Below are positions 1 to 64,000 of a stretch of DNA of 64,000 nucleotides, in pieces. Source of the stretch: Xestospongia bergquistia. Lineage: Eukaryota; Porifera; Demospongiae; Haplosclerida; Petrosiidae. The DNA lies in assembly GCA_963965975.1 (NCBI GenBank), contig OZ014420.1, forward strand, positions 4,738,001 to 4,802,000, in the 5' to 3' direction. Below the pieces are notes generated by a model. It worked only from the letters and a program-made list of their open reading frames with translations. It did not search any database and was not told where the DNA came from. The stretch's first letter is position 1. Each line of letters opens with the position of its first letter. Made by a program: the position numbers and the translations under genes.

Positions 1-1654
1 ATCTGGAAAAATATTTGCAGCTTTCAAATGATACATATCAGTTACTACTCTCTTTTGCTGCCCTTGGTCGCCACAGCAATGTAGAAGACACTATTGTTGA
101 TGTATTGTCAAGGAAACTTGAAAAGGCTATAAAAACTTACCAAATTACAAATGATTCTTCTACAGTTGTACATATTATTCATGCACTAGGTAACACTGGA
201 TCAAAGAAGATGATACCTCTACTTTTAACATTTTTATCATCTGACCAGCTTAGTCTTCAATTACCCGCCATTGATGCTCTAAGAACTGTTTCCCATGATG
301 ACAAAGTACAAAAAGCTTTTATTCAATTAGTGAAAGATTCTTCATCTGTTGTGCCAATAGTTGAAGTTATTGAAAGTTTACTTTTCCCTTTCAAGCAGTC
401 TGTTTACTTTTCTGAAGATCCTAAAGACGCTGGAAACAGTTCTACTGAGAAAGATCTGATGGAAGTTATGGTTAATGAAGCTATTAAGTTTCATAATGAT
501 GACTTAAACAAGCGCCTTACTATCTACCTTAATTTTGTAGATACTCCAGAAGCACAGCAGCTTCTTAGTAAACTTCAAACAGCAGTCACAAGGTTAAAAC
601 GAGCATACACAACCAACTGGAATGATGGTAATAGTATTTTTAATCTTGTTGCCAGTCAATCCAGTAGAACAACTGATGAACAAAACTATCCTTGTCATCA
701 AGCATACTTATGGGGTGTTAAGCTTGGTCGTTCAAAGCTTCACGCTAACGCAGCTGCTGGTATTTTTGGAGGAGTCAGTTCTTCTGGCAGTCATAAATTA
801 TTTGTTAAAGGGATTGCTGAAGTTTATGTATATGGTCGTACTTATAAAATTATTGATGTTGAGTATAAAAACGAAGGAAACTTGGTACAAAGCTCACCTT
901 TTGTTACAGGATATGGAAAGATTCGTGGCATAACTTACTATATCCCTGGTACAATTCCTTATACAAAGTCAAAAACCATTCAGTTGTTGTCATTACAACT
1001 GTTTCACATCGAGATACCTTTTTACATAGTAGGGGTTAAAGTAAGTGTATATTTTACTGGAACCGTCACAGCTGATCTCAAATTTAAAATATGTATTGAA
1101 TCTTCTTCTGTTACAACCAGTGTAATTGCTGATCCTACTCTAACTATTGCAGCAGGTGCATATCTAAGAGCTTTGGTAAGTTCGAATTCCACTTCATGAA
1201 ATGTTTGACAATATTTATGTTGTTCTTTAGGGAATATACAAAATTGGAGTTGAAGTGTCTGCCAGTTTTGTCTATTCTGTGGAGCCCAAAGCATCAGTTA
1301 CTCTCTGTAACAAGAATCCAGTAGGAGATGCCACTGCTTGTTATGCACTTGAAACCAAACATCAAGGAACAATAAGTGTTTATGCTTGGTATCAAAGAAA
1401 GACTTGTAGAGTGAGAAAGTTGAAATTGAGGTGTTATGTAAGTAAAATACATAGTTTGCATTATTTTTACATTTCTTTGCCCGTAATAGTGGAAAGCCAA
1501 GAAAAAGGTTTCATTCCTCTCCTTTACTTGGAATCTCTACAAAACTACATCCTCAACAGGGAAATGTCGTATCTGTAATTTTCCTGGTAGTGTGCTTGGG
1601 AATTTTTGTCAAAATCAGTCTGGAAGCACACCTAGCACCTCCTTGTGCAGTTGA
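1..1654 (+). CDS. Vitellogenin-N / large lipid transfer-like protein, 3' part
   Basis: Partial at the 5' edge; the frame is open from base 3. Exons read as 1-1175, 1231-1437 and 1490-1654 (TGA at 1652). Both introns (55 and 52 bp) have GTAAGT donors, AG acceptors and phase 0. The first ~140 visible residues are alpha-helical with paired-helix repeats and an A-L-G-N-T-G turn, as in the helical LPD_N domain of vitellogenin, apolipoprotein B and MTP, which wraps a lipid-binding cavity. The following ~250 residues are beta-rich, fitting the cavity sheets. The last exon is Cys- and Lys-rich. No von Willebrand D domain is seen before the stop, so this is shorter than classical vitellogenin and may be nearer to MTP or a short sponge LLTP. 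The family is inferred from pattern; the N-terminal signal peptide would lie outside the window. Confidence 0.62.
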
Positions 1655-2512
1655 AACTAAGTTAGCCCAGATACAACTTATAGACTTACACATAAAGTTA
1701 ATAGTTTAGTTTATGGACCAATTCATAAGTACATTTTTGTAAGTCATGTTGATTTAGCTATAGTTTTCTTTTCATGTAAACAGAATTAGTTTATTTCACA
1801 TATTTTTGGCTGCTCTCTTTTTGCAAAATTTCAAAGAAATATTTTGATTATGCTATATACTAATGTAGAGATAGCACATTTTCTTTTTTTAACTTACAAA
1901 AACAATGACTGGCTTTAAATTATTGTGCAAGATAGGTAACTCTCAAACAGACACCATTTATTAAATTATCAATCATGAACTGATTACTATTGGTATAACA
2001 TGGTTTTGGCAATTGATAACAATATGAATATCCTGTAATTTATAAAATAATTATTTTACTATGATTTTTATGTCTTATAAGAAACAATAATAAATAGATT
2101 ATAGTGCCTGAACACAAGAAAGTTATGAGAGAAATACATGAATAAATTTATAGGAACAGTAAGAGACACAGTTAGCATGTACTAACAATAGTTGAAGTAT
2201 AGCATTTCTGCCAGGAGTCTGGACACAGCACTAACATTAGATAAAATTTATGAGTTAATTATATATAGGTGAGGATAACTGTGGAGGTATATAGACTTGA
2301 GTGGATATTAGACAAAACATAGTCACATATAGAAATGCTGAACGTAACAGCACTTAGACACTGAACAAAACTGTAATTGTAAAAATTGTAACCATTTTGG
2401 ATGTCATTTTTCTCTTTAAATTTTTCATATTAGAGTGACTACTGAATTGAAAGCAGAGAAGTGATGCTGATGCAACAAGTATTGTGATGATGTCATCAAT
2501 GGGTCTCTACAT
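1655..2512. other. Intergenic, AT-rich
   Basis: Downstream of the lipid-transfer-like gene. No coding frame, RNA gene or repeat is recognised; a polyadenylation signal is likely but no single one stands out. Confidence 0.4.
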
Positions 2513-2745
2513 TTTTGCTGATCCGCCTAACTTCTCAAGAACATCAGTAAACAGTTGACAATGTTCTTGTAGCTCTGATAGATGTGTTTGAAGTCCCTTC
2601 CTGAGATAAACTGACCCATAATATCATCAGATCTCATAGTTTCTCTGTTAATGAGGTGGGCTTCATGCATAATTATATAGTGCAAATGATTCCATTGGTC
2701 CTTTAAGAGCTTCACTAAGGATAGCATATTTAGAAGTGATACTAG
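2513..2745 (-). pseudogene. Decayed copy of the ankyrin-gene N-terminal exon
   Basis: On the minus strand this stretch aligns base by base with 7160-7405, the N-terminal exon of the ankyrin gene. Shared blocks include the complement of the segments around 'GACAATGTTCTTGTAGCTC' and 'CTGAGATAAACTGAC'. It encodes a recognisable but broken version of the same helical domain (D-I-M-x-Q-F-I-S-G, LQEHC-like). No start codon, flanking exons or open frame survive. It is a dispersed duplicate relic, probably of another family member. Confidence 0.6.
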
Positions 2746-4113
2746 CCTCAACAGATATCAGCAGCACTCATACAAGAAGCCATAATTCATCACTTGATGC
2801 CCCCCTTTTGTAATCAATCAGTAGGGAGCCACGCACTAGATCAAAATTTGCGGAAATTCTAAAATTATTAGCAAGAACAACAAATATGAAAATTTTCTGT
2901 ATAATATAAATAATCATTATTTACTCAAACAGTTTTATTGATCACCACTTGTTCTGTCCCTATAGGACAAATAAATTAAGTAAACAACAATAATTATTAT
3001 CACTTAATTACTTTTTGTAAGTAGTTGTTAATATTTTATATTTTGATGAGGTTCGGATAGCCCATAAGGAGATATCTAATTAAAAATAAAACATTATAGT
3101 CCCTTTTGTATTTTAATTTTTTATAAATTATAATTACATTGTTATATAAAATTTTAAGAAATAATAATTTTTTATGTAATGATCATTTTATACTGGTTAA
3201 TGTATAGAGAATATTCAAACAATGACAGTGGTGATAACAATGGCTTGTCATAAGAATTAAGACATTGTAACATATTATAAAGACATATTACATATGCATA
3301 TAGTAAAGTAATCTTAAACAGTCATTGCATTTAGTACATGCAATTAGTAGTGGGCTAAATGCCATTTATAATAGTCTCTTTTGACAGATAGGTTCCTTTA
3401 CATGACAATAAATGGGACAGTTTAGGATAAGCACTTGAATGCTCTGATAAAATATCATAAGAAGGCTATTCAACCATGTCTAAATACGTCAGGTAAGTAA
3501 AAGATTACATTTATATTTGTAATTCTGTTACTAAGTATTTAACTAGAAATGCAATACTAAGTTATAATAAGAAGTGTTTCGTGATTTAGAATGCTTATGG
3601 TAGAGACATAAATTTAGTTAGAGTATCTATATGTAGTAACTGTAAATTTTATTTTAATGTCTCTGCTGTTGATAACAATTACAAAAAATGACACACACAC
3701 ACACACATGCTTTTATATAATACATTGCACAAGACAATTATAGCTATATATGTGTACATAGAAGGAACATTCATACATTATATATAGTCTTACTGTAGTT
3801 TTATGCTTTGGAGATGTGAAGTACATGTCAAGAAGTGACTTCATCTTTTCCTTGTTTTTGTTACCTCTAATTATATTCATAGGTTTCTGACCTATAATTA
3901 CAGAAAGTAACATTATATAAAGAGAAAGTTGTTGTGGATATTGATTGATAGTTTGTTATAAAGACATTACTAATTAAAACTCATCAATTATTATTACCTA
4001 CAATAACCACACCTATTACGACAAATTCATGAGCTATGCAAATCAATGATATCGTATATATTAGAATTAACTTCTAACCACTTGTTTAATAGTGATACTG
4101 AAATAACACTTAC
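2746..4113. other. Intergenic, AT-rich
   Basis: Very AT-rich sequence without a supported gene. It contains an (AC)n tract at 3691-3707. A 3' exon of the minus-strand ankyrin gene could lie near 3990-4060, but no reading frame there is convincing. Confidence 0.35.
3691..3707. repeat. (AC)n microsatellite
   Basis: Eight AC units plus one base, perfect. Confidence 0.9.
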
Positions 4114-7100
4114 ATTATTTGTAATATTAAGATTGCCTCCACCATTTAATAACGTCTAAACTATATCACTGGAAAGTTCAATACCTAATCCATAAGGATC
4201 AACAGCTGCATGAAGAGTAGTGTTACCATCCTATTAATAATAATAAAAAGGTTAGCAATATATTTCAGTATTAGTTATAAATTACCTTATCCTTAATGTT
4301 AGGATCACAACCTTTAGCCAATAATGTCTTAACAATATCAACATTTCCTCCTCTAGCAGCATAATAAAGAGCAGTTCTTCCTCTCTACAAGTAGTGGTAA
4401 ATAGAATGATTTTAATTTATAAAATTAAAAACTAATGTGAACACAACTGTTAAATAATAGTTAGTCTTACAATTTATAGTTAGATTTACCACACTTAACA
4501 TAAACACTGGCTTAATAGTTATACCAACAAATTATTTTTTTATTACATATAAAATATTAGCATAATATATAGTCACTCACAATATCCATAGCTGTAATAT
4601 CAACACCTTGTGCTATTAATTTAGTAACAAGTTCATTACAACCTCCCTCAGCAGCATAATGAAGTAAGGTTTGCTTATCCTATTATATTAACATTATTAT
4701 AATTAATAAAGTCATAAATCACTTACTGTATTTACATAATCAGTTCTAGCTCCATTGAATAATAGTATTTCAACGATTTCTTGTCTACCACATACAGCAG
4801 CAATGAAGAGTGGAGTTTCTATATCCTATATAAGATGATAATAATCAATTATCCTGCAGTATACAAATGAGTCTATTAGTCATCCTTACTTTTACAACTG
4901 CCTCAATATTAGCTCCATTAGCTAGTAATGTTTGAACTACATTACTGTGACCACTCTCAGCAGCATAATGAAGTGGAGTTTTGTTAAACTATATGATGGT
5001 ATAAATCAATGTTAATAACATTTATTAGTCACCTTAGTAACAGCTTCAATATTAGCTCCTTTGTCTAGTAATGTTTGAACAATATCACTGTGGCCTCTCT
5101 CAGCAGCATAATGAAGTGGTTTTTCATTGATATCCTGTGTGATTTCATTATTTCATTTATAATGAAGAATTCCAACTTATTAATTTTAAATTAATTGGTC
5201 ACTATGACTAAAAATTAGACAACAATGATTTTTGGTTATAATTCTGATCCACAAGTTTATATTAAAAATTAAATTCTTTCAGAAACAATATTTGTTATAA
5301 CCATAAGAGAAACGAGATAATGTCCACTAGTTCAATATCATAGTCCACATTACATCTGATATCAAATGTTGCTTATAATATATATACTATTGGGATGAGG
5401 AAGAAATTTTGGTCTGGTCATCCTTCAATATTATATAATCTTTTATTATAGTTGTACAAAGAATTATACATGTACTTACCCAACTAAAGGTAACATTAGG
5501 ATTGGCTCCATATGACAACAGAGTTTGAACAATGTTATTATCTCCTTTTTCAACAGCAATGTGGAGGGGACTTTCTTTTCCATCCTATAAATAGTAATAC
5601 ATATTAGTTATAGCAATCAGATTTTACTTACCTTTGTGGTCATACTGGGATCAGCTCCCATTGATAGTAGAACTTTAGCAATATCATTATTTCCATTGTC
5701 AATAGCAATGTGGAGGGCAGCTCTATATCCATACTGTAAATGGTATGACAATATTTACATCTCTTATGATCCTTCCTTAATTTTGAACTAAATTAAAGTG
5801 TCAATTTTTTCCCTAAGCTATTATAATGTCATATTCCTTTAATTAAAAAATACACCCACAATTATGTGATTTAAATCTTACTAACCTCTCCAAAACAATT
5901 TGGGCTAGCTCTTTTCTCTAATAATCTAATTACTTCAGAAACACTGTTGTTTTCTATTGCAGTCAATAAATACTTATCTATCTTGTCTTCTGAGGACTAT
6001 CAAACAAAATATGATCATTATCTTAAATGTTAATATGAATAATTATACCAAAGAAAGCTCTTTGTTAGATAGAAGATCTAATGAGGACTCCCTGTTAGAT
6101 AGAGGATCTAACAAGGGTTCTTCAGTATCATTTGGCATTTGTACTGAAGTGAACGAAAATAAGAGCAAGTGAGAAACCACTAACCTCTTCGTTTGATGTC
6201 ATCTTTTACATGTTCACTTTTTAGAAAACTTGACTATGGAAAATGATATGACACAAAAATATTGACTTAATGTGAACATCATACCTCAGAAGGTTGACTA
6301 GACTGTAGTGGTAAGAGGACTACAGTTACTCCCATTGACTCTAATTTTGTCAAGATACCTGGATCAGTGAGGTCCCTTAGTATATCAGACACTACACATG
6401 GTAGAGCTACATATGTCATGATGACACTACCAGGAATAAGACTCTTCAATAAAATGTAGATAGACCATGGAAATTTCCCTAAATAGTCTCTCCATTGATG
6501 GGCATTGGTATCACCATTTGTTCTTAAACTAAACTCAGGTAAACCAGATGGGACTACAGGACAAAGATCTTCTTCATGACTAATTTCTTCCAGCTGACTT
6601 AGTGACAGTTCCTGCTCAAACTCCTTGTATTTCTTGATGTAGTTTTCCATTTGAGCCACTATCTTTTGATTTTCTTTCCACAAACATCGAACCATATACG
6701 CTAATAATTCATAATTTTGATAGCCAATAAATCCATGTTTCTTTAAGAAAAGGAGAATATCACTTGAAGTTGTTAGCTCTCTTACTTCAGCAAGATAACT
6801 AACAGATCGAGGATACCTCAAATCATCAGTTAGCAAATCTTGAATATGAAATTTAAATTTTTCAAAATCCATCTGTATACTGCAATCTCAAATAGCTAAG
6901 TGAAGGCTATGAAATTCTTCCCTGAGATGTTCTGCCTTTAATTTAAGTTCACTTGTAGGCAGTATACTACCAGAACTTTTTGCTGTATAAAGAAAAAGGT
7001 GTATATATCAATAATACTAATGAAAACATACTTTGATAAGGATGAATCTTTCTTTCTTCTCTTCTCTTGTTCCGTGATTCACTTACAGTTACTTTACTTT

Positions 7101-7448
7101 TAACTACTAAATACTCTTTTTGTGGAATAATGTATTCCATTCCTTAATAAATTCGTTGGCAGCCATCTTTGCTGATCCATCTAACTTCTCAAGAATATCA
7201 GTAAACAGTCGACAATGTTCTTGTAGCTCTGATATATTGTGTTTGAACTCCATTCCTGAGATAAACTGACTCATAATATCATCATAGTTCTGACTTCTAA
7301 TAGTTGTTAAGTTTATAAAACCGGCTTCAAACATGTGTCTTGAAAAGGGCTCCATTGATCCCTCAAGTGTGCTACTAAGCTTAGCATATCTGGAAGTGAT
7401 GCTATCACTCACTCCTTTTTTGAATATTTCAATATCAATAGGCTCCAT
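4114..7448 (-). pseudogene. Ankyrin-repeat protein with helical (death-fold-like) N-terminus; damaged
   Basis: Minus strand. Exons: ~7107-7448 (start ATG at 7446-7448), ~7030-7110, ~6873-6980, 6285-6872, 6185-6233, 6049-6143, 5886-5996, 5632-5733, 5480-5584, 5033-5134, 4890-4988, 4727-4825, 4581-4679, 4286-4384 and 4114-4230. Splice borders are GT-AG and phases agree from 6872 leftwards. Eight exons of 99-105 bp each encode one ankyrin repeat (T-P-L-H-Y-A-A core, then V-Q-T-L-L-x-x-G-A-N), and 5886-5996 a degenerate one. The N-terminal exon is a helical domain of the kind seen in sponge death/ankyrin proteins (F-K-H-N-I-S-E-L-Q-E-H-C). Exon 6049-6143 holds a short DxLSN repeat. Breaks: a frame shift near 7120-7145, a TGA upstream of the Met at 6872, and TAG in place of a conserved Lys in the last exon (4114-4230). 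The gene could still be expressed from the Met at 6872 with a shortened C-terminus. Function unknown; ankyrin stacks bind proteins. Confidence 0.7.
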
Positions 7449-7449
7449 A

Positions 7450-7671
7450 GGCGGCTGCAGGCCCGGGCATACACGGGCAATGACCAGGTTGACTCGACCA
7501 AGCAATTCTAAATAATGCCCTGAACAGTCCTTCTAATCAAGCTGGTATCAAATATTTCCTTGGATCGAGATTGCGTTTTTCGCGTATTTGACATTAATAA
7601 ACGTGACTACGCCCTAACATTGACCACACCCCCTTTTCCTGCCCGGGTGGAGTTACAGTTCTGCAGCCGCC
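7450..7671. mobile_element. 222-bp TIR element (MITE) with TA target duplication
   Basis: The ends are perfect 11-bp inverted repeats (GGCGGCTGCAG at 7450-7460, CTGCAGCCGCC at 7661-7671), flanked by TA on both sides (7448-7449 and 7672-7673), as for Tc1/mariner-type insertion. Inside, CCCGGGC occurs in opposite orientation near each end. It is GC- and CpG-richer than its surroundings and has no coding capacity, so it is non-autonomous. It sits directly upstream of the putative start codon of the minus-strand ankyrin gene. Confidence 0.75.
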
Positions 7672-7828
7672 TATGCCTGTATAGCAGTAACATTTTAATT
7701 TATGCAGAAATTTAATAGTCTATTAGCCACTCTCTTTTACGCTTTGTGCCTGATACATGATTAGCTCATAAATTGATAGCACTATTTCTCATTGGAGTAA
7801 TCGTCTGATTGAGAATTCCAGGAAGACT

Positions 7829-7918
7829 ATGGTCATAGTACAAGTTATGCAAGATTGCAAGGTATTAAAGCAACTACCCAGCTTCCCCACCCATTGGCTT
7901 TGGGGAAACTTACATCAG
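7829..7918 (+). CDS. Possible orphan exon (P450-like N-terminal motif)
   Basis: A 90-bp open stretch starts with ATG and ends at a CAG/GTAGAT donor. It contains a proline-rich turn followed by H-W-L-W-G-N-L-H-Q, which resembles the Pro-rich hinge and 'HWL-GH' segment of CYP4-type cytochromes P450. No further P450 exon is found nearby, so it may be a relic or chance. Low confidence. Confidence 0.2.
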
Positions 7919-8111
7919 GTAGATCCAGCTAACTAAATAATATAATAACGTAATCAGGTGAATCAGATTAGTTTGGTCATCCCTTTAGCTACTAGTACTC
8001 AAGTATATCTGTGATGCATAATGATGCACCACAGATATTATTGTTGATAGGCTGATAATACTCGTGAAATTGCATAACTGACAATGATATAACTATTAGT
8101 TATTATTACAG

Positions 8112-8422
8112 GAAATAGAAGAATTTCTTAACATGCTTTATGGCTCCATAATGAATTGCAATTCACTGTAAGTCAATCCTGGCCAATACATGACACACCC
8201 ACATTTCTCTATTACAGACTGGTACTACATTTTGGTGATGATTGTAATCTATCATATGACACCAATGAAAGGGGTATCCCATTATATTGTGCTGAAAAGA
8301 TGATAACAATAAATGAAGAGAAGGCAGAGTCTGTAGGTCTAAAACAATTGTCCTTGTATATTCTGTACAGTAAAAGGAAACCAACTACCAATTCTAAGGA
8401 GTTAGACCAAATTTACTTTTAA
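8112..8422 (+). CDS. Hypothetical two-exon gene end
   Basis: Exon 8112-8165 ends at a CACT/GTAAGT donor; a ~51-bp intron with a TTACAG acceptor leads to exon 8217-8422 (TAA). The frame is continuous across the junction (Leu codon split) and yields about 86 residues with a C-terminal K/E-rich stretch. An acceptor (TTATTACAG) precedes 8112, so upstream exons probably exist. I do not recognise the family. Splice geometry matches that of real genes in the window, but the segment is short and could be a relic. Confidence 0.35.
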
Positions 8423-8439
8423 TAAGTCCACCCACTTTT

Positions 8440-8615
8440 AGGAGGGTTGTCGTTTGTTACCATGTGGTAGTATAAATGATTAGGTTCATATGAATTGTGC
8501 TCTTGGTCAATAGAGATAAATGAAGAGGACACTGGTCTATAATATATTATGTACACTGGACAAAGACTAGTAAGTCACTAATAAATGTATGGATTATAAC
8601 CTAAAGTAAGGACAT
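8440..8615. repeat. Dispersed repeat, copy 1
   Basis: Aligns in the same orientation with 21105-21290. Shared blocks include 'TGTTACCATGT-GTAGTATA', 'CATATGAATTG' and 'GGACAAAGACT-GTAA-TCA'. No coding capacity. Probably a transposon fragment or old duplication. Confidence 0.6.
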
Positions 8616-9743
8616 CTTTGTCCTAAGGTTAGTATATTAGTTAATGATAAGTTTAGAATTATTTGTACTCTAGAATATTTAGATGATGGATTATCAGACT
8701 ATGTTTCATTTGTGTTTTACATCTTCTCTGGTATACTGGTTTGATGACACAAACAATTTTCACCTAGTGAAATGGACATGGTTAATTAGTATAGCACTAG
8801 CAGACATGTGTTTTTCAACCAAAGAAGATGATAAAATCATTTTAAGATTGTTTGATGGTATTGACGTATTATTACAGCAAATACTTAACCCTCATCATCC
8901 AGTACATGTGTATCTGTACCTGACAATTCACTTTGAACTTCTGTAACTTGTCAAATAATGTCTAAGGCTGCAAACCTTTGTTGAGAGATGAAAAAGCTCA
9001 ACATTATGAATGCTTTTTAGCTAAAAGGCTGCAGCTAAAGAAGAAAAAGCTAACTTGAAAGTCAGAATGACCTTTCAAAATAAACACACTCAGGATGGAA
9101 GTCTTGCTTATTACTACAGTTTGTACAAAGTACAGTTACTTAAAAATATGTTGTGAGAATTTCTAAAATTGTTCCATTTAAATTTATAGCAAACTTTACT
9201 CACCCTCATGCACCTTGACCTCCTTCTTTGCTGCAGTAAGTAGATACATTCGGAGATAGCTGTTATTACTATGAAACTATTGCTATACTAAGTGTTACAA
9301 AGACTATATCTAAGTCTGCAAAATATGCAGTTTAATGGAGAACTGCCCCATGAATAATGTGACCATCACTGCCACTCATATTCCATTACACTGGCACTTT
9401 CTGCTCTCGTGGTTTAACACTATCTACCACCAGCTATGATTACAAGTCTTAGACAATCTTGTCGCCTATTTTATTTAAATTATTTAGTAAGTTCTTATAC
9501 AATGGTAACATGGCAAACTAACATCACTCAATGTAATACTGTAGATAGGGTTCACCACACAACAGTAACATAAGATTAACATATACACTGACATAGATAC
9601 ATACATAAAATGTTGTCCTATAATTGTTTTGGAAGATACTGATCTCACATTAAAATGCTGGATCTATAAGATTAGGCAACAGTGTTTGTAGGATGTCTAT
9701 AGAAATAAGCATTTAATGGCAGACAAGTAAACTAGCAAGAAGA
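8616..9743. other. No supported gene
   Basis: An 87-codon open stretch at 8683-8946 is not supported by splice context or family resemblance. The rest is AT-rich intergenic sequence up to the duplicated TRIM unit. Confidence 0.35.
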
Positions 9744-11756
9744 TTTTAACTTTGACACATATTCACTCACACCCTTTTTGTAGCACTCACAGTTAAAATT
9801 AATGAAATGCATTTGATGCCATATATTGTCAGTGGTTAAAATATTCGGTTTGTTTTTATTCATTGTTTTCAATACAACTACCAACAATGTCATAAAATAA
9901 AGAACATCTTTAGTTTATTGCATTGAAATATAAAATTAAATGAAATTAAAATATAGCACACATGGACTACTAATGTACTGTACAATGAATGAATGATAAT
10001 TTATATAAATAGATATCAAATAACACAATTGTTTTTCATAACTGTGATAAGATCACATGATCGAAAATTCTGACCCACTTCAAAATATCAGTGCTGTTTG
10101 TACTAGTATATATATACACAGTTTGTCTCTACTGTTATGGCAGTACCTAGTATCTCCTCAACAGCTCTCAAGAAACTAGAGGAACAGCTCACTGTGCTAT
10201 ATGTCTTGATATCTATACTAACCCAAAGACCTTACCATGTCTCCATTCTTTCTGTCAACAATGTCTGGAGGGTCTACCACTGGATCCTCAAGGAAATAAC
10301 TACTTCATCTCTTGTCCCACTTGTCGTCATCGTACCCAGTTACCTCAACCAACAGGAGCAGCTGACTTTCTTGTGGCTTTCCAAATTAATAACCTCAAGG
10401 AGATCTACAATCTAATGACGAAAGTGTCAGGACATCAACAAGTAACTTGTAATAACTGTACTACAACTAATGCCACAGGTTACTGTAAAGAATGTGCCAA
10501 GCTTCTCTGTCCAAAATGTATTGAAGTTCACAAGAATTGGGCTCCCATTGCTGATCACAAGATAATGACTCTTGATAAGGTAACAACCTCTGCATCTAAA
10601 TTGCTTCCTGAGAAGCAGGATATAAAATGTTCCACTCATAATGAACCTTTGAAAATATTTTGTAAAACATGTGAAGAGCTGATTTGTCATGACTGTACTG
10701 TACGTATTCATAGAGATCATGATTATGACTTAGTCTCTGACTGTTATCCCAAATGTTATCAAAAACTGGAAACAAGTGTGAAGTCTGTTAGTGACAAGCT
10801 CACTGCTGTTACTGATGTCCTAACTGCTCTCACAGACAGAGAGAATGAGATCAGAGAACAAGGAGAAGTCATCAAGGAGGAGATACATGTCATGGTGGAA
10901 AAAATGATTAATCTCCTTCGTAGATCTGAACAACAACTGACTAGAGAGGTGGACACAGTCACAGGTAGTAAACTAAAAGTTTTATCAGAGCAGAAAAAAT
11001 CAGCTGAAATCAGATTGAGTCAACTGAAGGATTGCCAAGAATTTGTGGAACAGAGTCTTGAGATAAGCAGTCCTCAAGAAGTGGTGATATCTATAAAACA
11101 AATGATGGAGCGTGTAAGTCATGTGACTGAACAGGTTAACATTGAAGAGTTTAATCCTAGAGAGAAAGTTGATGTTTACTTTAAGAAAGACAGCAACATT
11201 GTTGATACACTATGTCATATTGGAGATATTGTGTTCTTCTCACCTACTGTTCTACAACAGTGTAAAGTCAAGAAAATTGATTGTCAGCATATCACTATGA
11301 ATAATAAAACAGTTTCATTCCCACTATCTATCCAATTTTGTGATTTCAGTCTTCTTAGTGTTCCTCTATCGTCACTCAGTTGTAGTGTAGTACCAGCTGG
11401 CACAGCTACATCCATCACAGCTACAGTCACTAAAACCACCCATCCTGCAGTGTATACAATACATTGTAGTCTCACAACTAATGGTCAGCATCAAGTTAAT
11501 GTCCGAGTTAATGATGTCCAAGTTGATAGTACCTCACTAGTGATCCCTTTTAATCCTTACCTTGATAACATTACTCCAGTATGTACTATACCAGAACTTA
11601 ATGGACCCTGTGGAGTTGCTGTGACTGATGATGGACAAATTATTGTAAGTGAGTTAGGTGGGGACTGTGTCACATTACTAGATAGAGATAGAAAGAAAAT
11701 GAAGTCATTTGGTCAGAAGAGTAGAGGAAGTGGAAATATCAAGTTTTTTCAACCAA
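9744..11756 (+). repeat. Tandem duplication unit 1 (TRIM flank plus gene)
   Basis: The unit repeats from 11757 onward: 5' flank, start region and gene are nearly identical between units. The junction at 11752-11760 joins the first NHL repeat of copy 1 to the start of unit 2 at a shared AAGATTTTA, so unequal exchange or template switching at short homology is likely. Unit 2 carries ~35 extra bases at 12010-12050 in its 5' flank. Confidence 0.85.
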
Positions 11757-11764
11757 GATTTTAG
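10137..11764 (+). pseudogene. TRIM-NHL gene copy 1: RING frameshift, NHL domain missing
   Basis: Near-identical to the intact copy at 12185-14434. One C is missing at about 10192 compared with copy 2, which shifts the frame just before the first zinc-binding Cys of the RING finger, so translation from the ATG at 10137 yields a ~90-residue nonsense peptide. The frame is open again from 10373 and encodes both B-boxes, the coiled coil, the filamin-like domain and part of the first NHL repeat. It then stops within 3 codons of the duplication junction (TAG at 11762). At best it could give a RING-less, NHL-less B-box/coiled-coil protein from an internal start. Confidence 0.85.
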
Positions 11765-12184
11765 CTTTGACACATATTCACTCACACCCTTTTTGTAGCA
11801 CTCACAGTTAAAATTAATGAAATGCATTTGATGCCATATTTTGTCAGTGGTTAAAATATTCGATTTGTTTTTATTTGGTGTTTTCAATACAACTACCAAC
11901 AATGTCATAAAATAAAGAACATCTTTAGTTTATTGCATTGAAATATAAAATTAAATGAAATTAAAATATAGCACACATGGACTACTAATGTACTGTACAA
12001 TGAATGAATTCTATTTTTTTCTACATACAACTCTAAAAAATAATGAATAATAATTTATATAAATAGATATCAAATAACACAATTGTTTTTCATAACTATG
12101 ATAAGATCACATGATTGAAAATTCTGACCCACTTCAAAATATCAGTGCTGTTTGTACTAGTATACACAGTTTGTCTCTACTGTT

Positions 12185-14434
12185 ATGGCAGTACCTAGTA
12201 TCTCCTCAACAGCTCTCAAGAAACTAGAGGAACAGCTCACCTGTGCTATATGTCTTGATATCTATACGAACCCAAAGACCTTACCATGTCTCCATTCTTT
12301 CTGTCAACAATGTCTGGAGGGTCTACCACTGGATCCTCAAGGAAATAACTACTTCATCTCTTGTCCCACTTGTCGTCATCGTACCCAGTTACCTCAACCA
12401 ACAGGAGCAGCTGACTTTCTTGTGGCTTTCCAAATTAATAACCTCAAGGAGATCTACAATCTAATGACGAAAGTGTCAGGACATCAACAAGTAACTTGTA
12501 ATAACTGTACTACAACTAATGCCACAGGTTACTGTAAAGAATGTGCCAAGCTTCTCTGTCCAAAATGTATTGAAGTTCACAAGAATTGGGCTCCCATTGC
12601 TGATCACAAGATAATGACTCTTGATGAGGTAACAACCTCTGCATCTAAATTGCTTCCTGAGAAGCAGGATATAAAATGTTCCACTCATAATGAACCTTTG
12701 AAAATATTTTGTAAAACATGTGAAGAGCTGATTTGTCATGACTGTACTGTACGTATTCATAGAGATCATGAGTATGACTTAGTCTCTGACTGTTATCCCA
12801 AATGTTATCAAAAACTGGAAACAAGTGTGAAGTCTGTTAGTGACAAGCTCACTGCTGTTACTGATGTCCTAACTGCTCTCACAGACAGAGAGAATGAGAT
12901 CAGAGAACAAGGAGAAGTCATCAAGGAGGAGATACATGTCATGGTTGAAAAAATGATCGATTTCCTTCATAGATCTGAACAACAACTGACTAGAGAGGTG
13001 GACACAGTCACAGGTAGTAAACTAAAGGTGTTATCAGAGCAGAAAAAATCAGCTGAAATCAGATTGAGTCAACTGAAGGATTGCCAAGAATTTGTGGAAC
13101 AGAGTCTTGAGATAGACAGTCCTCAAGAAGTGGTGATATCTACAAAACAAATGATGGAATGTGTAAGTCATGTGACTGAACAGGTTAACATTGAAGAGTT
13201 TAATCCTAGAGAGAAAGTTGATGTTTACTTTAAGAAAGACAGCAACATTGTTGATACACTATGTCATATTGGAGATATTGTGTTCTTCTCACCTACTGTT
13301 CTACAACAGTGTAAAGTCAAGAAAATTGATTGTCAGCATATCACTATGAATAATAAAACAGTTTCATTCCCACTATCTATCCAATTTTGTGATTTCAGTC
13401 TTCTTAGTGTTCCTCTATCGTCACTCAGTTGTAGTGTAGTACCAGCTGGCACAGCTACATCCATCACAGCTACAGTCACTAAAACCACCCATCCTGCAGT
13501 GTATACAATACATTGTAGTCTCACAACTAATGGTCAGCATCAAGTTAATGTCCGAGTTAATGATGTCCAAGTTGATAGTACCTCACTAGTGATCCCTTTA
13601 AATCCTTATCTTGATAACATCACTCCAGTAGTTACTATACCAGAACTTAATGGACCCTGTGGAGTTGCTGTGACTGATGATGGACAAATTATTGTAAGTG
13701 AGTTAGGTGGGGACTGTGTCACATTACTAGATAGAGATAGAAAGAAAATGAAGTCATTTGGTCAGAAGAGTAGAGGAAGTGGAAATATCAAGTTTTTTCA
13801 ACCTCGTGGCATAGCTATAACTTCAGACAACTTCATTCTTGTCACTGATAATCACAAGATCCAAAAGGTATCTATGGATGGAAAATGTATTAAGGCAGTT
13901 GGTAGACAAGGTAGTGGACCACTGGAATTTAATTGTCCTCGTGGTATCACTATTTCCCCTATAACTGAACATATTTATATTGCTGATCGTTTTAACCATC
14001 GTATACAAGTCTTAAATCCAGATCTAACGTTCTCTCACACATTTGGTATGAAGGGATCAGCTGAAGGACAGTTTAATAATCCAGGAGACATTGCTATTGA
14101 CAGACGAGAGTTATTCTATGTGACTGATATCAGTAATCATCGTATCCAGACATTCACTTCTGAGGGACAGTTTTTGTCTCAGTTTGGTACTAAAGGATTT
14201 TGTCCTGGACAACTTATATGTCCATCAGGAATTGTAATAGATGATGATAATCTAGTGTACATTACAGAGTGGGGTAATAATCGCATCTCTGTTTTCACTA
14301 CTGATGGTCAGTTTGTACGTTATTTTGAAGGAGATGGTAGCAATAGTGTTAATGAACCACGTGGAATGACATTCGACAGAGAAGGATATTTGTGTGTTTG
14401 TGATTTCAGTAATAACAGACTAGTAGTGTATTGA
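12185..14434 (+). CDS. TRIM-NHL protein (TRIM2/3/71-like E3 ubiquitin ligase)
   Basis: Single-exon 749-residue protein. RING finger of C3HC4 type at residues 20-63 (C20, C23, C35, H37, C40, C43, C60, C63). Two B-boxes follow (~98-145 and ~158-200, C/H ligands visible), then a coiled coil (~205-330), a filamin/Ig-like domain (~370-470) and six NHL repeats (~490-749) forming a beta-propeller. This is the order in TRIM2/TRIM3/TRIM71/Brat-related proteins: the RING recruits an E2, the coiled coil dimerises, and the propeller binds RNA or protein. The start is taken at the ATG that gives the full RING and is shared with copy 1. Length is normal for the family. Single-exon structure may point to retroposition or intron loss. 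Whether it is the founder or the product of the tandem duplication cannot be told here. Confidence 0.92.
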   Translation: MAVPSISSTALKKLEEQLTCAICLDIYTNPKTLPCLHSFCQQCLEGLPLDPQGNNYFISCPTCRHRTQLPQPTGAADFLVAFQINNLKEIYNLMTKVSGHQQVTCNNCTTTNATGYCKECAKLLCPKCIEVHKNWAPIADHKIMTLDEVTTSASKLLPEKQDIKCSTHNEPLKIFCKTCEELICHDCTVRIHRDHEYDLVSDCYPKCYQKLETSVKSVSDKLTAVTDVLTALTDRENEIREQGEVIKEEIHVMVEKMIDFLHRSEQQLTREVDTVTGSKLKVLSEQKKSAEIRLSQLKDCQEFVEQSLEIDSPQEVVISTKQMMECVSHVTEQVNIEEFNPREKVDVYFKKDSNIVDTLCHIGDIVFFSPTVLQQCKVKKIDCQHITMNNKTVSFPLSIQFCDFSLLSVPLSSLSCSVVPAGTATSITATVTKTTHPAVYTIHCSLTTNGQHQVNVRVNDVQVDSTSLVIPLNPYLDNITPVVTIPELNGPCGVAVTDDGQIIVSELGGDCVTLLDRDRKKMKSFGQKSRGSGNIKFFQPRGIAITSDNFILVTDNHKIQKVSMDGKCIKAVGRQGSGPLEFNCPRGITISPITEHIYIADRFNHRIQVLNPDLTFSHTFGMKGSAEGQFNNPGDIAIDRRELFYVTDISNHRIQTFTSEGQFLSQFGTKGFCPGQLICPSGIVIDDDNLVYITEWGNNRISVFTTDGQFVRYFEGDGSNSVNEPRGMTFDREGYLCVCDFSNNRLVVY

Positions 14435-15140
14435 GATAACAATACAGTGTGATAGTTTGTATGCACTTTTATGAAAATGTGACCTGTTTGTAATAAGGGA
14501 CCACTTTTGTCAAAAGCTTTGTGACCTGATTTGTGAAACACACTACTGTTATAATTAAAACACCTCCAACAAAATTTGTATACATAAAGTTACTATGAAT
14601 AGTCATGCATATTTAGCAACTGTATATATGTATACAAAACTGTTCTTTGAGATGGTGGTCCCTTGTCACAAATCAGATCACAAATGTTTTGCTAGATGTA
14701 GTCCCGTATATTCTTTTTATTGATATTAAAACATTTAACTCACCTACTTCTTTCATAACAAGAACATTAGTAAAATTGCTCTTTGAAAAGTGAACATAGT
14801 TTGGTCAAATAGTCATGCAATGTACAAATGATGACACTGTTTGTAATAAATAACCTTATAAGAGAGATGTATCCTTTAATTGACTTAATAAATTTGTAAC
14901 TATTAGCTCATAGAGAGGAGATGTGCTATTGTATATTGCAAAATTTTTGTCCTCTCTCTATGGTGTGATGGTCATTATTTTGTGATGAGGAGAAGAGAGT
15001 GGAGAAAAGGAGACGTGTCCTCATACACACTGACCATGAGAGAGCAGGAGGGATAATACATAAAACTATATGTTGATTTAACATTATATATCTCCATTTT
15101 CACAGATTTATGGGAATCTGTACTTAGAAAACTACAACAC
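14435..15140. other. Intergenic
   Basis: 3' flank of the TRIM gene. AT-rich; no gene recognised. Confidence 0.4.
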
Positions 15141-16390
15141 TGGCTTAGACATAGGGGGGCAAGGGGGCTTGAGCCCCCCTAATTTAAGACTGGGGGCCAT
15201 AGCCCCCCTAATTTGAATGATTCAGCAATTTCAAAAAACCATTATCAAAAAATGCATAGTGTCAACAAATTTAAAAGTTTTGCACCTGAAAGTGTAAATG
15301 ATTTAAATGTATTTGTAGGTGATCGATCATGCACGCATAATATAATACCAGCTGTACAGTAGTTCAGTAGTAAAAGTTCTTAATGGCTAAAAGACAAGCA
15401 TTAATGCTTACTTTCTGCCAAATTGAAAGTAAATGGAAAAAAAAGCAATGAATCTGAGGAGGAATCTGAAGAAACAGATGAAAGAGTATTCAGAATGAAT
15501 GAAGAACTGGAACATGGGACTGCTGATGAAGGTAGTAGTGATTCAGAAGGAGTAGGAATAGGCCCACGACCCAATCCTGACTGTTATTGGCCTTGTGTGC
15601 TTCCATGTTGTGGCAATGAAACTGTAGCATATCAACCCACAGACAAACCATTATTACAACAGCTTATTTCGAATAAAAGAAATTTCCAACCTGGTTGGTA
15701 CAAGAGATTTCCCTGGCTGAGCCTTTGCCTATCAAGAAAGAAGGTATTTTGCTTGTACTGTCGTTATGCTGCAAAAAAACACAGGATTATATTTAGTAAA
15801 ACTGGAGAACACCAGACAGCATTCACTGAGTCAGGTTTCAAAAACTGGAAGAAAGCTGTTGAAAAGTTTAATGCTCATGAAGGGAGTTGCATACATAGGG
15901 AGACTGTTCAGAAGTGGGTTGTTCAACAAAGGCCAACAGTTGCCAGCCAGTTGAATACACAATTACAGAATCTTCAAGCTAATAGAAGGATTGGACTTTT
16001 AATACAACTTGAAGGCCTCAGATTTCTCAGTTGTCAAGCAATTGCCATTTTTGGTCACACAGAGAAGCAAGGAAATTTTTTAAGTTAAAAGCTTGGAGCC
16101 AAAAGAATGATGAACTTAAGGAGTGGATGAAGGAAAGTAAGTACATGTATCCTGAAGCAGTAAATGAGCAACTGTCAATTATGGGCCAAACTCTTTTGCG
16201 TAATCTTCTAGCTGCTTCTAAAAATGTAAATGGTCGCCCTTGGTTTTCATTGATAGCTGATGAAGCTACAGATGTCTGTTGCAATGAACAATTGAATTAA
16301 TCAATTAGGTGGGTAAGCGACAAATACGAAATACATGAAGATTCCATTGCTTTTTTTCGTGTACCTGACACCAAATCAGAAACCTGAGAT
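15141..16390 (+). mobile_element. hAT transposon (ZMYM1-like), 5' half
   Basis: Begins with a terminal segment rich in GGGGGG and CCCCCC palindromes, typical of this hAT group. The coding part opens near 15423. It has an acidic N-terminus, a TTF-type zinc finger (Trp-Phe-Pro-Trp-Leu and Cys pairs, ~15690-15900) and the start of the DUF4371-type transposase core with an A-D-E-A-T-D-V motif near 16255-16275. A frameshift lies between ~16040 and 16085 (the frame continues from 16031 in another register), and a TAA interrupts it at 16298 although similarity continues to ~16375. The catalytic core and dimerisation domain are absent. Dead fragment. Confidence 0.8.
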
Positions 16391-17220
16391 TGAGATATCC
16401 ATAAACCATACATAGTAATAAAATATCAGGTAGATTGATTTTCAGTAACAAAGAATACTCCTAACAATCTCATAAAATATGAATGTTCAACATCAAACAT
16501 CAAAACTTCCTTTATGTCTTCAAATTGAGGTTGATTATATCAGCGTAATGTTTTAAAGCTTGAGCACATCAGTGGTTGTAACATCTTTCATTAGTTTACC
16601 ATTAAACACTACACCAAAAGCATCTATGATTAAAAACGAAAATTGACATGCTAAAAAAAAAAAAGATCTCCTAGTCTTGTTTCTTTCAACTTCAGGAAAA
16701 AAGATTAATGAGATTTGCAAAGTCTGGCTTGTAAAGATTAATAAGTTCATTGTAATTATTTGTAGATGATAGCACAAAACTGGTACAAGTGATTAATATC
16801 ATGTAAATCTTTGCCTAAATATGATTTATTGGATGGTTAAATAAATAATGACATAGAAGAAGAGATGTAAAGATAAAAATTGTACGAAAGCTATTACTTA
16901 ACAAAAAATAGAGTAGTTATTTACAGGACATTGCAATTTTACACATTACAAAGATTTCTATTATTGCTCAAACTCCCCCGCAACACACCCCTTTGCTAAT
17001 TATTTGCCACACCTTTTTCTATGTTATACACAATATAAAACGACATGTGTGTGAATATAAGAATACAACATTGTTACAAGCATGTGTGTATATTCTTAAT
17101 CAAAACAAGACTTGACACATGACAATTCACAAAGCTATTCATTGAAAGCACTACTATTTGTCCCCTAAGAGCAAACTGTATTGTATAACTATAAAAACAG
17201 GTGTAAAACTTTGGTAAGGC
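16391..17220. other. Intergenic, upstream of the U2 locus
   Basis: AT-rich, no coding signal. It would hold the promoter of the U2 snRNA gene (PSE-like element expected ~50-60 bp upstream of 17221), but no PSE can be named without a species consensus. Confidence 0.3.
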
Positions 17221-17408
17221 ATCGCTTCTCGGCCTATCGGCTAAGATCAAGTAGAAAGAAACTGTTCTTTCGAGTTTAATAGCTCGAACGAGGATAATGC
17301 GTCCTCAAGCTATTAACCCCAATTTTTCTACTAGGAGTTGTGTGTGAAGCTTGCTTCCCTCACTCCACGGGTTGCCCTGGTATTGCAGTACATCCAGGTG
17401 TGGCCCAC
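17221..17408 (+). ncRNA. U2: U2 snRNA, variant with altered branch-site recognition segment
   Basis: The 5' end ATCGCTTCTCGGCC...GGCTAAGATCAAGT is nearly identical to canonical U2 stem I. CTGTTCTT and a stem-loop IIa with compensated base pairs (TTCGAG/CTCGAA) follow. Next come stem IIb, an Sm site (AATTTTTC near 17321) and the 3' domain with the highly conserved CCTGGTATTGCAGTAC block at 17377-17392. Length is about 188 nt, as expected. The seven bases that carry GUAGUA in other U2 RNAs are here AGAAAGAAA (17253-17261). Without GUAGUA this RNA should not pair normally with the branch-point sequence, so this copy is probably a pseudogene, most likely the scar of a LINE insertion at this target. 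Confidence 0.85.
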
Positions 17409-17690
17409 TTCCCCTTATAGGGGATAATTTTTCAGAAAACAATGATAAAAAATTTTAAACAATATTTTAAAGTTGGATGAACCTACTCTTTGTGTCCAAG
17501 TATGGTTGTAATTCAACAAACATGTGGGTTGTGGTACAATTGTTTCTGGACGCTCTTGCTAAACACGGTCCAGCCTCCAATATTGTTATTGCCAATTTCA
17601 TCGGCTCCAAAACAGGTAGGGGTCCATAAGAGGATATTTCTGAGAGATAAATCCAAACTGGCTAACTCAAGCTAAATCTCAATCTCAGGA
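17409..17690. repeat. U2 3' flank, shared with third U2 copy, and LINE 5' junction zone
   Basis: 17409-17505 matches the flank after the other U2 3' fragment (19614-19700), ending near 'CTACTCTTTGT'. 17505-17545 matches again at 19815-19850 ('AATTCAACAAA-ATGTGGGTTGTGGTA'). 17548-17630 encodes a short frame that may be LINE coding remnant. Confidence 0.55.
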
Positions 17691-19235
17691 TCTAGATTAC
17701 CTCAACCCGGTAGAAATCAATGCTGGGACCACACAGGAAATGAGACGTCAGCAATTTGTAGTAGCCTTCTGACAGACTGGCAAAAGATTGATGCAGTTAA
17801 CACGTTCGTGATGTCAAAGGCAACCTACTATCTCCATGCAGCACTCCCCACTTTTGGCTGGGTCCAACAAATTGATAAGGAGGTCCGGTCAGCAGTCAAG
17901 AAAGGACTTCAGCTCCCAAGGCGCACCATTTCTCATGTTATCTACACAAAGAGGGGTGTTGGTGGACTGGGTCTGTTTTGTCTAGAAGATAATCTCCAGG
18001 TAGCAAGACTCACCCAGATGTGTCGCTGCCTCACCAGCCCGGATTCTGTCGTGAGGAGCTGTGCTTGGTCTCAGCTCCGTCAAACGGTTAGCTGTAGAGG
18101 ATGCAAAAACCCTGTTAACTCAGACTTGGAACTTTTCCTCAATTCACCCATTCCAGCAGAAGAAAGACGAACAAGAGATGTAAAAAGCTTATGGTCTTAT
18201 GCTCGCAAGTCGCTGGAACGAATGGGCCTAAAGGTGTATCTGTCTGGTAGGTCTCCTGTACTAGTAATGGCTGAAGGTAAGTCATTCCCAGCTAACAATC
18301 GCTGTACTCTCCACAATTTCCTATGCTGCTCCCTGGCAAATCAACACCTATCAGAACTAGTGTCAACAAAAGATCAGGGGAGAGCTTTTGAGCTCGTCAG
18401 TCTCTCTCCCGCAAGTAACTTTTGGATTGGTTCAGGTCAGTATCTCTCCTTCGCAGAATATCGCTTTGCATTGAGGGCCAGGTGTAACCTCCTCCCTGTT
18501 AAGACAGTGGTGGCCCGCATAGGTCGTGGAGATGGGGACAAAATCTGCCCCAAATGCCATCAACAACCAGAATCCCTTGCTCATGTTCTAAATGCCTGTC
18601 CAGTGTCACAGGGCCTGATGAGATCACGTCATAACCTCATTGCTGAAAGAGTAAAGAAAGCCATCACTAGTCAAGGAGGACAGTTACTGTTGGACCAAAA
18701 CATTCCAGACTCTCCTGGACAGTTACATCCGGACATTGTTCACATTAAAGACAACTCAATAACAATAGTAGACGTGACGGTGCCCATTGAATCTGGAATA
18801 AGAGCTTTTGAAGTGGCCAGAGGGGAAAAAGAGAACAAGTACTCAGACCTGGTCCAATGGGCCAAGACTAAATATACCACAGTGAAGTTTGAAAGTTTGA
18901 TTGTTTGTAGTCTGGGGTCCTGGGACCCAGCAAATGAAGAAACCCTCAGACTACTAGGAATTGGTACAAATTATGCCATCCTCTTCAGGAAGCTCTGCTG
19001 TATAGATAAAATAAAAGGCTTGTTAAACATTTGGAGAGCTCGTAATAGCCAAAGCACACCATAAAAGGAACTCTCGTTATTCTGACTCTTTAATAATTAA
19101 CTTATATATATTTCACACATTATCACTACCAGGTGATATATACCTGAGGGACCACCTGGCGACAGCCACTATTTTAAATTTTATTTTATGTAGTTGTTGT
19201 CCTGCATAGATTTTTCTATGAATAAAGATTTCAAA
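17690..19235 (+). mobile_element. R2/NeSL-type LINE, 3' part (U2-targeting)
   Basis: One long frame (about 17757-19064, TAA) encodes the end of a reverse transcriptase thumb. A zinc knuckle of CX2CX8HX4C form (C-P-K-C ... H-V-L-N-A-C) and a restriction-like endonuclease follow: a P-D motif about 12 residues before D-V-T-V-P, then a K-x-x-K-Y helix. This is the C-terminal organisation of site-specific R2, NeSL and Utopia-type LINEs. RT catalytic motifs are absent, so the element is 5'-truncated. The 3' UTR (19065-19235) contains a CCACCTGGCGACAGCCAC segment and ends AATAAAGATTTCAAA. The next base is U2 sequence (CTGTTC). U2-specific LINEs of this clade (Utopia) are known in other eukaryotes; assignment to that family is inference. 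Confidence 0.85.
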
Positions 19236-19292
19236 CTGTTCTTTGAGTTTAATAGCTCGAACAAGGATAATGCATCCTCGAGCTATTAACCC
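19236..19292 (+). pseudogene. U2: U2 snRNA fragment at LINE 3' junction
   Basis: Starts exactly at CTGTTCTTT, the same U2 base where the 17262 segment begins, and covers stem-loops IIa and IIb to AACCC. It lacks a 5' domain (replaced by the LINE) and the Sm and 3' domains. Confidence 0.8.
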
Positions 19293-19464
19293 TTACCTTA
19301 TACAATAATCATATTTTATTATTTTATTTTGTTTCCTATAACTTTCTTGTTTTTCTTCCAATTCTATTGAGGGGCTTGGCTGGCGACAGCCACACTATAC
19401 TTTGTTTTTCACTTTGTTTGTGTATAGCCCTGTCTTTATTATATTTATGTAGAATTGTTTAAAA
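19293..19464 (+). mobile_element. Second U2-targeting LINE tail (3' UTR only)
   Basis: Shares with the first element's 3' UTR the GGCGACAGCCACACTAT-like block (19390-19408) followed by a T-rich stretch, and runs into U2 CTGTTCTTTCGAG at 19465. It is a severely 5'-truncated copy of the same or a sister family. Confidence 0.65.
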
Positions 19465-19613
19465 CTGTTCTTTCGAGTTTAATAGCTTGAACGAGGATAA
19501 TGCATCCTCAAGCTATTAACCCCAATTTTTCTACTAGGAGTTGTGTGTGAAGCTTGCTTCCCTCACTCCACGGGTTGCCCTGGTATTGCAGTATATCCAG
19601 GTGTGGCCCACTT
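19465..19613 (+). pseudogene. U2: U2 snRNA 3' two-thirds, headless copy
   Basis: Nearly identical to 17262-17408, including stem-loops IIa/IIb, Sm site, and the TGGTATTGCAGTA block. It starts abruptly at CTGTTC after a LINE tail; no stem I or promoter. Downstream flank matches 17409-17505. Confidence 0.82.
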
Positions 19614-20110
19614 CCCCTTATAGGGGATAATTTTTCAGATAACAATGATAAAAATTTTAAACAATATCTTAAAGTTGGATGAACCTACTCTTTGTATCTA
19701 AGTACTTTCCATATGGTCGATGATGATAATCTGGAACCCCAAAATATTGTAGGCATTGTATATAATATGCCTAGTGTACTCTTAACTGACCAATATGCAG
19801 ATCAATACGTTGCAATTCAACAAAAATGTGGGTTGTGGTAAAATGAGTCCAAAGTAGGAATGGAAGTATATTCCCACAAAATAGCCACAATCACTACTCA
19901 GCATATAAGCTTGTAAGTGGGAGTGCTTGAGTCATGGGACCTGTCAAATAAAAAGCACACTAAAAATACGAAAGATTGGTCCTAATTACACCAAACTGTT
20001 TAGAAAGCTATGTGTTACCAAATAAACAAAATCTGGAAGAACCATCAGCTGACCATATAATTAATTATCTTCTAAAACTCAGACTTATTTTATCTGTATT
20101 TGTTTGTTAT
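19614..20110. other. Duplicated U2 flank and intergenic DNA
   Basis: Begins with ~90 bp shared with the flank of the first U2 copy, then AT-rich non-coding sequence with no recognised feature. Confidence 0.4.
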
Positions 20111-20255
20111 GTATCTGTTATTCCCTCCTGTTTTTCCTATAGGGGGTTAGGCTGGCAACAGCTACATTATATTTTGCATTTTGTATAGCTTTCTTTTTCT
20201 ATTTTAATGACAAGAATGTTTTCAAGTGTTCCTTCAAGTTTGATCACTTGATGTA
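20111..20255 (+). mobile_element. Third LINE tail with degenerate U2 junction
   Basis: A GGTTAGGCTGGCAACAGCTAC block and T-rich tail match the other two LINE 3' UTRs. After TTTTCAA the sequence GTGTTCCTTCAAGTTTGATCA resembles diverged U2 CTGTTCTTTCGAGTTTAATAG. Older insertion of the same specificity. Confidence 0.5.
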
Positions 20256-21104
20256 TTGAGAAGTGATTGGGGGATTTATCTCACAAGACCCCTGGAACAA
20301 GAACAGCCACATTAGACAGATCTGACAGCTTAACAATTAGTTCATTTCAATGTGAATTTGTAAGAGAAGTCTCAGTCAACACATAAGAACCCAACATCCA
20401 GCTGAAGCCACTGACAAAAGAGACCAGGAGGCATCATAATCCAATCAAACCTTTGGTCTGCCCAACAGCGTAACAAGACACTTAACATAAACTAGATCTA
20501 CCATTTGTACCATATTCCATTAACTATATGAATAAACAATTTAGTTTATCACAACTATTAGTTTTAGAACTTCTTGAAGAACTGCCTAATAATAATAAAT
20601 TATTATATGTAAAATGGAACCTTTCATAAAAAACAGTCTACTATAGTTAAAACAATTTTTCTGTGTAGTTATCTGTGTAGTTAGTTAGCCTCTATATTGA
20701 GGACGCCACTGTAATAAGAACAGTTTCCTTAAGATCCTAATCTATGTAGAAGAGTTATTTTTATAATTTTACAAGTAAAGCCATATCATAAGTAATGACA
20801 CACACAAGGTTAAAGGTCACACATTACAACTAGTCTATTATCTTTCTATTATTTTTAATGTTATTAAACAAAGAATGATCATGTGGCAATGTGGCAAGGG
20901 ACCACTGATTACAGAAGTGATCTTTTATTGCAAATCAGGTTGCACTTTTAGACGTCATTAAGCTGAGAGTGATCTTCCCATAGCAATGCATTATCATACA
21001 ATGCAGGTGTGCTTGTATCATATATCTATGATAGGTCTAGGATTAATTCTACAAGAGACAGAGGCTTGTCATATGGTTAGTTCATGCCTACTTTCAATAG
21101 CTCC
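20256..21104. other. Intergenic
   Basis: AT-rich, no gene or clear repeat identified. Confidence 0.35.
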
Positions 21105-21290
21105 GTCCACTTTTAAGATGCTGGTGATCTGTTACCATGTAGTAGTATAGATGAATGTGTCCATATGAATTGCACTCTTGGTCAGTAGAGGTATATGAGG
21201 AAGAGACTGGTCTATTGTATTGTGTACACTCAGCTATTGCTAGAGGACAAAGACTGGTAAATCAATAATGGATATGTAAAATGTTAATGG
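21105..21290. repeat. Dispersed repeat, copy 2
   Basis: Same-orientation match to 8440-8615. This copy has about 15 extra bases ('CTCAGCTATTGCTAG') before the shared GGACAAAGACTGGTAA block. Confidence 0.6.
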
Positions 21291-21904
21291 ATGTATGGTG
21301 TTTAAATCGTTAATCCATTTGGAATGAGGACACTTTTAAAAATGGTAATCCTTTATTCAAAGTTTTGAAAATGGAAGACACGAGAATATGTGTAGATCAT
21401 GATCTTGTGATTAGTTGTTGTTGTAATTGAGATTTTAGTGCTGTAGCTGCTAAGGTAAAGTAAAATATACATCATCTTTTTTCACCAGCATGAATTTACA
21501 GGCAGTTATAAGATTATTTTTGAGGAATAAAAATGAAATATAATGGACATGTCTTTGTATGTAACACATCATCCAATTTCCAAGTAATCATAGAATGGCC
21601 TAGTTGTCATTGTGCCATGTACTTTAGAAAAGTTTCAATCACTTTTCTGTATTGCATTATATTATAATGACATCATTTCACAAAAGTACATTATAATTGA
21701 CCAATCAAAAATAACTTCAGTTATTATAATCAGTTATGAAGTGATGTCCTGTGATAATGAATAGTGTATTTATACTATAATAATTAAGTGTATGATAATT
21801 CATGTATGTACTCTCCATTTTAAATACATAATATATTATAACTGTTTTTATAATCACCAAATGATCACATAATCTGACTCATCTCAATATTTCAGGTCTG
21901 TTAG
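21291..21904. other. Intergenic
   Basis: AT-rich, no recognised gene. Ends at the MITE target site TTAG. Confidence 0.3.
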
Positions 21905-22168
21905 TTACAGAAGCCAAAGGCGGATATCCATTTCTACTTCTACTTTTTATATTCTGCTTTGAAGTTTTCCAAAATGTTCCAATTCCAATTTTTTTCTATC
22001 CTTCGATGGAATATTTTACAAATATAATCCTATATCCCCTCCCAACTGGAAACATGTCGGTTCATTCCATTCTAAGAGACAGCTCATGGTGCTCATGGTC
22101 CACACTTCACTTCATTGAGTGATGGAAAATAGAATTGGAATTAGAATGTCCACCTTTGGCTTCTGTAA
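21905..22168. mobile_element. 264-bp MITE with TTAG target duplication
   Basis: The termini TTACAGAAGCCAAAGG and CCTTTGGCTTCTGTAA are perfect 16-bp inverted repeats. Similarity extends imperfectly inwards (CGGATATCC versus the complement of GAATGTCCACC). TTAG is duplicated at 21901-21904 and 22169-22172. No coding capacity. Confidence 0.82.
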
Positions 22169-23068
22169 TTAGTACAAGTTTACCTTTTTACTTCCGAATT
22201 CGTAGCAGAGAGCAGTATTTAAATTCATGTAACCAAACTCAGTATATGAATATATATTTAATTACATATACTCTACATGTTCACAAAAGGGGTTAACAAT
22301 GTGTTTGTTTAGTCTCATTGTATAGGTCTATTGTACTCTTTATGTTTGATTCTTTAACTTTATGACTAAACAGTTTGGTTTTACCCATCACTAGTTTTAC
22401 AACTTGTTGAAGAACAATAATAATTATAAGTGTTCAAGACATTTTTTTATTATCAACAATCAAAACTATCCAGCTTGCAAGAAGCTATAAGTGGGTGTGG
22501 TTTATTTATGGATAAGTAAATGGATGAATGGATGGGTCAATAGGATGGACAGATGGATTGTTACATAAATCAATTTGTCATTCTTTATATATAGATAAGT
22601 ATCTTCAGTCTTTCTGGATCAGTAAGAAGTGAGATATACATAGGGTAAGTTCAGTTGTGTAAATTAATATAAGAAAATAAATCTGACTATATACTCTTTT
22701 AACATTAAGGAATTTGAGATTGTTGTCTCTAGCAAACCTAAGTTAACGACATATCTGTACTTTTGATAAATTAAAAAGCTCAAGCTATTTTCAGTCAATC
22801 TAGAGTTTCAACAGGTTTGACAAAACAAAAATGTCAACTCCAAGTCAGAAATAGTTGATCTAATACATCGTAAGACCTCACTAGATTATCTCCAGTCCAG
22901 TCATTAATGTTTCACTATAGAATTAAAGAAAATAATTAGTACAAGATTTGTCAAATTAATAATAGATCAAACTTACAGTCTAACTTCACATTATTTTGTG
23001 CACCTATATTGCAAATCAAAGGGTAAAATAAAACTGATACAGCGTCTATGTCTCATTTACTTCAATAG
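22169..23068. other. Intergenic; includes a repeat shared with the NLR2 flank
   Basis: 22866-22990 matches 47676-47790, downstream of an NLR pseudogene ('ATCTCCAGTCCAGT', 'TTTCACTATAGAATTAAA', 'GTGCACCTATAT'). 23030-23068 matches the intron before NLR DEATH exons ('CTATGTCTCATTTACTTC' then AATAG). So an NLR-cluster segment was copied here. Confidence 0.55.
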
Positions 23069-23321
23069 AATTGACATCAAATAATGCTCTAAGACTTCTT
23101 GTTAAGAGTGGTTTTGTTGTTAAAGACAAGTGGATTGAACTCACTAGTCTACTAGGTGTCTCACTAGTGGAGAGGAGAAGACTCAAGAAAATGGCCAGCA
23201 GTGATCAAGACTACCACTTTGCTTTAGAGGAAGGTTTACAATGGCGGATTACAAACAGTACTGACCCCTCTTGGGAAGAACTCATCTCAGCTATTGAGAA
23301 CTGTAGAAATAAGGAAATAGC
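23069..23321 (+). pseudogene. Orphan NLR DEATH-domain exon
   Basis: Preceded by the same TTCAATAG acceptor as the DEATH exons at 39438 and 59569 and about 85-90% similar to them: the L-L-V-K-S-G-F-V-V start, G-V-S-L-x-E-R-R-R-L-K helix, and S-W-E-E-L-I-S-A-I-E-N-C end. There is no 2A exon, CARD-like exon or NACHT exon nearby. Where the exon should continue (I-A-V-I-M-R-K) the frame runs directly into hAT transposase sequence at about 23322. A broken copy of the NLR N-terminus. Confidence 0.8.
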
Positions 23322-24590
23322 TAAATTAATCAAGTTTTCTCCAAAAAGAGCACATTTATTTTCAGAGAAATTGGCCCAATCTGAAGATCTAGAAACTGGA
23401 GTTACCATTAAACAACTTTGTCCTACAAGATGGACAGCTAGAACATAGGCAATTGGTGCTGTTCTAACTGACTACACTGTCCTAATGGAAACACTTGATG
23501 AAATTCATCAGACAACACACGATGAATATGGACTAAAAGCTGCAGGTCTTTAATCTGCCTTAGAAAAATTTTCAACATTATTTGGATTGAAATTGGGATA
23601 CCTAATCTTTGGAGCTTCTGAAACACTTTCTAAATCATTGCAGGGTAAGGATACAACTGTTCAAGAAGCACTCTCAGCTGTTAACCTAGCTAAAGCTTTC
23701 TACAGAAGGCAAAGGGTAGATGAAGCTTTTTCTCACTTTTATGATGAAGTAGTTGACATTGCCCAGAAAATGAGCATAGGTGGCCCTCAATTACCTCGAT
23801 ACAGGAGACTACCAAAAAGACTTGAAGATGGAGGCGAACCACACAGGTATGATGCACCAAGAGACTACTTTCACCACCAATATTTTGAGGCTTGTGACTT
23901 ACTTCTTCGTGAATTAGAAGACAGGTTTGAGCAACAAGCATTATTACCACCTATTCTATCCCTTGAAAATATTCTGTTAAAGGCTGCAAATGGTGAAGCT
24001 TACGAAGAAGATTTTCAAATGGCTAAAATTTCTTGCTATAAGGATGATATCAATTTTGATCACCTGCAAAAACAACTTCCTCTTTGTGCTGATTTAATTC
24101 GACAAGCCCTTCCTAGTGTTAAACAAGTTACCTCCATGCGCACCATTTGTGAAGTAATGAACACACAACAAGTTTATAAATCAATGCTATATGAAGTACA
24201 CAATCTTTTAAGGTTGTATTTAACAATTCCTATAACATCAGCTACAGCTGAGAGGTCATTTTCTGCACTGTGAAATGTTCTTACTTACTTACGTTCATCT
24301 ATGACTGAACAGAGATTGAACAACTGTATGCTACTCCACATACACAAGCAGTTAACTGATTCTCTTGATTTGATAGAAATTGCCAAGGAATTTATTGTTA
24401 TAAATGCTGAAAGGAAGCTTTACTTTGGCACATTCACAAACATTTAACTTTCATAATTTAAAAAATAATTTCTTTTTTGAACTAATTTATAATTATAGTT
24501 AAATTTTTGTGACCTTAAATATTTATACTCCCTTCATGGTCAGCCCCCCCAATATTACTGGCTCTTATACACCTATGACTGTAGTGTCCT
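23322..24590 (+). mobile_element. hAT transposon (ZMYM1-like), 3' half
   Basis: Continues in frame from the DEATH exon. Visible parts are the C-P-T-R-W-T-A-R-T motif of the transposase core, a long helical region, and the hAT C-terminal dimerisation motif (T-S-A-T-A-E-R-S-F-S-A-L, near 24237-24270). It is interrupted by TAG at 23446, TAA near 23551 and TGA at 24271. After the last stop of the frame (~24446) there is an AT-rich tail and a terminal CCCCCCC segment (24544-24550). Complementary in content to the 5' half at 15141-16390, but ~80 residues between them are missing from both. Dead. Confidence 0.8.
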
Positions 24591-24775
24591 ATGTCAACAA
24601 TAATTGACCACATATACATGATCAGCACATTCTAATTATGCTATATTGTTTATTCCAAATGTATGTTAGTAGAGTAAACTCTTGACCTTGTAGGGCATAT
24701 ACTATTATAGTAGTCAGCAATATAAGCCTTCGTGCTTATATTTAGTGGTGAATGCTTGTAGTTGCACCTAATTCA

Positions 24776-25528
24776 ATATGAGGTTGATCCATTTTATTCT
24801 ATATGTGATAACTATATATGGATGCACTGGCTGTAGATTGGAGATAGAAGCAGAAGATGGAACTAGTACTGGTGGTGCTGAAATGTTTCGCAGCCAAGCT
24901 TCAAATGGAGCCACAGTATTAATAAATACTCTAAGAGACACTATTATACCTTCACAATGGAAGTTATAAGCTGTGATCAACTCACAGTGACTGATATTCG
25001 ATATAGTAATGATGGTTTGTCGGATGTTGTTGATATATTCTTGAATACAAGTAAGATTGGACAGTTTACATCTAAAGTTGTAGTTGATAATGGAGATGGA
25101 TGGAATGTTTTTCAAAGCTCAGGCCAAGTAGGCATTCCAGTTAAAATACATAAAGGAGTTTATAATCTATAAATAAAACTGTTTAAGTCTTTGGATGAAT
25201 ATGGTATAGAGATAGATAAAGTATCTCTTCAATTCATCTGTTCTTCTGTTAATATAAATAATGAATGTCCTGAGTCCGTTATAAAAGTAGCCAGAGCGTC
25301 AATTATGGGCACCACGCCTACTACTGATACGCCTACTACTGACGCAAATCTGATACAGAAGGCCTTAGTTCAAAAGATAAAGTTACGATATCAAGCAGTG
25401 TTGTTGGAAGTTTTGTAGGTCTAGCCGGTCTTGTTATAGCAGCTTTAAGTATTGGTATTGCTGTCTACAGATGCTATAATTACGTAAAATCAAAAAGAAG
25501 TGATAATCTTGACAGGAATTTGATCTGA
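24776..25528 (+). pseudogene. Membrane lectin-like gene, copy A (damaged)
   Basis: ATG at 24778 starts a hydrophobic signal peptide (L-I-H-F-I-L-Y-V-I-T). A beta-rich extracellular domain follows that resembles carbohydrate-binding module 6-like or galactose-binding folds (E-A-E-D-G, ... Y-S-N-D-G-L-S-D-V-V ..., G-D-G-W-N-V-F). Then come a Thr/Pro linker, a single transmembrane helix (~25405-25460) and a short basic tail ending at TGA 25526-25528. Damage: a frame change near 24940-24960, TAA at 25170-25172 within the domain, and a one-base frame change near 25335-25350 before the membrane helix. An intact relative would be a type I membrane protein of about 240 residues. The function of the family is unknown; ligand binding at the surface is inference. 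Confidence 0.6.
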
Positions 25529-26690
25529 GGTATTGTACTTGTGGCTATATTTTTTGTTAGATTTGTGGGATTTAAACTGAATGACATTAAATTTACGTCT
25601 CACATTACTAAAACTAAAAGTTTACATTTTTTTATCAAAACAAAGTAATAATAATACATTATAAGTAAACCATACTGAAACATTCTCTCCAATAGAAACT
25701 CCATTCACTCTAACTGACACTTGATCTGAATTGCCATGATCATGCACAACAAGCAAGATTTTTCCATTAATATTAAACTAAGAAATATGATTGTTTCTCC
25801 ACTATGTAGCCATTCTGTACTGTCATTTGATGCAGTACTTCAAAACCTACTAAAAACAGTAAATATACATTTTCAACTTCCAAACCAAAGGACATCAGAG
25901 TTGGATTAATGTGTGGTAAGGCATAGGGTGTGGTGTTGAAGTAGATGTAGCAATTGTTTAGTGCACTTCTAATACTGTTTTGTCAATTTCAACTCTATAG
26001 TAGTCTGTGTAATCAACTCAAATCTTTGTCACATGAGTCCTAGTAGATACTGCTATTGTACAAGTTCGTTCCAGTTAAAAAATAGATTTTCTATTCAACA
26101 GTACAAAGTTCATAGTTATTATTAAGTGCACAGGATTATGAAACTGGTTATATCCGAATGATGTTTAGAGGCGTGGCTCGATGATCGGACACTCTGGTGT
26201 TTTTACTGTTTTTAAATAAACGGAGGGTTCGAAGCTGACTTTCGACACCAGCTTCGAGTGCCCCAATCCGTCATATAGTTATTGCAAAAAATATACTGAA
26301 AAAGAAATCTCTTTGCACAATTTACAAGCATATATCCTGTACACTTGTGATAATTATAATACGGACATTCTTATGTAGATTCGAACGATGATCATATCTT
26401 GGTAACAATTATAGCTTGAACGTTCTCTCTGCTTTTGAACACTATATAAGATGTAAAGAATTAACCGTCAAAATTTGGAGAAATTTCTACATACAGTTCT
26501 GAATATACATTTCTTTGAAAACATGAACTCATGGACGAATAAACGGACATTTAAGAGAAGTGCTTTTCTAAAGTAGGTGATAAGTTCTTGTTATTTATTA
26601 ACTCAAATTTGACAATCACAAATACTGTTTATTAATTATACAAATTCACTGTGCATGAAGAAATAATTTTACAACAAAAAAGTCTAGCAG
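25529..26690. other. Intergenic with weak signals
   Basis: 25650-25860 on the minus strand holds a degenerate coding-like stretch (V-H-D-H-G-N-S-D-Q-V-S-V-R-V-N-G-V in one frame) that may be a relic. 26170-26270 contains boxes similar to a Pol III promoter, TGGCTCGATGATCGG and GGTTCGAAGC, as in a tRNA-derived SINE, but a second copy is not seen. Not asserted as genes. Confidence 0.25.
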
Positions 26691-26697
26691 TTAATTA

Positions 26698-29600
26698 TTA
26701 TATGTCACACATAAAACAAACAAAATTTAGTGATTTTTCTTTCTTGATCCCAACACATATCATGTGGTACCACTGGAAACATTTTTCACATTCCACCCAA
26801 TTAGTTGCTTTAGTATGAAAACATAAATTATTAGAACATGCTGATAGTTTTTCTGTAATAAAATACATGAATTGTATTATTATATTGTGAATATTTTCAT
26901 ACTGGTTGTCAGATTATTCTTTGACTGTTCTAGTGTAGTTTCTAAAATGGCAAGCCATTAGTCAAGGGTTAATTATAATCAAATGTCACATACCATTATC
27001 ACTGAGTCCATTCTTGTCATATTCACTGAGTCCTATCTCTTCTTCACCTCTCTTGCTAGTACTTCTGGTACATCTCTTCCTCCCTGTAACAAGGATAATT
27101 AACTCATAAATACTTCAGTATATATACATTACACATACTGGAAATTTGAGAATTTTTAGGTAATGTCTTTGACTGTTCTAGTGTAGTTTCTAAAATGGCA
27201 AGCCACTAGTCAAGGGTTAATTATAATATAATGTCACATACCATTATCACTGAGTCCATTCTTGTCATATTCACTGAGTCCTATCTCTTCTTCACCTCTC
27301 TTGCTAGTACTTCTGGTACATCTCTTCCTCCCTGTAACAAGGATTATTAAGTCATAAACACTTCAATTTATATACATTACACATACTGGAAATTTGAGAA
27401 TTTTTAGGTAATGTCTTTGACTGCTCTAGTGTAGTTTCTAAAATGGCAAGCCACTATTAAAGGGTTAATTATAATATAATGTCACATACCATTATCACTG
27501 AGTCCACTCTTGTCATATTCACTGAGTCCTATGACTCCTATCTCTTCTTCACCTCTCTTGCTAGTACTTCTGGTACATCTCTTCCTCCCTGTAACAAGGA
27601 TAATTAACTCATAAATACTTCAATATATATACATTACACATACTGGAAATTTGAGAATTTTTAGGTAATGTCTTTGATTGTTCTAGTGTAGTTTCTAAAA
27701 TGGCAAGCCACTAGTCAAGGGTTAATTATAATCAAATGTCACACACCATTATCACTGAGTCCATTCTTGTCATATTCACTGAGTTCTATCTCTTCACTTC
27801 TCTTGCTAGTACTTCTGGTACATCTCTTCCTCCCTGTAACAAGGATTATTAACTCATAAATACTTCAATATATATATACATTACACATACTGGAAATTTG
27901 AGAACTTTTGGGTGACTTTTCTAGTGCACTTTCTAAAATAGCAAGCCATAAATTCAAAGTATAATTAACCTCAGGCTGTATCACTTACTATTCTCATCTA
28001 CTTCACTGAGACTGATGTCTCCATCACTGGATTTACATGCTGTAGCGTCTAAAGATAATTCTTCAGGATGGAATATTTTTTTCCATTTTTCATATCTGAT
28101 GTCAGGTAGATCATAACCATTCTCATACCTCTTAAAAAACCGACTGTGCTCTTCTTCTGTAAAATCAAATTTTGATGTACTCTGTTCACTTTGTTTTTTT
28201 TCTTTCTTTTGTCTCTCTTTCTCGGCTTTTTCAACTGCTCTTTTATTTTTTCTCTCCTCTACTTCCTTCTTTTTCTGTTCTCGTTCCATTGCCTTCTTTT
28301 CTCGCTGTTGCTTTCTAAGATCTTTAGCTTTTAATTCATCTGCTTTCTTCATTTCTTTTTCTCTTATCAACTGAAGATTTTCAGAACTTGTTAAAACACG
28401 AGCACTGTGGTTTTTTTCCTCATTACTTGGTAGCTGAGGTAAAGTAAGAAAATCATGAAGAGTAGATGGCTGAACTTTTGTAATGCAATCTTCGTCTGCA
28501 GAAAAGTTACCATAGTAACCACAGGTACTGTCTTCACTACAAGTGTGTTCCTCATAATAATCAATGCTTTCACTATCGGAAGTAATACAGGTACGAGGAT
28601 GAGACTTAGCTGGGCTATAAAGAGGAAGAAACAGTCCCATCTTGGAGGCTATCATATCTATTTTCCCATCCTCCTCAAGTTGCAAGTAACATAATACTGC
28701 ATACCTGTTGAAGGGGTATATACCAGTGGATCTAAACCCAGCAACAATATTGGCTGGTGTCATTGCCTTTGTCCAGGCTCGACTAAAAATTTCGGTGAAA
28801 TTAAATCTATTAACGGCTTTCCCAGGATTATAGGACATGTAAAGATGACACTCATTATTGTATGCCTCTTTTAAGGGGCTAAAACATGACCTGTCCAGTG
28901 GTTGACACAAATGAGTTGTATGAGGTGGCAAGCAAAATAAGATGATCTGATTTGCAGCAGCTGTCCTGATCAATTGAGGTTGGTAATGTGAAGAATGTCC
29001 ATCCAGGAGTAACAAGATGGGTCGTTGTGGAGGGATGTGAAGTAAGAAGTGATTAGTAAACCATTCCTGAAACAATTCGGAATCTATCCATCCATTTTTA
29101 GACAACCCATATGCAGTACCTGGGATTTCTCCTGTTGTGAAATTGGGCTTGAGTTTTTTCCGATCAAAAATTATCATCGGAGGCAAAAGGTAACCAGAAG
29201 CACTGCATGCTGACAAAACAGTAATTTGGGCTTTATCACCACTAGTAATACAGGAAATATCTCTCTGACCTTGTACTCCAATTATTTTGCCAGGTTTATG
29301 TTGCAATGGGAACCCGCTCTCATCACAGTTAAAAATCAGCATTGGTGATTCAAGCAAATTATTAGACTTCAATGTTTCTTCAAGCAAGTCAAAATATCGA
29401 TTTATGACATCTGGGTTAGCTGCAATAACTCTACGATATGCTAATTTGGATCCACATCTTAATCGTAGTTTTGGATGCCGCTTCACAAATGAGCCCCACC
29501 AACCAGTAGTGACATTGACATCTTCAACTTCACATTGACGTTTCTTTGCTAGTGCTGCTCTAACAATACAAAGAACTTGTTCCTTTGTCCGAGCGAAGCC

Positions 29601-29867
29601 CATTTTAGCTGAACCTACCAAAAATGTTACTAGTTCTTCTTCTTCAATGTCATTTAGGTATCTAGGGGGTCCACTGTGAGCACCAAAAGAGACATTACCA
29701 GACACTCTATCCCATAATGTTGACTTTGGCACATTATACATTTCAGCAGCTTTTCTAAGAGTAAATCGTCCTTTAGCCACGTCCTTTGCTGCTATACGTA
29801 ACTGGGTCTCACTCCACCGCTTGTAGTGCCTATCCCTTGGCTTTTTTCCTCCAGAGGATAACCTAGG
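26698..29867 (-). CDS. Pogo/Tigger-type transposase gene with C-terminal PHD finger, spliced
   Basis: Minus strand, six exons: 27989-29867, 27747-27833, 27490-27588, 27242-27331, 26994-27083, 26698-26852. All junctions are GT-AG, phase 1 after the first; the sum is 2400 bp, 799 codons plus stop. A psq-type helix-turn-helix (L-R-K-A-A-E-M-Y-N-V-P-K-S-T-L) leads into a DDE_1 catalytic core: N-C-D-E-S-G-F, L-L-L-D-G-H-S-S-H and C-Q-P-L-D-R supply the acidic triad. A K/E-rich coiled coil follows. Exons 2-5 are four copies of one exon (R-K-R-C-T-R-S-T-S-K ... I-G-L-S-E-Y-D-K-N-G-L-S-D-N). The last exon is a PHD finger (Cys pairs with W-V-E-C-E-K-C, W-Y-H, C-F-M-C). No stop or frameshift. The first exon opens at an acceptor without a Met before ~29740, so a 5' exon is missing from this model. 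It could be an active intron-bearing element or a domesticated gene. Confidence 0.85.
26930..27905. repeat. Four tandem exon-plus-intron repeats, ~245-260 bp period
   Basis: Each unit contains a 87-99-bp exon and an intron carrying 'CATACTGGAAATTTGAGAA' and 'TCTAGTGTAGTTTCTAAAA'. Units are about 90-95% alike, so duplication is recent. Exon sizes 90, 90, 99 and 87 bp differ only by multiples of three. Confidence 0.9.
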
Positions 29868-31559
29868 CTATTAAAGAAGATGTAACTATAACATAATAAA
29901 TCATATATAAACAAAGAAAAATAGACTCATGTCAGGGGCACTTAAAAAAGGACTTGCATGTTTTCAAACAATTAATTGTCTCAGCACCCACTTAAAGCAC
30001 ATAAACTTTATGGTTTGCAATAAGTCATTTGTACAAAGGTTTTTCACAACTAATTGTCATAGCTTTGTATAGAGACTCCTAGTTATGTATAAAAGATAGA
30101 AAGATTTTAGCTCATTGTAGTGGACTACTGCATTCTGAAGATTCAATAAGACCAGATGAAAACAAATAAGTAAGGCAGATATGTCTACTAGTATGTTTGA
30201 AGGTATACATCTCTTCTCTACTACATAACAAAGACTATACATTGCACCAATGACTACATGTGATATAACTATATACTGCAAAATATTTAGAGCCTTTGAT
30301 CATATCATGAATTTTGAATAAGCAACTCATTAGAACTCATCTCTCTATCAAAATAATGACTAGTGACTTTAACATGTTATCTGCCTACCCTTCCTCCTAT
30401 TCTTGTGACTATAACATCATACCTACAGTATAATACATGGTCTATGACATATTTTAGTTTACGGGATGACTTTATCTTTTTTTCTCAAAGGTATTAAAAA
30501 CAAATAATATTGTCATATAATTAATTGATTATCATTTAAAAGTTTATTTCACTCAGATTATTATAATTCAAATATCTATCACATGTTTACCTACTTATAA
30601 TAAAGTTAGTCATAAAGTCAAGCAGCTATTAAGCCTTAGTACAACACTCTTATTATTAAAAAAGTGAACTGACTCTGTTATTAGACATATTTACTAATCA
30701 CTAAAATGGCCAGGGTTGACTAAGGTATTGCTAACACATAGCTCAAGCCATCAAGTCTTCCACATGGACATCTATACATTATCACAAATTACCATGTTTG
30801 ATTCTTTCCACAATAGTTAATACGAGAGAGTCCTGGATAAGGTTTAACTTGAGGTAGATTTAGTTGATAGAAAGAGAAAGACTCAGAAACTGACAGAAAA
30901 CTCCTAGCTAACGTTTAAACTTGAGGTTGTGTTGTCCGCCAAAACATACCACGTGTCCGCAAATACATTTAAGTCCGTACAAGCAACAAAAACGGAGCTC
31001 ATTCACAACACGGAGTTTAGTTAGGAAACTGTGCAAGGAAAGTGTATTCATTGAGCATAACCAAGTGCCACATTGTACGGAAGCAATAAGCTGTCTTCAA
31101 ATTTTTAGAAGAAAAAGTGTCCGAGAATAGATTTGTCCGTCCATTGATCTTCGACTCTACTTATATTACGTCTATATTTCCTATATAGAGTCTAAACATA
31201 GTCCACATGTATTAGCTTACGTTTGAAATAAACAAGTGTATCATGCACTCTACTCAGGAGTTAACTCTGTTGACTTTGTTGGATACATGTTATTTATTGA
31301 TTACAATCTGTTTCAAAAGTCACATAGTTGTTTGGGGTGTTTGTCATCAAATTACTATAGAGAATATGTATATATTATTGTTTTTGAATTTCTTTTCATG
31401 GTTCAACCAATTGATTGAATCTTGAATAAAAATTTCATAGTAAGCAAGGTTGACTTTTAGAATTTAATTCATAGTATTGAATCTTAAAATAAAAATTCAA
31501 CAAGTCCATACATATACTACTAAATCATGTAGTTTTGTTGATAATCTGCTGCCTAATTA
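29868..31559. other. Upstream of the pogo-type gene; GTCCG-rich patch
   Basis: Should contain the missing 5' exon and promoter. 30940-31145 has five GTCCG motifs in plus orientation, and CGGACA occurs in the opposite orientation on the other side of the gene at 26371 and 26535. These may be subterminal repeats of the transposon. No other gene is supported; short open stretches near 31240 are not convincing. Confidence 0.35.
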
Positions 31560-31574
31560 ACTTCTATATGGCTT

Positions 31575-31960
31575 CAATTTGTTTTATTTTATATCATATA
31601 TGGCTGTAGATTGGAGACAGGACAGAACATGGACAAGTACTGGTGGTTCTGCAACGTTTCCCAGCCAAGCTTCAAATGGAGCCACAATACTAATAAATAC
31701 TCTAAAGGACAATATTACCTTCCTATTGGAATCTATAAGAAATACAGTAGCTATGTTACATATAGTAACAATGGATTGTCAGATGTTGTTGGTGTATTCT
31801 TAAATACAAATAAAATCAGACAGTTTAGATCTAAAGCTGTAGTTAGCATTGGAGATGGATAGATGTTTTCCAAAGGTCAGGCCAAATGAAAACAGATCAT
31901 TTCCAAATGGTGTTTACTTATAAGTCTTCATCAACAAGGGGAGGGATTAATTAATCTGGT
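31575..31960 (+). pseudogene. Membrane lectin-like gene, copy B (fragment)
   Basis: Matches copy A from the E-A-E-D-G position (here broken) through the N-G-A-T-I-L-I-N-T-L and Y-S-N-N-G-L-S-D-V-V-G-V-F-L-N-T segments. A frame change lies near 31625-31700 and TAG interrupts at 31860. No signal peptide in frame, no transmembrane part. Confidence 0.65.
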
Positions 31961-32764
31961 GATTGGAGTGCAAGTGTTCACTTGTTTGCTATAGTAGTCA
32001 TCTATGCAGCTTCAGGTCTTCAATGCTCTTATACTTTATTTATTAAGTGGTAAAGGTTATATATGTGTAGATATAGATAGATTGGGTAATTAGTTAGTTG
32101 ATTAATTGTATAAACCAATATATAGTTGTACAGATTGTATGTATGTTTGAAGCAAACTGAAAGTAAACATAATGTTTTCATTTCTAATGCACTATTAGAT
32201 TGATTAAATAGAGACAAAGGGTTTATTATTAGTAGCACAATTAATACTGGAATAGCTACTATACTACTAATGGTGGCAAAGCCCTTAGTAAGAAGATATC
32301 TTTACAATAGTAAACAGTGTTGCCTGTTGGTGGTCTAGTGAATGTTGTTACATAGCAGCTGTAGGTCTTTGCTATGACTTGCTACTAATACTATTATGTA
32401 AGAAAAAAGTCAAAAGTATCAATTGTATAATTAATTAATCATAATTGATTATGCTTTTATACTACTTTATAATTAACAAATTTTCTGTTTGTGTCATAGA
32501 CTACTTGTTCAACATTATTACTTTATTTTGTTTTGTGAGTTTATTTTTATCAAAGTGATAAACAACTACCAAACTTACATTAGTTATGATCTGAATATAT
32601 GTACTGCACTTAAAAATAAACTTTTTATTCAAGTGTACCAGGTATAGTTAGGGTTATGTATAACAGGTCATTTCTAAATGATGTTTAATCATAAGTCTAG
32701 TAGCATCCTACGTCAAAGGGGGAAGGATTAATTAATCCTGTGAGTGGAGTGGAGAACTACACAT
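31961..32764. other. Intergenic
   Basis: AT-rich spacer between lectin-like copies B and C. 31881-31975 and 32665-32760 share a repeated block ('AGGTCATTTCTAAATG', 'GGAGGATTAATTAATC' and similar), part of the duplicated unit. Confidence 0.4.
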
Positions 32765-33145
32765 GTCTATTCCAAAGTATGTTAGTACATTAACCAATGT
32801 TGACCTTGTAGGATGAACATTATTATAGTAGTTGCCTTCTGTGCTCTTATAATTTATTTATTTAGTGATAAGTGCTACATCTTGTAGTTGTGCCTAATTC
32901 AATATGAAATTGATTCATTTTATTCTATATGTGATAACTATATGTGGATGTACTAGCTGTAAATTGGAGACAAAGCATAACATGGAACTAGTACTGGTGG
33001 TGCTAAAAGGTTTCACAGCGAAACTTCAAATGGAGCCACATTACTAATAAATACTCTAAGAGACACAATTACCTTCACATTGGAAGTTATAAGCACTACA
33101 TGTAATGAACTCATAGTGACTGATGTTCAATATAGTAATGATTCC
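32765..33145 (+). pseudogene. Membrane lectin-like gene, copy C with 5' flank (truncated)
   Basis: Includes the same 5' flank as copy A (32765-32900 versus 24650-24770, 'GTGCCTAATTCAATATGA'), then signal peptide and the beginning of the ectodomain with frame breaks. It stops at about 33143 ('AGTAATGATTCC') where LINE-derived sequence begins. Confidence 0.65.
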
Positions 33146-33149
33146 AACT

Positions 33150-34680
33150 TGCTAATATCTCACCCTACTTCATCACAACACTTCATCACATCACTTCATC
33201 ACAACATAACATCAGCTCTTCCTCCAAATCACCAAACCAACTTATCCTTACTTCCTCATCGTCTGTCTTCAACGCAACCTACCTCCCCCTCTGTGTCCAC
33301 CAATTCTTCAATCCAATCAACCATTTCCTCAAACCCATCCATGTCTTAAACCCAACCTACCTTTTCCTCCACTTCCACCAATTCTTCAATCTAGCCTACC
33401 ATTTCCTTCACCTCCATCAAGTCTCCAACCCAACCCATCTTGTCCTTCACCTCCTCCTTCTTTTCAACCCAACCACCTACTACCTCCTTGACATTTAACT
33501 CTTCACTCCAATGTCCCAATATCTCTTTACTTGCAAGTTTGTCACTCTCCACCTCTCAATCTTTTTTCTCCCAATCATCAGCTTCTTTTTCCTGTCCTTT
33601 TGAACCTTCTGTTAGCTTTGTTTGTCCTACTCCTTTATCTTCCTGATCACAACTCACATTGCAAATTCAATAAAGATCTTCAATTTTAATGCTTGCAACA
33701 TTCTTCCTAAACTAGATGAACTCTCTGCCCTGTAGTCTGCACTGCTCTTGATTGTCTGCATTGTGTAATCTTGGCTGTCTGCTGACATTCCCAATTTTGA
33801 TATTGCTCTGTCCAATTACATATTATTCCATTGTAATCGTAAGTGTTATGGTGGTGGTATTATTGCCTATGATCCTAATTCTTCTTAGGCCAAATTTGAA
33901 GAACTTTCATCTGCATCATGACCACCACTGTTCTTAGCAAACTTGTGTATCCCCCTACCAACTATTCTTTGGACCAATTGCTCTTTCATTAACCAATTCG
34001 AGATAAGAAACTCCATCTCCTCTTCTGCTAAAAGAACTGGTTCTCCTTCCCTTTGGGCCAAATACTGTTCCTATCATGGCAAGACACTTGCTTATTTGAG
34101 ACATCTAAAATCTAAATTTTTCCGTAATTTATCTACTTCTCCCTCACCATTTTTTTTAGTCTGCTATCAAACGTATTCATCAAACCTGTGTCCATTCCCT
34201 CCCTTATCCATAATGGTTTTCCAGTAACATCATCATCTTGTAAAGCAGACGTTCTAAATCAATTCTTCTTCTCCTGCTTCAACAAGTCAACTCCCCTTTT
34301 ATCTCCTCTGACTCATAATCCCTTTACTTCACTACAAGACAACTCTCCAGATTTTCTCTACAATTTGCAGTCTTATTTGTCATATTCCTATTGACACTGC
34401 TTCTGATCTTGACGCCATCTCGTCCACTATGCTCCACAACACAGGCTCCTAGTTTCTCACTTCCTCTCTCCCTTATTTTCATTTCAATCAATGATGAGTC
34501 AGAAAGTACAATTATATGTGACTCTTATTTAACCTGGTATTACTTCTATTGTGTCCATTTACAGTCTTCTCCAAAGGCAAGGTTTTGGTTTTGCTGGTCA
34601 TGTTATACTTTGTAGTGTCCTGCAGTGTTTACATCCTACGCATTCAGCCACACCTCACTTAACTTCAAGCCCATGTGGAA
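33150..34680 (+). mobile_element. APE-type LINE (CR1/L2-like) remnant
   Basis: 33150-33660 is a C/T-rich, Ser/Thr/Pro-coding stretch that could be an ORF1 or 5' region. 33680-33940 resembles an APE endonuclease of CR1/L2-like LINEs in shifting frames: F-N-A-C-S-I-L-P-K-L-D-E-L, then a C-I-V-x-S-W-L-S-A-D-I block, then G-G-G-I-I-A-Y. 34000-34300 resembles the linker between endonuclease and RT (A-K-R-T-G-S-P-S-L-W, L-R-H-L-K-S-K-F, A-D-V-L-N-Q-F-F). RT motifs are not found. Many stops; old. Confidence 0.6.
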
Positions 34681-35343
34681 TAGTGACTATATATGAATGT
34701 GGTTTTTCTGTAATTTCAGTAGAGTTATTCAGTTGTGTTCGTGTGTTTCTCTCTTTCTTTTTCTCTCTGGTTTGTGGGTTCTAATGATAGAGGTAGTTTA
34801 CATTTATTGTCATTATCCTATATTGGTGACCCGGACGCTCGATCAAGGAACATGTCAACCGGCGATGAAAATCAACCCGCACCAACCGCCTCAGTTACTT
34901 CTGTGTCGCTCAAGATACCTCCATTTTTGCCTGCCGACCCACAGATATGGTTCGCACAGGTCGTAGCACAGTTTCAGACGAGAAACATCACCTCTCAAAA
35001 GACGAAGTACGAATACATGGTCACTTCTCTCAGTCCAGAATTTGCTACCGAGGTACGAGACTTGGTGTTAACAGTACCCGACACAAACCCCTATGACAAG
35101 TTAAAGACTGCCCTTATTGGTCGAACTGCCACATCAGAACAGAGGCACCTTCAACAGCTACTCAATTCCGAGGAGTTAGGTGACCGTAAACCATCTCAAC
35201 TTCTCAGACGAATGCAACAAGGTGACAAAGCCACTACTATCGACCAATCATTCCTTCGTGAACTCTTCATACAACGTCTTCCTCCTAACGTCAGGATGGT
35301 ACTAGACTCTACAGACAAGATGACACTGACCAAACTGGCTTAA
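34681..35343 (+). mobile_element. Gypsy-type LTR retrotransposon 5' fragment with gag
   Basis: A likely 5' LTR end is followed by TGGTGACCCGGACG at 34834-34847, which has the position and form of a tRNA primer-binding site. ATG at 34852 opens a 163-codon frame (to TAA at 35341) for a Gypsy-like capsid N-terminal region (L-K-I-P-P-F, P-x-I-W-F-A-Q-V, later Q-L-L-R-R-M). Capsid C-terminal, zinc knuckle, protease, RT, integrase and 3' LTR are absent. The frame ends exactly where AT-rich repeat sequence starts, so the element is truncated. Codon use is more GC-rich than nearby host genes. Confidence 0.75.
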
Positions 35344-37300
35344 AGTATCTAGTAGAAAACTATCTTTGACATAATGCTGTAATATCAGTATTAAATAAAA
35401 GATGTATTACATAGGGAATACACAACAAATAAATAAGATAAAGAGAACAAGACTACGTAGATATTATAGTACATGAACTCTGTGGATCATTACACAACAA
35501 GACTAATATATAAGATACAAGATAATAATAGAACAACTTTATAACACTACAGAACTACAAAAATAGTGAAAACAATATAATATAACATGTTAACAGGCTC
35601 AGGAGATGGATATGTACGATCATATATACAACAACTAATACTAAAGAAAATGTCAGATTAAGTACCAGAATTGTAAAGTCACAAGCGATAGTAGCACAAG
35701 ATACAATTATTATTTAACAAAAACTGATAAATTACAGAGTTGTAACAAGTCACAGTAGATGATGTGGAGAGATCGAATACAGGAGCTATTATTAAACAAT
35801 AACTCCAATAATGTATAAGACTGACAATAGATCATAACAAAGGAGCTACAATTTTTAATATTAAACAAATTCAATGATAATAATATTGTTACACATTGAC
35901 ATAAAATGGCAACACATTCAAGAGATAATGATAATAATAGAGAGAAACATAGGAGGTATTACTAGATCAAACACTAGTAATGAACAATTGTCATAACAGT
36001 TTCAGGAGATGTTAACACAAGTTAGAAAAAGTAAAGAAAGGATTATTAGATAAAACATTATTATAGTACCAGTATTTCAGCTTGAACACACACAGGAGCT
36101 AAAGGACAGTGTTATAAGAGTAGAAAACTCTCATGTATAAACAAAGTAACAAGAACCTAATGTGACAGATAAATAATAAGACTTTTCAACAAAGATACCA
36201 GTGAATTTGACACTAGTAGATTTAGTGTGAACAGAAGATCAACAAAAGTATATAACTTTAGTGTACGAGATAAAAAGAGGTTTGTCGTTTGTTAGATAAC
36301 AGAATTTATACAAAAAAGCAGATACCACAAGACTAATCAATTCAAAGAGAGATTACATAAGAGATATTTTATGTTATTGGATATGAGAGGTTTATATGTA
36401 CATGTTACAGGGATAGATTGTAAGACATTATGTGGAGGATATTAAGAGGTTAGTATATGTACATGTCACAGGGCTAGGTAGTATGGTATTATAAGAGTTA
36501 TGTATTGAGATGTTTGTATATATTTGGTTGTATCATGGGACATTTTCTGGTATACATAACAAGACATTCATTCATGTACATGTCAGAGGACAATATCATA
36601 CAATATATTAGAACATAAAAACATGTCACAGGGTTAATTGTATCGTTAAGGTCACATAGGGTTCATGTATAGATGTCACAGAACTTTGTTGTATCATAGG
36701 ACATTGTGTGGTATTGGTAATAAGATGTTTGTGTATAAATACGTCAAAAGGTTTGTATATTTGTATGTCACAGGTCTCTGTTGTATCATAAGACATTATA
36801 AGGTTTGTATGTGTGTCACAGGGCTAGGTTGTATCATAGGACATTATGTGGTTGTAAGATGTTATATAATACATGTCACAGGGTTGTGTTTGGGTGATAA
36901 CAGATTTGTACATGTTGGATGAATGTTATAATGCACATTATGGAAACACTATTAATGGGCAACGAGAGTGGATATATTTATTGTTATAGACTCATAATAG
37001 ATTTGTCATGTACACATGACAGGTAGGTAGGTTACATGGGTATCTGAATGTTAAGAGTTAAAAGGAAGTAAGTTCCAAGTATATGTCTGAATGTAGATGT
37101 TGTAGGGCTCACAAGATGTTTGGTATATGCGGATGTTATAGTGTGAAAGGATGAACAAAGGGTATGTGTATGTATGATTAAGCAAAGGATTATACTTGTT
37201 GTAGGGTGTACACGTTCATCATATACATGTTATAGGGTGTACATGTTGATCACAAGAGTTGGAATATCAATGGAGATGCTTTATAACATAGTAACAATAT
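35344..37300. repeat. Large AT-rich duplicated block with minisatellite-like units, copy 1
   Basis: Matches 48890-50110 over much of its length ('AGTTGTAACAAGTCACA', 'GAATACAGGAGCTATTATT' and others). 36380-36905 consists of degenerate tandem units built on 'CATGTCACAGGGCTAGG', 'TTGTATCATAGGACATTATG' and 'GTGGTATTGGTAATAAGA', at roughly 65-95 bp period. Further units with TTATAGGGTGTACATGTT lie to ~37250. No coding signal. Confidence 0.75.
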
Positions 37301-37846
37301 AGATAATGGTTACTGAACTAGTACAATAGGGCATTTGACCAATAGATATTACAAAGTGAATATGTGATATAGTTTTCTATAATGGTACAGTATATGATTA
37401 GAAGTTATATAACGACTATACTGTTCAAGATATAGGTCATATCTGATCAGTCATCATTACACATTGAGTGGTACTTATGATATGAGAGCTATATATGCAA
37501 GTATCAGCCATAAAGTTTGTGGAATAAGAGAGAAATTAATTGTGTAAATTAAGGGTCAATTAAAATTATTATCAAAAGCTAGCATTAACTACAACTGTAG
37601 TACATGACTTGTTACAACTCTGCAGGGTTATATTATTACATATTACAGCAAGTACATAACAAGATAGTGGTTAGTAAATTCTAAGATTAAACTTTTGGGC
37701 CCACAGAAGTCATGTACTTAGCAGGGAGGCTCTACTAGTCATTATAGTTAACTAAATGACTACTCATTAGTTAGACATCTAAATTGAAAACTACAATCAA
37801 GACGTAAGGTAGCCTGCTATATCAGAACTATTGGAACAGTCAACAT
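37301..37846. other. Intergenic
   Basis: No recognised feature. Confidence 0.3.
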
Positions 37847-37847
37847 T

Positions 37848-38063
<216 letters not shown>

Positions 38064-39153
38064 GAGTGGCTGAGTATTATAAAAGCCTCTCTAATAAGGC
38101 ATACAAGGAGAACTACTTAAAAACTGTTGAGAGTGGTACAAGTTACAAAGACATATACTACAAGCTATCTAGAAGCAGAAGTTGTATATTCAATATGAGT
38201 GTCTAGGTATATTCCAGGCTTCCAGTGTGGTTCTCAACATGGATCCTGGGTACAACTAGTCAGCTACCAGGGCCATTTAACTTAATGCTCCATGCTTATA
38301 ATCAGCTGTGGTATTCATGAAAAAAGTACACAGCCTTTGTATAACCCATTCCATTCTGTTTAGGCAAGTATTTGTATAATGACAGCAAAAACCTCTTGTA
38401 AATACACAAGGTTCTGAAATCTACTAATAACAACTTTCTGTGTACATAAATTACTACTTGGCCACCACAATGGCCAACTAAGGCTAAATTAAACTGAGCT
38501 AGAACTAGATCTAGCTAAAATACTATAGATGTAAGTTATCACAATAGGTCTAAAGGAGTCTAAAAGTGATAAAGGTAGTTAGAACAGGTTAATATGATTG
38601 TGAAACTATATAGCAACTATATTGGCCCAAAGAGTTGAAAGGCTCAAGGTTAGGCTTTCCACGTATACACATGGCATATGTTTACTCTGACCTGAATGCT
38701 TTCTCTTTTTGTCCTACAAAAAAGGATATTTTTTTATTGTTAGCCTTGGCTTGACTGCATTTTTCTACATGAAATGTGAGCAAGAATTGAATATATCTTG
38801 ACTGGACGCAATGGACTGTAAACAGCAGTACTAGTTATGTTCTTCCTCTAAAAGATATTGGCCCTACAGAAGTACCCATCCAACAGGTGTAGTTGTCTTG
38901 AAGAAATGAGGCAATCTGGCAAAAGCCTAGTATTTTTACAACTAAATTTGGCAGATTTGTTAAATGCTCAATTCTCAAAAATTGGCGCCATTAAAGCGAC
39001 TGTTAAACTGAGCATGCTCAGTTCATTGAGCTTACCATGCATGATAAACTCTTGCTCGGCAATGACTATGAGTCATCAATTTTAAAGTGGGTGTGGTAGT
39101 GGCTGGCAACGCGATTTTAACCTGATACAAGAAACTCATCTTATCTTCTAGTG
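38064..39153. promoter_or_regulatory. 5' region of NLR1
   Basis: No gene seen. Presumably contains the NLR1 promoter and 5' UTR. The last bases before the ATG, ATCTTCTAG, are shared with the NLR4 leader (59270-59279) and could be a 3' splice site of a 5' UTR intron. A short CpG-containing patch occurs at 38980-39115. Confidence 0.3.
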
Positions 39154-42100
39154 ATGATTGATACAAGTCAATGGAGAATTAGTATTGGGTCATGGTATTG
39201 TCATCAAATATCATATACTACTAAAAAGGGAACTACTAGTACTGATATCACACAATGGGTGGAGTCAATATGGTCTGGAGGATTAGGAGATGAGGATGGT
39301 AGTAACATGACCTCTCTAGTCTTGTTTCTCTTGCTTCTCATTTTATCAGGTGATATTGAACTCAATCCTGGACCTAAAACAGGTAAATATTAAAACATAT
39401 AACTGATACAGGGACTATGTCTCATTTACTTCAATAGAATTGACATCAAGTAATTCTCTAAGAGTTCTTGTTAAGAGTGGTTTTGTTGTTAAAGATAAAT
39501 GGACGCAACTCACTAGTCTATTAGGTGTATCACTAGATGAGAGGAGAAGACTCAAGACAATGGCCAGCAGTGATCAAGACTACCACTTTGCTTTAGAGGA
39601 AGGTTTACAATGGTGGATTACAAACAGTGCTGACCCCTCTTGGGAAGAACTCGTCTCAGCTATTGAGAACTGTGGAGATAAAGATATAGCTGTTATAATG
39701 AGAAAAGAACTAGATATTAGGAATGAAGGTAATTAGTCTAATGTTAATATACGTATGCCATTAGTACAATTGTGTAGACACATTTACTCCAAGTGAACTA
39801 TTTCGTACTCATTCTGCTGACCTTAGTGGTATCATTACTCCTATCCTTACTAGTGTAACTAATGTACTGTATGCTAAAGAGTTGATAACATTTGACACTA
39901 AGACTAACATATCATCAATAACAGGAGAAGATGATTATAAAAAATCTAGTAAGTTGGTAGATGTGTTACAGAGGGATTTAAAGGCACATAGAGATCCATA
40001 CCAGTATCTAGTAAAATTTTGTAATGTATTAAGAACCCAACAACATCAGAGACTAAGAGAGATTACTACCTTTATATTACAGCAATTAGGTGAGTCAATT
40101 ATTAATTTATAGTTTACAATATGTTATTATATAATTATGTTATTTTATTAAGGTGAAAACACAGATGATGAAGTATCACCTAATTGTTCATTAGACCCTT
40201 CTGTTCAGCGATACTGTGACATTATGTTAGAGCGATATAAAAATCAGTTTATTGTCCCTACAGACTGGCCACCACCAGTTGGGCAAGACTTCTTTGGAAG
40301 ATTAGCACTACTACAAACACAAGACAGACATGCCACTCCTCAAACAATACTACAGAAACAATGGTGTATGTTAAGAGGATTTGTTGATATGGTCCCATAT
40401 TTTACTCACGATAAACAGATAGATATCCAAGATATTCTTAAACCATGCGATAGTGGTCAGTCTCTTAGAGTAATAGTTGATGGTCCTCCTGGTATTGGTA
40501 AAACCACACTCTGTCATAAACTATTAAATATGTGGGCTAAAGGAGAACTCACACATGGACAATATAACTTGGTACTTTACTGTCCTCTCAGAAATGACAA
40601 GGTGGCCCAAGCTAGTTCACTAGCAGACTTGTCTGTTTACCAAAGTCCAACAGTCAAAAAAGTTGCTGATTGGATTACAATTACTGAGGGAGAAGGACTA
40701 CTAATAATCTTTGATGGCTGGGATGAATTAAATACAGATCTCAGACAATCTTCACTAGCTGCTAGAATAATTCGTAAAGATATATTAGCCAAATGTTCAG
40801 TGATTGTTACTTCTCGTAGCTATGCCTCATATTCACTGTTTGAAGTTTCTTCAATTAACAGACATGTTGAAGTCATGGGATTTTCAGAAGAAGAAATTAT
40901 GAGAGTGATCAGAGGAAAACTGGAAGAGGAACCAGCAAAATGTCTTATAGAAAATTTAGTAGTACGAGATGACATAATGTCATTATGTTATGTACCACTA
41001 ATTTGTTCCATAGTCATCTTAATCTTTTGTAAATCAGAAGATGGACAGTTACCAACAACACTCACAGAACTATATGAAAAATTTATCCTACAAACTATCA
41101 AAAGGCATATGAAAATTAACAATGTTCAAGATGTTCAACTTAAACAATTACACAACCTCAATCATATACCATCAGTTATGGATGAATGTTTCCAAGAAAT
41201 CTGTAAGTTCGCATACATGAACTTGAAAGAAAACAATCCGAGAATGACATTTTCTTTAGACCAACTCTATCAGTCTCTTAATCAATCTGTGAAGGAAAAC
41301 TATCTTGGACTAATGGCAACATTTACTATGTATGATGAAGAGAGCTATCAATTTCTTCATCTCAGTATCCAGGAGTTTCTAGCAGCATGGTGGATAGTTA
41401 AATCTGAGAAGACAGAACAAGTGTTTGCAGAATTCTTTGATAATGATCACTTTAGAATGTGTCTGAGGTTTGTGGCAGGTCTAACTCACCTTGAACATGA
41501 TAGCTATCAACAATATTTTAATAAAGAACTTGACTTGCAATGCTTGAGAAGCCCATTGTTTGGATTTGAAGTATGTTATCATTCTAACTTCAATCAGACA
41601 TATGTAAGGCCACATGGTATACCTATTCTCTCTTACGACTTAGATGTCCTTCTCCTCCATCTCTTATATGAATCACAGAACACAACATTATGTCATACAT
41701 TGGCACAATCCATGAAGAACCAGTCACTATGTCTCCATAGAGTTGATTTTACATTAACATTGTTTGACCTATTATGTCTGAGTTTTTTCCTCAATAATTC
41801 AAACGTGGCATGGAATTATTTGGACCTGGAAAAACGAAATGGACAGGAAATACAACTCCTTGCTTCTACATTAACAAACCACAATCAGTGTAAAAGACTA
41901 GAAGTAGAGGTAACCTTACCACTTTATCACAAAGTAGATATAATTACTTCCTTTCACAACCTTCAAGAATCTTTTATTACCTTAGTTTCACATGAAGCAT
42001 TAGAACTTGATGTATATCAAATGGCTGTAGTACTTTTGGTATTAATAAAACAGCATCTAAGCATACTACATTTCACTATAGACGTTGGATTAATACTTCC

Positions 42101-43334
42101 TTGTGATTATGTCATACAAGAGAGTGAGAGTGAAAGAATTCTATCCGAAATAGAAGAAGGCCTACAAACCAATGCAACACTGTATGAGCTGAATGTTAAT
42201 ATGCAATTTGAACCTGGTGATTACTATGAGCTTGTTGATTTTGCTTACATAGCCAACAGTGTGATTAAAGGAGTTGCCAGAAATAAGTCAATTAAAACAT
42301 TTTCCTTTGCTTGTTTGACACAATGGCCACTCCCTGGATGGGAAGCTATACCAGATGAGCATAATCCATTAAAAAGTAACACTATCAAACACTTACTAAG
42401 AGACAACCATATACTACGAGCTCTTAAACTAAACATAGATAATCATCTCATGCCATCACTGGATATAGTAGAAGTGAACGCACCACTCACTGCTCTGGAG
42501 ATTAAAGGGTTTCATCAACATCAACTGAAAGCATTATGTTCGAAAGGAGTGTACAGTCTTATATTACATCAACTGTATCCATTACCTCTATTATTTCAAT
42601 GTCATCCTAATCTACAACAACTTGAACTATCACTAGACACAGCTGAGAGTGTGATTGAACTATTTACTATTCTACAGAATAATACTACAGTTAAGGCTTT
42701 GAGAGTGAAGATATTGAAAACTAACCCAATTTTTGACAGAATGGGTCCTAGCTTACAGAAAATGTTAACACTAAATCAAACAATAGATTGTCTGGAGATT
42801 GACTCCATTGAATTTGATACTGTACCCAATTTCACTAGTTACCTGTCATTTTTAACAACTGGTCTCTCACATAACACCAGTCTAAAAGAGTTGAGTATAC
42901 CCATTCCCTTATCAAGTACTAATTTTGAACAGCTAGCAGTTCTCTTTAAAGTTATCTCTCACAAGAACAAGCTCACAGAACTTAAACTCGACTTTACACT
43001 AGCTCAGTCATGTGACTCATTTGTGCCTAGTCATTGTATTGAGAGAAGACAAAAAGTAACTCAATTACTCCATGAACAAGGATTACCTCTTATTACTAAG
43101 GTGTTAGAATCACATGCAACTATGAGACTTCTTCACTTACAATGCTATGACACATTATCTTTTAATGACTGGCTAGAACAATCACAAGACTTTTTTGAAA
43201 GTCTCAAACTCTATCCCTCACTTGAGTATATTGGGATTGCTTATACCACATCAAGACTGTCTTGTATAGGAAATAGCAAAGTTACACCATCAAGTAAACA
43301 TCTGAGTACATTTCATGGCTTAATTAAAATTTAA
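39154..43334 (+). CDS. NLR1: 2A leader - DEATH - CARD-like - NACHT - LRR receptor, intact
   Basis: Exons 39154-39382, 39438-39728, 39778-40089 and 40153-43334; introns of 55, 49 and 63 bp, all GT-AG, phase 1; total 4014 bp = 1337 residues. Exon 1 encodes a 73-residue leader with a hydrophobic run (L-V-L-F-L-L-L-L-I-L) directly before the 2A core G-D-I-E-L-N-P-G/P. Exon 2 is a DEATH domain, exon 3 a second six-helix death fold most like CARD. Exon 4 has the NACHT ATPase: Walker A G-P-P-G-I-G-K-T-T (from 40482), Walker B L-I-I-F-D-G-W-D-E-L, sensor V-T-S-R, C-Y-V-P-L-I-C, and F-L-H-L-S-I-Q-E-F-L-A-A. The C-terminal ~550 residues carry irregular LRRs. Such receptors sense microbial or danger signals and oligomerise in the cytosol. 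No disruption found. Confidence 0.9.
39349..39375 (+). promoter_or_regulatory. 2A ribosome-skipping site in NLR1
   Basis: Encodes G-D-I-E-L-N-P-G-P, an exact match to the D-(V/I)-E-x-N-P-G-P consensus. Bond formation between Gly73 and Pro74 is expected to be skipped, releasing the leader and restarting at Pro. The site is 7 bases before the splice donor. Confidence 0.85.
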
Positions 43335-45002
43335 ATTAGGGTTCAAATAGTAATGCACAAACTCTATTATTTGATACATATTGGGAAATTTAAAACTTTT
43401 AATTATCTGAAAAATCCACTTTGTTTGTATTGTCCAAATAGCATATATAATGCATGTTACGTGCAGTATCAAAATAATGAATGGTGGATAATGAAGATAT
43501 AGCGAGTCCACTATTATTGACCTGTGATCATCCACATATAACATACATATAATATGTATATACCAGACAAATTCTTAAAAGTTTAACTTGATTCTTTAGG
43601 TGGGATGATACAGTACTGATAACCATAAGAGCAAAAAGTGAACAATAGCTAGTATATGACCATACATAAGCTGCATGAGCTTATATTGAAATAAGTGACA
43701 CAGCCTCTTATATTAAGACAATATAGTAGTACTAGGACTCATTCCTCCTGAGCATTAATGATAAGAAGCAACCATGATCTATCTTCCAAGTTCTTTTTGG
43801 TCACATCGTCTCTCCTTTCAAGATCATTCTTCTTATAGCAGGAGAGTATGAAATGATTGCAGAGAGAGTGCATGCGCTGAAAAACCTTGTCAATACACTC
43901 TGGTCACTGTGACGAGTTCATCCTTTGTAGTGTATTTATATAGTTAGAAGTTTTTCACAAATTTTGGAATACTTTCTCCTTTAGATCTTGGTTGTTATTA
44001 CTACAAATTCTTGACTTGATTTTAATTTGTTTTAGTATATCCTCAACTGAGTGTGTTTTAAATTGATTTACAAACAGATTGGCAACAAGAAAAGAATTAT
44101 CACAATTTGTTAGCTGACATGTGTCAACAAAGCCTAAGCTTTGTCTCACCATTCATTTGGAGATATATCTCCAATATGAATAGTGAGACAAAGCTTTTCA
44201 AATCATTCAGAAGCTCTAACAGTCAATGAACAAGTTCTGGTTTAAAGTTCTAGGTACCATAGCATCATAACCAAACTTTTTGACTTGATTACTTCTAACT
44301 CTACATCCTTTTACTATTTCTCTCTCATACAGATAAACTAGGCCTGTGTCTGTAATTTTATATCCAGGTAATAATTAATTACATACACTTTTTTAATAAT
44401 AAATACTTCAATATTATGAGACCCACACCCTTTGTTACGTATCTGTTTAATGGGCCGTACACTAGTTAGTCACATCGTAATCAGTTTTAGCTGAAATTTA
44501 TTACAGATGTATTTCAATATGTGGACAAATTGTTAAATTTGCAAAAAATTGTTTGCTCTGTCTCCAGTGTTAAGCAATGTCCGTTCAATCGTACAAGGCT
44601 ATAACTTGCATTTGGTTTACTTTTACAACTCTAGGGTTTTAACATCTTCTCTTTCAGATGCAGATGGTTCCATACCAATAGCATGTTCAAGTCTGAGGAT
44701 ATAGCGTCTGATAAAAGACCCATCTGTTTGTTTGCAGTTTACCCTATTACAAAATAATTAAAGCCACAACTTAAAGATTACTTTATGGCTTCTAGTTGGC
44801 TTTATATATGTAGTATATAGAAGAGGACATTACTATACCTATAAATACTTATGGTGTCATATACTACAATAACCAAATAGGGTCATAGTGATAAACTGTA
44901 CCCATTCTTAAACAGAAAATTTGACTATGTTTAGTTAGTAATTTCTTTACTGTGTAAATAATGTAGTATTGATATCTACTGACTCACTAACCTTTTAAGT
45001 GT
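43335..45002. other. Spacer between NLR1 and NLR2
   Basis: AT-rich, no supported gene. Holds the palindrome at 44136-44196. No leader/2A exon is visible upstream of the NLR2 relic. Confidence 0.4.
44136..44196. repeat. 61-bp near-perfect palindrome
   Basis: The arms AAGCTTTGTCTCAC-ATTCAT and the complement ATGAAT-GTGAGACAAAGCTT, plus the inner TTGGAGATATATCTCCAA, pair with one mismatch and one unpaired base around a central ATAT. Could extrude as a cruciform or form an RNA hairpin. Not a known family. Confidence 0.85.
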
Positions 45003-47675
45003 CTCAATGGAGAAGACTCAAGATAATGGCCAGCAATGATCAAGACTACCACTTTCCTTTAGAGGAAGGTTTACAATGGTGGATTGCAAACAGTACTGAC
45101 CTCTCTTGGGAAAACCTTATCTCAGCTGTTGAGAACTGTGGAGATAAGGATATAGTTTTATAGTGAGATCTAGAAAAAAACTAGATGTAAAGAATGAAGG
45201 TTAGTTATAGTTCTACATTATAGCTACACTCACTCCAAGTGAATGTTCTTACTCACTTTACTAATCTTAGTGAGGCTAATACTCATACTCTTACCAGTGT
45301 AACTAATGTATATATTGTATGCTAAAGGATTGACATCGACACTAAATAAATATATTGTCAATAACAGGAGAGGACAATTACACAAAATCTATTTGGTAGA
45401 TGTGTTACAGAGACAGCTACATTAACATAGAGATCCATACCAGTATCTAGTTAATATTTGTCATGTATTAAGAAACCAACAACATCAGAGACTAAGAGAG
45501 ATTACTACCTTTATATTACAACAATTAGGTGAGTTAATTAATGTATTACTTTATGTACCTTACTTCGTTAAGTTAATGATGATGCTCCACCCACCAATTT
45601 ATTAGACTCTGATTTTCAGAAATATTATGATATTATGATAGACCAATACAAATACCAATCTATTGTCCCTACAGACTGGCCACTACCAGTTGGACAAGAT
45701 TAGCACTACTACAAACAAGACAGACATGTCACTCCTCAACAATACTACAGAAACAATGGTGTATGTTAAGAGGGCAAGTTGATAAAATACCTCAAGTTAC
45801 TCAAGATAAACAGATAAATATTCGGGATATTCTTAAACCATGTGATAGTGGTCAGTCTCTTAGTGTGATAGTTGATGGTTCTCCTGGTATTGGTAAGACA
45901 TCACTCTGTCATAAATTATTAAATATGTGGGCTAAAAGAGAGCTTAGACATGGACAATATAACTTGGTACTTTACTGTCCTCTCAGAAATGACATGGTGG
46001 CTCAAGCTAGTACACTATCAAAGTTCAACAGTTTCTATTGTTGTAGAGTGGATGACAACTACAGAGGGAGAAGGACTACTAATCATCTTTGATTGTTGGG
46101 ATGAATTGAGTACACATCTCAGACAATCCTCGTTAGCAGCTAAAATAGTTCATAAAAAATATATTAGCCAAATGTTCAGTGATTGTTACTTCTTGTAGTT
46201 ATGCCTTCTATTCTCTCTTCAATATTTCTTCAATTAACAGACATGTTGAAGTGTTGAGATTTTGAGAAGTGTTGAGTTAAGGAAATTGAGGCAGCGGTCA
46301 AAGGAACATTAGAAAAGGAACCAAATCTTGCAGAGAGAGTCATTTAAGATCTTGAAATACGAGGTGATGTGCAGTCATTGTGTTATGTACCACTTGTGTG
46401 TTCCATAGTTATCTCAAGTTTACCATGAGAGAGATGGACAGTTACCAATAACACTTACAGAGAATTTTATCTTACAAACTGTCAGAAGACATGTTGAAAT
46501 TAAAAGGATTAACAATATAGAACCTGTGTCAAACATAATCAGAATCCATGAAAAACCACACACTTTGTCTAGATATAATAAGATTCTCACTATTTGACAT
46601 AATGCGTCCTGGATTTTTAAAAAATAATTCTAACATAACATGGAATTATATGGACCTCATAGATCTAAATAGCCTACAAGTACAACTCCTTACTAATGCT
46701 TTATGAACAGAATTATGTGTCAAAGACTAGAGGTAGAAGTGTGGTTTGGAGATAATAACCAAAAGACTACAAAGCTATTATTTTGGTTATCATTCACTCA
46801 CAATCCTCAAGAGTGTCGTATTACATTATACTCACTTCCACAGTGTATCTGATGTTACTCTAGTGCTATCACACTTTATAAACTACAACATTTAAATATA
46901 TTACACTTTGATCTAACATATACTGGATATCTATATAAAAAGTATTGTTATCAATATACCATCTCTTTACACTGATATAGTTGATATAGTCTACAGTGTG
47001 ATTAAAGGAGTAACAAGAAACAAATCAATTTTAAACATTTGTGATTAAATGTGAATATATCTTTAAATCAGAATTGACAGATGTTTCACTATATAAGAAA
47101 AGAGTTTTGTTATAAAGTAGTTGAACAATTACTAAGAGATAATCACACACTATGAGCTCTGAAACTGGAAAGCAGTTACAATGACTTAATCCCATCACTG
47201 CATGTACATAATAAGAGGTGAACACACCACTTATTGCTCTGGACATCAAATTTCAAAGACTCTACCATCAACAGACATCATTACTTTCTCAACATTGTCT
47301 TATCCTAGATAAAAAACTATACTTAGACCTACTACTTCTATTAGTTCAATGTCATCCTAATCTACAACTTTAAATATCACTAGACCAAACTGAGAGAGTT
47401 ATTAACTATTTAATATTCTACAGACTGATACTACATTTAAGGCTTTGAAAGTGGAGATATGGAATGATAGCATTATATTGTATGACAGTATGGGTCCTAC
47501 TTTACAAGACATGCTAACACTAAACCAAACAATAGCATACTTTGAGCTTGAAACTCCATATGTGTATGATTCTATTTTCATTACTTATCTGTCATTTCTA
47601 ACAAGTGGTCTCTCAATTAAAATTTTAAATATATACATATATATAAGACCAAACCTTACAATGAGTAATTATTAG
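45003..47675 (+). pseudogene. NLR2: decayed NLR
   Basis: Order is preserved but no frame is long. DEATH exon relic 45003-45195 (S-S/N-D-Q-D-Y-H-F, G-L-Q-W-W-I) with stops; CARD-like exon relic 45225-45530; NACHT 45590-46450 with Walker A G-S-P-G-I-G-K-T-S near 45885 and several frameshifts (e.g. near 45705 and 46020). Most of the region between the NACHT and the LRRs is deleted near 46510-46540. LRR remnants run from 46550 to 47675, ending early after T-Y-L-S-F-L-T-S-G-L-S. The closest match is NLR3 in the NACHT part ('MLRGQVDKIPQVTQDKQI'). Dead gene. Confidence 0.88.
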
Positions 47676-48889
47676 ATCATCTCCAGTCCAGTATTAGTGT
47701 TTCACTATAGAATTAAAAGGAAATAGTTCAATACAAGATTGTCAAATTAATAATATGATCTATTAGAAAAATTCAACATTATGTGCACCTATATAGTAGC
47801 ACGACGTCCTCCTAAAAATTGAAATATGTGTTTAGTACAGGACTGTCTATATTATTATAGCAGATGTAACTTACTGTAGCCTTCAGTTAAAGTGTAAATC
47901 AGATCATGTCTACCAGTGATCATTAACCTGTCCATCCTATTATAAAATATAAAAGTTCATTCAGTAAGCAATTGTACTATTTAATAAATAACTTACTATA
48001 GGTAAATTAACAAATGTCATCAGATCATCTATTATTAGTTATTAATAGACCTATATACTAAATGTAACAGAATTTGTTTTGTTCTAAAATTATAGTTAAT
48101 ATACAACTCACAACTATAGAACATTAATAATAAATATAACTTACATATAGTATATCATAGGACTACACTAGATCTAGATCATCACAAGTGGTGTAGAATA
48201 AGATACTACAATAGTATAAACAAGAAACATACTCAAAAAACTCTTTTAACTTACTAGCACCAGGATACTCATCTCCAATAGATCAGCAAACAATGCTATT
48301 CTAAAGTAGTCCTAAAAAGTATGTTTTAAATTATTGAGTTTATAACAGCTCTCAACCAGTTCACTATCATCTGAACTAGTCTAGTAAACAACAGTCCTAC
48401 TACGAAAGGAATAGTAGTTATTATAACATTGAAATAATTATTGTTATAGATTTATTCTGTTGTATACTAAAATTATTTAATGATTCTAGTGTACAACAAA
48501 AGCCAAAAAATTCTAGATGCCAGTCAGTAAAAAAAAATAAAGACACCAGCAAAATCATAGATGCATGTAAAAAAATCTGAGAAAAGTCCTAGATGCCAGA
48601 ATAAAATGCTAATAAACAAGAAATAAGCAAGAAAAATTCTGATGCCAGTAAAAGAACACAAAAAATCCTATATGTGTGGTGAAACCTCAGATGCCAGACA
48701 AACATAAACCTAGATACTTGTTAAAAAAGATATCAGCTTGTAATCAATGTAATCATAGAAATTGGTATCATCAGGATGCTTGAAGAAAGCCAAAAGAACA
48801 ATGATAATGATGAAGCCAGATTGGAATAATGTTGCCAGTAAAAGTAATAGTACAAAGAAAGCAAAATTTAATATATCTCCAGTAGACTA
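47676..48889. other. Spacer; repeat shared with 22.9 kb
   Basis: 47676-47790 matches 22866-22990. The rest is AT-rich without coding signal. 48490-48720 has a loose internal repeat around 'CTAGATGCCAG' spaced 40-65 bp apart. Confidence 0.4.
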
Positions 48890-50110
48890 TCAAAACCATT
48901 GACATAATGTTATAGTACCAGAGCCAGTATTAATAAACGTTTATATGTAGGGGGAGTACACAACAAGATACAATTATTATTTAACAAAAATAAGAGAAAT
49001 TACAGAGTTGTAACAAGTCACATTAGATGGCATGGAGAGATTGAATACAGGAACTATTATTAAACAATAACTTTAATTAATGTGTAATGTACAAGAGTGA
49101 CAACAGATCATAACACTACAACATTAAATATTAAGCAAGTTCAATGAGAATAACATATTAACATAAAATGACAACACATTCAAGAGATGATGATAATAAT
49201 AGATAGAAACACAGGAAATATTACTACATCAAACACTAATAATGAACACTTGTCATGACAATTTCAGGAGATGTCAATACAAGTTAGAACAAGTAAAGAA
49301 AGGATTACTAAATAAAAACATTAAAGGACAGTATTACAAAAGTAGAAGACTCTAATGTAAAACAAAGTAACAAGAACTTAATATGACAGATAAATAATAA
49401 ATCTTCAACAAAACAAGAAAGTATCAGTAAATTGTAGACACTAGTAGATTTTATTGAAAATAGGAGATCAACAAAAGTATATAATTTTAGTGTACAATGT
49501 CACAAAGGTTTTTTAATAACAGAAATTGTGCCAAAAAAATACAGCTACCAAGAGATTAACTAATTCACCAACAGATTACAAAGGGAGATTACAAAAGGGA
49601 TATTTTATGTTATTGGGTATGAAAGGTTGAGGTTATATGTACATGTCACAGGGCTAGGTTGTATTACAATACAAGACATTATGTGGTTGGGTATCAAGAG
49701 GTTTATATATATACATGTCATAGGACTAGGTTGTATTGTATTATAAGAGGTTAGTTATTGAGATATTTATATATACTAGTTGTTTAATAGGACATTATAT
49801 GGCATGTGCAATAGACATTCATGCATGTGCAACTCACAGGACACTATCATACCATATATAGAATATTTTGTGATAAGAACATGTCACAAGGATAAATTGT
49901 ATCATAAGGGTCACAAAGGTTCATGTACATATGTTACAGAACTCTGTTACTTATATCATAGGACATTATATGGTATTGATAGTAAGACATTTGTGTATAA
50001 ATGTCAAAAGGTTTATATATGTGTATGTCATAGGGGTAGATACTAGTGTGATATAGGTGATAAGATGTTGTTGTATAAATACATCAAAAGGTTTGTATGT
50101 GTATGTTGAT
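48890..50110. repeat. Large AT-rich duplicated block with minisatellite-like units, copy 2
   Basis: Same-orientation copy of parts of 35344-36900, including the ATGTCACAGGGCTAGGTTGTAT units (49640-50040). Contains several deletions relative to copy 1. Confidence 0.75.
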
Positions 50111-50819
50111 ATATTGAGGAAATAATGGTGTCTGTTTTCCAATCTCTGGAGCAATGAGTGGTGTGTTCACGTTTACCAAATCTAGTGACAATATTGGCTG
50201 GTGATAAGAAACCACATTTAGCTTAAGAGCTTGTACATGTTATTTTCTTCTTTAAATAATTGCTTGATGTTTAGTTATAACTAGATTTTACAAGGTGTGA
50301 CAGAAAGTTCAATACAAATGAATTTGATTGATTTTTAATTGACTTGTCATTTGTTATTCTTGTAATGAGACTGTTAAAAACACCAGTAATAACAGTAGAG
50401 AGTGATTGAACAATGTGAGGATCAACAACTTCTAGTTGTCCTAATTTATATAACACAAAGTTTATGTAAAATATTTCCTCTAATTCAGAAGCAGTTATCT
50501 TGTATATACGAACATATTTAACCCAGAAAGCTTGTTAAAAGAGGCTATAGTGAAGTATAGTACTTTTATTTTATTTATCTGTATTAACTCCAACAACAAT
50601 ATCCAAGTAATATCCACATTTAATTCCTAAAACCTAAATCTATCTATTTGCAATGTAATAAAAAGCTCTTGAAGTTCATAAGAAAATGATGAGTGCTATA
50701 ATTTTCGCATTGCCTCCTACTCATACGGTCATAATTTCACAATGTCAATTCTAATTTTAGACACATAACATCTGTGCTTGTAGGTGAATTAGTGAGGAGT
50801 AGTATTGCTTGTCCATTCA
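50111..50819. other. Spacer
   Basis: 50200-50480 on the minus strand shows a short coding-like frame resembling nothing known. Otherwise no feature. Confidence 0.25.
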
Positions 50820-51790
50820 GCAATATTTTAACTAAGAACTTGACCTACAATCTAAAAGGAGACAATTATTTGGATTGAGAAGTGTTACTTCTTTCATTTC
50901 TGCCAAAATTCGGCAACTGTTAGGCAACACCCTTATTCTTGTCTCTCTGATAAATGGGATGGTATTCTCTTTTAACTGCTATATGAGTTATAAAACATCA
51001 AATTATGTCAAATATTATCACAATCCATGAAGAACCACTGACTTCATCTAGATGGAATAAGCTTGTCACTATTCAACATACTGTGTCTTGGATTTTTCTT
51101 AAACAATTCTAACACAGCATGGAAATTTTTGGACTTTGGTTCTCCAAATTGACAGTAAGTACAACTCCTTACAAGTACATTGATAAACAAGATTAAATAT
51201 AAGAGACTATAGAGATAAATGTGACATTTGGGTGAAATGACCAAAAAGCTATGAATTAAGTTATTAGTGAATTTATTCAGTCATCATTCTTTATAACCTT
51301 CAAGAGTGTTATATTACATTATACTCAGAGACACCACAGGATGTATCTAATGTTACTTTGTACTATTGCACATAATAAAACTACACCATCCAAAGGTACT
51401 ACATTTTGATATAACATACAGATGCAGATAAGGAAAACAAGATTTTATACAGATATTTTATCTGAATTGGATGAATGTTTATACATCAACATCACACTAC
51501 AAGAAATAGTACTACATATTACAAGTTCTGTTGATAATATACCATCTTTTTCTACTGATATTACTGATATAGTCAACAGTGTAATTAAAGGAGTAACAAG
51601 AAAGAAATTGATTCAAATATTTTTGCTTGAATGTTACTATTACTCCAATCCAGAATGGATAGAACTTTTATTAAGAAAAAAGCTTTATTATAAACTAGTT
51701 AAACACATATTAATATTAGATCAAAAGAGATAACATTAATTAACATACACAAATAACAACAACCACTGAAACCTCTACCAATAATAGAAC
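50820..51790 (+). pseudogene. NLR LRR-end relic
   Basis: Corresponds to the region after the NACHT through part of the LRRs of NLR3: 'TCACAATCCATGAAGAACCA', the C-L-G-F-F-L-N-N-S-N block, then the I-V-N-S-V-I-K-G-V-T-R-K-K block at 51570-51610. It then jumps to the 3' end (51730-51785 matches 56870-56925). Multiple stops and a large internal deletion. No N-terminal exons. Its 3' border lies ~450 bp upstream of NLR3. Confidence 0.8.
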
Positions 51791-52243
51791 TGTCACTTGG
51801 TTATTAAAACACAAATTTTGAAAAATTAAACAAGGTTAATTAGCCACAACCAAGTTTTCCATCAAACTTTGGATAACAAGGAAGTCGTACGAAATAATAC
51901 AAAATATGTTAATAGATGTTTAATACAATACACTTATATATGAGGACACTGTTTATATCAAATCTATCATTTAATTATCTGATATTAATTTATTGTTTAA
52001 TCTATCTATATATTCATTTATTTATACATTAATTTATATATCTATTTATCTTCCTTCATTTATTTTAATATTATTTTGTGTAATTATAGAAAACACACAT
52101 CATGTTGATGATATTAATAATGGACTTTCTCAATTAAACTAAATAGGTATATTTTGTAAACTAATACCATATAGTGGTTATATAATGGGAATTCCTCATA
52201 CTTTGTTTGTGTGTTCACACTTTCTTTGAACAAAGTTGTACTC
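51791..52243. promoter_or_regulatory. 5' region of NLR3
   Basis: AT-rich; must contain the NLR3 promoter/5' UTR. No shared upstream block with NLR1 or NLR4 is obvious, in contrast to the conserved leader exon. Confidence 0.3.
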
Positions 52244-55200
52244 ATGATCAATATTTGTCAATGGAGAGTTACTATTGGATTATGGTATTATCATCAGATA
52301 CCATATACTACTAAAAAGGGAATCACTACTAATATCTCAGAATGGATGGAGTTGCTATGGTCTGGAGGACCAGTTGATGAGTGTAATGGTAACCTGATCT
52401 TCTCTCTAGTCTTGTTTCTTTTACTTCTCATTTTATCAGGTGACATTGAACTCAACCCTGGACCTATAACAGGTAAACATAATACAATGTATGAAGACAG
52501 TGATAGCAATAGTATCATCTATAACTTCAAATGTCCAATAATTATAGTGTAGGAAAGTATATTTACATAGACAGCTTATTCAACAATTGCATTATATTTA
52601 CTATTAATAATTATTGTTTAGATCTCAGAAGTTAGCAATTTATCATAATTTTAAATGGATCGTACTCCATGTAACCATATGTTTACTAAAATAGTAAATC
52701 ACGTGTTAGAGTATAAGGAATAATTTAATAATGCAATCAGGATTCTGGTTACATTGTGGTTACATATAATATCTCTTAATTGTTTTGTATAATACCAAAA
52801 ATAGTGTAACTTTATACTTAAATCCAATTAAGAAGCCAAAAGTAATCATAATAGAAGACATCAACAAGAAATGGATACTATTTCAATGAAGTATTTGTAA
52901 CTAACTAGTAGTTATATACAAGCAAGCTCTATGTACAGTATCACATGTTGACTTTATTGATATATTCTGCAAACAAGTTAGGATTTAAGGTTTATTTATT
53001 TATCTCGTAAAATAAGTACATAAACAACAAAAATTCATAATTGAACAAATCACTTGATAATTTCTTAATAGCATTCTATTATCCTGTATTGTTGTGGTCT
53101 CTTTCATTCACATCCATCACATATTTTAGTAACCTAGATTGTGCCATCACATCCTTGGTTTAAGTAATCATTGCTTTAGGTATTTTATACAACAGTAGAA
53201 TGTAACAATCCAAGTCAACATACATACATTGTACATGCACAGGTGACACAAATAATTATAGGAATGCCTAGTATGTTAAAATGTCAGACAGTAATACAAA
53301 GCAGAAAACATACATTTAATTTGCAGGCTATGAAGTACTAACTTCAAACAATGCATTCCTGCTACTTCATAAATGTGGGTTTCAAGTCTTTAGCCACTGG
53401 GAAAGACTGGCTCAGTTCCTTCAAGTGTCTCTTGATGAGAGAAAGAGGCTAAGAGAATCAGGTCGGATAAGTGATAACTATAATCTTATCTTAGAGGAAG
53501 CTTTGGATTGGTGGATAACTCATTCCAGTCAGCCATCATGGGAAGAGTTAGTGAGAGCTGTTAATGACTGTGGAGAGAGAAACACTGCTTATGAAATGAG
53601 AAAGAAATTAAACATGGAAGATAACAATTATGGTATGTTTATTATAATTTTGCTGTGTTTTTATGAATAGAGTTATCTTTTCTAGCTAACATTGTTCAAC
53701 CCAGTTCAATACACCCCAATGTTCAATGTCCAATGTCCAATGATGCTCCACCCACAAGTTCAATACACCCTGATGTTCAGCAATATTGCAACATCATGAT
53801 AGACCAATACAAATACCAACCTATTGTCCCTACAGACTGGCCACCACCAGTTGGACAAGATTTCTTTGGAAGATTAGCACTACTACAAACACAAGACAGA
53901 CATGCCACTCCTCAAACAATACTACTGAAACAATGGTATATGTTAAGAGGACAAGTTGATAAAATACCTCAAGTTACTCAAGATAAACAAATAGATATTC
54001 AGGATGTTCTTAAACCATGTGATAGTGGTCAGTCTCTTAGAGTAGTAGTTGATGGTCCTCCTGGTATTGGTAAGACAACACTTTGTCGTAAATTATTAAA
54101 TATGTGGGCTAAAAGAGAACTTAGACATAGACAATATAACTTGGTACTTTACTGTCCTCTCAGAAATGACAAGGTGGCTCAAGCTAGCACATTAGCAGAT
54201 CTGTCTGTTTACCAAAGTCCAAAAGTCACAAAACTTGTTGAGTGGATGACAGTTATGGAGGGAGAAGGACTACTGATAATATTTGATGGTTGGGATGAAT
54301 TAAGTACAGATCTCAGACAATCTTCACTAGCAGCTAGAATAATTCGTAGAGAGATACTAGCCACATGTTCAGTAATTGTTACCTCTCGTAGCTATGCCTC
54401 TTACTCACTGTTGAAAATATTTTCAGTTAACAGACATATTGAAATCATAGGATTTTCTGAAAAGGAAATTAATGAAGTGGTTAAAGGAACACTGGAAAAG
54501 GAACCACAATTAGCAGAAAAACTCATCCAAGATCTTGAAATACGAGGTGATGTCCAGTCATTGTGTTATGTACCACTAATTTGTTCTTTAGTCATTTTAG
54601 TCTATCGTAAATCAAATGGACAGTTACCAATAACACTTACAGAATTGTATGAGAATTTTATCCTACAAACTATTAGGAGACATGTTGAAATTAAGAGTAC
54701 TCACAATATTGAACCAAGACAACTACACAGCCTTCATAATCTACCATCAGTTGTGGATGTACCATTCAAAGAAATGTGTCAGTTTGCTTACCTCAGTTTG
54801 AAAGAAAGCAATCCAAAAATGAGATTTTCTTTAGTTCAACTCCATCAGTCTTTTGATCACTCAGTGAAGGAAGGCTATTTTGGACTAATGACAACATTTT
54901 CTGTTTATGATGAAGAGAGTTTTCAATTCCTTCACTTGAGTATCCAAGAATTTCTAGCAGCATGGTGGATAGCTAAATATGAGAAGACAGAAGAAGTATT
55001 TGCAGACTACTTTGATAATGATCATTTTAGAATGTGTCTTAGGTTTATTGCAGGTCTGACTCACCTTGAACATGAGATCTATCAACAATATTTTAACAAA
55101 GTACTTGATCTTCAATGTAAGAGAAAACCATTGTTTGGACCTGATGCCTCATACTACTCTCATTTCAGACAGAATTCAACAATTACTAAACCACACTGTT

Positions 55201-56954
55201 ATAATCCTTTCTGCGATGAATTGGATGTTTTTCTCATCCATCTATTGTTTGAATCACAAAACATCAAATTATGTAAATTATTGTCACAATCCATGAAGAA
55301 CCACTCACTTTGTCTCCATAGAGTAAAATCATCACTATTTGACATACTATGTCTTGGCTTTTTCTTGAACAACTCTAACATAACATGGAATTATTTGGAC
55401 CTAAAGCTAAAAGGGCAGGAAGTACAACTCCTTGCTAATACATTGATGACCAGTGTTCAATCAAAGAACTTAGAGATTAGTGAGTGGATTCTAAATTATG
55501 ACCGAAAGGTTAAAAAAAACCTAGTGAAATTATATCAGTCATCATTTGCACACAACCTTCATGAATGTTATATTACATTACATCCATACACACCACTGGA
55601 TCTACCTGATGTTTCTAAAATACTACTGGATTTAATAAAACAACCAAATTTGAAGATATTACACTTTAATACAGTATACTGGAGAAGAAATTGGGAAGGT
55701 TATTTGCAGATAGACAAGAGCATTTTATCTAAATTGGAGGAGAGTTTATACATCAATAGCATTCTAAAAGAACTAGTGCTAGATGTTGATGCTCATGTTC
55801 CCAATGAGTATCAAGACCTACCTCTCTCTGACATTGCTGATATAGTTGACAGTGTCATTAAAGGAGTAACTAAAAACAAATCAATTCAAACTCTTTCATT
55901 AAAATGGGAAGGTCGTTTTTTACGTAAAAAGAGAGAAAGAAATGAAGAAACAGTTAAACAGTTACTAAGGGATAACCACACACTACAAGCTCTTAAACTG
56001 AGATTACCTGCTCAGTTTATATCATCACTGAATATAATAGAGGTGAATATACCACTTACTGCTTTAGAAATTGAAGGGTCTCATCGACTAACATCAATAC
56101 TTACTCAACATATCAGGGGACTACACTGTCTTATACTGCATGATCCATGTCCACAAACTCTATTATTTCAATGTCATTCCAATCTACAGCAACTTCAACT
56201 ATCATTAGATGCAGTTGACAGTGTTATTGAGCTATTTACTACTCTACAGAGTAATACCACACTTAAGACTTTGAGAGTGGAAATGAAGAATACAGACATG
56301 TTTGACAGAGTAGGTCCTAGTTTACAAGATATGCTGATACTAAACAGAACAGTAAAATATCTTGAAATTCTTATGAGTGACTTCATTAATACCATTCCCA
56401 GTACTTACTTGTCATTCCTAACAACTGGTCTCTCACACAACACCAGTCTACAAGAGTTGAGTGTACCCATTCCACTGTCAAATACTAACTATGAACAGAT
56501 AAAATCTTTCTTTAATGTTATCAAAAACATGGAAATACTCACAGAAATTAAAGTTAACTTCATACTAGATCAAACATATACATCTAGTGGTTGTAGTTAT
56601 GGAGAGAGAAAACAAATAATGACACCATTGTTCTATGAACAAGGACTATGTCTTATTTCTAAGGTTTTAGTGTCACACACAACTGTGAAGTTTTTCCATA
56701 TACAATGTGAAAATGTCAACAAAGAACTATCTCAACATAACTGGATAGAACTAACACAACAATTTTGGCAAACTATCTTTCTTCATCCCACACTTCAGTA
56801 TATTGGAATTAAGTCACTATTTGCCATCTCAGTCATAAAGGATACTCTACAATTACAAGAGAAGACATTAATTGACACACACAAACATCAACAACCACTA
56901 AAACCTCTACCAATAATAGATGGCAATATTAACATGGATAATACAAAATTCTAA
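52244..56954 (+). CDS. NLR3: 2A leader - DEATH - NACHT - LRR receptor, intact
   Basis: Exons 52244-52472, 53327-53632 and 53686-56954; all GT-AG, phase 1; total 3804 bp = 1267 residues. The leader is again 73 residues, ending G-D-I-E-L-N-P-G/P (2A at 52439-52465). The DEATH domain is more diverged than those of NLR1/NLR4. There is no CARD-like exon: DEATH is joined by a short Ser/Pro-rich linker to the NACHT exon. The NACHT shows G-P-P-G-I-G-K-T-T (near 54057), L-I-I-F-D-G-W-D-E-L, V-T-S-R-S, C-Y-V-P-L-I-C and F-L-H-L-S-I-Q-E-F-L-A-A. Irregular LRRs follow. The first intron is 854 bp, far longer than the 55 bp in NLR1 and NLR4. No disruption in the coding exons. Confidence 0.88.
52439..52465 (+). 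promoter_or_regulatory. 2A ribosome-skipping site in NLR3
   Basis: Encodes G-D-I-E-L-N-P-G-P after L-L-L-L-I-L-S. Same codon position (Gly73/Pro74) as in NLR1 despite leader divergence elsewhere. Confidence 0.85.
52473..53326. other. Long first intron of NLR3
   Basis: AT-rich 854-bp intron; donor GTAAAC, acceptor TTTGCAG. No embedded gene recognised. Confidence 0.5.
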
Positions 56955-58598
56955 ATCTATGTCCTTAGTTAACAAATAATAGGACCAATGTCCTACAGTA
57001 TATATTAAAGTATTAGTACAAACGTATATATATCTGTGTGTGTGTATATGTGTGCTAAAAATAGCTTTATTTTCATAATTATTATATAATTCAAGTTTCA
57101 TTATTATAGCTAATTTTGAATACATGCAACTATTAGCATTGATCTAAAGTTGATAAACTGTTAATACATGTATAAGCTTCATTGTTCAGACAGACTAAAC
57201 CAGAGTAAGTTCTTGAGGAAAGAAGCCGCTGACTCAAATTAAGTTAATGTTTTCTTTTTATTTTGTGTAATAATTCTGCCCTTGTTGCTTTGTGCATTCA
57301 AGGGTCCTACATGTATGAGGTGGTTCTTAGAGAAGTACCAGCTCCACCAATGATACAGCTGCTTGATGGCCTCAAATCTCAATATGGTACCTTGAGTGTT
57401 AATAGATGTAGAAACCTCCTGGAACTCAGTGGCAAACCTTTAAAAATTCTTGTCATGTCAACTATGTACATGAGACATCATTCATAGACCAACATGAACT
57501 GAGTAAAGATAAGAGGGTTGTTATTCATTCATGAACAAAGATATCTCTGCTATCATTCTATTTCATCTGATGACCTTCTAGACCTATTCTTCTGTATGAC
57601 TGCATTAAGTTTCTGTTGTTTACTGCCGCAGTGTCTCTACTTTTGTTGGATTTCTATTATCCGTTAATGATATGTCTCATATTACTTTAAGCTATATCCT
57701 TCCATTAAATGTTGTTGCTTCAGTTATCTCACTATCATCATTTGATTAATAACAGGCTTCTAATAAAAAAATTAAATTATTACTCAAACACGCTGTTTAT
57801 ACATATGCAAAACAGTATAAATAATATTGCCTTACTAGCTTATATAGAAACTTACATAGGAAATGATTGTTACATATCATAAAAAAGTCCTATACCACAA
57901 ACTACCCACAATACACAGCAGTCTTAAATATAATAATGTGCATAAATACAAAGAGTGGACTTATATATCTAGGTAAACATCAACATCACATCATAATGAC
58001 AACAATAATATATAATTAGTCTTAAAAAATTCTTGTCAAGACAATTAATACAATGACAAGACAGTAAATTTCTTTCTAGTAAAGAATGTCACATGATTAT
58101 TAATTAATTGTATAGACAACTTGGTAGAAAGAACATCAAATATTTCAACTATGTAATATAATGGTCTTCTTCAGTTGTAAATGTGAGCATTTGTACTTTA
58201 AATACAAGAGGAATAGGATAACTAGTGGATTTGTTAAGGAAGACAGTGATAACCATGCAATAACAATTTAACATTTAATTCTTCTCAGAACATGCTACAT
58301 TCATTACAAAACAACTATTTGTAGCTGAATAGTGTCTGCATTGTAATCTTAGAAAAACATAACTAGTGTCATAAACTTGTACACAAATGTCACAAATCTA
58401 TTTCTACCTTCATTTAATTGACAGATAATACTGGTATATTGTATCTATAACTCCAGGGAAATGATGATAGACATTATATCTTCACAGTTTGATCAAGTTT
58501 GATATTTGTTTCATTGTCACTATAGAACCATTTATGTCATATTAGTTCAACAACCTCAATGAGACAATAAGACAATTATTTACATGGATGAACCATGG
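56955..58598. other. Spacer between NLR3 and NLR4
   Basis: A coding-like stretch at 57301-57487 starts after an AG and runs to TAG (V-P-A-P-P-M-I-Q-L-L-D-G-L ... L-S-G-K-P-L-K-I-L-V). It is unrecognised and could be an orphan exon (confidence ~0.2). The rest is AT-rich. 58546-58580 is repeated in direct orientation at 58651-58685 ('AATAAGACAATTATT'). Confidence 0.35.
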
Positions 58599-58749
58599 AT
58601 TTACAAATAACACAATATAATTGAGCACCAACACACATACTTTAAAACAATTCAACAACTTCAATGACACAATAAGACAATTATTGAAGTTGTTGAATTG
58701 TTTTCAAGTATGTGTGTTGCTGTTCAATTATATTGTGTTGTTTGTAAAT
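58599..58749. repeat. Long hairpin: 67-bp inverted repeat with 17-base loop
   Basis: The arms 58599-58665 and 58683-58749 are complementary with 4 mismatches in 67; loop GACACAATAAGACAATT. Likely a fold-back MITE remnant or a source of hairpin RNA on either strand. No coding capacity. Confidence 0.88.
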
Positions 58750-59281
58750 GTACCATTTGTTATCTCTTTTTATAGCTAAATTATATTTCTTTGAAAATTC
58801 TCCATAAAGACTGAACCTCCTAACTGTAAATACTTCTTTCTCTCTTCACACTTGTTGCCTTGGATATCCTGTCAAGTACTCTGTATTGTGTTGATTTCTG
58901 GTCCTTTTTCTTGTCTTCAAAAATGTTGTACTTTTTAGTTACTTTATTGAGTGGTCAATCAGAACTTGATGGAATTGGAGGTCTTGATGTCTTGTTTGTA
59001 CTTTTACATACAATATTATTTTGTTATAATGTATTTATTGGTCTGTACACTAAAAATGATTTAAAATCAATTATTGCATTTTACTGGTACTGTAATAGTG
59101 ATTACTATTAGCTCACCAACACAAAACAAAACCTTCCTTGAATTGCTGTAAGAATACGAGTTGTTTTAAAGGAAACGCCCTCCAACCTATCTTCATCCTT
59201 TCCCACGCATTACTTCCGGGTGCAAAGTGAACGCGAGTGGACTTTAACATTGTTTTTAACTTGCTCACCTATCTTCTAGAC
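58750..59281. promoter_or_regulatory. 5' region of NLR4
   Basis: Ends with ATCTTCTAG/AC before the leader ATG, matching the NLR1 upstream end. A CpG-containing patch lies at 59165-59240. No TATA box is asserted. Confidence 0.3.
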
Positions 59282-62182
59282 ATGATTGATATCTGTCAAT
59301 GGAGAGTTAGTATTGGGTTATGGTATTGTCATCAGATATCATATACTACTAAAAAGGGAACTACTACTGATATCTCACAATGGGTGGAGTCAATATGGTC
59401 TGGAGGATTAGGAGATGAGGATGGTAGTATCCTGACCTTCTCTCTAGTCTTGTTTCTCTTACTGTTCCTCATTTTATCAGGTGATATTGAACTCAATCCT
59501 GGACCTAAAACAGGTAAACATTAAAACATATAACTGATACAGGGACTATGTCTCATTTACTTCAATAGAATTGACATCAAGTAATGCTCTAAGACTTCTT
59601 GTTAAGAGTGGTTTTGTTGTTAAAGATAAATGGACTCAAGTCACTAGTCTAGTAGGTGTCTCACTGGAGGAGAGGAGAAGACTCAAGACAACAGCCAGCA
59701 GTGATCAAGACTACCACTTTGCTTTAGATGAAGGTTTGCAATGGTGGATTGTAAACAGCGCTGACCCCTCTTGAGAAGAACTCATCTCAGCTGTTGAGAA
59801 CTGTTGAGATAAGGATATAGCTGTTATAATGATAAAATGACTAGATATTAGGAATGAAGGTAACTGGTTTAATGTTAATATACATATGCCATTAGTACAA
59901 TTGTGTAGACACAGTTACTCCAAGTGAACTATTTCGTACTCATTCTGCTGACCTTAGTGGTATCATTACTCCTATCCTTACTAGTGTAACTAATATACTG
60001 TATGCTAAAGGACTGATATCCTACAAACTATCAAAAGGCATATGAAAATTAACAATGTTCAAGATGTTCAACTTAAACAATTACACAACCTCAATCATAT
60101 ACCATCAGTTATGGATGAATGTTTCCAAGAAATCTGTAAGTTTGCATACATGAACTTGAAAGAAAACAATCCGAGAATGATATTTTCTTTAGACCAACTC
60201 TATCAGTCTCTTAATCAATCTGTGAAGGAAAACTATCTTGGACTAATGGCAACATTTACTATGTATGATGAAGAGAGCTATCAATTTCTTCATCTCAGTA
60301 TCCAGTAGTTTCTAGCAGCATGGTGGATAGCTAAATATGTGAAAACTGAGGAAGTGTTTGTGGAACATTTTGATAATTATCACTTTAGAATGTGTCTGAG
60401 GTTTATAGCAGGTCTAACTCACCTTGAACATGATAGCTATCAACAATATTTTAACAAACAACTTGACTTACAATGTATAAAGAATCCATTGTTTGGATTT
60501 GGAGTACATTATCACTCTCATTTCAACCAGACACATGTAAAGGCACATGGCGTATATAATGTCTCTGATAAATTGGATATTCTTCTCCTTCATCTCTTGT
60601 AAGAATCACAGAACACAACATTATGTCATACATTAGCACAATCCATGAAGAACCAGTCACTATGTCTCCATAGAGTTGATTTTACATTAACATTGTTTGA
60701 CCTATTATGTCTGAGTTTTTTCCTCAATAACTCAAACATGGCATGGAACTATTTGGAACAAAATGGACTACAAATGAAACTCCTTGCTTCTACATTAATG
60801 AACCAGAATCAATGTAAAAGACTAGAAGTAGAGATAACCTTACCACTTTATCAGAAAGTAGATATAATTACTTCCTTTCACAACCTTCAAGAATATTATA
60901 TTACCTTTGCCTCATATCCGGATCCACTATTAGAACTTGATGTATATCAAATGGCTGCAGTACTTTCGGTATTAATAAAACAGCATCTAAATGTATTATA
61001 TTTCACTATAGATATTAGTTTAATGTTACCTTACATGAACTGAATATTGATATAGAATTTGAACTTCAACCTGGTGATTACTGTACTCTTGTTAATTTTG
61101 CTGACATAGTCAACAGTGTGATTAAAGGAGTTGCCAGAAATAAGTCAATTCAAACATTTTCATTTACTTGTTTGTCCAAAGAAACACTCTTTGGATTGGA
61201 AACTATACCAGATGAGTATAATCCACTAACAAGTAAGACTATCAAACACTTACTAAGAGACAATCATATACTACAAGCTCTTAAACTAAACATAAATGAT
61301 TATCTCATCCCATCACTGGATATAGTAGAAGTGAACACACTACTCACTGCTCTGGAGATTAAAGGGTTTCATCAACATCAACTGAAGGTGTTACTTTCGA
61401 AAGGAACATACAGTCTTATATTACATCAACTGTATCCACTTCCTCTATTATTTAAATGTCATCTTAATCTACAACAACTTCAACTATCACTAGACACAAC
61501 TGAGAGTGTTATTGAACTATTTACTATTCTACAGACTAATACTACACTTAAGGCTTTGAGAACGAATGTATCAAAAAACAACTCAATTTTTGAAAGAATT
61601 GGTCCTAGCTTACAGAAAATGTTAACTCTAAATCAAGCAAAAGATTGTCTGGAGATTGACTTAATTGGATTTGATACTACACCTAATTACACTAGTTACT
61701 TGTCATTTTTAACAACTGGTCTCTCACATAACACTAGCCTAAAAGAGTTGAATATAGCGATTCCCTTCTCAAGTACTAACTATGAACAGCTTGCAGATCT
61801 CTTTAAAGTTATCTCTCACAAAAACATGCTCACAGAACTTAAACTTGACTTTGTACTAGCTCAGTCATATGACTCATTTATGCCTAGTGATTGTCTTAAG
61901 AGGGAACAGACAGCGACTCGAATCCTTCAGGAACAGAGACTACCTCTTATTACTAAATTGTTAGAATCACATCCATCTATAAGACTTCTTCACTTACAAT
62001 GCTACGACACAGTATCTTGTATGGATTGGTTACAAGAAGAATTTTTGGGAACACTTGACCTCTATCCCTCACTTGAGTATATAGGGATTGCTTTTACCAC
62101 ATCATATGGCTATCACACCGAAAACTACATAACTACACCATCATGGACTACTAGAACATTTCATATCATTCTTAAAATTTGA
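59282..62182 (+). pseudogene. NLR4: 2A leader NLR with NACHT core deleted
   Basis: Closest to NLR1. The leader exon 59282-59513 is intact (74-residue leader, 2A at 59480-59506). The DEATH exon starts at 59569, with TGA replacing the Trp codon of the conserved P-S-W-E motif (59773-59775). The CARD-like exon (from ~59904) is cut at 60018 and joined to the NACHT exon downstream of the ATPase core, so Walker A, Walker B and sensor motifs are gone (~1.1 kb lost). Further stops: TAG in the Q-E-F-L-A-A motif (60306-60308) and TAA at 60600-60602; an internal deletion lies near 61035. LRR frame 61118-62182 is open to the same end as NLR1. The leader plus partial DEATH could still be translated. Confidence 0.9.
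59480..59506 (+). promoter_or_regulatory. 2A ribosome-skipping site in NLR4 pseudogene
   Basis: Encodes G-D-I-E-L-N-P-G-P after F-L-I-L-S. One extra hydrophobic residue (74-residue leader) relative to NLR1 and NLR3. Confidence 0.85.
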
Positions 62183-64000
62183 ATTAGAGTGCAAGTAGTG
62201 TGCACAAACTCTATTATATAATACATGTTCAGATTTTTTGAAGTTTTAATCATCTGAAACATCCAATATGTTTGTACTAGTCAAATTGCATAATACATGA
62301 TACATGTAGGTATACAGTAGTTAGTGTCAGATCAATAAATGATTGACAATGAAGATACAGAGAGTCTACTACTATTGAGCGTGACTACTACGATCCTCCA
62401 CATATAACATACAATGTATAATAGTATATATATATATATATTTATTTATATATACTACTTTAATTCTTAAAGCAGTATCACTTGAGCTTTTTAATTATTT
62501 GGGGTTCAGGTAATGATACAGTGTTGATAGCCATCTGAGCAAACAATCAGTGACAGCCATGTATAAGCTGAACTTACATCAATCTATAGTTAGTTCATTG
62601 TAATGCTATGTTAGTTATGTTTGGGTGATTTACGTTAACTTAAAATATTTTTACTATAGAATAAAATATATATAAGAGGTTATATTTTTATAGACTAAAG
62701 TATAGCAAGCCATTTAGTGCTACTAGTAATATATAATTCTATTATTGATTTGAAAGCACACCTGACCCCTACTACTAATAAATACTGTACGCACTACCTC
62801 TACTAATAACATATAATCACTACTATTGTATTAGCAACATACCCCAATACATTGTTTTATGATTGTCCTTGACGATGACCATCAGCCTCCATTGAGCCAT
62901 ATATCTCACCTCTATAATATATCAAACTAACTTCATACTCTTTATCATCTGGATGATACAATGACTTTATGAGGCACTTCACTTTCACGAAACATTTCCT
63001 TATCAATTTCTTCATCAACCATATTGTAGCAACCAATAAAGGCATATAACCAATATTGTCTGTATCCATTTGCAATATATGAGTCTCTGTAGTATAACCT
63101 TTGTTTGATACAGATGAGTAAACTCTAATAATTATAACTACCAAGTTACAAAAGGAGAGACTGTAATGATATTATGAGTGATGTCATGGAATGGTTGTAC
63201 AATAGCTTGTAGAACTAATATTAGAATCAATATAATCTCCAATATATATATAGTAATATTGAAGTGTGTTAATTGAAATGACAATATTTGCAGGTATCAA
63301 CAGGCAATAACAAAAAACAAACCTGCAAAACAATGAAAATGATCTTTAAAACAACCTTGAAAGGAATCCAGAAGTGGTTAAAAACGATCATGTATGTGAG
63401 TTCATAGTTTTCGATAAAAGCACCAACTGATATGATCTTCAAATCTCAAAAAGAATAGGATCAAAGAAAAGAATTAGAAGATGGAGGATTTTTAATGCAA
63501 CTAGTATTATCTTGACCACGTCCCAGTTGATGTCATTTAATATTAATTGTAAGGGTATCTGTCAGTGTATCTCCATTTTTAATGATTATATAAGTGATAA
63601 TAAATCCAACCTTTAATGACCTCAAACCCATATCCTAAAATTTAGTGCCTAAATCATAAAGTAAGAAGTTAAAATAAATTCACTCCATTCAAGGCATTCT
63701 CCTAAAAATATTCATAAATTGAAAAAAACAGGTATAAATTATGTACATAAAATGTGACAAGCTGTTCTCTCTCTCTTTCTCTATGAAATCACACAAATCC
63801 TTTGTTTAGCAGGTTGAAATAGATCCAATTTATAAAAAGTATGAGTCAATACTGTATCTTAAGATGTGAACACACAAATAATAAAAATGACAGAGTATCT
63901 ATCTCTGAATGAATAATAAACATGAAATAAGTATCTATGTCTGTATAGTATCAGAAATAAAATGCTGTATCATCAAAAATAGTAATTCTAGTAGCCCCCC
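62183..64000. other. 3' flank of NLR4 and intergenic end
   Basis: 62857-63144 on the minus strand is a 95-codon open stretch with a charged C-terminus (S-L-Y-H-P-D-D-K-E-Y-E-V); unrecognised, perhaps a last exon (confidence ~0.2). (TA)-rich tract at 62420-62455. Otherwise AT-rich without features. Confidence 0.3.

Follow-up and report, generated by a model that had tools for sequence, protein, structure and literature searches.

The first exon of the NLR-type receptor gene NLR1 of the sponge Xestospongia bergquistia is, with a probability that we put at about two in three, a portable StopGo leader exon, whose translation would yield a free leader and a cytosolic receptor beginning with proline, the unskipped minority of chains perhaps serving as a signal-anchor form. 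The exon is common to several unrelated immune-type gene families, and about a hundred genes appear to start with it. The original prediction had it for NLR1, where it is partly supported, and understates the scale.

NLR1 lies in what is here called the window, the whole stretch of 64,000 nucleotides that was analysed. As had been claimed, its exon 1 encodes a 73-residue leader with a hydrophobic run, ends in GDIELNPG/P and is joined in frame, by predicted splicing, to DEATH, CARD, NACHT and LRR exons, the predicted product being of 1337 aa with the frame open on both sides of the 2A (Table 1). The NACHT domain scores 86.4 bits against a cut-off of 26.7 (E 2.5e-24), and the DEATH match (E 1.6e-4) is 0.4 bits short of its curated cut-off. 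Judged by predicted fold, NLR1 carries an N-terminal CARD and, with a model of pLDDT 77 that matched NLRP14, NLRP9, NLRC4 and RNase inhibitor at E 1.9e-6 to 3.7e-6, a C-terminal LRR; Pfam gave no match to the latter up to E 10, and a sequence comparison of the C-terminal part with the PDB gave none. A protein database search with NLR1 residues 1-250 was likewise without a match. DIELNPGP has the StopGo core (D/G/C/N)(V/I)ExNPGP, and the LLILSG before its D, compared by eye with PMC12846837, provides an L-rich context with an (A/S/C)G end and D at p12. A short leader initiated at the internal Met52, in sea urchin style, was rejected: 78 of the 81 leaders have Met at model column 1, preserving the long start, and Met52 is missing from the paralogue at 59483. 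The second leader of the window begins an open DEATH-NACHT gene, NLR2 (52244-56951), in which a CARD-exon match was looked for and none found; the NLR behind the third, 59282 to about 62100, is decayed, with three stops in its DEATH exon.

Table 1. Leader-bearing receptor genes of the window and the parts of the NLR1 leader (window positions)
Feature	Positions	Strand	Remarks
NLR1 exon 1	39154..39382	+	73-residue leader, P-K-T and first base of the following codon
NLR1 leader head MIDTSQWRISIGSWYC, residues 1-16	39154..39201	+	family pN/pS 0.33
NLR1 hydrophobic run MTSLVLFLLLLILSG, residues 52-66	39307..39351	+	
NLR1 2A/StopGo octapeptide DIELNPGP	39352..39375	+	skip predicted between G73 and P74
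NLR1 intron 1	39383..39437	+	GT-AG, phase 1, predicted
NLR1 exon 2, putative DEATH domain	39438..39728	+	22.2 bits, cut-off 22.6
NLR1 exon 3, CARD-fold domain	39778..40089	+	from predicted fold
NLR1 exon 4, NACHT and C-terminal LRR-fold part, up to stop codon	40153..43334	+	NACHT about 40467-40925
NLR2 leader exon	52244..52472	+	DIELNPGP at 52442-52465
NLR2 DEATH exon	53327..53632	+	21.1 bits, cut-off 22.6; one of the splice choices that fit, with 12 combinations listed
NLR2 NACHT and C-terminal exon	53671..56951	+	
Third leader copy	59282..59513	+	DIELNPGP at 59483-59506; precedes decayed NLR

Chance is rejected as the source of the motif: the exact octapeptide occurs 161 times in the genome and its reversed-pattern control not at all, and the window has three matches at up to two mismatches against 0.03 expected. 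A search independent of the motif was made with a 64-residue leader consensus that ends before the octapeptide, the query itself having been built from motif-bearing leaders; it returned 157 candidates, of which 150 were scored, giving 150 matches. Query column 60 or beyond is reached in 140, and the exact octapeptide comes next in 131 of these. Two of the other nine have GVELNPGP in an open leader, one has DVELKPGP and six are damaged, with leader-exon frameshifts or stops, or degenerate motifs; a G at the first core position belongs to the expanded core, though with other upstream motifs (PMC12846837). Broken leaders may nevertheless keep the motif, as seen in at least three motif-bearing matches that hold a stop (C14:3868428, C14:910294 and C1:4066415) and in the decayed gene at 59483.

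A leader match is lacking for 27 of the 161 motifs, three of which precede a NACHT and one a CHAT. Among those of the rest that were examined, at three loci (L017, L018 and L023) the frame continues past the motif, unlike that of leader genes, into cysteine-rich, PHD-finger-like stretches; only L023 has a PHD finger scoring above the Pfam cut-off, and it shows in addition a weak endonuclease-reverse-transcriptase match (21.5 bits against a cut-off of 27.4). Ten motif copies without a leader match stand about 10 to 172 kb apart at C4:8604524-8907047, with 23 identical bases in nine and a single change in one; in L068, the one of this set examined, the frame likewise enters a cysteine-rich, PHD-type stretch.

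What stands behind the leader is varied. A NACHT follows within 6 kb on the same strand at 49 of the 161 motifs, 46 of them with a leader match, while as controls a NACHT is upstream of 18, which tandem clusters would give, and on the opposite strand for one. Seen from the receptor side, 48 of 88 NACHT places (a lower bound, 103 of 156 candidates having been scored) have the motif upstream, and 27 of the remaining 40 are in one C2 cluster. The DEATH exon of NLR1 type has 96 matches in the genome, and 76 of them are preceded by a motif at a distance of 2 kb or less. Very long ankyrin frames, 1472 to 2268 residues and unclosed within the stretch examined, come after the leader in L020, L026 and L109, the first two of which also show DEATH and CARD-like exons. 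L110 passes from the leader through another DEATH-like exon, for which Pfam had no match and which shares 55% identity with its counterpart in L112, to GBP domains (PF02263, E 1.1e-33). On C3, GBP lies within 7 kb downstream of five motifs, counted with the best 16 of 25 GBP matches, and ten strong GBP places are there; the five motifs, all leader-bearing, make up with their GBPs the gene cluster C3:1539769-1597213. A divergent 2A leader with a WRARIGLF head precedes TPR and CHAT domains (CHAT E 1.3e-44) in L011 (C1:2171467-2174936), the sole one of 13 CHAT places with the motif upstream and one that would be the simplest case for study. Pfam matches below cut-off suggest that L112 and L113 may be ZU5-type genes. 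In all, 97 of the 161 motifs have DEATH, NACHT, GBP or CHAT in range; another 41 have a leader and none of these four domain classes in range, and as most were covered in short pieces at best, they are unassigned and not a negative. Arrays of leader-DEATH genes amid ankyrin frames, which among the matches listed measure 955 to 2968 residues, occupy C14:643986-1234143 and 5490563-5555403.

There is a hint that the exon has moved between families, in that one starred branch of the leader tree unites two leaders of C11 NACHT genes and C4 leaders for which no NACHT lay in range. That branch is the one used from a tree of 81 rows and 78 columns that has an unsettled bootstrap and 46 of its 78 inner branches open, and whose gene classes were set partly by cluster position and not by a domain match for each.

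The borders of the leader agree with in-phase splicing. GT occupies the phase-1 place after 76 of the 81 leaders, the background being 6%, AG is the acceptor in 39 of the 40 DEATH exons whose match begins at column 1, and phase-compatible leader-DEATH introns number 37; left unspliced, 35 of 40 leader-DEATH pairs would be blocked by an in-frame stop. The leader is 61-77 residues long in 76 cases, with its hydrophobic window beginning near residue 50 and a run, free of D, E, K, R, N, Q, H and P, that has a median length of 17 residues (KD15 median 3.13). The context is L-rich with an SG or AG end in 80 of 81, and 43 read SGDIELNPGP and 30 SGDVELNPGP.

Selection was gauged on those 81 profile-chosen leaders, 25 of them representatives at below 80% DNA identity. 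They came from 105 rows (103 places), from which eight were dropped as duplicates or for having fewer than 20 upstream residues, and then 16 of 97 for want of a head match, these being retroelement-like rows or leaders with truncation or damage. The head, the hydrophobic end and the octapeptide are constrained and the middle is not: pN/pS is 0.33 for the first 16 residues (bootstrap 0.29-0.38), 0.98 for the middle (0.92-1.08), 0.61 for the distal part of the run (0.51-0.71) and 0.28 for the proximal part (0.20-0.34); the 0.11 of the octapeptide is biased, the aligned rows having been fetched by that motif. Since pS is 0.58 in the head and equally 0.58 in the middle, the constraint on the head acts on protein, and a DNA-level element is disfavoured. 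As paralogues the leaders do not count as independent, and gene conversion may occur among them. An earlier run, on 76 leaders picked by a letter pattern (M, W, R and others), had the same outcome as the profile-based choice. The head so preserved has the consensus MIDxxQWRxxIGLWYC.

The nearest relation in the literature is the sea urchin SpNLR2A (Roulston 2016, PMC4981915), with its 2A at the N-terminus of a DEATH-NACHT-LRR protein or close to it, a hydrophobic run before the motif and a large family: 85 of 241 sea urchin NLRs have a 2A, according to that paper's introduction, and 14 of 87 NCBI entries are of the 26-residue N-terminal form. The 73-residue sponge leader is not of this very-N-terminal, 26-residue signal-sequence form; given its length and a hydrophobic window near residue 50, it may be said to work like the sea urchin leader, not to be one. 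Apparently new are the greater length of the leader, which has a conserved head of its own ahead of the run, and the spread over unrelated families, with ankyrin, GBP and TPR-CHAT genes fronted too; the leader also differs in having an exon to itself, ending in phase 1. Skipping and targeting have been measured for SpNLR2A, the sponge leader being known here from sequence: SpNLR2A6 showed about 80% skipping in vitro, and with its P3A mutant, which cannot skip, mCherry went mainly to the Golgi (PMC4981915). Similar in another way are the viral L-rich StopGo/2A elements of motifs 2 and 6, of which motif 6 is active in vitro, with the core D(V/I)ExNPGP, G at p11, D at p12 and L-rich residues upstream; in contrast to these the sponge genes are those of cellular receptors, with mostly L and not S at p15 (PMC12846837). 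The receptor behind the leader resembles NLRC/NLRD of Dysidea avara in having DEATH or CARD with NACHT and LRR, and the main text of that paper, so far as available, contains none of '2A-like', '2A peptide', 'signal peptide' or 'leader' (PMC12909245).

From the L-rich context, the SG, the D at p12 and NPGP, together with the sea urchin skipping, we infer a free leader and a receptor initiated at Pro as the main outcome, which had been foreseen and which the selection makes likely. As the leader is made, its L-rich run and DIELNPG would be inside the exit tunnel, the bond between G73 and P74 would be skipped, the 73-residue leader released, and translation would resume to give a cytosolic DEATH-CARD-NACHT-LRR receptor with Pro at its start. 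Ribosome tunnels hold some 30-40 residues, and the run, 7-21 residues behind G73 at the time of the skip, would still be inside, so that the choice to skip would precede the binding of SRP to the run. In the minority of chains in which skipping fails, the run would emerge within a fusion protein and could, on the sea urchin analogy, act as a signal-anchor. The translocation of certain upstream proteins can itself inhibit the 2A reaction (PMC2978324). The predicted switch of receptor location had also been termed adjustable; a StopGo in frame between leader and NLR-type receptor, kept by selection, survives scrutiny, while adjustability finds no footing in the sequence, the near-invariant octapeptide and SG pointing to constitutive, efficient skipping. 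The released leader combines a conserved head with a hydrophobic segment close to the C-terminus and is probably, to go by the selection on it, a functional, membrane-seeking micropeptide. A disposable signal would not need a conserved head, and as the head is far from run and motif and yet kept by selection, the leader is proposed to act in its own right.

How much of this involves membranes at all may be doubted. Conceivably the run is just L-rich StopGo context, with all product cytosolic, no dual targeting, and the point of the leader being the released peptide or the Pro N-terminus; we consider this unlikely, though a contender to be reckoned with. Viral proteins are known to have L-rich residues with an (A/S/C)G end as a StopGo context (PMC12846837), L-runs also precede the 2A of this genome's PHD-type retroelement-like loci and so need not mean membrane, the proximal part of the run is more constrained than the distal, and a canonical 2A context predicts near-complete skipping, which would leave little fused product for dual targeting. 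Against it, the run exceeds a six-residue context, its distal part is still constrained, and in sea urchin the leader made unable to skip does target a reporter (PMC4981915). A less probable thought, one we would set well down the scale, is of a stress-linked attenuator, stop without go, at which ribosomes often fail to resume and the 2A tunes the amount of receptor and not its place. It would account for one leader fronting unrelated immune-type proteins, and Roulston and colleagues considered that 2A outcome may be tied to eEF2 activity and stress (PMC4981915).

Should the 2A be inactive in its host, the leader would be a plain signal-anchor or an uncleaved N-terminal extension. Skipping is after all predicted from sequence, and the leader is unlike the 26-residue sea urchin kind, but D, E, N, P, G and P are kept amid synonymous codon variation, which a plain anchor would not need, making this very improbable. 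Least credible of all is that the motif was left behind by an inserted retroelement, or belongs to a repeat that hitchhikes without a role. The genome's PHD-type loci do resemble the 2A of APE-type non-LTR retrotransposons, in which an L-run is followed by (C/S)G-D(V/I)ExNPGP, and the PHD finger and weak reverse-transcriptase match noted above lend the idea some colour; the retroelement-like rows, however, lack the MIDxxQWRxxIGLW head, the leaders are in phase with DEATH exons of open genes, the motif is kept in 131 of 140 with damage to leader exon or motif in six of the nine without it, and the neutral pN/pS looked for in head and hydrophobic end was not found. A relic is thus disfavoured.

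If the reading of NLR1 exon 1 as a portable StopGo leader is right, StopGo would be a routine two-product route from one immune mRNA, with 131 leader matches bearing the exact motif in several families. Tentatively, and here we would expect more often to be wrong than right, one may go further: the exon would have been shuffled onto NLR, DEATH-ankyrin, GBP and TPR-CHAT genes, each when switched on yielding, in equal number, the same sort of membrane-seeking leader micropeptide as a shared immune signal or brake, and StopGo, described as largely viral and rare among cellular genes (PMC12846837), would be a general cellular tool and not mainly a viral one. The set of leaders is natural comparative material for asking whether partial skipping serves two-compartment receptors and whether a discarded leader is active.

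A profile of 23 leaders found 518 proteins, with the exact motif in 116 of the 120 listed, one of which is the window's own and some identical to copies in the X. bergquistia genome; a leader profile had no match in the PDB or among viral contigs. Four relatives of the TPR-CHAT leader, at 96, 84, 79 and 79% identity, all keep AGDVEVNPGPLSK. Among the papers listed, none on 2A in sponge genes was found by title and abstract, a search that did not cover Rao 2025, reportedly a recent survey of cellular 2As, or Odon 2013, said to treat the 2A of APE-type non-LTR retrotransposons. A word search of PMC4981915, PMC12846837 and PMC8623073 met neither 'sponge' nor 'Amphimedon'.

The setting in an early animal, also part of the original prediction, agrees with the intact mitochondrial COI on contig C21, in which TGA is read as Trp and AGA/AGG sit at what we take to be conserved Arg positions. 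Among animals that mitochondrial code is one of sponges, cnidarians and placozoans, and is not known from bilaterians. Nuclear COI-like pieces with stops lie at C6:3154917-3155898 and 3199148-3200446.

Elsewhere in the window, a DEATH exon of NLR1 type, 81% identical, is at 23068-23334 with no leader or NACHT match nearby, and NLR remnants, pieces like NLR1 exons without a leader match, are at 45011-46526 and 47351-47619. Two U2 spliceosomal RNA genes are at 17221-17413 and 19426-19616 (135.7 and 94.9 bits).
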